Shown here piece by piece: positions 1-64,000 of a stretch of DNA of 64,000 nucleotides. A program made the position numbers and the translations under genes. Under the pieces are notes generated by a model that was not told the origin of the DNA, ran no database searches, and saw nothing but the letters and a program-made list of their open reading frames with translations. Origin of the DNA: Gyrodactylus bullatarudis (lineage: Eukaryota; Platyhelminthes; Monogenea; Gyrodactylidea; Gyrodactylidae); NCBI GenBank assembly GCA_012064415.1, contig SSNU01000098.1, forward strand, positions 1 to 64,000, written 5' to 3'. Within the stretch, counting starts at the first letter, position 1. Every line of letters begins with the position of its first letter.

Positions 1-158
1 GACACGAGTCCGGCTGCTGTGGAGGCGGTTGCGGTGGTGGCCACCATGGTGGCTGCTGCCACGGTCACCACGGTGGCTGTCACGGAGGTCACGGCTGCCA
101 CGGTGGCCATGGTGGCTATGGCGGCTGCGGTGGCTGTCACGGTTGCGGATGCTGTTGA
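1..158 (+). CDS. Gly/His/Cys-rich small protein, 3' end only
   Basis: Open frame from position 3 to TGA at 156-158; the 5' part lies outside the window. The visible 51 residues are almost all Gly, His and Cys with one Tyr. The peptide HESGCCGG and the ending CGCC are shared with the complete copies inside the COG3 intron (41322 and 45494), so this is a fourth, more diverged family member. It lacks their common 3' flank and uses TGA where they use TAA. It lies downstream of the ORP9 gene on the opposite strand. Function is unknown; density of Cys and His suggests metal binding or a cross-linked structural material, which is inference only. Confidence 0.6.
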   Translation, partial: HESGCCGGGCGGGHHGGCCHGHHGGCHGGHGCHGGHGGYGGCGGCHGCGCC

Positions 159-1411
159 ACCCATTGACATTTTTAATAAATTTTCTTCATTACTAAATTT
201 CTATATTTCCATTTCAATTCTATTTTCTTGTCTAGAAAGTCCATTGAATTTTTCTTCTGCTATTTCGGTTATATTCTTATTCCGATGACCAGTAATTAGG
301 AAAAGATCATCTCTCAAAAAGCTCATTATGAAAAAATATTCTATAGACCCTTGATTTTTTCATGGCTTTAGTGGCTACTACGCTCTTTGATGCTGCTTTC
401 AGATTTTATATTTATTTTTCATTTATTATTCCATTACAAACCGACCATTTACAACCTTGGTAATAATCAAAGCTTTAATAATGTATTTTGTGTAGGAAGA
501 GTAAAAAATGAACGAAAATGTCTCAATATAATATTCGAATCTGATTGGTTCAAGTTTCACTGTGAAAAAAATCCAACTAGCACATTATTATTTGTGTAAA
601 TAACTGTACATTTGGATATCTTCATCCGAGTTAAAAATCTCGTTTCGATTTTACTCACTTATCACCTCTTCCTGGTGTTTCATCTAATCAGGTTTTCTCT
701 ACTTATTTCTTCGAAATTACCTTTTCAGACCTTTGGATTTTATTTATCTATGGTGCTCAAAAGAAAAAAATGATGAATAGATAGAAAAAATATATTTAAT
801 TTGATATTCAGCGTATTTACACATTATTCAACTACTTCTGAATATAGTTTACGTCGTCCATATTGTTTAGGATTTTTAGGATACATGTATGTATCTTTAA
901 AAAGGGGGAACGTTGTGTAAGTCTCCTTTATGTCTACAGAAAAATAAATAATTTATTCAATTTGTTTTTTGGTAACTGAAATCATACACACACCAAGAAG
1001 TGCACTGAAAGACTGATGAAATTCTTTAATCTTCCTTTTTATGTCGATTGTGATAATTCTCGTTACCCCGACTGTTTGTAAAATTTAAGGGACAACAAAA
1101 GGATTTAACAAGTTTTGTTTTGTTTGAATTTCTCTCTTTGAAAGTATATAAAAATTTGACATTGATAATAGCGCCCTCTTCCAGTTGCTATCTCACTCTG
1201 ACTCTAATAGTATTTCAATTATGAATTTGTGCAATAAAATAATGATAAATTACATATTACGTATTATTATGTAATGTATAACTTTTGTATTTGTCCAACA
1301 ATATATATATATAATCAATAATCAGTAATAATTATGGGAAGATTAGGGCTTCGTCTCTTTTGCTATTTTTGATGTTTCTATTCAACAAATGAATAAGAGT
1401 TGTAGTAAAAA
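159..1411. other. Intergenic AT-rich DNA
   Basis: Between the Gly-rich gene tail and the ORP9 stop codon. I see only AT-rich sequence with short chance frames; no RNA gene or mobile element is recognisable. Confidence 0.5.
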
Positions 1412-4400
1412 TTAGGGTATAGTAAAGGGAGTTTTATAAGACCACGAAGTTTCAGTGTTTTTATTAAAATATTTTGGAGACCATTCCTGTTGTAGATCCT
1501 TACGGGACTTGGCTTCTTTCCTTTGTTTATCTTCAAGGGATGACTTTGCACTTGTAGCCGAATTTATGTCATTCCTACCCAGGTAATAGGTCACGTCTTC
1601 CCATAGTCTAAAGAAAAGAATTATAAATGAATTAAACACGCTGATCAACGATAAGTGAGCCTGTACCTTTTGCAGGAAAATAAGAGGTTTATTCTAGAAA
1701 AAGACTCACTTTCTTGACTCATTAGATTCTTGTTCCGTTCTCGGTCGAACTGATTTTGGGAAGAGGGGATACTTTGTCACATCAAAAAAGGATTCTGATC
1801 TCTGGAAAGGAAAAATTTATTAGACTGATTGAAATGGGGCAAATCATTTATTTTTTAATTTTCATTGATATTTAATCAAGATATTTAAGTTACGGTTACT
1901 ATTGTACTTTTATTCAATATCTTTTGTCAATCTCAATCACTAGAGAAAGGCAAGCATAGTAAAAGCTTCAATCATAATCTATTAATCTTGCCTGGGCTAA
2001 ATCAGGAAGTTAGGCTACTCATTTTACTCTATGTAGAGGCGGGATTTTATTTAATTTTTATAGACGCATTCAATTTTTTTAACCTACACAGAGTGTTTGA
2101 AGACGTATCAATTCTCTTAATAGAGGATTTTGTTCATATAAAATTTTGAGATTTAGTAATCGATTGAGCAAATCGCCGAGATACAGTTGTAAGAATTAGA
2201 ATCAGACCATGTCTATTTGCCAAACAGTAATATAAATCATAAAACTTTTTTTGAAGAGAAGCAAAGGGAATAGAAAAGACTATTGCAATTCGTAGTCTAA
2301 GCAAATTCTGTATCATATATTTCATGTGAAAAAAAGATGGAATCTTTATATGAATCAAGTTTAGAGCGGTAAAATCTAAAATCTAAATTGTTATTATTAA
2401 CTACTGTATAAATATTGTATATTCTACATTGATTAAAAAGTTTGAATAGACCAAATTGTTTCGATTATCACTAATAATTATTTAGGCATAGTGTTCGTGT
2501 TTGGATTTAAGAATTGAAGCTCTTGTGACCAGGAATGAAACCTGAACAGTAAATTTTGATGAATCTGACAGTTGGGAATGACTTCAAAAGTCCTCTTTCA
2601 GAATCAAAACTAGTGAAATAGATGATGAAAAGGCTACTTAATTACTAGACCATTAATTAGCTTTCCAACTACTCAATTATGATAATACAAAGGCTACAAA
2701 CTTGAATAGCATCATATTTTTGTTTTTTCTGGAAAAAAAATTAGACAATATGAAAAATTGGAGTGAGAAATTATTAAAAGGTTTAGACAAAACAAACGAA
2801 TAAATTTATTGATAATTGTTATATTCCGTCGGGTCTCTTCAGACTCTACCCCAGTTGAGATATAAATATTAGACTTGGATGAAATTTTGCAAAATTACTC
2901 AAATAGCCCATCGCTATGAAAAAACTAATCTTCAAGTATTTAAATATAATCTCACCAAATTTCGCTTCAAAATACTTTTCCATGCTTCTGGAATAAGATA
3001 AACAAAATTGTGAAATTTTGCAAACTTAGAACGTTTTTGCCCTATCAAAATTGTAATTTTCATTAAAAATAAGAGAAATTTCATTTTGAGCTATTTAAAA
3101 AACAAATTTAAAAGAGTTCAATTTAAAAGGATTCAAGTCATTTTTACAACTTTATGTAAAGAAATAATGTGAATTCAAGTTAAAATTATAAATATAAAAC
3201 AATGAAAAACGTTCTAAGTTTGCAAAATTTCACAATTTTGTTTATCTTATTCCAGAAGCATGGAAAAGTATTTTGAAGCGAAATTTGGTGAGATTATATT
3301 TAAATACTTGAAGATTAGTTTTTTCATAGCGATGGGCTATTTGAGTAATTTTGCAAAATTTCATCCAAGTCTAATAAGTATACTATCAAAATGCAAATTT
3401 TCGAGCATTTCTATAGATTCACAGTTGATTCTCTTTCATTAAGTTACTGAGCATTTACAGGCGGTAGAGTCTGAACCGATATCAACTATAATATTCGTTC
3501 GTTTTACACTACCTTATCAGAATTAAATAACAGTTTGATGAATTTCGACAATACATATAAGTAAAAATATTTCACTACAATAGGATATTATCTAGTAAGT
3601 ATGATTTTTTTCAAAATTGGAACAGTTTTTGAGGGATACTTTGAATTCTAAAATTTGAATTAAGAATAATTAATTGATTAATTTATGAGTACATTTTATC
3701 AAGATAATTCTCATCGAGTGCTGATTAGAGCAATATAAGTGATTTTTTGCATATTTGACGGATAAGAAAGCTCGTTTGAGAACTGAAATTCAGAAAAAAA
3801 ATCTGAAAAAACTTGAATAAAAATAATCATATCTTACGCCATCAGGGTATTTAATAAACATTTCACGATTCCATTCTCCTTCGATTGTGAAGAGACGTTT
3901 CTTGGAATTCGGACCAAAAGCTTCAACATAGACTTGATTCTTCTGATTGCCAAAATAGGGTTTCGGCTTGAAATCTATAGTGGCGTTATAGCCAGTTTGA
4001 GCACATGTCAAGGTACATTTACCGGCTAATTCAATCCAGGGGATTTGAAAGATATTCCTAAAATAAGTTTTTAATTTGTATTAAAAAATTTAAAATTAGG
4101 GTTTTAAATAATATACATACCTGCCATAAGCAGAGGGAAAGTTCACGGTGTACCTTTCATCATGATCCAGAAGATCAATATTTGTATCACCTACCATTTC
4201 AACGCCAACACTGAGACCGAGGAATTTGGATTTTGTATAAAGACTTCCCTGTAGTATCATGTTAAGGGGTCGGTATTCTGCATAGAAAGCACTAACAGGC
4301 GGATGATGTGAGACTTGTTCAGCTAGGAATATTACTGATTCATTAGGAGCCCATCTAACGGGATGGTCTGGTTCCCGTTGGACGGTTTTTTCTTTCATAG

Positions 4401-7400
4401 CATCACTTTCTTCCTTTTGTTGACTAGTTATGGGGACTTTCCAATGACACCGAAATATTTCTCCTAGAATTGGATTGTAAGGTTTTTTGGCGATATCTGT
4501 CTTTCTTCCAGCATGAAATGCACTCAGATACCAACGTAAGGCAGCAAAAAATCTATCGTAGGATGTCTGACCCCGACCAATGTCCACCCAGAGATCTGCA
4601 TGAGCTAGAAAATCTGCATACATTTCAAGGCCAGATCGCCTTTCGAGAATGAATGTGGGCAACGTAATCTTGGTTAGATCCATTCCTATACGAACTTGAC
4701 TTAGTAAATGGGAGATGATGCTTCCTTGTGACGATAGATTTCCTACTGAAATTACGTAAAAATAATTAATGAACATCATTTATATATCTAAAATTAGATT
4801 TTTTTCATAAAACATTAACTAATTTAAGCCGTAAAATAAGAAGCAGAAATTGATTGGTATAAAACCTCTCATCCCCTTGTCTCGAAGAAATCCCCAGTTA
4901 TAATATCCCCATTGATAATACGGGTGGAGGTGAGGTCAAGATGTTTCTTTCTAATGTAAAATTTTATTCTGATCCCGAAAAAAACCCAAACATCTCTTAA
5001 ACTTTTGGTATTTAATAAAGATTTTAAAAAATTTAAATAATTATTTTTATACCAGCTGAAAGTAGGATGAATTTTGAACGTAGTGATTGTATTGTTACTT
5101 ATCCCATGATGTTCGAAAGAGGTATTTTCTCAATAAAAAGTACGAAAGTACAAGCCCCTACTTCATCTCGAAGAAGAAATCTGTTGACATTACCAAAGCA
5201 ACAAAAAAGAATAGGGAAGCAAAAAAAAGATTACCAAGTAATAATCAGAAAATAGATTTATTTCACACTGTCCCAAGAGTATGAGCACATTCAACTCCCA
5301 TTGGTAAGATTTTATAATGTTCCTTAAACTCTCTAGTGGATAAATTTATGGCAAGTCTGGAGTTTGATTTAAAGAGAAGTTTACTTTATTCACCAATAAT
5401 CTTTCGTTCGTTCTAGCATGACCTCGAGTAAGCAAGCTCAAACTATTTTTAAGGAAATCAGGCAATTCTTGTCTTCAAATGATTTTTTGAGTATTGAAAG
5501 TAGCCAGGAGGAATTTCGAAAATTTGGTTTTTACCCAATATCTCACCTCAAAGATAGCCTATTTTCTTCAATATCAGATATATCATAGCTAAACTTTGAA
5601 AAGTTTTCAGATCAAATTGTTTCAAGCAAAGATTTTAACATGAATGAAATGCTAATCATTTTTTACATTACCAACTGCTGAGTTATAGCTATTCAATGCC
5701 CTAGAAAAAGTGTATACAATAAAATGTATTTGAAAACTAAGAAGTATAGGACAAAAAAATACTCCATACATTTTCTAATCAGTATTCAGGAATTGTAGCT
5801 GTGAGAATTCCAAGAGATGGTAATTATTTAAATTAAAAGATTTCATTCTTGAGATTTTCAATTTCACTCGAATTCTGATTGGTAAGAGAAAATTTTCAAT
5901 TTTCTCCAAAGACGTAGATTTATCCATGCATAAAGTCACTTTGTCCTTTGCAACTGCTAGTGACTAAATTCATCATGTCCCATTGTTCCAGTGGGACACA
6001 ACTCTTTCTCGAGCAATAATTTTAACTGAAAGATACTTGAAATATTTTTTTCCACCCCTCATTAGAAAGAAAATTTATTAAGCTACAAAAATATGTATGA
6101 TTCATAAAGATAGCTTTTCACTGATGCCCACCATAGTTACTTGAAGAAGGGTGTTTTTTTTAATGTTGTCAAATATTTGAAAAATATTTAGAACGTTTTT
6201 TTGAAAGCCAAAAAATGCCAATTTTAACCTCTATTATCTTTAAAATGATAAGTCGGCTTACAAAAAGGAATTCAGATTCAGAATCAGTGTAATTATTTTG
6301 ATTGCAAATTTACTCATTTGTGTAATGAAAAAAAATAATTTGGGACATGAAGGGTTAATAATGGTTTCACTGATATGAAATTTTTGACCTGGATTTTACA
6401 AAATCCTCAATATTTTTATTGATTTGGACTTGGCAGAGTGAGCAAAAGAAGTCACTCAAAACCAAACAAATTATAAACATTGAATTTCGACAGATTGGCA
6501 GTTTTCCGGGGGACATTTTGAATAATCAGGATTTCATTGTTTCTCAGCTAATTTTTCTTCTATCCGAGTTCCTTATATCAACAAACTTTGTATTGCTAAT
6601 TCCCTTCAACTTTAGTCGTGGGAATTTTGGTAGAGTCAATTTCAATAAAGATGCATGAGGAATGGAAAAAATGCGGAACCTTAACATCGTTTAGATTGAA
6701 AATGGATTTTACTCTTTTTCGCTGATCAACAAAACCAAGATATCCGTGCGTGTTCAAATTTTTACAAAATAAAAAATTATTATTGAATAGAATTGATAAT
6801 AAAATAGACATTGTTAGGTAAGATATAAAGCTTGACTTGCCAAATTAAACGAATGTTTTATATTTTAAGCATAGGAGAATATTTAATTCATTAGATCTGC
6901 CTTGATCCTAAACTAAAGCACGGAAATCTTTCTTTATTATACAGAGCTAATTGATGTGAATTTGGGAATTTTTTTTTACGAGAAACAAATTAAATTCTTA
7001 AACAATTGGCGCCATTTTTTCAGAATTTGGAGAGAACTAAAGCTAATTCATATCAAGTTGGGAATCTATGATATTTACGAAAAACTCGATTTTTTCATCA
7101 AAAATTCGAATCTTTTGGTCACACTCTCACTTTTAAATCAATAAAAATTTTGAGTTCAAGGTCGAAAAAATGCGATTTTAGCGCCAAATCGAAATTTGAA
7201 AAATGACCATATTTTTCATGAAAATGATATTTTAGAATTTTTGTTCTTCAAATCGTAAAAGTGGGCAGCGTGAGTAGGATTCCAAAAGATCTTTTACAAA
7301 TTCGAATTTTTGATGAAGAAATCGAGTTTTTCGTAAAAATCATAGATTCCAAACTTCATATCAACCAACTTTAGTAACAAGTTTATTTGAAAGTCGATTA

Positions 7401-10400
7401 AATGTGTCTCAAGATCATCTGATAGTCTCGAGAATTTATATTTTTTAGGAGTCCTTAAGTTGAAGATAATTAATTTTTTCAGAGAGAGAAACTCTTTGAT
7501 CTCTGTTTTTAGTTGAGATACAGATAATTCCATGAGTAAAAAGGGTTGATGCCAGTTATAAGAATATAGCGCTTTTAATTCGCGGCATACTGATCAGCTT
7601 TTACATGTCAGATTTATATATGGAAAACTGAGTACAAAATATTGATTTTAACTCTCATTGGTTGTTCTCTGGTGCGTGCGTATACTAATACATAGACTCT
7701 TGGGGATATACATGTAAGAGTGATATATCCCTATCACGTTTGACTCTGTAATATGACTAATAATTGGCATCAACCCTTTTTACTCATGGAATTAATTTTT
7801 GTGCTAAAATTTGATCGTAAGGTTATCTTTTTTTGTCATCAGAATTATAGTTTGGTCGAATGGAGACAGTCCCAGAAGCCAAACATGGTAAAATGCGCAT
7901 TAAAAAATTCTCAGAATAAAAAACTAGCATTCAAAATTTGAACTACTCACTAGGCATTATTACTATAGAAGGAATTAAGTTTATTCTCACATAAAAGAAA
8001 ACTAACAGAATACCCATTAAAATTTTAATGAGAACTTGTGTTTTCCAACTATTGCACAAGAAATTTTTTCTAGACAGGAATATGAGTGGAGAAGATTATA
8101 AAATTTCACCTGTTGTTTTTTTATCAAATGAATTACACAGTGTTATATGAAAAAATTCCAGTTTTGTAGAAAAATTTTTACTGTTTAGGACTAGATTCAT
8201 AACAAAAGGGTAGAAGGAAAAGTTTCCTCAAATCTTTTAGTTTTTAAAGCTAAAATTCGCAACTTGAACTCAGAAATGAACCTATTTAAAATGAGTAAAA
8301 AATTCTCTATTATTAAAATGGAAAGCACCATTTTGAATATAAGACTGTGTTATTGTTAACAAAAGAGAGAATATGGTAAACTTACAATCACTCTCTTGGG
8401 CGCCATCATAGAGATCATCAAAAGGAATGCCATTATCTCTAGAATAAATTTTAATTGATTATAATCGATAAATATTTCATTTAGAAAACAAAGTTTTTAA
8501 CCGAGAATATTCTTTCACATAGAGCGAAACTAGACTTGACCATTTATTTCATTAATATTTGATTATACAAATCAATAGAAAATGAATTAAATCAGTTTTC
8601 TTGTAGTAGAATGGCTCTCGTGGTAAGCACTAATCGAACATTGGGCGGTAATTTAAAAAATTTAAGGACTTTTAAACTTGAATGCTACAAAAGAGACATA
8701 CTTTAATTTAAAACTATGCTAATCTATTGAAAAGTGAAATTTTTGGCTAGAATTTGAGAACAGTATTTTGAAAATGAAACATTCATTACTAGAAGATCAT
8801 GATAGATTACTAATTAGTAATGCTATGATTTCATTTTATTGGCCCAATAGTGTGTCCCTATAAAATTTAATAACAGAAAGAATTCAAAAATTCAGCTATG
8901 AATTACGAGAACTTGGCAGGTTCAAAGTTTTTGCTATTGAATTTCATAGGACCAGAAAAAATATACCCAAAGAGAAATGATATCATAAAGCTAGTTGACA
9001 TGAAGATGAGAATTTACTTTTTTTACAAAAAAATCAATGTAATTCTCTTTGCATATTTGAGCTTGGAAATAAACCATTGGAAGGACTCCAAGTTAAAGTG
9101 TAAGCCGACAAAGTATCTGAAGAGACCCAGAAAAATATATAGGCTCGTTCTCTCTAACCTAGGTGTTGCCTTATGAGTCTAACAAAACTGTAGTTGTGCC
9201 CATTTAAATTATATATTATATATATGTACTTGAATGGAATAAATTTGGCTACTTAAAAAATAGAACTAAAGAGTCTACTCTCTCCACTGGGTGATACGAG
9301 TCTCGTCTACATCATAATTGAACACTAGAAATCTATTTATACTCACAAGTCAGATCAATTTCAAAATGGGCAATAAAATTGAGTCTATATATAACTATGG
9401 AAATATACGTGTTGTTAGATTTGGCGATTGAGATAAAATTTCAATTATTTTTAGATTGTCAGATATTATCTAAAATCAAAACTTTAATCGATTCTGATAT
9501 TTCGGATCAAGATTAGACGAAGATATCAAATTTGGCCAAAAAATGCGTCATCATTGTGGGAAATCAAACATGCTCAATTTTTCAATCGTCCCGAAGGAGA
9601 AAGACCCAAAATTTAATAGTTTAACTTTTTCAAATTTGTAATCTTCATCTAATCTTGCTCCGAAATATCAGTATCGAACATGAATATAGAGCACTATACC
9701 TTTTAAAGACGAACAAGAAAGAATTTTTTAAAACTCATTTCTATTTTTTTGGAAAATCACTATGAACAAGTTGTTTTCATAATTGAGAGACCCAAAAATT
9801 TCATTGATTCTATAGAAAAGATTAAATACTGATATTTGGGATCATAATTAGACGAGATTTTGGATACACTTTTGGCTATTTTCCTTCGTGGTAGTTATAA
9901 AATTTTACGCATTTCTTCGGACTTCTAAACCCAAAGTTGAATATTATGTTTTTCCCAAATATCAGCATGTAATCGCTTCTAATATCTGAAATCAACAAAA
10001 ATTTTGCGAAAAAATGGAAATTAGGGGTCAACTCAAAATTTGAGACAACCCAGCTTGAGGTTGGATCAAGAGATTCAAAGAAAGAATTTTTGGAAGCTTT
10101 ATCATCAAAATATTCAATTACGAGCCTATAAAACATCCAATCCGCGTTATAAATTCGATATTCAATATTGTATATTTGAAAAAACAATTTCTTCTCACTC
10201 AGTATTGGATCTGTTAACATGTTTTTTTTAAACATTCTTCAAAAATTCCTCTACTACTCCAAAAGCTTACTTGCATTCCAAGGATCTTGAGGTATACAAT
10301 GTTGTTTAAATTTTTCGAGATTTTCAATCTTTTTAGTTTACGATATGAGAAGATGAATAATATATATTATTAAAATTAATTAGACATCCACTTGAGGAAA

Positions 10401-13400
10401 AATTTAGATTCTCTTCTCAATGAATAGAACGAGAATCTTTAAAGTAAATATCTCAGATTATAATAACTAATTAGTTATTGAAGCTATTCTCGATGATTTT
10501 CCGATTTTCTCAGATATTTTTAGGTACCGGTTTTAAAGGCACACTTTCACGAATTTTAGCAAAACCGATTCGAAAAATAAGTTTTTGAAAAAAATGAGGG
10601 AGATTTATTCAACCCTCACCCGGTTGAAATAAATTGTTGCATAGATTATTTTTGGTGTCTTAATAAAAAACAAGCATGACAAACGGCTAATTTTTTTGCA
10701 TATCTAAAAAAAGTTACATATTCTTCAAAAATATATTGCATGGTATCAGGTTTAATTATTATAGATTGGTATTCTCTGGGTAAGAGAGTCCGATTTCTTC
10801 TAACTGTGCCGACAAATTTAGATTTTTTTGATAACAAATACACCTAGTTAATATGAAGATGGAAATTTATGATTTTTACAAAGTTCTCATTTTTTTCATC
10901 AAGAAATCGAATTTGATCAAGAACTTTTGGAATGTGGATCATGAGGCCCCCTTTCACGATATGGAGAAAAAATTTAGAAAAAAACAATTTTTAAGGAAAA
11001 TATGGCAAATTTTAAATCTCGAGTTATCGCATTTCTTTAAACTTTGAGCTGAAAAATTTTGTTGATTTCAGTGTGAGAGAGTGATCAAAATTTGATTTTA
11101 AGGATCACGACTAGTAAAAGAAATAAAATATGCTGAATCTGATTTTGAGAATCACCCCATAATCGTGTCAAAATAGAATTTTGATTTTTTGACCTTTTTC
11201 CCTACTTGAAAGTCGATGAAATTTGATATTTCAAGATCCCTGAAAAATGACGAATTTATTAAAATTTTCATGATGATAATCGGTTTTCTTGTGATTATAA
11301 AAATCAACTTTTGATCACTTTCTCACATTGAAATCAGCAAAAATTTTCAAAGTTCAAAAAATGGGAATTTGGTGCTAACTCGAGATTTTTAATTTGTCGT
11401 ATTTTCCTTAGTAAAATCAAATTTTCCAATTCCAAACAGGGGGCATAAGAATCTAGTTTCGCAAGTTGTCCTGATAGTTTGTTTCAACTTTTGTTGATTT
11501 CATGTTGTGAGAGAAATCAATCGTTATTTTTCCATATTATCATTAGACAATTGAACCAAAAATGGTCTCTTAGGAAATAGTCCTTTTTCAGACTATTTCT
11601 ACCACTTGGAAGATAATTAATTACAATGATCCGAGATCAGTTTAAATTGACATTGCATTTAAAAAGTGATAATTGGTTTCTTTGTCTAGTGATGATCCTG
11701 AAAAATAACGTTTGATCCCTCTCATAACTTGAAATCAAGAAAATGCTTTGAACTCAAAGTTGAAACAAATCGTGAAATGGAAAATGTAACCAAATATTTC
11801 TCAAAGATTTTTCTAAAAATCATATATTCCCAAATTAATCAAGAATAACTGTTCATTAGTAGTTAATCATGTATTGGTAGATAGAAAGATTAGGGTAATA
11901 CAAAACCTTTGGGGCGATTTGCTAATTTATCAATCATCGTAGTAAAATTCATTCAAAATTTGTAATTTTCAGATGAGATTTTGTATATCAGAACAAAATT
12001 TGAAATATTTTATTCTATAGGATTTAATTTTCTATCGAATGAGGAAATAGCCGAAAAAGTTGTAGAAATTTGTAATACCCGAATAAAGATAAATAATTTA
12101 TACGGAGATATTAACTGTTTACCAAGGACAAAACTTTTATTCTAATAATCTTGAGTTTAGAAATTTGAAAATACACTAAGGAAAGGAGAAACTTACTGTT
12201 TTCTCAATGAATTAGACCGACTGGATAATTCAACTTCGAAGGAATTTGAAGATTTACGATCGATTGGATCAAAGTATTCATCATCAGAATCAAGTGAACA
12301 GAGTCCCTCAATTGAAAACTTTTCCTGGTCATCGATACTTTTCCTCAGGGAATTTTCCAATGAATTTGGTCCTGACTGTCTTATCTGGTCAATAACACTG
12401 TTTGGTCTGTCTAAAGGAATATTAAGACGAGATTGTATAAAACACAGACAAAGTTGAAAGAAATACAAAACTTCAAATCAAGATTATGAAGCCTACTTTA
12501 ACCATTTGAAGAAAATATTCGACTTTCCAATGATGATAGCGTTATTCTCACACTATCATTTAACCTATTTGGTTTCCCTGACGACAGTGAATCCAAAAAA
12601 AACCAAAAAGTCAAAAAAATTGGCGCAAATGATCTTAAGATAGTTTTATAATAAAATTTATCAAAACATGGATCAAAATTAGTATTCTTACGCCTTATTC
12701 AGTGGTACGACAAGCTCATCAAACAAAAAATACTATTGATCTCATCACTATCAGTTTTGTCCAATCAGATTAGAGAATAGCACAATATTAGATTTTGACC
12801 TAGAATAATAATTAATTTGTATTGATAATCAGGAGAATAGAGTAAGAGACCCAATTTTTCATCAGATTCAATTTAACTTTCTTTTTTTGTCATAAAAGCT
12901 GAATCCAACACTGCTCAATGTTCACTACGCCAACATTTCCACTAAAAGTATCATTATTGTCACTTTCAAGAGCTCCGTGAATTAACCCCTTTTATAAAGG
13001 TTTTTTTACACTGAGAATTTTAACCTCTTCAAAACATGTTGAAAAGTTCAGGTTTTTCAGCACAAAGTTCATCAACAGTCTACATGAAAATCATTGATTT
13101 GTAAACTGACTTTGGCATTGTTCCAATAAAGACAGGGAAACTCAGTAGGTTAAAGAGTAGAGATATTCTTGTATTGAGATAATTACATTGAATTAGTAGT
13201 AGGATCATGATCAATAATACACTTTTTGAGTAATATATATACACAGTATATATACGTGTACATATATAAATGTATATATGTTATATTTAAGCGACAGAAA
13301 ACACATACAACCCCCCTAACACACTACATTTTGTCTCCCTAATTCAGTATATTTCCACGAGGAGTACATAGATAAATTCATTTTTCATAAAAACAGACAT

Positions 13401-16400
13401 CTATTTATCTTCTTCTTGGGGAGGAAATGAGAGAATTATTTTTAGTATTTTTAGCTGAATCAATAAAATTTACAGATTTTAAAAGTAATAGTCTTGCAAC
13501 TTGGAGATTTTATTATATAAATACACTAAAATAAACTTGCTAAAAAATAAATGTACCTTCAGAAGGACAATAAAAACTATTTCGCTTGATTTTTATGAGT
13601 ATAAAAATTAAAATGATATCTATAGATCACAGCACTACAATCTAACAGTCCAGATGAAATGTAGAAAGATCAAACTTGAAAAACCTGATATTAGGCATCT
13701 GCTAAATCAATCATTTTGATTACTTTATGGAAGGTGCTTTATCATAGACTCTACAAGACCAAATAGCCTAAAGATGACAGATTTGAGAATAAAATTTTCC
13801 AATATATTGTAAGACTTGTAATTCTTCAACTCATATGGCAATGACACAAGTGATTCATTTTTAGGCGCCCAAAAATGAGATTTTTGTGTCATACTTTTGG
13901 TGGTCTACTTATCACTAATAATTAGGAGGATAAATTTTACTACTTTGGAAATGATTGATAATTAACGTGACAAGGCCTTTTTTATAAGCACGTTTTCACA
14001 CTTGGTGGGATATGTTTCCTTAATATCTTTTTGACATATTTATTACTTACTGGTAAGCATTTAGATTGTGACATGATAATGCCAAAAATGATCCCATTTG
14101 GAAGTTAAAAAATAGATATGGCAATTTTGAGATAAAAGGCCTTAATTTGTGGTAATGAGCTAGCTTAGCCTCTGATTGAAAAAAAAGTTTACTAAAAAAT
14201 ATATGCATTGATGAATGAGTGTACAATCACAGCTTGGTTTCATTTATCTCAAGTGACGAGATCACAAACTCAGACTATCCAAAATTCTAGTCACAATAAA
14301 ATATTTCAGTAATGCAATTCTTTATCACCCAAAAGAAGGTACTGCAGACAGTTATTTTCACAACAAGATAACAAAATGCAAGAACTCATTATCTTAAACG
14401 GGATGACGAAAATATTATTTTGAATTTTGTCGATAGTTTTCGAGTATCTATCTTTATTATTTGATAATTTCTTTTACATATTTTAGATATCTCTATGAAC
14501 CATAGATATATGAATGAATTTTTACTAATGGAGTTGGGAATCTTGAGGATTTTTACAAGAATCTCAATTTTTCATCATTAAGAATGTTTGGTATTCAGAT
14601 CCTCTCACCTACTTTCCCCTAAATTTGAAAAAAATTATTTTCAAGAATCATAAGGTAATTCTTTTAAATTACGATTTAACACCAAATTTCCTTTTTTAGA
14701 ATTTCTAAGTACATTTTTTAATGATCTGAGAGTGGAAGAGTGTGGTCAAAAGAAGTTATCAATGATCAGAATTAAACAAAAAAGCTGAACATCACCTTCA
14801 AATTTCTTACATTTCAACCTTTTTTCAAGGGATTTTTATTCATCAAAATTTCATTGATTTTCGAAAATAGTGAAAAATCGGAATTCAGCCACCAAATGAT
14901 AACAAGCAGTAGAGCAGCATGGCAAAATTAATTTTCTTGTCTAATTCTGATCATAAAAAACTTTTTTTGGCCACTCTTCCACATTCAAATCAATAAAAAA
15001 TATCAGTTCAAAGTTTGAAAAAAATGGTATTTTGGCTGGATATCGATCTTAGATCTATACCAACAGATCCACAATTTTTGAGGGATTTTAAATGATGGAA
15101 ATTTCATTGATTCTCAACTAGGAAAAATGAAAATTCTTTGATATAATTGATTTTATTCTCTTACCCTGATCTTTAGTTGAATTTTTTTTGACCTCCCTAC
15201 CACATTTAAATTAATAAAAAATTTCAAAAAAAAGGAATTTGGTGTCAAATCTAAATGTGAGAAATGACCATGTAGTTTTCGTAAAGATAATTTTTTCCAT
15301 AAAATAGTAAAAGCAGGTAATCTGTATCCTAAAAATTTCTCAAGATATTCGAATTCTGATCATAGATTCCCAGCTTCATTTGCATATCATCAAAGCTATT
15401 AGATAAAGATGTGAAACATGTATAGAGTAATTGCTTCTATTGTTTATCTCAGATATTTTCTTTAGATCATATTCGAACATGTAATAGTCTATAGGCAATT
15501 ATTATAGAGTATAAGCATAGTTTCATTTTATAGAATAAGTTTTTCTTCAAATGGTGATAAAGTGATTGATCAAAATTCCCAAAAGTTATTAGAACTGGAG
15601 AAAGATTTAAACTTTCTATGCAATTACGAATATACTGTATATATATCTTTCAGTAATTGTTCAATCATTGGAATTTTTCATTCTGATCTAACCCGATTTT
15701 CTACTACGCAGTTTCGTTAATTTTATTCCAGCCAAGTGATTAAGAGAAAAAATGTTTTCAAAATACTCATTTTTCTTCCTCTTTTTCACATAACATAACC
15801 ATGATGGTTACAGTTTTTTTGTAATAAAGTACATTGATTGGTAAATCAATAATGATATTAACAAGTAAAATTTCTATTGACAACGAGATTTATCGATGAT
15901 TGAACTCACTGATAAAGTATGAAGGGCCGGAATTCTCAGCATTTCTAACTGTCAAGAGGACATTGTTCATTGATTTGGTATGCTTTATTTTACTCTTTGA
16001 GGACGAGGTCTTTCCACATTTCTCGTCGGTAAGGGCTCTAGTTTTCTTCTTTTTCTGCTTTTTCTCTCCCATTTCAACTGATCGTGTCACAGAAATGTTG
16101 CGACCAGTATCAGAGGAATCATCTGCCAAGCATTGACTTGACTTGGCCGATGGTAAGGAATTTCCAGTGTTTTCCTGCAAACGTAAATTTTTAAACAATT
16201 TTAAAATTAAGAATACAAATTTCTTAATAATGATGAGAGGAAAAAAACGGAACCATAGGAACTATTTTATACATTTCACATCAGAGCCCTATACAGAAAA
16301 AACATTTTCAATTGGGTTCTAAATGCAGTTATATTGACAGCTGTTGACAAATCGTTATCAAATCATAATTAATATTAAAAAGCCATATTAAAGAGAATTA

Positions 16401-19400
16401 ACAATTAATCTAAATGACATTATTATACTCTTGACTTGTGTATATTTTTGAATAAATTTGTCTATAAATACACCAAAGATATTATCATAATTAAATACAT
16501 TATTTAGATGATAAATGAAAAGAATGTTTAAGAGTTATAATTCTATGTTCTCTCAGGTGATTATTAATTTCCTCTTTAATGCTGGATTATAGAAATCTAT
16601 GAGAAAGACGATGCCTGATAATTGGAGAAATAATTACTTTACTCGTCAGTCTTTACATGCCACTTTCACTGACAAGAATGTCTATACACACTCCCCACAA
16701 AGTACTTGTGTTGCTATTTATTGGAGAGTTTTGGTGTTTTTTCATCTTACATATTACATGCTAATTTTATTCATCTTTTACTATTTATTTCATTATTTGT
16801 AAATTATTATCTTGAATGAATCTCTTAACTTTTATCATTTTTAAAGCAATGCCCCTGATGATGCATTAAAAAATGCTCATATGGTTTTAAATACATCTCT
16901 TTTTTAGACATTTCAGAATTATGAATTTAAGTGGATACTCAGACGTTTTTGATAAACGTGAATTACTCATTCACAATAATTTTAGATTTTAACATCAATT
17001 CACATTATTTATTCCAATTATTAGTTGCAATAATAACTTTAATCCTAATTTTTAAAAAAATTCTAATCTTTCGGAAAAACGTTTTTTAATTCAAAAATTT
17101 TCATCCTTTTCTTTATTGCAGAAATATAAAAAGATATTTGCTGAGATGAATTTAAAATACTTGATAAATTTTATCATCTCGATAAATGAAAGGATTATTC
17201 AGAGCTATGATTTGAAAAGTAAAAAACTTATGAGCGGTATGTATGAGGAAATATTTAGCTTGTAAAATGACTCTGTTTTAACCTTCAATATTTTGCTTGG
17301 AAGGGATTTTTTTCTATGAGAAAAGAGGAAATGCAGGAAATAGACTATTGCCTGAAAGAGCAATCATTCTTGATGGACAATATGTAGTTTAGTCTGCAAA
17401 TCAAATCTATTATATTATATAGAGTCAAGTTAATTATCTAATCGAAAATAATATGAATATTAGCTTGGTCAATGTGTGGGAGAGAAGACAAATATTTCTT
17501 CAGATAAAAGAAAATATACCATGTACTTGGTTTTACAAATATCCCATAATTCAAGAAGAAACTATCTATGATCAACCCACTCTAGATTATTACGAGTTAA
17601 ATATTGACGTAAATTTTCATAAACGTCCTATGCTCTATGTAAATGAAAAATTTCTCTTGTTGGAGAAAAATCAGGATCTTGAGCAAGTATCCACTAGAGT
17701 GAATCCATTGTTACCCCGGCTAGAAAATACAATGGAAAGAGAAACTTGTACAAAACTTTTATTGATGATATACATGAAAAATGACTGCTTCAGCGCTAGG
17801 ATAGATAAACCTATTTGACATGAAAATGAAAATTCAATATTTTAACAAACAATTCGATATATTCCTTCGGAGAGTGACGAAAATCCATGATGAAATGAGC
17901 CAGTAAATTGTGGAAATTAAATGAAATTTCTGAAAAAAATAAGGCCGTTTTTCAAATTTCGAAAATGTATCAAAATTCCACCTTTTCAACTTTCAATTTC
18001 AACGTTTTCTAAAAATCATAGTCTTTATTCTCTATAGCTATAGAACCCTTTCCAATGATTCAGAACTTAAAAAAGAAATGATCTTGATTCAGGAGGAATA
18101 TGGCAATCGAGTTTTTATTAGATAATAATCATCTTGTTGAGTATCATTGCATCTAATAAAATAGATACTTGATTCATTCAAGTAGAAGAGACATTTGAAA
18201 GAATCTATGAATAGTTATGAATCTCATTTGGTTCTTTGATAAGTCAGAAAGGGTTATTATTTGTGTTATGAGTACAGCATATATATATAGTATTTGCATT
18301 GTTAGGTTTTTTTATGATTAAGCATACAACTCACAAATCGTAACTAATATATATAAATTTATATTTTATACATTTTTGATTATATAATCATTAGGCCGAT
18401 AAAAAGTCGAAATTTGCTAATTTTAGCCATAGAAAAAACAGCTCATTTTAGTTCTAATGATAGTTTCGAGTAATATTTTTTTTATAAGCGAGATAAAATG
18501 TCGATAATAGTCGACAATCCTTGAGTTGTCGATAAAAGTCGATATTTTAAATTAGTCAATCCATAACTGCTCAATCCCTTAGATTCATCTACTCTAATGA
18601 ATCTTCATAGACAATCCGGCCTAATAATCATGTACAATAAAAGTGTATTGTATATTTACAAGTTTGAATTAATGCATAAATTAATGCGCAGAGTTCAATT
18701 TAATATTTGAATACTCACCCTGATATACTGGAGACAGGCGATTGCCTTTTCAATATTGGTCACGACCCTCTGAAAAAGTACAAGTTAGTTTATGCTTTGA
18801 TTGAGTAAACATAGCCCGAGAATTTCAAAAATAATAGGAATAGTTTTCTGATACCTACATGAATGCTATAATGGCGGTAAAAGAGTGGCCTAAATTTTGT
18901 TGAAAATCGCAAAAAATCGCCATTTTTATATAATTTTCCTATTCAATGTCAATAAGTTTATTGATTTGAATTCAAAATGAAATAATTTTAGAAAAGTTCT
19001 TTCCACATCTACTACAACATATCAAATAATTTTGTTGTCCAGGACTTTTTTCAAATTTTCAATATTCACCTCTGAGCTAATGCAATTATAGGCAGATTGT
19101 GTAAATAACCAAAGACAAAGAAAAGAAGTAAATGATACATCTAATAGCTGAGTAAAGGAAAAGGCTTTTATCAAGTAAAAGAGTAAGGAAAAAATGCAGA
19201 AAAGATGCAACCGGTTAGAAAATCCAAATTTATCTTAGTTACTACTAGCGAAATCAATATTTTTCGAATGAAGAACTGGAAACAAGCAATATATCAAAAA
19301 TCCCAAATTTACTGCCCAGACTATTTGATTTTCAGGGTTAGCTCAAAGAAATAAATAGCTTTCAAAAATTCGTAGAACCATTCAATTTATTTACAACACC

Positions 19401-22400
19401 CCTTTTCGGAATCTATGTATCGTCATGTATCGTATCAAAAAAGTCATACAAAATCAGCAATCAATTTTATTAAGGGTTAATTTCCAAAAGTGACCTCACA
19501 GAAAATTTTTTTCATAAATAACCCCGAAAAGGTCCATTGATACCAAAAATTGTATATTCTTACTGTCTTTATCACTTGGCCAAAATTATCATGGAAAAAT
19601 TCAAGATGGATATAGCATCTAGAGCAGAAGATGATAGTCATTTAAAACAAAATTTGAATTTATTGTCAGATAAATCTTTTGAAAGGCTTAACTTTAAGAT
19701 TGGAAATGAAATATTTTCTTATATAGAACCTTTGATAGAAAAAGTTTTACGCGAATCTGGGTTTTTCACAAGTTTACTCAATCCCCAAAAGTTACAAAAT
19801 AAATAAGAAACGCGGATGACCGTGCACGAGCCGAAAATTATCAAAAACTGAACAAATTTAACCCTCAAAGACCCAGAGAAATTTTTTTCAAGGTACATCG
19901 CTGGGGTACATAGTAGGGTTTTAAAATATGGTGATAACGAATATAGAATTTTTATCAAAAACCAACCTTTAGTTTAGAAGATATTGTCCAAAAAATGACC
20001 ATTTTTAGACCTTGAAAATGGCTAACGTTTTTATGAGATAAAGGTGATAATATATTTGAATTCTCGATAAAAGTTTCTTTATTTTTCTCTTCGATCTCTG
20101 TAAATGGTTTTTCAAAAAGACGTTCTTTGTATTTTTAAGGAAATTTTAATATATTTTTAAAAACAAGTCATTTTAAAATTGTCATAACTTCTCAATGAAC
20201 TATTGTAGCTTTAAAAGTTATAGTTCATTCGGAAGAATATTAGTTCTTCTTTCAGAAAAGTGGTCAATAAACTATTTTTAGTTTCTTTAAAACAGAATAA
20301 TGGCTTGAGAATTTAACCTGTCCCATATATGACCCGCTGGGGCTTAAAGGGTTAGTGTGAAATAAAATTATAACTTTTAACATGAAATAATTATTACAAT
20401 TGAAATAATCAAGTAAATTCTCAAATACTCAACTCTATCAGATCATTTAAATTGGAATTTGTGCAATTTAATACACTATATATGTTACAGTTAGAGTAAA
20501 GAATTAGGGAATATTAAAACTCCCTAGTTAATCTTGATAAACCGAGAGCTTTTAGTTAAAGTAATGAATGAATTAAATTTTCATTAGTTTAACTGAAAAT
20601 TCCCTGAAAATATACACCAAGTATAGTTTGTATATTCGATCTATTATCAATGTACAATATACATAGTATTCGTTGTATAATGTGGACTATTCCTAATAGG
20701 AATCTACGATGAACCCTATATTTTCAATTATTTCAATGAGATTTTATCTCACCTATTAATGTTTTATAATTATAATTTAAAAGTTCAAGTGATTCACGTA
20801 ATTTTTCAAAAACGTCCGAAAATCCACTTAAATACATAATTTAGGAGTATGTAGAAAAGATATATTTAGAACCATATGCGCATTTCTCAAAGGATCATCA
20901 GTGGTCTCTCTTTGAAAATGATAAAACTTAAAGTTTGAATGAAAAATAATAATTTACAAATTTTGAAAAGAATAGTAAAAGTTAAAGAATATTAGAGTCA
21001 TGAATGGAATTAGAATGTAATGTAAGCTGAAAAAACACCAAAAACTCTTCAATAAATAGCAACAGTGAAGAGAAAAAGGTGAAAAAGCTCACATAGGCCA
21101 CGGTAGTTGAAGGTTAAATGAGTAGTTCTTTTGAACACACAAATTAGGTTTATCCCTGTTGATGAAGAATTTCTCCTTCACCCACACATCTGTGCTGTCA
21201 TCCCCTGGGTTTTTGTATAAAATGGAAAAATTAGAGATTGAAGCAGCATGGTTTTCTTGTTTTATATGTCTGGTCACCGCGGTATCTTTATTGAGATGAT
21301 CATGACATCTAGTTGACAACTTTCTAATAGTACGTCCTATATACGAAGCCCCACAGTCACATTGAAACTTGTAAATTAATAGAGTCTTTTCTTGAGGTTC
21401 AAGTAAATCCTTATGGATTAAACTGAATAATCTCTGAGTTTTGAATACAATTTTCAATTGTATATTATTATAATGTTGATCGATGAGATTATTGAGTCTT
21501 CTCCTAACATCATTACTAAAACCATCACCTTTGAAGTTAAGTTTCATGAAAACTTTAGTTTTCTCGCCTTCCTCTGCATTGACAAACTCATCTCTAACCA
21601 AAGGTTGATTGATGAACTTGTCTACAAATTTGGCTGGATAACCATTTTCCATTAAACAAGACTTCGCCGTCTCTATTTCATTTGGTATTTCTTCTGGACT
21701 AGCAATCCTTCGAATTCTCTTTCCTAAACCGATTACTAAGCCAACTTTATGTGAAACTGGACTAAAACTGGCATAATGAAGATATTTGCCGTTGTCAGTC
21801 TTTTTCTTAAAAATATTTCTTAGAATCGATCCGTCTTCTCTTCTGGTCAACTTGACATCTAAGAAACTTAAAATATCGTTTGACTCTCTTTCCATAGTAA
21901 ATGTAATATTACTATGAAATGAGTTCATCTTTGTAAAGAAATCGTCTACAGATAGATTAGGTTTCATTATAATAAAAGTGTCATCAACATATCTAATGTA
22001 AACATCAGTAAAAGAATTAATAGTTTCAGACATTTTATTTAACTCTAACCATCCCAAGAAGATATCTGCTAGAAGAGGACTCAAAGGTGATCCCATTGCT
22101 ATTCCATCTTTCTGAATGAACACCTTGTTTTGAAATGATAAAGGAACATTGGTACAACAAATCCTAATAAGATCTGTTATCTCGTCACTACTCATGTCAA
22201 AACCTTCATGTTCATTAATAAAAGATTTTATTATTGTAAGGGTATCTTCTATAGGTACATTCGGAAATAAAGAACTAATGTCTAATGAAATCATTTCCCT
22301 AGATTCTATGTTTAAATCCTTTACTCTTTCTACAAAATCAAAAGTATCTTTAACAACATATTTAGCATAATAAGTATGTATAGGTTTCAAGATATCAATT

Positions 22401-25400
22401 AACCATTTNNNNNNNNNNNNNNNNNNNNNNNNNNNNNNNNNNNNNNNNNNNNNNNNNNNNNNNNNNNNNNNNNNNNNNNNNNNNNNNNNNNNNNNNNNNN
22501 NNNNNNNNNNNNNNNNNNNNNNNNNNNNNNNNNNNNNNNNNNNNNNNNNNNNNNNNNNNNNNNNNNNNNNNNNNNNNNNNNNNNNNNNNNNNNNNNNNNN
22601 NNNNNNNNNNNNNNNNNNNNNNNNNNNNNNNNNNNNNNNNNNNNNNNNNNNNNNNNNNNNNNNNNNNNNNNNNNNNNNNNNNNNNNNNNNNNNNNNNNNN
22701 NNNNNNNNNNNNNNNNNNNNNNNNNNNNNNNNNNNNNNNNNNNNNNNNNNNNNNNNNNNNNNNNNNNNNNNNNNNNNNNNNNNNNNNNNNNNNNNNNNNN
22801 NNNNNNNNNNNNNNNNNNNNNNNNNNNNNNNNNNNNNNNNNNNNNNNNNNNNNNNNNNNNNNNNNNNNNNNNNNNNNNNNNNNNNNNNNNNNNNNNNNNN
22901 NNNNNNNNNNNNNNNNNNAAATGGTTAATTGATATCTTGAAACCTATACATACTTATTATGCTAAATATGTTGTTAAAGATACTTTTGATTTTGTAGAAA
23001 GAGTAAAGGATTTAAACATAGAATCTAGGGAAATGATTTCATTAGACATTAGTTCTTTATTTCCGAATGTACCTATAGAAGATACCCTTACAATAATAAA
23101 ATCTTTTATTAATGAACATGAAGGTTTTGACATGAGTAGTGACGAGATAACAGATCTTATTAGGATTTGTTGTACCAATGTTCCTTTATCATTTCAAAAC
23201 AAGGTGTTCATTCAGAAAGATGGAATAGCAATGGGATCACCTTTGAGTCCTCTTCTAGCAGATATCTTCTTGGGATGGTTAGAGTTAAATAAAATGTCTG
23301 AAACTATTAATTCTTTTACTGATGTTTACATTAGATATGTTGATGACACTTTTATTATAATGAAACCTAATCTATCTGTAGACGATTTCTTTACAAAGAT
23401 GAACTCATTTCATAGTAATATTACATTTACTATGGAAAGAGAGTCAAACGATATTTTAAGTTTCTTAGATGTCAAGTTGACCAGAAGAGAAGACGGATCG
23501 ATTCTAAGAAATATTTTTAAGAAAAAGACTGACAACGGCAAATATCTTCATTATGCCAGTTTTAGTCCAGTTTCACATAAAGTTGGCTTAGTAATCGGTT
23601 TAGGAAAGAGAATTCGAAGGATTGCTAGTCCAGAAGAAATACCAAATGAAATAGAGACGGCGAAGTCTTGTTTAATGGAAAATGGTTATCCAGCCAAATT
23701 TGTAGACAAGTTCATCAATCAACCTTTGGTTAGAGATGAGTTTGTCAATGCAGAGGAAGGCGAGAAAACTAAAGTTTTCATGAAACTTAACTTCAAAGGT
23801 GATGGTTTTAGTAATGATGTTAGGAGAAGACTCAATAATCTCATCGATCAACATTATAATAATATACAATTGAAAATTGTATTCAAAACTCAGAGATTAT
23901 TCAGTTTAATCCATAAGGATTTACTTGAACCTCAAGAAAAGACTCTATTAATTTACAAGTTTCAATGTGACTGTGGGGCTTCGTATATAGGACGTACTAT
24001 TAGAAAGTTGTCAACTAGATGTCATGATCATCTCAATAAAGATACCGCGGTGACCAGACATATAAAACAAGAAAACCATGCTGCTTCAATCTCTAATTTT
24101 TCCATTTTATACAAAAACCCAGGGGATGACAGCACAGATGTGTGGGTGAAGGAGAAATTCTTCATCAACAGGGATAAACCTAATTTGTGTGTTCAAAAGA
24201 ACTACTCATTTAACCTTCAACTACCGTGGCCTATGTGAGCTTTTTCACCTTTTTCTCTTCACTGTTGCTATTTATTGAAGAGTTTTTGGTGTTTTTTCAG
24301 CTTACATTACATTCTAATTCCATTCATGACTCTAATATTCTTTAACTTTTACTATTCTTTTCAAAATTTGTAAATTATTATTTTTCATTCAAACTTTAAC
24401 TTTTATCATTTTCAAAGAGAGACCACTGATGATCCTTTGAGAAATGCGCATATGGTTCTAAATATATCTTTTCTACATACTCCTAAATTATAATTTATCT
24501 TATCTTCTTATCAAATGATTATCTAATTAGTCTATTCTTTTTATTTAAATTTAATCAGGCTTATTACTAATAAGTACTTAGTAATAAGTTATTAGTGTTC
24601 GATTGGATATTTTAATCGAATGGTTTAGTATTATTCTTTTCTGTGATTGGCTATTTTAGTTTCAAGGTGTAATTCTCTACTAGGTACATTTTAAAATACA
24701 TCATGTGTGATAAGGTTGAATTAGCACGCTTGAAATTTGAAGAATGTGTTATTAGTCAGAGGTCAAGCTAAAATTCCTTATTTAACAACATGTATATTCA
24801 AGAAGTTAATTTAAATTGATTGAAAAGAAATTCCTGGATAAGAAAAATATCCCTGAAAATTTTCTTTGAGAACAATGGAGAACCTACAATTAGTCGGTAG
24901 TGGCCAAGGATTTTTCAAGTGTGTATGCTAAAAATCATGAAATAAAAATTCATGCAAATGTAAGAAGAATAGTATACTGTACACTTTCAAGTTCCATTAT
25001 TCTCTTTCTTGTGATAGTAAAAATGAGGATCTAAATTTATTATATCTTTGAAATATGTTACTTGAATAAGGCTTGATTTTATTTTACTTCTTTGAAAAAA
25101 ATACGCCAGAATTCTTTCTGTATCATATAATTATATTAATAGTCCACATTATACAACGAATACTATGTATATTGTACATTGATAATAGATCGAATATACA
25201 AACTATACTTGGTGTATATTTTCAGGGAATTTTCAGTTAAACTAATGAAAATTTAATTCATTCATTACTTTAACTAAAAGCTCTCGGTTTATCAAGATTA
25301 ACTAGGGAGTTTTAATATTCCCTAATTCTTTACTCTAACTGTAACATATACATCATTTGAGTTAAAGTTTATCAAGTGACAGAATAAAAGGATGTTGACA

Positions 25401-28400
25401 GTTTCAATTATATATAGTGAAGAGAAATAAATTTTAACACGAAACTTTCTCAAATAGATTGGACACATGAGGTATCTTTTGAATGATGTTCAGATATTAA
25501 TTATTCCAGAGAAATCATGGCCAAATCCAGACAACGGAAATCCTTTGATTTTTAATTTTGTGATTACACATTCTACATTTTATGTAAATCCGAGAACTGA
25601 AAAAAGTTGACTAGAATTTATTTTTTTAATTGGTCATCCGAAGAAGAAAACACGATAAACTTAATGGGTCCACAATATATTGGTATCTTATCGATCAAAA
25701 TAACAAATGAAATTATTATTTAAAAAAGAGGAGGACTATTTGTTTTGACCAGAAGCATTAACTAAATCCTGAAGAGAAGACTCTATAATGATTTGCTTGC
25801 CGGCTTCAAGAGGATTTAGGTGGTGGTAACAAGACATCTCATGAAGAAGGAACATCGAGCTTCAATATCAAATTTTTCTACATATTCTACATTTAAATCT
25901 CCATTAATTATCACTAGGGCCTCAAAAATATGCAGTTAGGGAAATTAAATCTTGTATTTTTAACTCATGAAAAAATGCCATTTAATGCATTAATGATTTT
26001 TTAGTTTTGACTAACAAGTAGTATGATAATAAACATTTAAAAAATTCATTGTAATTATCTACAGTCACTTCAACTCCATGGGGAAATAATCTTTTGTTCT
26101 CAAGAACTTGATGAGAAGTCAATTCACGTCTTTTACCATGTGTGATTGACAGATTTGAATGGCGTGATTGTGATTAAAGAGTAATAGAGCGTGCTTGAAT
26201 TTCATTGGTCGAAATATGCAATTATGCATTTATAACTTTGGATCCTGGGTTCCTATCGAAATTTCGTTTACGATTTTGGAGTTTTTAAAGCACGAGAAAT
26301 TGTTAGAAAAAAATGCATTATATGCACTTTAGAGGCCCTAATTATCACACAGCTATGTTCATAAATAGTCGGAATTAGTCTAGGCTACATTAGTTATTGC
26401 TACTTATTCACTTTAATCATTTTAAAAAGAAAGATTGACAATATACTTCGAGATTGCGTTGAACTTTGAGAAGAAAATTTTGTTGATTTTAGGTTGAGAG
26501 AGAGGGTAGCCGATTTTTACTAAATTAAGTTTTTGATTTTTACGAATCTCGAATCATCAAAGATCTAATTTAACATACATTTGTTTTTCTCCAAATTTAT
26601 TTGAAAAGGTTAATCGATGAATTCTAAAATTTGGAAATAATTTCATGCAATTACGATTAAATTCTTTTACTATTTTCGAAGTTATACTGAGTATTTTGGA
26701 TAGCAAACTAAAGTTTGATAAAAAAAAGTATTAAAGTGCATTCTAGTGAAAACCATAATAAAAACAATGCTTTGTTATGATAAAGAATGAATATTTTGAA
26801 ATTTATCTAATTTTAATCTCGAATGAATGCTGAAATTATTCGTAGATTCTATTAACCAATATGATCCAAAATGTTTGTACTCCCACCAGAAAACAATAAG
26901 CTTTTGTATTATCAAGGAAAAAAGGGAAATTCAGTAATAGTAGATGTTATCAAACTCTACTTGAATAACAATCGATTTTCAAATATGGCTTAGTCCTTGG
27001 AGCTTTTCAAGGCTTCCTTTTTACATTACTATTATTTTAAAAACAGATGAACCTAATTAATTCTCAGTACATTTCAGTAAAGGCAACATTTTTTCATTTG
27101 ATACTTCCAATAGATTCTTAATGCTCCCTAAACACCGTTTTCCAAAACGAAATTGATTTGACGTGAAATCTGATTTACATAAGATACATCATTTCTCGTA
27201 GTACAATTCATTGAAAAATGGCGGCGCAAATTTGAATATATTTAAATAAAATTCAAGGTTCAATGGGATCTTTTCTTATTTTCTATCACATGAAAGTATA
27301 AACTCAAAAAGTTGAATTACTCCAGTCTTGGTATTGGTTAGTTGCAATGAAGACAATCTTGCCATCAATTGAATTTTCTTTCTAGAAAAAACAACGACCC
27401 AATAAAAATAGAATATTAAATAAACTGGTTACTCCAGAAAAAGATTTACAGTAGCTATAATGATCAATAGTTGATGAAAAAAAATAATCAAGAATATCTA
27501 AATAATGCACAAAGATTTATAAATCATGTATGTATAATGGTTCAAGATTTTATCATTTTTTTATTTTTCAAGCATAAAAAATCGATTAGTGAAAAACTGT
27601 TGTAAAATTATACTTGTATTCGTGATCAAAAATTCAAATTTCTCTTATGTAGTGTGTATGATTAATTCAAGGGGTTTTATTTACTCTTTACAGTGAAAAG
27701 AAATGACAAGAATTCAAATTTCGAAAATACTTTAACAATTCATTCACAGGAATATTTTCTCAAGAACTATTTTCATAAGATTGTTATCTTTTCAGATATC
27801 ATGTTAAACTGTATCAGTGATGAAAAATTCAATGTTCAATGAATAATAACTAGCTGATGCGAACCCACTACGCAGGGTTATCTAAAATTACAAGAAATAA
27901 TTAAAAGGAATTGAGAGTTTGACCTCTGTATCACAAAATAGTTTAGTTTATCTATGAAGAGGAAGAACAATTATGAAATTCACACTAAAATTGGGCCAAT
28001 GAGAAGCAAGCTTACGTTTTAACAAAAGAGGGGCCATCTGATTGGTCAGACACTTTTCGGTTCTGATCGGGATTACGGCTTAACTGAAGACAAATCTAAA
28101 GATTTTTTGGCTACGAACATGGTCCGTGGGGTTATCTACCACTGGTTAAAATTTCATTATAATCGGTTGGGTAGTTTAGGCGTCTATAGGCTCAGAAAAT
28201 CGACTTTTATTTTTTAATTATATAGATAATAATTGGGGTTTTATTTTTTTCGATAAAACTTCAAGTTGCGAGTACAAAATTCCACCAGTTGATGATGAGG
28301 AATCATTTAAAAAAACAGTTAATTACAATGGAAATCTTTAGGAAATCAATAGGATCCCCTATCAATGTATACATAGCCATAAAGATTATTTTTCTTTATT

Positions 28401-30906
28401 CACAGAGACTACTAGCTTCTCTGATTAACGTGAGGATTAATTCAGAAGAATTTTTGTAATTGGATATTTTTTTCATCTTAACGAGTAATATCCTGATAAT
28501 CTGATCAACCAAAAATTTTTTTTTGGAGATATTTTAATCCAATGCATTGCACATTTGATACTTCTCATCATGTCCTGGATAGTACAAGGACAATCCTTTC
28601 CTAGGGAAAAGATCGAGTTTTTCTTCCTATAATTTAAATTACTGCTAGGATGACATTTAATTTTTCGAATTCATAATAATTTTAATTGAAGATGTTGAAT
28701 TTTTACATTTTTGCCACCATTTTTCAATGAATTTTACTACGAGAAATAATAAAATAAACCCTGAAATAATCTGGCCAATTTGGGAAAAATTAACGATTTT
28801 AGTGAAAATGGGATTTTTTATGCATATCAGAACATCAGAAAATTTTCGATTTAGTTTTCGAAAACATTGATTACAGAGCATAAAGAATCTTTTGGAAGCA
28901 ACAAATATAAAAGAGTTCAGGAAAAAAAATATTTCTCTAATAAATACAAATAAATTTACTGTATCATTTAATGCCTTCCCTCAAAAATTGAAATTATAAT
29001 TTGCTCGTAACACAATAATCTTTGATCTATGAATTTTATAATGGTTCAATTAATTGCTGACTTGGTCATGTTCTGGTTTTTAACGGATTTTCCTTAGAAA
29101 TATAAGGAATAAAGCAAAAGAACACACTTATTTTTAATCAAGAAGAAACAACAGGGCTTATATTGAATAAAGGACAATTACACTTCAAGTTATTAGATAG
29201 AAAATTAGGTAAAAAACTCACATTTAGTTTGTTGAGAATTTCCACAGATGACTTTGGTACGGCTATGTCAGTGTTGGTAATATTACTGGCTAGAGACTAA
29301 AAATTTAATGAAAATTCAGGACAATCCAGGTATATAATAATTCGAATAATTATCAATATCTATTTTTATTTGAAGAATCCTTCTTGGGATCAAGTTGATT
29401 TTCTAATCAGAGAAAATGTAACCAGTTCAATGACTCAAAGGAAATTCGAATTCAAAATAGAAATTAAGTGAAAAAAATACTTGATTGAATATCTGAATGA
29501 AGTTGATACTTTGTCTCAATGTTAACTTGACTTGAATAAATTTTACTATACTATATTTATTCAGATAGAGTAATTTAGGATTATAAGAAGATGTCAGTTT
29601 CTTTGAAAATAAAATTAATAATAAAATAAAAATAATATTACTATTTGGTTGAGTGCTTTAGTGTGAGAAAATGAATATATATTTATATTTTACTTGAATA
29701 TACTGGATTAGTTAGTTGAAATGTCAAAGATTAATTTCGTTAGGCAGTTGTAAATCGATAAAAGTATATATTTATTGTGATATGCATGTATTAGATCAAA
29801 TTAAATGAAAAAAATAGCATAAATTTCACATATATACAAAGATATAATATAATTGTGAGAAAAAATTTAGATTTTTCTTCATCAAACGATTCTAATGCTC
29901 TATCTTATTTACGTTCGGTTATATTCATTTAAATTATAAGAAGAATTTAGACTCAAGTAAACAAAATTAGAATAAATTATTCTCAACCCGAAAAAGTAAA
30001 TGTTCTAGGAGTATTATTGGCTGTGAATAGAGAAAATATCTATAGTATTAACATGAGCAAGTTGAACATTTTGAGGATAGAAAACGTATAAAATTTCTGG
30101 ATAAATTCGTGTATAGAGTCCCTCTTTTGAAATATGACTAGAGATAGAAACTAATCTTTTCCAGACAGTATCGATATGAATTATCCGATTAATCTGATAA
30201 GTTTCTCACGTGAATCAGCTGAATACAGGGGAAAATAAGAATAATGAGTAAAAATTGAATGAATCAGGAATACATTATCCTTGTACCGTGCCAATATCGA
30301 ATTTACTTACATTCTGTTGATCCACGAGAATTTTCAGATAAACTTCAGTCTCGACAATGCGCCGATCAAAATCGTTTTCAATAGAGGATTGAGTAAATCT
30401 GTTCGGCTGTTTTAGAATAAAATAAAAGGAATTATTTAAAGGAATAATTGGCGACAGGGAAAAACTAACATTTGCGAGTAATGGATAACTTTGAGTATGC
30501 AAGTCTCTAGCAACTTGTAGGGCGTCTAGCCAATTTTTCCTATTAAAGGTACCACGGGCTAAAGAAATTATAAATTAATACGTATAAAGAATCTATAGAT
30601 ATTATAAATAATATTCTCAACAATATATGTTTGTAGATTAAATTACCTTGGAAATGGAATGTTTTGTGATCTGTGGTGATAGTGAATTTACTGTCATCTT
30701 CACTATCGATTCCCACCTGAGCTCCTTTCAATTTGACAATTCCTCTTCTCTCTCCTTTAACCATTTTCTCTTTTGACTTTAGAAAACGTAAAAGTTTGTC
30801 AACTTACTGTGTAATAGCATAATTCTCCATTTATTATATCAAGAACAAACCAGCGATATTGCCAGCCGTTAACAACGTTAGTCCATTTACTTAATGGGCC
30901 TTCCAT
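1412..30906 (-). CDS. OSBPL9: Oxysterol-binding-protein-related protein 9 (ORP9-like)
   Basis: Lipid-transfer protein. ORP9 relatives act at ER-Golgi/endosome contacts, exchanging PI4P with sterol or phosphatidylserine. Thirteen coding exons on the minus strand: 30808-30906, 30647-30776, 30470-30558, 30311-30406, 29222-29290, 18719-18769, 15910-16174, 12197-12410, 8386-8438, 4121-4745, 3838-4057, 1710-1801, 1412-1607. They total 2199 nt, giving 732 aa, and all phases agree; human ORP9 is close to this length. The N-terminal PH domain starts [19 protein letters not shown]. An acidic FFAT-like motif, DDEYFDPID, lies near residues 309-317. The sterol-binding domain runs from about residue 360 to the end, with the fingerprint EQVSHHPP at 498-505. 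The Lys-rich exon at 15910-16174 is poorly conserved. Exon 5 uses the second of two nearby acceptors, because the first gives a stop. The start is the first ATG of the PH domain. Confidence 0.93.
1802..3837 (-). other. ORP9 intron 11 with foldback repeat
   Basis: Non-coding stretch between ORP9 exons 11 and 12. It contains the foldback repeat listed at 2840-3473; the remainder is AT-rich without recognisable features. Confidence 0.6.
2840..3473. repeat. Foldback (inverted repeat) element
   Basis: About 170 bp at 2867-3038 recurs as a near-perfect reverse complement at 3204-3376. The left arm opens TATTAGACTTGGATG and the right arm closes CATCCAAGTCTAATA. A further pair, GACTCTACC at about 2843 and GGTAGAGTC at about 3463, extends the symmetry. 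No coding capacity is seen, so it is a non-autonomous foldback or MITE-type element, or a local inverted duplication. The 60-codon frame at 3260 lies wholly within the right arm. Confidence 0.7.
6945..7376. repeat. Dispersed repeat copies in inverted arrangement
   Basis: The family consensus, roughly GCTAGTTGACATGAAGATGG followed by GAATTTATGATTTTTAC, appears at about 6945 and 7041 on the plus strand. It appears inverted at about 7290-7376. The segment AAACTCGATTTTTTCATCA at about 7081 is mirrored near 7310-7335. A second conserved block of the family (Tyr-free, AAATCAATAAAAATTTTGAG type) sits at about 7135. Similar copies occur elsewhere in the window. Confidence 0.65.
7530..7793. repeat. 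Hairpin with 28-bp perfect arms
   Basis: ATTCCATGAGTAAAAAGGGT continuing to TGATGCCA at about 7528-7555 is the exact reverse complement of the sequence at about 7764-7792. The arms enclose roughly 200 bp without coding capacity. It resembles the ends of a small non-autonomous transposon; no clear target duplication was identified. Confidence 0.55.
8439..12196 (-). other. ORP9 intron 8
   Basis: A 3.76-kb intron. It holds dispersed-repeat copies at about 8985-9060 and 10845-11850. The 119-codon frame at 9876-10235 shows no recognisable protein features and is treated as chance. Confidence 0.55.
10845..11850. repeat. Cluster of dispersed-repeat copies
   Basis: The head motif, AATATGAAGATGGAAATTTA, begins near 10849. 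The second block of the family (ATTTCAGTGTGAGAGAGTGA or its complement, then an AAA-rich core) is seen near 11070, 11315 and 11715-11770 in both orientations. A complementary head remnant is near 11815-11845. The copies are diverged and have no intact frame. Confidence 0.55.
12411..15909 (-). other. ORP9 intron 7
   Basis: A 3.5-kb intron. It contains TA-rich low-complexity DNA at about 13230-13290 and diverged dispersed-repeat blocks at about 14515-15400 (head-like at 14530, core blocks at 14965-15030 and 15175-15240). Nothing else is recognised. Confidence 0.5.
16620..17000 (+). mobile_element. Penelope-like element, 3' end remnant
   Basis: TTGCTATTTATTGGAGAGTT near 16709, GATGATGCATTAAAAAATGC near 16856 and AAGTGGATACTCAGACGTTT near 16931 match, in order and spacing, the region downstream of the Penelope ORFs at 24240-24480 and its mirror at 20770-21080. 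No reverse-transcriptase frame remains, so this is a diverged fragment of the same family's 3' region. Confidence 0.6.
18391..18624. mobile_element. Small MITE-like element with 6-bp duplicated flanks
   Basis: Ends are TTAGGCCG and CGGCCTAA, an 8-bp perfect terminal inverted repeat. TAATCA precedes the left end (18385-18390) and follows the right end (18625-18630), as expected for a target duplication. The interior, 234 bp, carries short repeats of GTCGATAAAAGTCGAT type near 18500-18550 and no ORF. Assignment to a superfamily is not possible by eye. Confidence 0.5.
19862..20351. mobile_element. Putative piggyBac-like non-autonomous element
   Basis: The left end, TTAA then CCCTCAAAGACCCAG, and the right end, CTGGGGCTTAAAGGG then TTAG, are imperfect inverted repeats with three mismatches in about 18. 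They are bordered by TTAA and a mutated TTAG. This is the same CCC...GGG / TTAA architecture as the clearer element at 52658. No intact transposase frame is seen in the 490-bp interior. Confidence 0.4.
20479..20691 (-). repeat. Outer inverted repeat, left arm
   Basis: These 213 bp appear to be the exact reverse complement of 25139-25351. Both lie beyond the 3' ends of the two Penelope-like copies, but at different distances (about 145 bp on the left, 650 bp on the right). The repeat is non-coding. Confidence 0.75.
20770..22408 (-). mobile_element. Penelope-like element, minus copy (5' end in gap)
   Basis: Retroelement with reverse transcriptase followed by a GIY-YIG endonuclease, the diagnostic Penelope layout. 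Coding runs 22408 to 21089 and stays open into the N gap, so the N-terminus is missing; the first ATG in view is 22390 (433 aa). RT motifs seen are [12 protein letters not shown] (A), [16 protein letters not shown] (B) and YIRYVDDT (catalytic C). The C-terminal endonuclease motif is ASYIGRT, after a CDC metal-ligand-like pair. The 3' tail continues to about 20770, ending in TTAAGTGGATTTTCGGACG-type sequence. The frame is intact. It sits in an ORP9 intron. Confidence 0.9.
22409..22918. other. Assembly gap (510 N)
   Basis: Run of undetermined bases joining two perfectly mirrored sequences. The last bases before it, CAATTAACCATTT, are the complement of the first after it. The gap hides the 5' ends of both Penelope-like copies. 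Confidence 0.99.
22919..24491 (+). mobile_element. Penelope-like element, plus copy (5' end in gap)
   Basis: Mirror image of the minus copy. The coding frame runs from the gap edge to TGA at 24238 and encodes the same 433 residues after the first visible ATG (22937), including YVDD and the GIY-YIG motif. The arms 20836-22408 and 22919-24491 are each 1573 bp. By eye they differ at about one base (near 20930 versus 24399). The copy departs from the left one after 24491 and lacks the far 3' tail, so it is 3'-truncated relative to it. Confidence 0.88.
25139..25351 (+). repeat. Outer inverted repeat, right arm
   Basis: Reverse complement of 20479-20691. The segment between the Penelope 3' end (24491) and this arm has no counterpart on the left side. 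Confidence 0.75.
27848..28228. repeat. Interspersed repeat of a type common in arthropods
   Basis: Begins CTAGCTGATGCGAACCCACT and ends CGACTTTTATTTTTTAATTA followed by TATAGAT. Just before the end is ATTATAATCGGTTGGGTAGT, a string type I recall from many arthropod interspersed repeats that end in a (TA)-rich tail. AATAAT-like sequence on both sides may be a target duplication. No ORF. Class not determined. Confidence 0.45.
29291..30310 (-). other. ORP9 intron 4
   Basis: A 1.0-kb AT-rich intron with no recognisable element. Confidence 0.6.
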
Positions 30907-31049
30907 AGTTATTAGAATATTTCAATCAGTTTACATTCATCTTTCAGTTTGATTAGTTAAAACTTGAAAAATAGACAAATTATTCAAAGAATTTTTGGTA
31001 TTCATCTAATGACTTTTATTGTTTTAATACCAAAATTTTACAAATACAC
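30907..31049. promoter_or_regulatory. Shared divergent promoter region, ORP9 / DEAD-box helicase
   Basis: Only 143 bp separate the two start codons, which face away from each other. Both promoters and 5' untranslated regions must lie here unless upstream exons overlap the neighbouring gene. No canonical TATA box is obvious. Confidence 0.5.
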
Positions 31050-32588
31050 ATGGTTGAGTTTGTAAAATTAGGTTTAACTCCTAAACTTCAGGAAGCTATT
31101 GAGCAAAAGGGTTGGGAATCGCCGACAAACATTCAAAAGAATGTCATTCCAGTTGCTCTTCAGAACAAAGATATATTAGCTTTATCAGAAGCAGGTTCTG
31201 GTAAGACTGGTGCATTCGTACTTCCTATGATTCATGTAATTAAAAGATTTTTTAACATTAGAAACTGATTGTAAAACCTAAATTAAAGAGTTGCATTATT
31301 ATCGCACCAACAAGAGAGTTGGTTGAACAAATCATGGATGTAATAACAGATTTATCCAAGGATCTAAACATACTTGCTCTTTCACTTATTGGGGGCCACA
31401 AAAGTGAAATGCAGACCAAACTATTGACAAATAAAAAGTGGAATATTGTTGTTGGTACTCCTGGTAGGATCGTCTATCACGTTATTCAATCCAAGGCAAT
31501 CGATGGACAAAAAATCAATTACTTGGTTCTAGATGAGGCTGATCAGTTAATGAATGAAAAATACATGGCAGAATTCTCACTTTTGATGGAGAATTTGAAT
31601 CCGGATAGGAAAACTTGGCTTTTTTCTGCTACCCTGAATGATAATGTTGTAAAGTTGGAAATATTCGGTCTAAAGGATGCCCAGCGAATCGAATTAAACT
31701 CAAAGTATTCCAAGGCTGATAATATTGAACATGCTTTCATTTTTCTCCCAGACGACCAGCGGGATATCTACCTTATTCATCTACTCAAATCTTCAGGCAT
31801 ATCAGCAAAATCCCATAAATGCATCATTTTTGTGAATTCTTGGAAAGATTCATACAGAATTGGAAAGCTTGTAAATCATGTTTTCGGTAACGAGGAGGAT
31901 GATCGCATTTGCATTTACATCCATGGTCATATGAAACCATCAGATCGCCTCAAATCAATCAGCAACTTCAAAAGAGGCATTGCTTACGTTCTTGTTGCTA
32001 CAGACTTGGCTGCCAGAGGTCTTGACATTCCTCAAGTAGATTTGGTTATTAACTATGATGTTCCAATAAAACCAACTTGGTCAGAAACATCAAAAGCCTA
32101 CATCCATCGGATAGGTAGGACAGGAAGAGCTGGCAAATACGGACGTTCCCTTACCTTTGTTACTCCTTATACAGCTACAAACTTGAAAATGATCGAAACA
32201 TCTCTCGGGGAACAGGTACCTCAGATACGTTGGGAACCAAACGCAATCAGTAATCACGATCAACTTGCAAGTTCCATAGCCAAGGCAAACAAGCTAATTA
32301 AAGATGTGAGTTTATTTTGTATAGATTATAGATTTTCATAGTATCTATCACTAAAATACATTAAATAATTTATTTAATATATAATAATTTAATAATTATA
32401 TATTAAATATATATATAATAATTATATATTGTATATATAGTTACAATTAACCCATTGCCTAGGCATGTTTTAAATGTAATAAACATTTTTTATCCTAGGA
32501 TCTGGTCGAGATCAGTAACAAAGAAAAAAATGAAAGAAGTCAAAAGATTAAGAACAAACTCAAGAGAAAGGCAGACTCTCAAAAATAA
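31050..32588 (+). CDS. DDX47: DEAD-box RNA helicase, DDX47/Rrp3-like
   Basis: ATP-dependent RNA helicase; DDX47/Rrp3 relatives act in the nucleolus in 18S rRNA processing. Coding exons 31050-31235, 31262-32305 and 32499-32588 give 439 aa. Motifs: Q motif (GW..PTNIQ), Walker A SEAGSGKT at residues 46-53, APTREL at 77-82, TPGR, DEAD at 153-156, SAT at 184-186, ATDLAARGLDIP and HRIGRTGRAG. The C-terminus is short and Lys-rich, compatible with a nucleolar protein. The first intron is only 26 nt (31236-31261, GTAATT to ATTAG). Without its removal the frame breaks between Walker A and PTREL, exactly where the family is continuous. DDX47 rather than another DEAD-box paralogue is judged from overall resemblance and length only. 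Confidence 0.88.
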
Positions 32589-32781
32589 TAAATTTTATCC
32601 TCATTAAATCAACTTTTTTTCTCTAAAATTATGAGTTTCACACTAACTAGTACATTTTGCTAATTTTTCGACGTTAAGCTGTGCACTTTAACTTGGACCA
32701 ATTAAAATCAAGGGAAAAAACTTGTGCATATGCGAAAATGTATTAAAGTAGAGTAATTTTGCCCGAAATCATACTAAAAAA

Positions 32782-33432
32782 ATGTCTGCAAATTTCCTTG
32801 TCGGTGTAGCTGTTGACCATAGCGATGAAATTAGAGAGCCAATAATGGAGTACCTGGCCCAAATCAAGAAACCCGGGATGAAGATTTTCTTTGTTAACGC
32901 TTATAAAGCCATTTCTTTATCTGCTCTTTCAGTTCCTTGTGACACCATGGACAAGTTGTTGAATCAAGTAAACGCAAGGTTAGTTTGAATCAATCATCCA
33001 TGTTTTGATCACATTTTTTCATTAAGGGAAGAATCTTGGATTTAACATTATTTTTGGAATTATAAACTCCATTGGGTATTCTTAGCAAAGTTTCCCAAGA
33101 GATTGAAATACATTGATATTATTTCATAAATTACAGCTACATTTTACTTCATTAGGATTGCTGAAAACGAAAAGATAGAAAATCATTACAAAAGAATGGC
33201 TGAGGAATTGGGAATTCCAGCGTCGTTTGAATTTGTAGTCAACCAGCCTTCTGTTGGTGAAGCGCTCTTGAAGAAATTTCAGGAGCTCAACGTTCATCAA
33301 ATAATTATGAGTAAAAGAAATATAAGCAATGCTCAAGCCAAACTATTTGGTCGCAATAGCATATACATTTCTCAAAGGTCGAAGATCCCTGTCACTATTG
33401 TTCCAATTCCTTGTGCCAATGATAAAAAATAG
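32782..33432 (+). CDS. Universal stress protein (UspA fold)
   Basis: Exons 32782-32978 and 33156-33432 (intron 177 nt, GTTAGT to ATTAG) give 157 aa, the size of a single Usp domain. The N-terminus FLVGVAVDHSDE is the first beta strand plus the Asp typical of the nucleotide-binding fold. The C-terminal half has IIMSKRN and then a segment ending in SKIPVTIVPIP, matching the usual G-rich loop and terminal strand PVTIV. The canonical G-x2-G-x9-G-[ST] ATP loop is weakened here (KRNISNAQAKLFGRNS), so ATP binding is uncertain. Usp genes are known in several invertebrate groups and are absent from vertebrates. Role unknown; it sits alone between the helicase and the rhomboid gene on the same strand. 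Confidence 0.75.
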
Positions 33433-33755
33433 ATTCATGATTAAATATATAGATGAGAAATGAACCTATCTTTCTTTTAAAAACTTTGTTAGTAATATAC
33501 TACAAGATCATATCTTGAAAAATATACAACTATTATGATTAACGAAACGAGTAGCCAAAATTTGGGGAAAAAATAAAGCTTGAGTCTCCAACGTTAAAAT
33601 CTTAATTCAAACTGAAAATTTGCGTTTGTTCGATTAAAACTATCTTTTGGAATAAATTCTAATTAGTTTGTTTTGTATTGTTGTAAAAATTATTTTGATT
33701 TGAAATAATAATTAATTTAATTATTATAGCTTAATATAAAGATTTATATTTATCA
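33433..33755. other. Intergenic region between Usp and rhomboid genes
   Basis: A 323-bp AT-rich spacer between two same-strand genes. It presumably holds the Usp 3' end and the rhomboid promoter; no specific motif is recognised. Confidence 0.5.
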
Positions 33756-35143
33756 ATGATTCTAAAGCAAAGTACGCTTCTCTATCAAAGTGTCAGATCT
33801 TTGAGGAAAATCGGCAAGATAAAATATCCTTTGACAGCATTCGAAAGGATTCCTAACAAGTCAATTATAATTAGAGCGACTGCTTTCACCACTATATCCA
33901 TATCAACTATTTACATAGGAAGTATCGTCAGTGGATATGAACTTTATCGAGCACGGTTAGAGAAATCAAAGGAAAAAATAAATAAAGCTCAACAATCTGT
34001 TTCAAAAAGAGTAAAAAATATTTTTGGAGGACAGAGAATGATTACAGACTATGAAAAAGTTTACTTTGGTATTCTTGGAGCTAACATTCTTGTATATTTT
34101 CTACATCTTACATCAGCTAAGTTTTCTAAAAATTTTCTTTGCTCAATTTCTGCATGTATGTTTAATTTTTTGAAATTGAGTTCAAAAATAAAATCTTTTT
34201 CTTTAAGCTAGGCCAGCTCTTTCACAGTTTACGTCGATATTTTCTCATACATTATTTTTCCACATGGCAATGAATATGTACGTTCTTCATAGTTTTGTTG
34301 AGCCTCTTGTCAAAAACCTTGGAAGCGAACAATTCATAGCACTCTACATTAGTGGAGGAATTTTCGCCTCCTGGGTCAGTTTGGTGAGTGAATTTTAATT
34401 TTCATATAGAATACCGCACCAAAATAACCTCATTTGTGAATATTGAATCTTCCTTTAGACTAGAAAGGCCTTGCTGCGATCAACAATTCCTTCTCTTGGT
34501 GCCAGTGGTTGTGTTTGTGCTGTAATTTCGTTCTATTGCATGCTCTATCCCAAAGGTTTACTCTGTGTTCCCATAATTGAAAACATTATTCCGCATACCT
34601 TTTACGCAGAATCAGCTCTCAAGGTCATACTGGCATTTGAAGCTTTGGGATTTCTATTTTTTCAGCACAAAAGCATAATAGATCATAGTGCACATTTTGG
34701 AGGACTATTATTTGGTTTGTAAGTTTAAAAATAATTCTCGTTTATGGTTAATTTCCCATCTTATCAATTGAGCTGACAGGTTAACACATAAAAGAGAAAC
34801 CCTATTTGAGCAAATTGGGTTGAACCTCATTCAAGAGTCAAACTTTTAATAAAGCATTTGAGCAGTGCATAGATGACATTATTTTCCAAATAAACTTGTA
34901 AATTTCTTCAAGATACCCAAAATCAATTTGATAATCTCAGGTAGAATTTAAACTGAACAGATAATGAGGTTTTTGTTGAAATGGGATGTAAAATTTTCCC
35001 ACATATTTACCTAAGTCATGTTCAATTTGAAAATCAATTTCAGAATCTATCACAAAATTGGCTATGAAAACATGCAGGATTTCAAACGAGAAGTCTTGAA
35101 AAACTGGATTTTAGTCAAAAAGAATCTCGGAATATCAAAATAA
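33756..35143 (+). CDS. PARL: Mitochondrial rhomboid protease, PARL-like
   Basis: Intramembrane serine protease of the inner mitochondrial membrane; PARL cleaves PINK1 and PGAM5 in other animals. Exons 33756-34155, 34217-34383, 34459-34718 and 35044-35143 give 308 aa. There is a basic, Ser-rich N-terminus suited to mitochondrial import, then a single hydrophobic segment at about residues 40-62 (the extra PARL helix). The rhomboid core follows: HMAMNMYVLHSF, GASG with catalytic Ser205, and HSAHFGG with catalytic His268. The exon 1-2 join (donor after GCAT, acceptor at 34216) is the only one that keeps frame. It may add a few residues relative to human PARL. The gene ends 9 bp inside the convergent gene at 35135. 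Confidence 0.85.
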
Positions 35144-35512
35144 AATGGCTGATATTTTCTCATAGAAATTGGGAATTTCCTGGCCAATCGAAAGATTTAT
35201 ATCACTTAAACTGATTACAATTTTGAATATATTCTTGTTTATCAAAGAATTGTATTCTTTTTCTTTCTCAGATTGAGACAGGATTCTCAGAATTTCTTCA
35301 CTCTTGAGATTTATTTTGTCCAGACAAGCATAAATATTTTCAGTTATTCGGCCCATCTGTAATTCGTAATAACGATACAATTTAGAATCACAGCATGTTT
35401 GCGCCTCCTTCAACACTGAAAGTTGATTTTTCAGCTTGCTGAATTGACTAGTTTTCATATTATACACTTTTATTTCACTCTCTAACGAGAGACAGGCATC
35501 CTTCAGCTTCAT
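35135..35512 (-). CDS. Small coiled-coil protein, unrecognised
   Basis: Single frame from ATG at 35512 to the stop at 35135, 125 aa; 13 more codons without an ATG are open upstream. It is rich in Leu, Lys, Glu and Ser, with spacing that suggests coiled coil through residues 1-100 (for example KLKNQLSVLKEAQ and LDKINLKSEEILRIL). No signal peptide or membrane segment. It overlaps the end of the rhomboid gene tail-to-tail by 9 bp and lies 282 bp downstream of the Ser/Asn-rich gene on the same strand. Size and composition would fit a small subunit of a coiled-coil complex, but I do not recognise a family, and a spliced 5' exon cannot be excluded. Confidence 0.5.
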   Translation of the reverse strand: MKLKDACLSLESEIKVYNMKTSQFSKLKNQLSVLKEAQTCCDSKLYRYYELQMGRITENIYACLDKINLKSEEILRILSQSEKEKEYNSLINKNIFKIVISLSDINLSIGQEIPNFYEKISAILF

Positions 35513-35794
35513 CAATCCGGGCCGGTGAAAATTTTTGAAAATAATTCCCAATGAAACAAAAATTAATTGAAAAATAATTTTATTAATAATAAAGCGAAAC
35601 TTTAAATAGTTTCAATGAGTCATGTACAAATTCAAAGTAAAAATTAATAGAGCAAATCTCTTGAAGAAATTATTATCAATGTTTCTAAATTTTAGTATTT
35701 TTCTCTGGATAATATACAATATAAATATATATATACAACACCAATGGAATAAAAAGGATACTTTAGCTTCTGTGATTGAGGCAATGTATATAAT

Positions 35795-37540
35795 TTATCG
35801 TGCATTTTTTGGAATCTTACTCCCAATCGTAATCTGAGTATTGACTGATGGTAACAAATTATTGGGCGAATCATTTTTATTTGATTTCCCTGAATTATTC
35901 TGATTCACTAGCATTAAATGTACAAGGGAACGAGATGGTGAATAACTTATCCGAGAAATCGGCCGACTTGGATTACCATCAGTCGTGGAGTATGACTTTA
36001 TAAGAAATAATTATACCAATCCTTTGTAATTTAAGAGTTGAACTTACAGACGTTGAGGCTGTAGAAGGGGGTCTTCTGGGGGTCTTTAAATTTTTTGCAT
36101 TATTAAATGTTTTGTCATTTGTTGAACCTTTCACTTTCGGATGGCCATTTACATTTGAATGAAAGACTGCTTTCTACAAGTAGTATTCTTTCAATATTAT
36201 TACATCTTGATAAAAATCTATCTACCAAATATATATTCTCTGGATATCAGATTTAACATGAATAACTCAACTATTCAAATGAACGATTAGCTCATCTGTA
36301 GTTAAATCTAAACTAATAGCAGAAGCTTATCTCTAATTATACTACCATCCATTAGATTCTTGAAAATAAACCCTTCTGCTGAATTTATAATTGAAGCTTT
36401 TTCAATTATGTCGGTGTTTTACTTTTAAATTTTACAATTAAATTTTCATCATGAGAATAGAGAATTCCTTTGATTAAAAATAATCCCAACGACAATAAAC
36501 TAAATGAATATTTTATACAGCTAAATCAAAATTACACTTAGAATTAATAGACTTTACAATAAATTATGTTTTATTAGGTAAGGAAACATACATTTTTCTG
36601 AGTAAAAATCGACATTTTATCTTAGCAACCAAAATAGTTGTAGATACAGGAAATTGTGATATTTTTTATTATTAAATAGATTGATTATGAATTAAAAAAA
36701 ACTCACTCTGACGTAGGGAGATTTTTTTGTATTTGTTCCAACTTCTTGAATTGTTTCAAGATTTCGATTAGTTTTTACTTGATTCAAATTGGACCGCTTA
36801 GTCGAAGACGCTATACGCTTCTGGTTATCTTCGTGTCGATTAGAGGGTTTTATTATCAATTTATTTTCATCATTTATAGTTTGACGACTACTTTTATCGA
36901 CAATTTTTTTTCTTTCTGCTGTAGATTCATTAAATTCGTTGGAATGCAACCAACCCTGTTGCTGTGAGCGGAGAAATAAATGTTTTGATGTTGAAATGGT
37001 AAGAAAATTCTTGAGTTTTCGAGCGATATCAATATCGAAACGTTCATCATTTAGTGAAGGACATTCGGTGGGATGCGAATTTGAGAGTTTCTTTTCTAAC
37101 AAATCATACAGTCGTTTTGACTTTTTATGCATTTCTGAAGATGAATTAAGGAGTGGATTATCTAGAGTTATGTTATCATTGTGGACATATATTTCTTCTG
37201 ACTTTTTGACTCCCCCCTTTTCAATTACTTCTACTGTTTCGAGACGATTTGTTTCTGGCCGAAGATGCACAAGTCTCTTTTTCCATTGACTCACTTCATC
37301 GTAAATGTTTTGTGGAACAGAAGAATCACAATCATGATAGAAAAAATCATCAAGAGATTTATATAAATCCTTCAATGATTTAGTTTCGGGGGAATAAGTT
37401 TCAAAAAATTCTTCTCCAAATTCAGAAGATGAATTTGATCGAGATCCATAATTATATGAATTGAGAGCAAAATCAATGGTACTGTTTTGCGAGTCAAAGT
37501 TACACGATTCGTCGAATTTATCGGTAGCGTCATCATTCAT
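35795..37540 (-). CDS. Ser/Asn-rich protein, unrecognised
   Basis: Exons 36707-37540, 36048-36173 and 35795-35995 (minus) keep phase 0 throughout and give 386 aa. Donors are GTGAGT and GTAAGT; acceptors are CTTGTAG and TATAAAG. The N-terminal 60 residues are acidic and Ser/Asn-rich. A better-ordered patch, KSLKDLYKSLDDFFYHD followed by QWKKRLVHLRPE, lies at about 54-95, and a second short helical patch (RLYDLLEKKL) at about 145. The C-terminal half is basic, Ser/Pro/Arg-rich and probably disordered, with PSRPISRISYSPSRS near the end. No catalytic motif or membrane segment. It diverges from COG3 across 122 bp. A microtubule or cytoskeletal adaptor would fit the composition, but that is a guess. 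Confidence 0.65.
36174..36706 (-). other. Intron 1 of the Ser/Asn-rich gene
   Basis: A 533-nt AT-rich intron. No element recognised. Confidence 0.55.
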
Positions 37541-37662
37541 AATTAAGCCATCTTAAAATTTTCAAAACTTAGTTTTGCGATTCAAATAATTGCTTGTATC
37601 TACGAAATTAAAAGAATGTCTTTTTACAATTCGTTGTTTAAAATACTTTCATATTTAAGGCT
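37541..37662. promoter_or_regulatory. Shared divergent promoter region, Ser/Asn-rich gene / COG3
   Basis: 122 bp between two outward-facing start codons, the second such compact divergent pair in the window. No clear TATA element. Confidence 0.45.
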
Positions 37663-40600
37663 ATGACATTAAGTAAGGATTGGGATGATCCGTCAAACTC
37701 CAAAGTGGCTCTCTCCAGTGAACAAATAAAGTTGCTTCATCAATTTGCTCCCACAAGCAACCGTATCGTCGCCAGAGTTGATTTACAATCTCAAAAAGAG
37801 AAAATTGAAACTAAACAACTATCTGAAGTTTATTCCTGGCTTTCTAATATTAAGTCTTTATCCAAAATTGATAAGAATTCCTCTAATAAGTACTTTTTTT
37901 TACATCTTTTTAATTTTAAAATAATAGATTTGAGGAGTCTCTGGATAATATTGAAAAAGAGGTTTCCAAAGTAAAGAACTATTTAGACACCGGTGTAGAT
38001 CTGATCAAAAAAATTCAGTCTGACTATGAAAATGTATCCACCAAGACCCATGATATTAACCAGCTCAGTCTTAAGATTCGTGAGTCTCAAAAATCTTTTC
38101 ACGAAAAGACAATATCGATTGAGAAAACACTAAAATACTTTGAAACAATTGACAGGTCAGAAAAAGTTCTCACTGACTCGACAGAATTTTTCAAAGAATC
38201 CTTTGAGCAAAACTTTGAGAATTTCTATGCTGCTGTATATTTTTTAAAAAGTAAAAGCTCCTACAAGGACTATGAAGAATACATGAAAAGGATCAACAAA
38301 ATTGAAACGAGTTTAACTTCAAACTTGAGTGATTCTATAAAAAAGACGTTTTCACTCTTATTCAATGAGTTGGCTACGGCAAATATGAAAATAGATGCTG
38401 ACAAATCATTCCTCTTGCTTTACGGAAGGTTCCGTACTAAGGCTACATCAATAAAAAATCTTTTTAGATTCTTTTATTATCATGATCAACAGACTACAGT
38501 TCAAAGAACGATATCAATTCAAATTGTACATTTTTACATTTATCGAAGGGAAGAGGTGATTATAAACGTTTGTTCCAGTGCCATTAATCTGATGAAATCC
38601 AAGAGCCAGGATCGATGTAGTTTACTAAGAAAAGTTTTATCATTCCATTTAAATATATACGAAGACGAGAGTCGATTGTTCAAGACCCTATTCGAGAACA
38701 ATCATGAAGAAATTTTGAAGTAAGTTTACCCATGCAAAATGAAAAAGAATCTAATAAGGAAAAAATCTTATTATCAAGCAATTACCTCCAGAACATTAGC
38801 AGCTCTATTTATGATGAATTATTGCCTATAATATTGGAAATAAATCATTTTGAAGTTCTAACTGAAATGATCAAAATCATGAAAGACGAACTAAGGGACT
38901 CAAGAGAGGATGGTGAGTCTTTATTATTTATGAAATGAATAGAAAAATATTTAAAAAAGAGATAAGAGAAAGGTTAGTGTCACAAAAAGAGTCCATCAGA
39001 GAGTATGGTGATTTTCGTATAAATAGTGTAGGCTGTGTTAGAGAGAGCATTCGAACAGAAAGTAACAAATCATGTGGGGTTGTGGGTAAGTGGAACATGA
39101 GGAGTTCATGTTAGTGAGGGAGAGTTTGATTACTGACTTACTTGTTTCAGTCCTTGTTGTGGCGGTTGCGGTTGCGGCTGTGGCTGTGGTCCTTGTGGCT
39201 TCGGAGGTTATGGTGGTCACCACGGTTGTGGCGGTCATCACGGCTGTTGTGGTGGCGGTGGCCATCATGGTGGCGGCCATGGCTGGCAACACGGTGGCGG
39301 TGGCCACCAATCCGGCGGCTGCCACGGTGGCTACCACAGAGCCTGCAGACACTGCAGCTGCTCTGAGTGCTGTGAAGGCGGATGCCATGGTGAACGGCGG
39401 CTATGGTGGTCACGGTGGCTATGGCGGCTGCGGTGGTTATGGTGGCTGCGGATGCTGTTAAGTGCACATCTCAGACCAATTTCGACTCTTTTCAAAAAAT
39501 ACACTTTCTTCAATCAACAATATCCATATTTTTTCTTAAGTATGCCTTTCATTCAATTTAGTGTTTACTTTCTCTTTATTGTTTTGGTTACAGGCTACTT
39601 TTTAGGCGAGTTATCCTCAAAAGACTCCCGATGAACAACTTATATAAGATTGGTAAAAGGAAAAGATTTTCATTTTGACTAAAATCTAACAGGCTTATTC
39701 GAGAATCTTATTCGAATTTATCAAATACTTTCTATATCCTATAAGAAAATAAATCCTTTTAGAAAATAATTAAGGGTTTTATTATTTTAACTCCGATTGT
39801 AATTGTAATTTAACTACATATTTTCAAGTGTAAATAAGTTTTGATCCTTTTATTCATTAATTTTTAATCGATCTCAAATATGCACACCATCTATAATCTA
39901 TTTGACATGACTAGATGAGTTCTATCAACGTTTCCCATCTTTATTGACCCTGTTATGAAAATCCTAATATTTTCAATTAACCGTTAAAAATTTCGTACTT
40001 CTTTATCACTAAGATCCTGAACATCTAATTCACTAAGTGAGTTTCCAAAATCATGTGTATAAGGCTTATACTATAAGCCAACCTCTAGTTAGAGACAACA
40101 GCAAGATGAAAACGAGAAACACTTGATGGACAGTTACAAATCACTCCTTTCATCATTTTTCAGATTGAGAACAGAAATGATTTCAATTTGGCTGCCTCGC
40201 CTCTCCATAACTTAAAAAGTCTAAGAATCATAATTAACCAATGGAGAGACTCAAAATCAATGCATTGTTATAATATTAAAAATGACATTTCATGAAGAAT
40301 TTTTCTAATAATTTTATGACTTTGATCCTAGGATTCAACCCAGTATCTTAGGAATGAAAAAACACTGTCCAGTTATATATTGAGATACCGTGAATAACTT
40401 TTGAAATTCTTTTCTTATCAACCATTCACAAACAAATGATTCCCAATTAGTAATCCTTATGACATAGTCCTGCTAGGTAGTTAAACTTTCTGAAAACAAA
40501 CAGCAGTTCATATTGAGTGGCTATGATCAGTGAATTAAATTTGATGTTTCCTCAAGTTCCGTTCCCATTCTATAGGAAATTTATTAATCTCCTGGAAAAC

Positions 40601-43600
40601 GCAAACATCTCAGCTCTATCATTCGTCAAACTCGTGCTATACTAACTCAAAGAAAGTTGATTTTTCCAAAAACTTAATTTTTGTTTAAAAAGTTTTTTAA
40701 AAACCTATTTCCCAAAGTCATAGATAGAAAGAAAAACAACTTTTATCGAGTAATCATACCCGTAGAAATCAAATATTCAACTCTTTCTGCTAAAGTTTTA
40801 AAGATAACCTATTTTTGGATAAAAGAAGGACCGAATTTTTGATCGACAACTCTTAAACTAAAAATGATAACTAAACAAAATGAAACTATAGATTCGTAAT
40901 CAGCGTATTCAAAGACCATTGACTAGACAAAAGATTGAATGCGTGCCACAAAAAAACTCTCAGGGAAATTAATGTTTAATTATGATACGGGGAAAAAGCG
41001 CCTAACATCTTCGAAAATATTTTCACTATTCAATAAGGAATAGAATTTGAAAGAAAAAATGTTAAAATAATCCTCAGAATAGTTCAATCATTGGGAGATT
41101 TATTAATTGATTCGTTTTAAATATTTAATTTCTCAAAACACTGATTCATTGTTTAAGTAGCATTAAAATTTAACGAAATATAATTAGTATTTATTGAAAT
41201 AATGATTAAAAGTTCAAAAATGGTTAGTGTCACAAAAAGAGTCCATCAGAGAGTATGGTGATTTTCGTATAAATAGTGTAGGCTGTGTTAGAGAGAGCAT
41301 TCGAACAGAAAGTAACAAATCATGTGGGGTTGTGGGTGAGTGGAACATGAGGAGTTCATGTTAGTGAGGGAGAGTTTGATTACTGACTTACTTGTTTCAG
41401 TCCTTGTTGTGGCGGTTGCGGTTGCGGCTGTGGCTGTGGTCCTTGTGGCTTCGGAGGTTATGGTGGTCACCACGGTTGTGGCGGTCATCACGGCTGTTGT
41501 GGTGGCGGTGGCCATCATGGTGGCTGCCATGGTGGTGGTGGTCAATGCCATGGTGGCGGCCATGGCTGGCAACACGGTGGCGGTGGCCACCAATCCGGCG
41601 GCTGCCACGGTGGCTACCACAGAGCCTGCAGACACTGCAGCTGCTCTGAGTGCTGTGAAGGCGGATGCCATGGTGGTGGACACGAGTCCGGATGCTGTGG
41701 TGGTGCCTCAGGTGGTGGACACCACGGCGGCGAGTGCCATGGCCATCACGGTGGCTGCCACGGAGGTCACGGCGGCTATGGTGGTCACGGTGGCTATGGC
41801 GGCTGCGGTGGTTATGGTGGCTGCGGATGCTGTTAAGTGCACATCTCAGACCAATTTCGACTCTTTTCAAAAAATACACTTTCTTCAATCACAAAACTTA
41901 TCTTGAACATATCTAGATGTTCTATTTTAATCTCAACATTAATTGATTCTATTTTCATTCTTCAATATTCTTGTGAGAAGTTTAAGACAGGTTCTTTAGG
42001 TAAGCTCACACCAATTTACCTTAACCTTTGGTTGACTTGAATCCCATCATTACTCTCAATCTGCTAGATATTTTCTTCTGCCTCTATTCATTGCAAACCT
42101 TTTTCAAGTCTTCTTTCACAATTATAGTTTCTCATAGAACGCCATTCTAGTAATTCTTCTCATGTTTTTATTAGGGTTATTTGATTTTAAAAATAAATCC
42201 CTTGAACGATTTAGCCAAATTACTGAAAAATTATATCAATTTACTGTAGCAAAAGAAACATATGCCTACTCAAACAATAATTTGATGTTCATTTCTTATA
42301 TCTTTTGTTCAATGATCTCTGGATTTCGTTTATGTAGCAACTGTTGATTAGGAGTAAATTTCAGGAGTTCAATTTTGGTAATATTGAAACGCCCGACCGT
42401 AAAAGTTATTGAATGGTCTAAAATATTTCGAATTGTGTTAAACTTTTTGAAAAAAATTAATTCCAAAGTAGTGACAAATAGAGCCGAAGTTTTATTCTTA
42501 GGCGTTCAATAGAAAAATAATGGCCTGACTTCTTACAGTTAATCTTTGTTATTCTGAGGACTTTTAGGCTTCTGTTTGAAGACACAGCTCTAAGTTGTGT
42601 TATGAATGAGTTTGAAAGGAAGTCAAGATATAAACTTTTAGTGGTCACCTATAGAATCAGCTCTAATAATAAGAACCTAGATTTGCGTAATATATTTTTT
42701 TCTAACTAAGAGTTCCCCAAAGGAGAAAGTTCAATCTTAGAAAAGAAGCTGAGAAGTCTATTTTTGGAATTTTACTATTTACCTCAATCCCTCATGGGAA
42801 TTATAATTATTTATGAAATTAGATGTCAGTTTTTTAAAGAATAGAGATCTCTTTTTTTGTTACTATCAAATTGATACACCCCTTATAAATACAGGTTTTT
42901 TAGGGACATTATCAAAAACTACATATAGGGGTAGGGAATCTATCAAAACCTACATGTATATTTAAAAAATTTACATGGTCTATTCCGGTATATTATCACT
43001 TCCTACATGACTAGTTATCACTTTTAAAATGTGTGTTCCATTAATTACATAATCTACATATACATTTCATTATCTACATATCCCATGGTCTTAATTACAA
43101 ATACTACATAAATTTATCAAATTCTACATGTTGATTGGTTAATTTTTTCTAAATGTTAGTTAGATGCACCCTTTTACCAGCTATTATCTGATACCTAATG
43201 AAAAAGACCATGTAAATTTTGTAAATATACATGTAGGTTTTGATAGATTCCCTTCTCCTATTTGTAGTTTATGATAATACCCCGATTTTTTATTACGAAC
43301 GAAATGTATTTTCAACTCTTATTAGTCTATATAGGTGTTAATAAATGAGATTTGTATATTTCATGACCAATGTGTACACTTTGATCAGTGAACAAAGATG
43401 AACAATGTGTATGTTTTAGGCTCGACAAAGTGTGTGAGACCCTCCATTGGATGTTTCAATTCCTATCAAGTTGTAGGATTTCAGACTCACACAAGTTTAG
43501 CTTGTTGAAGGAATAATTGTAAAATACAATTTTCCAAGTCATCCAGTGTCAAAGTTTCCACATTGCTCATTAGGCCTCATGAACAATAGCAATTTGTATG

Positions 43601-46600
43601 CTTTGAACAATGTGTACACCGAGTATACAAGTTGGTCGTAACATATACAATTCAAGTACTGGAAACATGATAATTCCTATTAAATCATTGTGCTGCTGAG
43701 ATTTTACTTGATTAGATCTGTTGGTCCATTTCTTATATCTCTTTTCGTCTTTTTTACTATGTCACTAGTTCATTCTAAGTCTATTGAAGATTTTATAAAT
43801 CTAAACCTATTTAATATGAAGATGGGGGTTTATTTATTTTTACAAAATTCTCAGTATTTTCATCAGGAAATCGAATTTGATCAAGATTTTTTGGAATCTA
43901 GATCATGAGACCCACTTTCACGATACGCAGAAAATTTTTTGTAAAAATCAACTTTTAAGGTAATTATGAGATATTTCAAATCTCGAGTTAGCGCCAAATT
44001 CCCATATTTTTGGACTTTGAGTTGAAAAGTTTTGTTTATTTCAAACTCAAAGAGTTGTCATAAGCTGATCTCATAACTCGAGATTTGAAATATCCCATTA
44101 TTTCTTTAAAAATTGATTTTTACAAAAAATTTTCTGCGTATCGTGAAAGTGGGTCTCATGATTTAGATTCCAAAAATTCTTGATCAAATTCGATTTCCTG
44201 ATGAAAATACTGAGAATTTTGTAAAAATAAATAAATTCCAATCTTCATGTTTACTAGCTTTACTTTCTTCTGTGATCTTAACTGAAAGATTAGCCGGGGA
44301 CAAGAATGTTCTAAAAAACTTAACTCTATAGTAGAGCACCGCTCTTTTTCGTCAAACAAGCAAAATTAACTTAGCATTTGGTAATGTACAAAATCTGGGC
44401 ATTTTATATTATACCTAGGTGTATATTTTCTATTCCTATTTTTTGCTTTACAAATTATCTAGTATAAAAATAATTAAATCAGAAAACAATATTCAATCTA
44501 CAGTATTATCGTACTATCATTTGAGAAAAAGTTCATGATTTACCTTGTTTTTATTAATGCAGACCAATTAGATAATATCAACCAGGTTTTCATTTGAAAC
44601 ATTCTTGTCATTTTATCGCAGAAAAATAAACCTTGATACAAAAAAGTTGGCAGATTTAAAAGAACTTTTCGTAAAAAAATATTAAACACAAATTGGCTTA
44701 AACTCGACATTATTCACCTGTCGATTTGATCAAAAGTATAAAGGATCTTGATTTTGGTCATCTCTTTATACATGATAAGACCCTCTTTGATATAACCCCC
44801 TTTGCAGAAATAACTAAAATGGCTAATAAAGCATAATTTCATGATTTGATGTTTAAAGTTTCCTCTAAAATCTGTAAAAGAGTAGCATTCCAGGAAAGTA
44901 CATGTCAAATTCTTCTCATTAAAGTCCTAATCAATGCTCATCAATGTTGGTCGGTAGGGTATCTATCTATGATTTACTCATCAATTTTTCATCAAGAATC
45001 TAGACCGATTATTCTATCGTTTTCAGAGGGTCAAGGTGATTCTTCAGGATCAAAATCTGCTTGTTGCATTCATTTCTTGGCAAAGAGTTGGGAGTACTTC
45101 ATTTTGTTCTTTTTATTGCATAAAATAGGCTCTCAAGAGTTTCTATAAGGTTGGTCATAAGTTTGGTTTGGGCATAAGCAAAGATTAATTCTAGAACAGC
45201 TTTATACAACTGGTAAGATCAAATCCATGTGGCCATTCGTTACGAAAACTAATTATGTAGAGCTATATTACTCCAATTTTCAGTGCTCATCATGGATTCA
45301 ATTGAAAATTTCTTATCCTTAATTCGAGAGGCATTAAACTTTTGACAAAATATAATTAGTATTTATTGAAATAATGATTAAAAGTTCAAAAATGGTTAGT
45401 GTCACAAAAAGAGTCCATCAGAGAGTATGGTGATTTTCGTATAAATAGTGTAGGCTGTGTTAGAGAGAGCATTCGAACAGAAAGTAACAAATCATGTGGG
45501 GTTGTGGGTGAGTGGAACATGAGGAGTTCATGTTAGTGAGGGAGAGTTTGATTACTGACTTACTTGTTTCAGTCCTTGTTGTGGCGGTTGCGGTTGCGGC
45601 TGTGGCTGTGGTCCTTGTGGCTTCGGAGGTTATGGTGGTCACCACGGTTGTGGCGGTCATCACGGCTGTTGTGGTGGCGGTGGCCATCATGGTGGCTGCC
45701 ATGGTGGTGGTGGTCAATGCCATGGTGGCGGCCATGGCTGGCAACACGGTGGCGGTGGCCACCAATCCGGCGGCTGCCACGGTGGCTACCACAGAGCCTG
45801 CAGACACTGCAGCTGCTCTGAGTGCTGTGAAGGCGGATGCCATGGTGGTGGACACGAGTCCGGATGCTGTGGTGGTGCCTCAGGTGGTGGACACCACGGC
45901 GGCGAGTGCCATGGCCATCACGGTGGCTGCCACGGAGGTCACGGCGGCTATGGTGGTCACGGTGGCTATGGCGGCTGCGGTGGTTATGGTGGCTGCGGAT
46001 GCTGTTAAGTGCACATCTCAGACCAATTTCGACTCTTTTCAAAAAATACACTTTCTTCAATCAACAAATTGTCTCGTTTTTTTATTTCATGGAATTCTTT
46101 TCATTGAGTCAGAATAAATTTATTTACCGCACTTTTTGAACAAAATCTCAATTTCTGTTTATTCTTTCTTCCAGATTTTGTCTCCTATGAACAGTATGAG
46201 AACATTAACAGGGTTTTCCTCAAAGATCTATGCGAACGTCTTGTAATTCGTGCAGATGCCTATTTAAACGAACAGATTCTTAAATATCAAACCTTTGATG
46301 GTGACCTAGCATATCCCAATTGTCTCCTCATGGCATGGGTGAGAAAAATGCATTTCAATATCTCAAAGGTTTCCTGGAATCATTGAATTTTTGTATTCCT
46401 TAGAAAATTTCATGTTCGGATAAACTGATTAATTCAAAGGAAGATGATAATAAACACCTCTACAACTGTATCATTGAATTTTTATGTGAATCCCTTGACA
46501 ATGGTAATGAAGATCAATTTGGTACAGACGATGAATCATTCGAGAGTAGTAATCCTTTCAGAAATTCCTCCAGAGCACCATCCGACATTCAGGGTATGTG

Positions 46601-48883
46601 GTATCCCACAGTCAGGAGGACAATTCTCTTCCTCTTCAAATGTTTCCAATGTCTGGACGTATGTCTTATTCGAATAAACTGTGCCTCTAATAAATATTAG
46701 TAAAAGTAGATAACTAGCCTTTCTCAAAAGCCTCTTTCAGACATTTCTGTACTGAGTTAGTCAAGTACCTTCTTCAGTTGATGAGACAGATGATGTAATC
46801 AGAACTCTCTTCAATTTTGTCTAAAATCCTATGTATTCCTATTGGTCCAGATCTATAAAACCATTCAAAATTAAATAAACCTTAAAACCAATCAGATAAC
46901 ATTTAGGAAAATCAAATTATGAAAAACTTGAAAAAGAATTTTTCTATTGAACTTTATCTCTGTGAATCGTTTTATCATTTTTAACCAATCAAATTCGATT
47001 GATCTCAGAAGCTTAGTTTTATTCAGTCGGATCAACAATTGCTTGATCCACACCTTTTTCAGTTCTATATGAACTTTTTGCATTTCAATTGTCATTTGTA
47101 AAATGATTTTTGGTTATTTTTAATCATCATTGAGTCTGATTTTTAATTGGTAATAATAAACCTTTCTTAGACTGAAATATTTCGCCAGTTGGCACAGGAT
47201 GCAATCACCAAGTGTATCACATCCCTGCACCAGGCATGTCATCATATGGAGGTCAAGATGAAGAAGGACAAAATTGACAGTCTCCTCTTTTTAATTCGTC
47301 ATCTCATCATCCTGAGAGAGCACGTGGCCATATTCAATTTGGATCTTTTCTCAACTCAGACCATTGTTGACTTTAACAATATTAAAGGTAATTTTACCCT
47401 CTGACAAAGTAATTGTATACAATGAGTATTGGGGAATTATTTTAAAATGTTGTTGAAAAAATTTGGAGACAATTTGAATTTTGAGCCGGCACGATATTTT
47501 TGTATTTTTTTTAACTTTGAATAGAAAATTTTTGTTGATGTCAAGGTGTGAGAGGAATCACCAATGGACAAAAAGACCAAAAATGCTCATGTAGAGATTT
47601 TAGGAAGCACTCCATTTACTTGCAAAAGTCTACTTGCTATTTTTACTGCTTGGAAATCGATAAATTAGGATGATCCGATACAGTTCAAAATTACTGTGTT
47701 TTTAAAAATGAATAACAATTTTTATTTTCCTTATCTAAAGATGATCCAGATGAATAACGTTCGATTCCTCTTAGACCTTAAAATCAACAAAAACTTTCAA
47801 CTCAAAGTTTAAATGGAAAAAAATCGCGCCAGCTCGAAATTCAAAGTGTCTCCAAATTTTTCCAAAAATCTTGAGAAAGCTTTGATGCTCTTTTTGGGAA
47901 AATCATGAATCTCTAAATTCATCGAGAATAGCTTCATATTTACGAAAAACTTTTTATTTTTCTCCAGATAGTCAGGAACAAAAATAATTTTTGGATATCA
48001 TTGTGAAATGAGTCAAAAAAGTGCTGATATAAAAAAATTTAATCTGGTCATTTATTCAATTTTAAAAATGGCCAAATCTTGGTCAGATTGAATATTTTTT
48101 TCTTCTAAGAACTTTTCCTGAATAAAAGATTCAATAAATAGAAAAAAAACCAAGAATTCTATTGTTATCGTTATTTTTAGATACCATATATCAACTGATC
48201 AAAACGGAGAAACGAAAGCTTTTGGATATTTCCTCAAATAATCTTTTGTTCAAATTACTCACAGAACCGCCAAATGTTACTTCTGTTGTTAATGACGGTC
48301 GTCATGAGTTAGATAACCATATAAAGATTGTCAGTAACAGCTTCATATCACTCGTAGTGGCGCACTTTACCAAAGATCTCCAAACGAACAAGAGTAATTT
48401 TTCACATTTAATTTATAAGCCGAATAATAACCCATTCTTTCTATATTCTAGTTAATGAAGCCAGCCTAAATGAAGTAAGTAGGACTGTGACATAAAGTTT
48501 GAACTTTGAAATGTTCTAAATTTGTAATTAAACTTTTAGATACGAGAAATGATCGCAAGATCATACAAATCTCTTAAAGGGGATCTTGTCAACTTGAATG
48601 AGATTAATTTATCGAATCTCAAATTCAAAATGATTGTCTATCTGGGAAATATCGAAACTGCCTGGATAATATTGAGACCGATTGAAAGAGCTGTTGCTAA
48701 TAGCTGGAAGAATTTCGAGGAGACTTTGGGCAAGAGAATTTTTTCCGACGAGGATATAAAGAGCCTGGGGATGATTAAAGATACTCAGGTTGGTTTGAAT
48801 TATCTAATACCTGGAACAACTGATTCAAGTACAATTTATTTTCTTTACAGATAAGACTAATGTTCAACAGAAAACAAATATAA
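37663..48883 (+). CDS. COG3: Conserved oligomeric Golgi complex subunit 3
   Basis: Subunit of the COG tethering complex for retrograde transport within the Golgi. Ten coding exons: 37663-37889, 37928-38719, 38779-38912, 46175-46338, 46404-46658, 47171-47387, 48181-48393, 48452-48474, 48540-48788, 48851-48883. They give 2307 nt, 768 aa (human about 828), with all phases consistent. Family landmarks: a coiled-coil N-terminal third, YEEYMKRINKIE, SFLLLYGRFRTKA, DELLPIILEINHFE, DGDLAYPNCLLMAW, GMWYPTVRRTILFL and SLLFLIRHLIILREHVA. Intron 1 is 38 nt. Intron 3 (38913-46174) is 7.3 kb and carries three Gly/His/Cys-rich gene copies. The exon 3 acceptor (before 38779) was chosen by frame and family alignment; the frame also stays open past exon 9, but splicing to 48851 gives the better C-terminus. 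Confidence 0.9.
38972..39521 (+). repeat. Duplicated block, copy A
   Basis: Starts GGTTAGTGTCACAAAAAGAG and ends CAATCAACAA; the same block occurs at 41176-41891 and 45348-46063. Relative to those it lacks the first 46 bp and has two internal deletions of 33 and about 92 bp. Confidence 0.85.
39018..39026 (+). promoter_or_regulatory. TATA box of Gly/His/Cys-rich copy A
   Basis: TATAAATAG, 54 bp before the ATG. The same motif at the same distance precedes copies B and C, giving a predicted 5' leader of only about 20-25 nt. Confidence 0.6.
39072..39634 (+). pseudogene. Gly/His/Cys-rich gene copy A, frameshifted
   Basis: Same structure as copies B and C: exon 1 at 39072-39085 (MWGC plus two bases), a 65-nt intron 39086-39150 (GTAAGT...TTTCAG), exon 2 from 39151. 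Compared with copy B it has one in-frame loss of 33 nt and one loss of about 92 nt near 39391 that shifts the frame. After the shift the reading becomes Arg/Trp/Leu-rich (RRLWWSRWLWRLR) and runs past the normal stop (39459-39461) to 39634. The original ending CGCC is out of frame. Promoter and splice sites look intact, so it may still be transcribed. It is a likely pseudogene; an assembly error in this repetitive block is the alternative. Confidence 0.65.
41268..41276 (+). promoter_or_regulatory. TATA box of Gly/His/Cys-rich copy B
   Basis: TATAAATAG 54 bp upstream of the ATG at 41322, identical in context to the other copies. Confidence 0.6.
41322..41836 (+). CDS. Gly/His/Cys-rich small protein, copy B
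   Basis: Exon 1 41322-41335 and exon 2 41401-41836, joined across a 65-nt intron (GTGAGT...CTTGTTTCAG), encode 149 aa starting MWGCGPCC and ending GGCGCC. By my count it has about 70 Gly, 28 Cys and 24 His, or some 82% of the protein. The few other residues are mainly Tyr, Ser, Glu and Gln. Recurrent units are GGYGGHHG, CHGG and GGCGGYGG; the one non-repetitive patch is RACRHCSCSECCEGG at about residues 79-93. No signal peptide or membrane segment is seen. It has its own TATA box and lies on the same strand as the host gene COG3. High Cys+His suggests metal chelation or a disulfide/Tyr cross-linked material such as eggshell, cuticle or adhesive; no function is established. Confidence 0.75.
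42890..43302. repeat. Foldback element with TACAT-rich core
   Basis: Imperfect inverted arms of about 95 bp: left 42897-42987, with CTATCAAAACCTACATGTAT; right 43207-43300, with ATACATGTAGGTTTTGATAG. The interior, 43000-43180, repeats short units containing CTACAT at irregular spacing. No ORF. Probably a non-autonomous DNA element. Confidence 0.65.
43807..44259. repeat. Palindromic pair of the dispersed repeat
   Basis: The head motif TTTAATATGAAGATGG at 43809 leads into about 190 bp that recurs in reverse complement at 44078-44259. Shared strings include CAGGAAATCGAATTTGATCA and CCCACTTTCACGATACGCAG. The two 67-72-codon frames here encode nearly the same peptide from the two arms ([18 protein letters not shown]), because they are the same repeat read from both sides. 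Confidence 0.75.
45440..45448 (+). promoter_or_regulatory. TATA box of Gly/His/Cys-rich copy C
   Basis: TATAAATAG 54 bp upstream of the ATG at 45494. Confidence 0.6.
45494..46008 (+). CDS. Gly/His/Cys-rich small protein, copy C
   Basis: Exon 1 45494-45507, 65-nt intron 45508-45572, exon 2 45573-46008; the predicted 149-aa product is the same as copy B. It is the last of the three intronic copies, only 166 bp before COG3 exon 4. Near identity with copy B over promoter, intron and flank points to a very recent duplication or gene conversion. Antisense His/Arg-rich and alternative Ala/Val- and Trp/Arg-rich frames across this block arise from the GGY-repeat codon pattern and are not separate genes. 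Function as discussed for copy B. Confidence 0.75.
46659..47170 (+). other. COG3 intron 5
   Basis: 512-nt intron (GTATGT to TTCTTAG) with nothing recognised inside. Confidence 0.6.
47388..48180 (+). other. COG3 intron 6 with dispersed-repeat blocks
   Basis: 793-nt intron. The core block of the dispersed repeat is seen inverted near 47520-47560 and direct near 47765-47820. A second-type block (TGAAATGAGTCAAAAAAGTG, GTCAGATTGAATATTTTTTT) is at about 48003-48100. Confidence 0.55.
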
Positions 48884-49156
48884 ATTATCTTTCAATTATC
48901 AAGAGAATAAATTTATCATTTTTTCCAACAAAACCATATTTCTCATTCTACATGTCATATCAAAACGATATTATGCATTCATGATCCAATTATGATTATT
49001 TCCAAACTCAGTTTGAAACTTAAAAGTTTCTGAAATCAAATTCGTTTATAAATCTCTTAAAACACCAGAATCAAAAAGTAATATTCCAGTAGTTAAAACT
49101 ATTAGCATTTTTTCAAAACATTTATTTTCTTGAAATTCATTTCCAGTCGAGCTCTG
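48884..49156 (+). other. Short COG3-FAD synthase spacer with a splice acceptor
   Basis: 273 bp between the COG3 stop and the FAD synthase ATG. Ten bases before the ATG is a good acceptor, TTTATTTTCTTGAAATTCAT followed by TTCCAG. It implies either a 5'-UTR intron or a spliced-leader acceptor for the downstream gene. Confidence 0.45.
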
Positions 49157-49891
49157 ATGAAGTCTACTGATAAGCTCAGCGAAATTGAAGCAAGAATTGA
49201 TAAGCTCCTAAAGGATGAAACTATAAAGGATAATTTATTAAAGCAAAATCTTCAAAAGGCGATTGAAATCATCAAGGAGGCTTTTCAATGTTACACTAGT
49301 GAAGAACTATTTGTATCTTTTAATGGAGGCAAAGATAGTGCACTCTTACTCTTTCTTGTTCGATATTGTGTTGACAACTTCAATTATTCAATGCCAAGGG
49401 TTTTATATATCGACAAAGGAGATAATTTTGTGGAAATAAATGAATATATCGAGTCGTTTAATAGTCTAATTCTGCCAAATTGTGATGAACACTTCATCCA
49501 GACCACAGGAGACATTAAAAGGGGCTTGGAGAAAATTTTAAGAGAATACTCCAATCTGAAAGCCTCTTTCATAGGACTTCGTTCAACAGATCCATTTTGT
49601 TCTCAACTAACTTTTTTCACTCCCACTGATAATGGTTGGCCTCCTCTAATGAGAATCACTCCTCTACTCTACTTTAGTAACAATCAATTATGGAAAATTG
49701 TTCGGTATATTAACCTACCTTACTGTTGTCTCTATGATCAAGGCTATACTTCGATTGGGGGTACTAAAGATACAAGAAAGAATCCAACCTTAGAAATTAG
49801 AGATCCAAAGACTAACAAAATAGTTGGATACAGGCCTGCTTATGAAATGGTTGATGAGGAAACCGAGAGAGCTGGTCGAAGCACGACTTGA
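49157..49891 (+). CDS. FLAD1: FAD synthase (FMN adenylyltransferase), PAPS-reductase-like
   Basis: Makes FAD from FMN and ATP, last step of flavin cofactor synthesis, cytosolic and mitochondrial. Single exon of 244 aa from ATG 49157. The PP-loop SFNGGKDS at about residues 54-61 binds ATP. Later family motifs are FIGLRSTDPFCSQL, TDNGWPPLMRITPLLYF, NLPYCCLYDQGYTSIGG and KDTRKNPTLEI. The N-terminal molybdopterin-binding-like domain found in long vertebrate FLAD1 is absent; the size is nearer to yeast FAD1 and short isoforms. A TTG-initiated extension to 49130 is open but crosses a splice acceptor, so I use the ATG. It follows COG3 by 273 bp and converges on CAMSAP. Confidence 0.88.
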   Translation: MKSTDKLSEIEARIDKLLKDETIKDNLLKQNLQKAIEIIKEAFQCYTSEELFVSFNGGKDSALLLFLVRYCVDNFNYSMPRVLYIDKGDNFVEINEYIESFNSLILPNCDEHFIQTTGDIKRGLEKILREYSNLKASFIGLRSTDPFCSQLTFFTPTDNGWPPLMRITPLLYFSNNQLWKIVRYINLPYCCLYDQGYTSIGGTKDTRKNPTLEIRDPKTNKIVGYRPAYEMVDEETERAGRSTT

Positions 49892-50209
49892 GAAGCATTG
49901 CTTCCAATTTTTCCAAGAGATTACCATTAGTTTTTATTTTTATAATTAGCTTCTCAGTACAATGATTGCCTAAATTATTTTATTTGAATTCTGAATAAAT
50001 TTTCTACAATAAACTATATAAATAAACTGTATAAGTAGATGCAAATTTGAACAAACATTACTACTGGTACAAGATTACCTATGGTTGAAAATATGAATTT
50101 ATAATAAAGATTCGATAAAATTTATTTCAAAAAGCAAAAATAGAAATCAATCATCGATTCATAAAATTGGAGCTGATTTACGAGAAAAAAGGATCCCTTG
50201 GATAGTATT
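49892..50209. other. Convergent intergenic spacer
   Basis: 318 bp between the FAD synthase stop and the CAMSAP stop. It contains AATAAA-type strings near 49995 and 50023 that could serve the FAD synthase transcript. Confidence 0.4.
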
Positions 50210-53200
50210 CTACGTTGAACAGATTGGCAGGTTTGGTAAATGCTCACCCCTGTTGTGAATGTTAGTCGAGGAAGTGGTCCGGTGGAAATATCCGGGAGAT
50301 TTTGGTATCGTATTCATATTCACTGTCACTGCATCGATTATGGTGGATAGATGAGTGGTTGTTTTGATTTCACTGAAATTCTTCGAACCACTATCATATC
50401 TACATATTGAAAAGAAAAAAATATAATTGTAATTACTTAAAAGTAGATATGTAAATTAAAAAAAACGAATAATATTATTGGGATATTTGCTAATTTGGAG
50501 GCTTTTCATGAATTACATTCAAAAACTTAATTGTTCTGATGCTCATAAATCCCATTTACCCAAATTTCTTTAAAAAACGTTAAAATTAAAAAATTGATCA
50601 GAATATGTAGAGGAAGGATTTTAAACAACTAACAGAACGATTTCCATCCGAAAATTTATACATATTGATCGAAAACGGAAATTTTGTCAATTATAATTTT
50701 GGCACGGATTTAAAATCGAAATTTTGTATATCAGAAAAAAATTCAAAATACATCAAGAGGATATTTTTATGGTAACGCAGGCTCTCGTTTTCCATCTCCC
50801 TTGAAACTCAAACTAGGGACGAGTCTCCCCACTACACCAGAAATCAAATTCACCTCTCTGATAACTGACACCAAGTGCCTACATTATTACAAAATCGATA
50901 TTTATGGTCTCACTGGATCAGAAACATTTGCGCCTTTCTATTCATGTTGATCCCAGATTATTCAGATTTGAAAAACCTTTCTATCAAAAAAAATATTTTT
51001 TTTTCAAAATCTAATACTCTATCAAAATGGCCGAAAAAATTTGTTACTTGCTTGTAATATCTTTCAATCATTTTGTCATTTATATTCCTTGGACCATTTC
51101 CTAAAAGTCGAGACATAACCATGGTCGATTCATCAAGTTTGTACAGACCAGAAAATTGACATCCATTTCTGAGTAGAATAACAAAATGCTTGCCGTCTGT
51201 GCATCCGAGTTCTTCAAGGGCAGCATATTTTGCCGTTTCATTCACCTTGCCGGCCAAACAGCAATAACTGAGGGCATTAGCGATAGCCCGACGATTTGAT
51301 TTACCAGAAGAATTCGTTCGATTATGCTTTGTCATTGAACTGGCTCGAGGCTGCTTACTCAAGGAATTTGTAGCTAACATGAATGATTTTATTAATAATA
51401 ATAGAATAATTTAAAAATCAATATAAAAATACACCCAGAACATTATCAATTTAATTTTGGGATAAGTGCTACAATCTCTAATTAGAATTCGATGCGGATA
51501 AATCATAAAAATTGTCTCAGAGATAAGATTCACCGTGTATCTAAGATATTTGACTTCTCCGCATCGAATTAGAGCTCCAAGGCTCTGTTAATTGAAAATC
51601 AGAGAGGTTTTGGGTGAAGAAAAAAACTCAAAATCTAACTAATCAAGAGTCCCGGCTCAAATTCTAGGTCCAATTAAGAATTGGTCCAAAAAACAAATTT
51701 AAAATAACCATTCTTACTAATCATTTTCATTCGATGTTTAGACTAGATAAAAACAGTTTACTAACTTCTTCTACTGAGGCAGGTGAATGTGTCTGTTTTT
51801 GCTAATCGGGAGCCAAGGTTTTCCATAGAGCAAGATTCCTCCTTCTTTCTCTGTAAGAAATTCTACAAGGAATAAATAAAAATCATTTCAGCTTCAATAT
51901 CCAATAGGCTAGGCTGAAATTTTTTTTCTCCGAACAACTTACGAGAGTACTAACTTTTCTGATAAAATTTATTACTCAAATCATGTTTTGCATATTTTTA
52001 AAGCGTGATAGTCATTCTCCATTATGTCATTGCCCATTTTTCCCACAATATCACACGAAAATGATAAAACAATGAGGTTCACCACGAAGGCCCTCTTGAT
52101 TAAGAAACTCATTAAATTACCAAGATATTCCGGATTTAAGTGATTCATTGAAAATTGAGTGGCAATTTGAAAAATTTTGGAATATTAAAACTGAATGACA
52201 TAAATAGTGAAGCATTTTCGACACATGCTTCAAAACAAAATAATGCTTAGAATTGATAGTTCTATCAGAGAAGTTGGTCCTAATATGGGGTTAAAAATTT
52301 CACCCTAGCCTAGTGGTTTAAGAAACTCACAAAGCATTTAGAAATAATCTAAGTAAACGCTTTGTCAGTTTCTTTTGTACTAGTTTCGGTGGGTTCCATT
52401 TGTAAGCTGTAACATTAAGCGATATGGGCTAATCCATTACCAAATAAGACATTGCTGTAAGATATATTACTTAAGCATCTAGAAGGAAATATTTCTAGTT
52501 AACCTTTGTAAGGAAAGGTGCTGCACTATTCAGTTTATTATATTCAGAGTCTTAAGCTACTATTTTTGAAGCTCTGCTCATCACCAATGAAATCAGCTTC
52601 AAGATCAACGTTCACAAGTTATTATGACTAGTTTCATGTATCAATAGTAGGCTTTAACCCTTTCGGTGCCGAGACTATTTGGCCGAAAATATTACTTTTG
52701 CAAGTTCACATTGTGGGCTTCAATTAAAACTTTTATTGATCCAGAAACCTATCAAACTGGTAGAGTTATGAAGGTTCAAAAAATTTGGAAAATGGACATA
52801 TATGTCCATCGGCACCGAAAGGGTTAATAATGCTTGGGAGCAGATTCTGGAGTGATGAATTGCCAAGATTACCTGATAAATTTCCTGTCTGCGTTTCTTT
52901 TCTTTTTCCCTGTTAGCATTTCGTTGATCGAGATAATTTCTCGAGATACTGTCAATGGAAGCACATGATAAACGGGGTGTTGATCTAGTTGCAGAAAATT
53001 CACGATTCTTTAAGCGTTTAATGTCACGCTGACGTTGGTTCTCCATCAGAGCTCTCTGCTTGGCTAGCATCTTTTCCACTCTGGTATCCAACTCAGACAT
53101 TGATTGCTAAAAGAAAAATGCATTAGAAGAATTTAACAATGTTAACCCTCTCGCTCGATATCATAATTTTTATTCTGTAATCCTACTAATTGGACTCATG

Positions 53201-55669
53201 TGATAAATGTCTATTTAGATAATATTTTTGTCGGATCACTCTTTAATAGTTTTTTTCAATGAGGTCGTATACGTCCGATCGGTACTCAAAGAGTAACAAA
53301 AAAATCAAGTTGACTTGTAAGCGACAAATATCCTTTTATGTATTGAATATTGACGTATACTTACAAATACATCCGAAATTCCCATACAGTTATTTATCAT
53401 TTTCAATATAAGAAAGAATTTTTTTAATTTAGAGAAATACAGTTGTACCTCTATAAAAAATGTAAAAAACCTATCCCTCTCCTCTCTGCCCCTTTTAAGT
53501 TGAGTAAAATAATGTATAGCTACTATAAAGTAGGTTTATGAGTGTCAAACTTTCCAAAATATATAATTCGGTCAAGCCTAATTCATTCAATAAAGAATTT
53601 TCTGCTGATTCTTTCTATCTGATAAAAATACCAGATTCGTTCATTTCTTGTCTCATAAAACACTCTCAAACATTGGAGCAGTTTTGATTTTGGATTAAAA
53701 AATGATTTTTCTCTTTTTCGTCTTTTCACACTTTTGACCTATACCCCTCCCCTTATTAACACCCACAATTGGGGAACAACTGTAATTATAGCATACATCA
53801 CTCTTTCCCCTATAATCACACTGAGATATTCAACGATTAACTGGAAATATTAATGAGCAATCAATCCTTCTTATACAACAACAAATTTCAACGTGCAAAG
53901 AATTAGCATTTGGTATGTTATTCTCCTGAAAGGGTCCCAAAGTTCATCAAAAGGAATCGGTCTGCCAAATTCAATTAAAAATTGTCTGATTTCATCATAA
54001 AATCTTTGATTTGCTGACTTGATCACTTTTGTTCTTCGAAAATATTTTACTCGTGCCAGACTAATTCCCAATTGAGAGGAAATTTCTTTGGAAGTTTTGC
54101 CTTCCGCAACTAAATAATTAATGTCGGTTCTCAGATCATGTTTCATGGTTGTTGACAGTGAAAATGAATTGTAAATTAAATTGTTGATCAAATTGAAATT
54201 TAGAGTGTTCTCATTGGACAAAAAATAATTATAATCGAAAGGTTTAGAGGATATGAACCTTTCAGGAGAATAACATACCAAATGCTAATTCTTTGCACGT
54301 TGAAATTTGTTGTTGTATAAGAAGGATTGATTGCTCATTAATATTTCCAGTTAATCGTTGAATATCTCAGTGTGATTATAGGGGAAAGAGTGATGTATGC
54401 TATAATTACAGTTGTTCCCCAATTGTGGGTGTTAATAAGGGGAGGGGTATAGGTCAAAAGTGTGAAAAGACGAAAAAGAGAAAAATCATTTTTTAATCCA
54501 AAATCAAAACTGCTCCAATGTTTGAGAGTGTTTTATGAGACAAGAAATGAACGAATCTGGTATTTTTATTAGATAGAAAGAATCAGCAGAAAATTCTTTA
54601 TTGAATGAATTAGGCTTGACCGAATTATATATATATACTCATAAACCTACTTTATAGTAGCTATACATTATTTTACTCAACTTAAAAGGGGCAGAGAGGA
54701 GAGGGATAGGTTTTTTACATTTTTTATAGAGGTACAACTGTATACTATTCTCGATGAATTTGGGAATTCTTGATTTTTACAAAAATCTCATTTTTTCATC
54801 AAGGTATCGAAATTTTTGAAATAAAGTTTTTTATGGAAAGTTTTAGAGCCATTTTAAAATTCGAGATGGCTCGATTTTTTAATTTTTTTAAACTTTGAGT
54901 TGAAAATTTTTGTTGATCTGGAAAAAAGGTCTGAAAGGAATCAAACGTTTTTTTAGGATCATCATTAGACAAAGAAAATATTTACTCTTATTCATTTTTT
55001 TGATTCATTTGACTGATGCAGAAAAATTATTGGGTCTTTAAGATAAGCTTGGTATGTATGTATTTGAAAATTCTTGAACGTAATTGGTAAAGATCAAAAA
55101 TGTGTGTTTTTGCTTGACTGGAAATTGCATAATTCATTGACCTGACCCAAGCGTTAAGACCCTAACCTAAAATCTTTTTAGCTTATCTATAATAAATAAA
55201 TCTATATAAAATTTTTGGCACAAATTCAAAATTTATTATTCTCAAATCAAATTTAGTTCTGGATGTAAGTAATTTAGAAAATTTGCCTTTCTCTAGTATT
55301 TCTTTTTTAATATTTATGTATAATACTAATATGAAATAGAATTTGAGAAATTGTATTTCTGATTTCATCAAGACCAACTTTTTTGCACGAACAAATTATG
55401 AATGTAAGGGTCAATATGGGGATCAAACTATTCTGAGACTTACTTTATTTGGGTCCCTTTTATCAAGGACTATACTGAATGAGACTCCACTTGTTTTGAG
55501 GTTGTGTGAAGCCTTCAGAGTTCCCTCCTCATACTTGACTCCGTCTCGATACCTGTCGTTATTCACATCATCGTAGTCCTCTTCTTCATCTACGACTGGA
55601 CTTGAATTTATGGACTTTTCAAGGTTGTTCAGATTGTTTTCACTTTCGACAAACTTTTCCAATTTCAAT
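50210..55669 (-). CDS. CAMSAP: CAMSAP/patronin, 3' part with CKK domain
   Basis: Microtubule minus-end-binding protein. Exons found (minus): 55444-55669, 52873-53106, 51766-51862, 51052-51373 and 50210-50399, 1069 nt in phase, about 355 codons. The CKK domain spans the last two exons: GKSNRRAIANALSYCCLAGK, then HFVILLRNGCQFSGLY, RNINDKMIERYYKYDSGSK. Upstream is a basic coiled coil (RALMENQRQRDIKRLKN, NREKEKKRRQEIYQNFLQ). The last intron starts with GC (AA|GCAAGT) and restores the conserved YYKYDSG; a GT donor there would give a stop. The N-terminal calponin-homology domain was not found in the window, so the gene is 5'-incomplete here. The 55444 exon is supported by splice sites, phase and an acidic, CAMSAP-like composition only. 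Confidence 0.8.
50400..51051 (-). other. CAMSAP last intron (GC-AG)
   Basis: 652 nt beginning GCAAGT and ending ATATGTAG on the minus strand. No element inside is recognised; the 60-codon plus-strand frame at 50875 is considered chance. Confidence 0.65.
51374..51765 (-). other. CAMSAP intron with a hairpin
   Basis: 392-nt intron. ATTAGAATTCGATGCGG at about 51481 pairs with CCGCATCGAATTAGAG at about 51561, a stem of 14-15 bp around an 80-bp loop. Meaning unknown. Confidence 0.45.
51863..52872 (-). other. CAMSAP intron holding a piggyBac-type MITE
   Basis: 1.0-kb intron. Apart from the element at 52658-52823 I see nothing recognisable. Confidence 0.55.
52658..52823. mobile_element. piggyBac-type MITE
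   Basis: The ends are perfect inverted repeats, CCCTTTCGGTGCCGA and TCGGCACCGAAAGGG, each bordered by TTAA (52654-52657 and 52824-52827). TTAA duplication with CCC...GGG termini is the piggyBac signature. The element is 166 bp and has no ORF. An interior stretch (AATTAAAACTTTTATTGATC onward) recurs at 56228-56318. Confidence 0.75.
53440..54740. mobile_element. Tigger/pogo-like DNA element with ~490-bp inverted repeats
   Basis: The ends are CAGTTGTACCTC and GAGGTACAACTG, flanked by TA on both sides (53438-53439, 54741-54742), as in Tc1/mariner-pogo insertions. The left arm 53440-53933 is mirrored by 54258-54740 with very few differences (for example a TA-repeat expansion near 54625). The 320-bp centre carries most of the ORF described separately. 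The arms are far longer than usual pogo termini, so this looks like a partly palindromic, non-autonomous derivative. Confidence 0.75.
53871..54281 (-). CDS. HTH-containing ORF inside the Tigger-like element
   Basis: 136-codon frame. The central part, TDINYLVAEGKTSKEISSQL then GISLARVKYFRRTKV, looks like a helix-turn-helix of the kind found at transposase N-termini (residues about 52-85). Both ends of the frame run into the inverted-repeat arms, and the last residues are not conserved-looking. There is no DDE catalytic region, so if it is a transposase remnant it is only the DNA-binding portion. A chance frame is possible but less likely given the HTH and location. Confidence 0.45.
   Translation of the reverse strand: MVCYSPERFISSKPFDYNYFLSNENTLNFNLINNLIYNSFSLSTTMKHDLRTDINYLVAEGKTSKEISSQLGISLARVKYFRRTKVIKSANQRFYDEIRQFLIEFGRPIPFDELWDPFRRITYQMLILCTLKFVVV
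54750..54990 (+). repeat. Dispersed-repeat copy
   Basis: GATGAATTTGGGAATTCTTG followed by ATTTTTACAAAAATCTCA is the family head. The AAAATTTTTGTTGATCTG core block follows near 54903. It abuts the right end of the Tigger-like element. Confidence 0.55.
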
Positions 55670-55779
55670 CTGAAATTTGATTAAAGTTTAGTGAACTGGA
55701 ACACAATTTACAAGATTTTTTACTGAATAATTCGGCCTAGAGAGCAAGTATGGCAGCTGATCTATCACTGTTAACTTAA

Positions 55780-56220
55780 GCTAGTTGACATGAAGATGAG
55801 AAAAGTCAAGAAAAAATTTGTTTTTCAATGATGAAATAAGCCGATAAGTTGTTGAAATTTAAAAAAATTTCCGAAAAAATTCAATCTGACCAAAATTAGA
55901 CAGTTTTCGAATTTTTAAAATGCCCTGAATTTCCACTTTTTCAACTTTTGAGCCCAAATTTTTTATTTATTTCAAAGATTTGAAGCAGTTAAATGCAGAT
56001 ATTCAAGACCAGCATGAGACAAAGAATTCGACTTGGGCCATGGAGGTAGAAAGGAATATATTGTTTTCAAGAAGAAGTTAAGCTTCTAAATTTTGGATCA
56101 TTCCCCTTCGTCATTGAATTTTTTCAGAAATTTTTTTCTTTATTTTTTCAATTTATTGGCTCATTTTATCATGGAATTTGAAAAATAATTTTTTTCCTGA
56201 CTTTCCTGAGAAAAAATTGA
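55780..56220. repeat. Foldback repeat with dispersed-repeat head
   Basis: Starts AGCTAGTTGACATGAAGATG, the family head. The following ~90 bp (TTTCAATGATGAAATAAGCC and GAAAAAATTCAAT) are mirrored at about 56118-56215 (CATTGAATTTTTTCAGAAAT and GGCTCATTTTATCATGG). A related arm occurs at 17812-18030. Confidence 0.6.
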
Positions 56221-56227
56221 GTGTGTT

Positions 56228-56318
56228 TTAATTAAAACTTTAATTGATCCAGAAACCTATCAAACTGGTAGAGTTATGAAGGTTCAAAAAATTTGGAAAA
56301 TGGACATCGGCACTGAGA
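56228..56318. mobile_element. Fragment of the piggyBac-type MITE
   Basis: TTGATCCAGAAACCTATCAA through GGACATCGGCACTGAGAATG matches the right two-thirds of the element at 52658-52823. The terminal CCGAAAGGG has decayed and the left end is missing. Confidence 0.65.
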
Positions 56319-56489
56319 ATGACAAAATGTTCTGTCAATTCATCAAATTGGCGAATGAGATTAGTAATCTATGATAGCTAATCATAAGGTTATAAAATAT
56401 GAAAAAATATATTTGAAAAATGTGCAATCAAAACGAAAATCATCTGATTAATGGAGGTATGAATAAAGTAAAGACTTAGAGTAATCTAA

Positions 56490-57867
56490 TTTAGATCTAT
56501 TGTGTGACATGACAGATTTAAGATTAGTCAGGTCATTACAATCAGACAATTTATATTTTAAATTAATAGCGTTGAAATTAGATAATAGGTAATTAGCATC
56601 GTATTTAGAATCCTGAGATTATAGTTATTCTCAGAAACGGAATAGGACTCAGAAAATTTTTTAACTATGAACGCATATCAAATTAACAAGAATATTTCCT
56701 CACGAAGAAAATTATGCATTCTAAATTGAATATTATTTTTTTACTTTTTTCTGGAGTAAGCCCTTGTCAAATAAATGGAAACAAATCTTATCTTACTTGA
56801 TCATGAACCATCTCTTTCATTCATGCTGGTTCTAAAGTGTCTCAATCTCGTAACAAGGTTTGATCTGAGAGCTTTTAAGTGGTCCAACAAAAATTTAAAC
56901 TTGGAATTTCATTTCAACTTTATTCATTTCATAACTGAATGTCTGATCAGTAGGGCCTCAATAAAGTACTATTTAGTATATTTTTACTCTTTTTTTTGTT
57001 AGAAAAATTTATTAATATATACAATATAGGTAAATATGAACATAAATAAATCTTATATAACAATATAATGTGCAAAAATATACAATACATATTTGGTCTA
57101 TGTGATTTAGTTCATTTAACAGTCAAGTAACTAAATGAGTCTGAGCAATAATTCGAAGACCAAACTGGATTTGATAATTTATAAATGTAGGGAAGAGTAT
57201 AAGAGAGATTTTGAATAATCAATTTTTGATCTAATATATGCCATAATAGATTTAAGATCATGGGTGTTGTTACAATCTGAAAGATTGTATTTAGCATCTA
57301 ATTGTCTAAAAGACGACAATAAAATATGGTCATTATAGTTTTTATTCCTTAGATTGTAAGAGGAGGTAATGGATGACGACGAGTTTGTAAAACTTTTTAT
57401 AATAAAAGCGCATCTTCTGATCCACAGTGGCTGTAGCCCCGAGATCGAGATGAGCGCATTGTAAGAGTCAAGTTTCGGATACAGAGAGTGTAAAAACGAT
57501 ATTGGATTCTTTCAATCTCTAAAGATTGATAGTGATTTATATCGTATAAAAGAGGAAATAAATAGTCAAAATGACTTAGGACTAGGCATTTATAAGCTTT
57601 TAGTTTAAGTACAATAGATTTGGAGAATTTTTGAATAGTTTTTAAATAATAAAAAATCTTTTTAAAATTAGAATAAGGGTCAATTTTTAATTTTGAATCA
57701 ATACTGAAACCCAGATCAAAAGTAAAGGAGACTATTTCTCCAGGAAATAGAAGCGATTCAAGGAGGGTTGCAGGGAGACCCAATGGGAGCATTATCTTGC
57801 ATTTATCTCTGAGAGCCCCATGGACTCGAGTGAATCTTTTAAAGAGTAGAAGTAGTACTCTAGACAA
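56490..57867 (-). pseudogene. LINE ORF2 3' fragments (CR1/jockey-like)
   Basis: The minus-strand frame 57867-57397 (156 aa) parallels the C-terminal part of the LINE at 63099-63830. KCKIMLPLGLP, GEIVSFTFDLGFSID and LEIERIQYRFYTLC correspond to KCKIMTPINLP, GEFVSSTIDLGFEID and LELERVQYRFLHYL. After a frame disruption the similarity continues to about 57110. A second remnant of the same 3' segment (TTACAATCAGACAATTTATA) is at about 56490-56700. Both are 5'-truncated, the usual outcome of LINE retrotransposition, and non-functional. Confidence 0.7.
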
Positions 57868-59159
57868 AGGACTGGCTGAGTTGCAATAATCTGAAGAAAA
57901 AATTTAAACTGAAAGGATATATTTTGAAAAATATGCGCTATAACAGTTAAATGGTCAAAAATATTTGACAAAAATCAGAAATTTTGATGACACAAGATTT
58001 GAATACTTCTAAATTTTGCAAGAATTTACTATTTTTACTCAGAATCTCTTAAATTTTCTTCAAGGTACTATTTTTTATTTTATTTGGTACTATTTTTGAG
58101 GCCCTGCTGATCAAACAGAATATTCTCCTATATTCAACCGAATAAGTAATTTTTATGTTTTGTTGTTGAAAATTCTCCTATTTTTCTCAAAAAATGCTAT
58201 TCTGTAAACGCCCATTTTATAGTTTAAGTTTATGTGGAAAATTATCCATTTAATTATTATCATCAGACATTTAGATAGGGGAAAATATTTTCAGATATAA
58301 ATCAGACCTTGTGATATGTGTAAAGTGTCAGTTGTATGGTAAAAGAATGGCGCTTAATTTCGTCAGCCTTTCAACCCCCTACATGTCTCCAATTATACGT
58401 TTTTTATAAACCAAAATAATTACACTAATTTCGAACCTGAATCGGTTTCGAGAATCAAAATTTCGTTCAAATGATGAAGATGGTTAAAATTTTCATTTCA
58501 TTCGCCCAAAATGAGTTTTCTTCTAAACTCTATGACAGAAATCAAGTTTAAGCATTGTATTCGAAATCTAAAAGCATGATTGTACGATAGAAAGATATCT
58601 TAATTCAACTTCGAGACCTTTCTTGATAGAAAGTTTTAGGCTGCTTTTCTCTTTCGAATGCAATGAAATCAAAAGGATCTGGGCATTTTTTCGATCAGGA
58701 TTTTAGATAGAAATACTATTTTTTTGTAGCAAAAAATTTTATTTCTAAGGTGAAAAAGGATTTACCAAATTAATTATTCCCATTAGTTTCCAATGTCAAT
58801 TAATCCTGATTAGTAAGAACGAAATTCTCTTTAATTGTAATTGATTAAGTTTACAAGCTGGTTCAATCAACAATTGAGTAAAAGTTAACGATTAGGAGGA
58901 GAAATATCTTTCCGAAATTCCTATGCTATAACCAAATGTCTTTGAATACAAACATATATTGATTTTTATTCATAATTATGCATACGTTACACACGTATGA
59001 CTTCCTTAAAGATTATGAGTAGAGGGTAGAAGACTGCTTTCCTCATAGATAAACTTGAATCTATAGTATCAAATGTTAAAATATTTGTGGATTCCGAGTT
59101 AAGATTTAAATAATCTCTCGTCCCTGACTAGTCCTTCAGTGTTAGATCACAGAAGAAAG

Positions 59160-59420
59160 TAATGCTAATTAATATGGAATTGGGAATTTATGGTTTTTAC
59201 AAAGTTGAAAGAAATTGAATTTGATCAAGGTTACTTGGTATCTAAATCATGAGTCTTACTTTTACGATTTGAAGAAAAAGAAATCAATTTTCATGAAATC
59301 TATGGTATATTTCAAATCTCAAGTTAGCTTCGAAATCCCATCTTTTTGAACTTTGGGTCGAGATTTTTTGTTGATTTCAAAGTGAGAGAGTGATCAAAAG
59401 TTGATTCTTAGAATCAAAAA
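59160..59420 (+). repeat. Dispersed-repeat copy
   Basis: Begins GCTAATTAATATGGAATTGG then GAATTTATGGTTTTTACAAA; the core block, TTTTTTGTTGATTTCAAAGT, lies near 59365. Closest in layout to the 10845 copy. Confidence 0.6.
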
Positions 59421-59847
59421 AAAACCATGCATGTCCAGTTTTATAATTTCAGCATTTTCTGATCAAAAAAGATAAATCTTTCAATAAGAATTAAGAATTT
59501 TATCCGAAAAAATTTCAGATATGAATAAAGGTCGAATGAATACTTGATTTAAAAATTCCTTATTCGTCTATAGATCTGAGGAACTAATGTCAGAGTTATT
59601 ACTAGATAAAGATAAACTTACATTTTCATATACATCCGGATAACTGTAGATGTTCATCAATTAAAATATTAACAAGGGGAATTATATTTTATAGAGATAT
59701 GTACATTTCGCCAGGTCTTATCAGTCTTAATTCCTCGTTCAATATTTAATAAAATTTGTTACAATGAAATGTTTATGAATGAAATTTGAACAAGAATAGT
59801 TTGTCATTTAAAAAACACATTGATAGATGCGGATGTGAGGCGAACGA

Positions 59848-60122
59848 AAGTCTTCATCCAAAAAGATGGGATAGCTATGCGTTCCCCTATTAGTCCTCTT
59901 TTAGCTGATATCTTCTTAGGCTGGTTAGAACTAAATAAAATGTCTGAAACAATCAATTCTTTTACTGATGTTTACATCAGATATGTCGATGACACTTTTA
60001 TTTTGATGAAGCCTAACGTATCATTACATGATTTTTTCTTAAAGATGAACTCTTTTCATCCAAATACCAAGTTTACTATGGAAAAATAATCTAATGATAT
60101 TTTAAGCTTCTTAGATGTGAAA
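59848..60122 (+). pseudogene. Penelope-like reverse-transcriptase fragment
   Basis: Encodes [20 protein letters not shown] and [15 protein letters not shown], clearly the RT motif B-C region of the elements at 21089-24238 but diverged in nucleotides. A TAA at 60087-60089 interrupts it, after which DILSFLDVK continues in the same frame to about 60122. It begins abruptly at about 59848 and stops where the LINE starts, so it is a truncated copy into or next to which the LINE inserted. Confidence 0.8.
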
Positions 60123-60123
60123 A

Positions 60124-61359
60124 ATGTTTAACTACGTACCCGATGGCGGTTGCTCTGAATTTCCTCGTGTTGACTTGATCCTCAATGATATTAATAGTTT
60201 TGTCAATACGAAACTTCAAATCATCAAATCAATCTCTGATTACAAGGACAAATTGATTACCGATTTATATAACGAAATCTCTTTCCTCGAACGTTCTCGA
60301 ATTCAAAACTGTCCTCGTCCACTAAATCGCCATGGTATATTACCCGATTCTTCATTTGTTCAAACTCAAACTTCCACTGAATTTAATCATGATAATAGAA
60401 AAATTACCTCTGATTGGAAGACTGTTGGTCAGTTTAAGAAACCTTCTAACTCTGCGGAGATAGCTAAATCTTATAATGAAACACACAATGGTAACTACAA
60501 TCAACTTTACTATGATTGTAATCGTTTCAAATCCTTGCAATATTTAAAAAACAATCATTCTTCTACCAACCCAAGATCTGTTTTACCATCCTTCAAATTC
60601 AATAATATCTATAGAAGCAAAAAATCTCTTTTAATTATTCATGGCGATGAACTTTCATTGCAAAATGCTAATGACATTATTAATTTTATACGCCAGAATG
60701 GCGTTACGTTCAACTCTAGAATTATTCCAGGCCCTACTATTGATGGAAAACTAATCAACATTAAGATCCAGTCCTCTGTGAAACTCTCCAACTCTATGCT
60801 CAGTCTTTTATATATGCATTTCAAGCCAGTTGGTATTACGGTTACTCGACATAATCAACGCAAGATGGAGTCCCTGCGTAAGGCCAAGAAGACTCAAGTT
60901 GAACTCAAAACTACAAATCTAAAACAAAATCAACCATGTTCTTCCACTCAAACCACGGAATCCTCTGTATCTTCAATCACTGATTCTAAAATGGAACGTG
61001 ATATTTACAATGAAACAACAAACTCTACCCTTAAACGTGTCGATATGTCAAACTCCGGCTCTCCAGCTAATGAAAGGAAAAAGCATAACTCGGTTCCTGA
61101 TCCTTCCTCAGTTTATACTCAACCACCTCCATGTGATCATATCGCTCACGGATTGAATAATGATATTTCATTAAATGTTGACCTTGACCTCTCCCGACCT
61201 GGTAAACTGATGTCCTCTCCAAAGAAAGACTTTTCGTGTTTCTCTGCTACTGGCTCTGTGACTGCTCCGGTTTCATCCATCACTCCAGCCACGACCTCCG
61301 ACAAAATCTCCAAAGCCACTAATTCTGTGAACAAAGCATTTAATCAGTCCTTTCGGTGA
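60124..61359 (+). CDS. LINE ORF1-like protein, unrecognised fold
   Basis: 411-codon open frame immediately upstream of the endonuclease/RT frames, as expected for a LINE ORF1. Its N-terminal 70 residues are helical (FVNTKLQIIKSISDYKDKL). A middle region at about 170-255 (SLLIIHGDELSLQNANDII, then MLSLLYMHFKPVGITVTRHN) has alternating hydrophobic strands that could be an RNA-binding fold. The C-terminal third is Ser/Thr-rich and disordered. No CCHC zinc knuckle is present. It ends TGA at 61357-61359, overlapping the start of the ORF2 frame. The frame is intact although ORF2 is damaged. The first ATG directly follows the Penelope fragment, so a 5' part may be missing. Confidence 0.65.
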   Translation: MFNYVPDGGCSEFPRVDLILNDINSFVNTKLQIIKSISDYKDKLITDLYNEISFLERSRIQNCPRPLNRHGILPDSSFVQTQTSTEFNHDNRKITSDWKTVGQFKKPSNSAEIAKSYNETHNGNYNQLYYDCNRFKSLQYLKNNHSSTNPRSVLPSFKFNNIYRSKKSLLIIHGDELSLQNANDIINFIRQNGVTFNSRIIPGPTIDGKLINIKIQSSVKLSNSMLSLLYMHFKPVGITVTRHNQRKMESLRKAKKTQVELKTTNLKQNQPCSSTQTTESSVSSITDSKMERDIYNETTNSTLKRVDMSNSGSPANERKKHNSVPDPSSVYTQPPPCDHIAHGLNNDISLNVDLDLSRPGKLMSSPKKDFSCFSATGSVTAPVSSITPATTSDKISKATNSVNKAFNQSFR

Positions 61360-63830
61360 GTTCCATGGTTTCTTTTTATTAAATGTAAGATCCCTCTTGT
61401 CCCAGAATTCATTTTTTCACATTTCCAACATTATATCCTCTTATAAGCCACTGATGTTTTTCTTAACTGAAACGTGGCTAAAACCTGATAAACTTGACAA
61501 TTTACTTTTTATTAATGACTATAAGCTTATCAGATCTGATAGAACACCATCCAGGGGTGGTGGTGTCTGTGTCTATGTACACACATCTTTAAGTATATCC
61601 TCATTGAAGATCATCACATCACCTACTCAAATAATCAGCTTGGATGTCTCTTTTGAAGGTCTAATTCATAGGTTTATTTTGGTCTACAAGCCACCTGTTG
61701 GAAGTGATTACCTTATTGATGACGATACTTTGTTATCACTCTTGTCTCCGCTTTTACCTAAGACCCTTGTGAACCTCACCATTTTAGGTGATTTTAATTT
61801 CCCCTCAACTAACCATTTGCCAGATATTCCATTTATCTTTGACTCAATTCTTAATAAATTTAATCTAAGACAGATTATTAATCTACCGACTAGATAATAT
61901 CCTGGATCTCGTCTTTAATAACTCGTTTTTCTTCATCTCAATCAAAACGATTCCGTTCTCCGATCATAACTTGATTTTTGTTAGAACCAATCCTTGTTCG
62001 CAACATTCAAGATTTTACTCTAAAACTAAGAAAGTTGTTGACTTCAAACGTGCTAACTTTCTATACTGGAGATATAAAGATTTTCTTTTCTTGAATAATG
62101 ATTTTAATAATAATATCTTTCGCCACATAATTGTAAATTCGACACGAACTACCATTAATTACCGTAAGATACTTACGTCTCTTGATGACTTCAACCTTAT
62201 TAGCATATCCTCTTTTGAAAGAATTCTATCAGAGGATCTTAAATCGTGTCCTAAGAGAGGATGGTCTAAATTCAAGAATCTGCTAAACATTAATCGTTAC
62301 TCTTCCATAGCCAACTTCACCACTCTGGACGAATTTGGCTTTCGTGAAGCTCTTAATGATTATTTTGCTTCTGTTTTTAACTCTCAGGAAGATTTAGAAC
62401 TCCTCTCTCCCTCTGATTCCCCTCCAATAATTTCTTCCTTTGATTTAATTAGAATTATGAAATCCTGTAGAGCTAGATCTCGCATCGACTCAAATTTTAA
62501 TTCATTTAAACTGATTGAGGCTCTCCCTGATTGTTTTCTTATTCATCTATCTGTTTTTCTTAATAGCTGCATTGAGCAGAGCTTCATTCCTGATGAGTGG
62601 TTAGAAGTAATTATTACTCCCATCCCCAAATGCACGAAGTACACAGATTTTTCTGATCTCAGGCCCATTTCATCGCTTAATATCTTCCTCTCACTGTTAG
62701 ATCGTTTTCTCTCTGATTATATTCGGCAGGAAATTCCCTCTGATTTCTCAGACCATTCTCAACATGCATTCTCACATGGTAAAGGAACCTGTTCTAATCT
62801 TATTGACTTCCTAAACTATACTGTACCACTAAAATCCTCGGGTCATTATCTCATAATTCATTACATTGACCTCTCTAAAGCCTTCGACAAATTAAAGTTC
62901 TCGTACATTGTTAACAAACTAATTTCTGTTAATATTGATAGATCAATAATTAACCTGGTTATTCTCTTCTTAACAAGAAGAAATCAACGAGTTAAGTTTA
63001 ACTCAGACTTTAGCTCCTCTAGATTGATAACATCTTGGGTCCCTCAGGGATCAGCATTAGGTCCTCTGCTCTTCAACCTCTGATTAGCTGAAATTCAAAT
63101 GCCTAGTAATCTTGGTAAAATATTACTTGCTATCAACAATTTTTTTTCATCACTGAAGACATCTCTTGAAAAAATGGGACTGGAAATTAATAGGAACAAG
63201 TGCAAAATAATGACCCCAATCAATCTCCCTGAACCCTTCCTCTCTAATCTGCATTTACCTGGTGAATTTGTTTCATCCACTATTGATCTTGGTTTTGAGA
63301 TTGACTTTTCCCTTAAAATTGCACCTCTTACAAAAATTAATCACCTTAAAACTGTTTGCTACATAATCAATCGTTTCACTAATACCAAGGATCTGAAGAT
63401 ACTAGCTTTCAAGTGTTTTGCACTTCCTAGCTTTGATTATGTAGCTCCTCTTCTACCCTTCATTACGAACTCTGCTTCCCTTGAATTAGAAAGAGTTCAG
63501 TATAGATTCCTTCACTATTTATACCCCACCCTTGACTCTTATAACGCCTTGATTATAACATCAGGTCTTGATCCAATTTGGATTCGTAGAATAGCTTTTA
63601 TCGTTAAGACTTTCTCCAATAGCTCATCTTTGGCTCCGGTGAGCTATGCACTTAGAAACCCATCTTTCACTTACCATTATCTACTCTCTACCTATAGACT
63701 CCTTGACTCCATTTTTGAATTTCTTGATTGTGATGATCTATCAAATTTAAAAATAATAATTTCTTATATGAGAGAAAAACTTAATTATTCATCTACCCTT
63801 CTCAAATCTGAACTTCATTTAAAAAATTAA
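61355..63830 (+). pseudogene. LINE ORF2 (endonuclease + reverse transcriptase), defective
   Basis: CR1/jockey-like polyprotein. The first part, to 61897, has the APE endonuclease: NVRSLLSQNSFF, FLTETWL, RGGGVCVYV and LGDFNFP. A frameshift near 61893 follows; in the new frame NILDLVFNN and FSDHNLIFV complete the endonuclease. The reverse transcriptase then has LRPISSLN (motif 1-2 region), IDLSKAFDKL (motif A) and PQGSALGPLLFNL (motif B). TGA at 63081-63083 and a deletion follow. The frame resumes with NRNKCKIM, so the catalytic [YF]ADD of motif C is missing. The C-terminus, with LELERVQYRF, ends TAA at 63828-63830. It cannot encode an active enzyme. Confidence 0.82.
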
Positions 63831-64000
63831 TCCTCTGTTTTTGGGATCTTACATTTTTTTGAAAAGTTTATCCATGGTACTCCGTTTACAGTGTTTTTTG
63901 CTGAGTTTACCTTCTAATGAGTTTGGATTTTCTGCAGTAGCTCATGATGTTGTGTAAATGAGACATGGTGTATTCGCAGTTCATTAGTAGTCATACATCA
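63831..64000 (+). other. LINE 3' untranslated region to window end
   Basis: Follows the ORF2 stop without a recognisable poly(A) or short tandem tail in view, so the element's 3' end may lie beyond the window. Confidence 0.4.

Follow-up and report, generated by a model that had tools for sequence, protein, structure and literature searches.

A dispersed family of cysteine-, histidine- and glycine-rich genes in a gyrodactylid monogenean, with three copies in a COG3 intron, and its possible relation to the haptoral hooks

The stretch of DNA analysed here (the window, 64 kb) carries COG3 on its forward strand. Three exons, at 37920-38719 (5' limit provisional), 38779-38912 and 46175-46338, gave on splicing a continuous match to the COG3_C profile (profile positions 2-202 of 303, E 2.2e-28), which bears out the assignment of COG3 as host gene. 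The intron at 38913-46174 (7,262 nt) contains three copies of a short gene, c1, c2 and c3, all on the sense strand. A preliminary description of this DNA had called it COG3 intron 3; the spliced match supports a COG3 intron and the strand, while the number given to it is plausible. Rfam and tRNA scans of the 64-kb window found nothing, and a Pfam search with ten neighbouring frames gave little of use.

The units c2 (41176-41891) and c3 (45348-46063) do not differ over their 716 nt, as had been claimed. Gene modelling from the DNA predicts, for c2, an exon 1 at 41322-41335 encoding MWGC and the first two nucleotides of a Gly codon, a 65-nt GT-AG intron in phase 2 (41336-41400, GTGAGT...CAG) and an exon 2 (41401-41836) that runs to the stop, with a core around YHRACRHCSCSECCEGGCHGGGHESGCC; the corresponding parts of c3 are 45494-45507, 45508-45572 (again 65 nt) and 45573-46008. 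A TATA box, TATAAATAG, stands 54 nt 5' of the ATG in both (41268-41276 in c2, 45440-45448 in c3). The two genes splice to the same protein of 149 aa with 47.0% Gly, 18.8% Cys and 16.1% His, so that the product, the intron and the TATA box are all as first described. The damaged third copy was also found, but it lies at 38969-39516, to the left of the range 41176-46063 in which it had been placed. It retains a TATA box (39018), an ATG (39072), exon 1 (39072-39085) and the intron (39086-39150); exon 2 has two deletions, one of 33 nt that preserves the frame and one of 92 nt that shifts it, so that its frame leaves the family sequence.

The c2 protein has 28 Cys and 24 His residues among its 149, with CC and CxC motifs and an N-terminus that includes CGPCCGGCGCG, and is entirely devoid of Leu, Ile, Val, Thr, Asp, Asn and Lys; Arg occurs twice. 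Inspection of the N-termini by eye confirmed that no secretion signal is visible, and an AlphaFold model of the c2 exon-2 frame had a mean pLDDT of 37. Together, these three features are more in keeping with a cross-linked matrix than with a folded enzyme. The protein had been called unfamiliar, and indeed no homologue emerged from Pfam, NCBIfam or the PDB, nor from a set of 5.8 billion proteins that was searched with limited sensitivity. In Pfam, the 149-aa protein had no match at E<=10, metallothionein models included, and the exon-2 frames of ten out of ten members in one family alignment matched no family at E<=1, neither metallothionein nor the hair keratin-associated proteins (KRTAP).

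A genome-wide count, which the preliminary description had called for, gave a family of 20 loci in the 77-Mb genome, c1 to c3 being three of them; the frame is intact in 15. The loci are scattered over many contigs and have differing flanks. One further member lies antisense within an intron of ODAD2/ARMC4, and the 3' part of another, on the forward strand, occupies positions 1-158 of the window, cut by the start of contig C26. Modelled members have in common a TATA box, an exon 1 of the "MCWGCG" type, a tiny intron identical in position and phase to that of c2 (28-98 nt long in the paralogues), and a conserved core. Among k-mers counted across 12 upstream regions, only GCACA (6/12) and AGCACA (5/12) fell below a corrected 0.05. 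Of 45 pairs, 27 allowed dS to be computed; their dN/dS values of 0.02-0.21 point to a constrained gene family rather than a satellite, and by this measure the modelled members are under strong purifying selection. With 20 loci, and a shared structure and purifying selection in the modelled members, the genes in the COG3 intron are not there by chance; they are no local curiosity, but part of a dispersed family.

Cysteine makes up 19-33% of the 15 intact members and His 16-19% of 11 of these. His is dispensable for the group as a whole, since one member (C242d, 13 His in 153 aa) and one subfamily (C130, 5 in 98) are poor in it. Of the 38 variable columns of the core, 11 show an exchange between Cys and His, and no single base change interconverts their codons. 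This exchange suggests metal or quinone cross-links in addition to disulphides. Since Gly takes part as well (Cys-Gly at 14 columns, Gly-His at 10), repeat turnover may account for part of it.

The identity of c2 and c3 had been taken as a sign of recent duplication. This is not its best reading, as their flanks are no more alike than shuffled sequence. Identical gene bodies fall into four groups, and five of the six identical pairs, c2/c3 included, have shuffled-like flanks; in the C128a/b pair relatedness extends beyond the identical tract. In the C242a/b pair identity begins 3 nt 5' of the ATG, behind two different promoters. Such unrelated flanks and such a tract start fit a simple recent duplication less well than gene conversion, or than an assembly in which a single consensus was placed at several loci. 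Contig ends cut three of the 20 loci (C26, C190 and C306) and a fourth sequence, C290, is interrupted at an N, so the assembly is unreliable at the family genes. A mobile-element reading of the 716-nt unit was rejected: identical pairs have different tract ends, and the copies retain their intron and have no poly-A tail.

Mitochondrial COX1 places the organism among the gyrodactylid monogeneans. Of 120 sequences listed, the nearest is from Gyrodactylus (89% over 100% of the query); identity is 83-84% to three further species, which we take to be gyrodactylids, the next best being Macrogyrodactylus (84%), and at most 71% to the remainder. Insect, mite and copepod origins had also been entertained and were abandoned on the COX1 result; FAD synthase pointed to no close species, its best hits reaching no more than 42% identity over most of the query. 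The sclerites of three Gyrodactylus species are described as high in sulphur and made of 'keratin-like proteins' (PMC5428946), and disulphide bonds and pepsin resistance are reported for hamuli and marginal hooks (PMC6389168); this disulphide/keratin-like chemistry of monogenean hooks goes back to Lyons 1966, which both sources cite. As would be expected of a gyrodactylid sclerite protein, members of the family are sulphur-rich, potentially disulphide-bonded and, by COX1, encoded by a gyrodactylid. The likeness to sclerite 'keratin' is one of chemistry, since that material is known by chemical description and has no gene tied to it in the literature surveyed; among titles and abstract openings, mostly from outside subscription journals, we found no gene named for a monogenean hook protein.

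The preliminary description had proposed either a metal-binding protein or a cross-linked structural material, and the evidence favours the latter, with metal or quinone cross-links possible. Our leading interpretation, held tentatively and at a little under an even chance, is that the family encodes a structural protein that stays inside the cell and is cross-linked. Its likeliest place would be in the haptoral sclerites (marginal hooks and hamuli), as their sulphur-rich, keratin-like matrix. The proteins would be made in the cytosol from genes driven by TATA promoters, and a number of nearly identical copies, homogenised by gene conversion, would provide the dose. The matrix would be deposited inside hook-forming cells and hardened by disulphides together with bridges open to both Cys and His, whether metal coordination or quinone adducts. 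The link to hooks is suggested by composition and organism, and several observations count against it. In the literature cited, intracellular hook formation is documented only in cestode oncospheres, whose hooks develop inside oncoblasts; Golgi regions at the hook-forming centre there make a secreted route possible, and the rostellar hooks of the same cestode arise differently (PMC5040746). For the sclerites of diplozoid monogeneans, chitin or a resilin-like material has been proposed (PMC5428946). Intermediate-filament matches in the genome mean that 'keratin-like' could refer to another protein, a tyrosinase locus makes quinone tanning possible, and other intracellular Cys-rich structures, such as the sperm tail, would fit the sequence equally well.

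A sperm-tail family of the Drosophila Mst(3)CGP/outer-dense-fibre kind, in which small intracellular Cys-Gly-rich proteins stabilise the flagellum by disulphides, is improbable, yet it survives best among the alternatives. The worm proteins are small, Gly/Cys-rich and multi-copy, no hydrophobic stretch is visible by eye in the first 25 residues of 18 models, and CGPCC occurs near the N-terminus of most modelled members, that of c2 included. However, CGP occurs just 0-2 times per protein in these models and His is mostly abundant, and we know of no Mst protein for which high His is a feature. It is repeated Cys-Gly-Pro that defines Mst(3)CGP, as in the male-specific Mst84D/Mst87F (PMC10645079).

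A soluble metallothionein-like protein for metal storage or detoxification, with Cys thiols and His imidazoles as ligands, is less probable still. The density of Cys and His, the CC/CxC motifs and the Cys-His exchange speak for it, whereas Pfam and NCBIfam were unmatched, and the predominance of Gly and His, with 47% Gly in c2, and the presence of about 20 loci behind TATA promoters are more what one would expect of a structural protein made in bulk. Metal binding is compatible with hooks too, as trace elements are reported in sclerites (PMC5428946).

Another hardened structure (copulatory-organ spines, embryonic envelope, eggshell-type material) or an adhesive is similarly improbable. The tyrosinase locus would suit it and flatworm eggshell proteins are likewise Gly-rich, but eggshell and gland proteins are secreted via signal peptides, unlike anything seen in the family. 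Gyrodactylus is moreover viviparous (PMC10537664); the eggshell family PF08034 (TES) had no match anywhere in the genome, which carries little weight as that search matched nothing at all. That the copies are functionless, whether pseudogenes in decay or a satellite that was collapsed or misplaced, is scarcely credible: the truncated loci, the break in C290 and frameshifted c1 speak for it, and the 15 intact frames, the constraint, the shared TATA and splice sites and the dispersal over contigs with differing flanks speak against it.

Mammalian KRTAP hair proteins, of high-cysteine and high-glycine-tyrosine kinds, are not known to be His-rich or to contain introns. The family has no Pfam match to them but resembles them as multi-copy Gly/Cys-rich structural proteins in subfamilies, of which the high-cysteine groups show concerted evolution by gene conversion; KRTAPs are stated to be unique to mammals (PMC2528016). 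The annelid jaw proteins Nvjp-1 and Nai11527, with Gly and 16% His, are Gly- and His-rich like the worm family and come from a hard mouthpart for which His-zinc hardening is proposed, but they differ from it in that its members are Cys-rich and show no signal peptide, which Nai11527 (about 53 kDa, partial; characterised by His and Gly) possesses (PMC13120676).

A further-reaching form of the hook proposal, which we consider rather doubtful, is that these are the monogenean hook 'keratin' genes and that their products form a class of intracellular biomaterial that has had no name so far. In it, Cys and His would be interchangeable cross-linkers on a glycine scaffold, uniting disulphide chemistry as in hair with His-metal chemistry as in worm jaws, and the genes, dispersed in the genome and partly in host introns, would be homogenised by conversion. 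If the genes do encode the hook protein, molecular tests would become possible on the organ with which a major group of parasites attaches to fish, and a natural material would be at hand in which either of Cys and His can stand in for the other. The hook link aside, a family of about 20 loci that is under constraint, homogenised and partly nested in introns, and for which the searches made gave no relative, merits a name.

The Gly/Cys/His-rich gene had been reported as two identical 716-nt units and a third, damaged one nested on the sense strand of COG3. Comparison of the two intact copies, c2 (41176-41891) and c3 (45348-46063), showed identity over 716 nt. As claimed, both carry their own TATA box (TATAAATAG, 54 nt upstream of the ATG) and a 65-nt GT-AG intron between a 14-nt coding exon 1 and exon 2, which ends in TAA. 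The spliced product was 149 aa long, as predicted, with 70 Gly, 28 Cys, 24 His and two Arg, and contained no Leu, Ile, Val, Thr, Asp, Asn or Lys. The third copy, c1, is indeed damaged, lacking 33 and 92 nt and being out of frame, but it lies at 38969-39516, to the left of the range originally given. All three copies were on the sense strand of the host. The COG3 exons at 37920-38719, 38779-38912 and 46175-46338, when joined, gave an uninterrupted match to COG3_C (positions 2-202 of 303, E 2.2e-28), and c1, c2 and c3 therefore all lie in one 7,262-nt intron. Two foldback repeats occupy the same intron, at 43802-44262 (189-nt arms, 93% complementary) and 42903-43283 (82-nt arms, 90% complementary).

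Elsewhere in the window, at 21089-24238, lies a reverse transcriptase that matched RVT_1 in Pfam and was judged Penelope-like by eye. Its two copies mirror each other perfectly (1320 of 1320 nt, and 161 nt further out) around a gap of 510 N, an arrangement that is either an inverted element or a mirror artefact of the assembly. Open frames resembling fragments of LINE-type retrotransposons were recognised by eye at 57179-57903 (minus strand) and 60121-63830 (plus strand).

Intron nesting of these genes is not confined to COG3. A family member on contig C112 (stretch L018) lies between two antisense exons; joined across their GTAAGT donor and AG acceptor, these encode 120 aa with a gapless match to ODAD2/ARMC4 (PDB chain 7rro_H7, residues 463-582, E 2.5e-48).

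DNA and protein searches of the genome (77.3 Mb, 471 contigs) found 20 family loci, a lower bound: four on C26, positions 1-64000 of which make up the window, three each on C426 and C242, two on C128, and one each on C421, C135, C103, C345, C112, C290, C190 and C306. The frame is intact in 15; the others are the frameshifted c1, the C290 match, which is in two pieces separated by an N, and three loci truncated by contig ends (the window start, C190 and C306). C190 (L019 1-120) and C26 (window 1-190) both begin within a family gene, and their sequences agree through the stop codon and diverge after it. Since contig ends fall inside members, these observations suggest a true copy number above 20. 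A related Gly-Cys-rich subfamily with the core WPCCVYCIPCC has three loci on C130 (L020, L042-L044), one frame being 46% Gly and 36% Cys; an MCGCG exon 1 lies upstream in both of two loci checked, with a TATA box in one.

The members share a common anatomy. TATAAA was present 40-80 nt upstream of the ATG in 12 of 13 family promoters inspected, which are partly related and so not independent, as against 51 of 975 other ATGs (5.2%) on the plus strand of the window. Exon 1 encodes MWGCG, MCWGCG(CG), MCCGCC, MCCCG or MCGCG. GTRAG comes next, and the intron, in phase 2, measures between 28 and 98 nt, the shortest (28 nt) being in C135 (L011). Exon 2 consists of variable GC-rich repeats and then a conserved core (YHRACRHCSCSECCEGGCHGGGHESGCC in c2), in which 85 of 123 ungapped columns were invariant among nine members, C242d being left out; its end is GCGCC in every intact member (14 of 15) except C242d, which has GGCC. 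Judged by eye, none of 18 family models had a signal-peptide-like N-terminus, in agreement with the preliminary description.

Nine of the 15 intact genes fall into four groups of identical sequences (c2/c3, C426a/b/c, C128a/b and C242a/b). For six identical pairs, the 200-nt sequences flanking the shared tract on both sides were compared by local alignment against 50 shuffles, and in five the flank scores were inside the shuffle range. The tract edges vary by pair: that of C426a/b starts at the TATA box, and that of C242a/b 3 nt upstream of the ATG, behind two different promoters. Gene conversion is a better account of these five pairs than one recent duplication, although an assembler placing one consensus at several sites would look similar. 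The sixth pair, C128a/b, looks like the product of ordinary duplication, since similarity persists in both flanks (alignment scores of 41 and 55, where shuffles reached at most 28 and 30).

The family protein is strongly constrained. By the Nei-Gojobori method, ten distinct members (45 pairs) gave dN/dS of 0.02-0.21 in the 27 pairs with computable dS, dS being not computable in the other 18; many of the 27 dS values exceed 1, so that the ratios are rough. Between C345 and C128a, for instance, protein identity is 96% at a dS of 0.60. Of the 38 variable core columns, 14 showed Cys-Gly, 11 Cys-His and 10 Gly-His exchange, against 2 with Cys-Ser, 1 with Cys-Tyr and none with Cys-Arg. Since Cys and His codons are never one base change apart, the Cys-His pattern is not expected from mutation alone. 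Metal binding and reaction with quinones are common to both residues. Repeat turnover could account for part of the exchange, because Gly also exchanges and the sequence is repetitive.

No match to the family was found in Pfam, NCBIfam or PDB, and none at E<=0.1 among 7,988 candidates scored from a 5.8-billion-protein database, a search weak for Gly-rich queries since unrelated Gly-rich proteins may crowd the candidate list. An FAD synthase query of that database returned no protein from this organism or close kin; their nuclear proteins are therefore probably absent from it. The absence of homologues holds for these searches, and the family may well occur in other gyrodactylids. The sole COX1 match in the genome lies downstream of, and on the same strand as, a frame read by eye as nad3, and has AAA at x of the motif LPRLxALSA, a position occupied by Asn in flatworms. 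Among the 120 matches listed, a cluster named Gyrodactylus albolacustris stood at 89% identity, Macrogyrodactylus, Cichlidarus and Paragyrodactylus followed at 83-84%, and none of the others exceeded 71%. Placement of the organism in the gyrodactylid family, and probably in the genus Gyrodactylus, is thus well supported. The GC content of the window is 31%; genome values given in PMC12677651 are 31.26% for G. bullatarudis (84.35 Mb), 33.85% for G. salaris (67.38 Mb) and 38.5-38.6% for G. kobayashii.

Structure prediction for the c2 exon-2 frame gave a mean pLDDT of 37 and no fold. Sclerites, the hard parts of the attachment organ, are described in Gyrodactylus as high in sulphur with keratin-like protein, and vanadium is reported from the hamuli and ventral bar (Shinn and Lyons, cited in PMC5428946); for diplozoid sclerites, chitin or resilin-like protein is suggested (PMC5428946). 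Hamuli and marginal hooks are reported to have disulphide bonds and to resist pepsin (PMC6389168). Cestode oncospheral hooks arise inside oncoblasts, where Golgi regions are present too, and rostellar hooks form differently (PMC5040746). A product with no signal peptide fits hooks formed inside cells, as in oncoblasts, though the Golgi regions and the other origin of rostellar hooks qualify this. Taking this literature together with the many Cys, two Arg, no Lys and no predicted fold, we favour the reading that the family encodes an intracellular structural protein hardened by cross-linking and most likely a component of hooks. The genome has intermediate-filament matches over the cut-off (C412, C252 and C227) and a single tyrosinase locus on C420, so that this protein may have a filament partner or be cross-linked through quinones.
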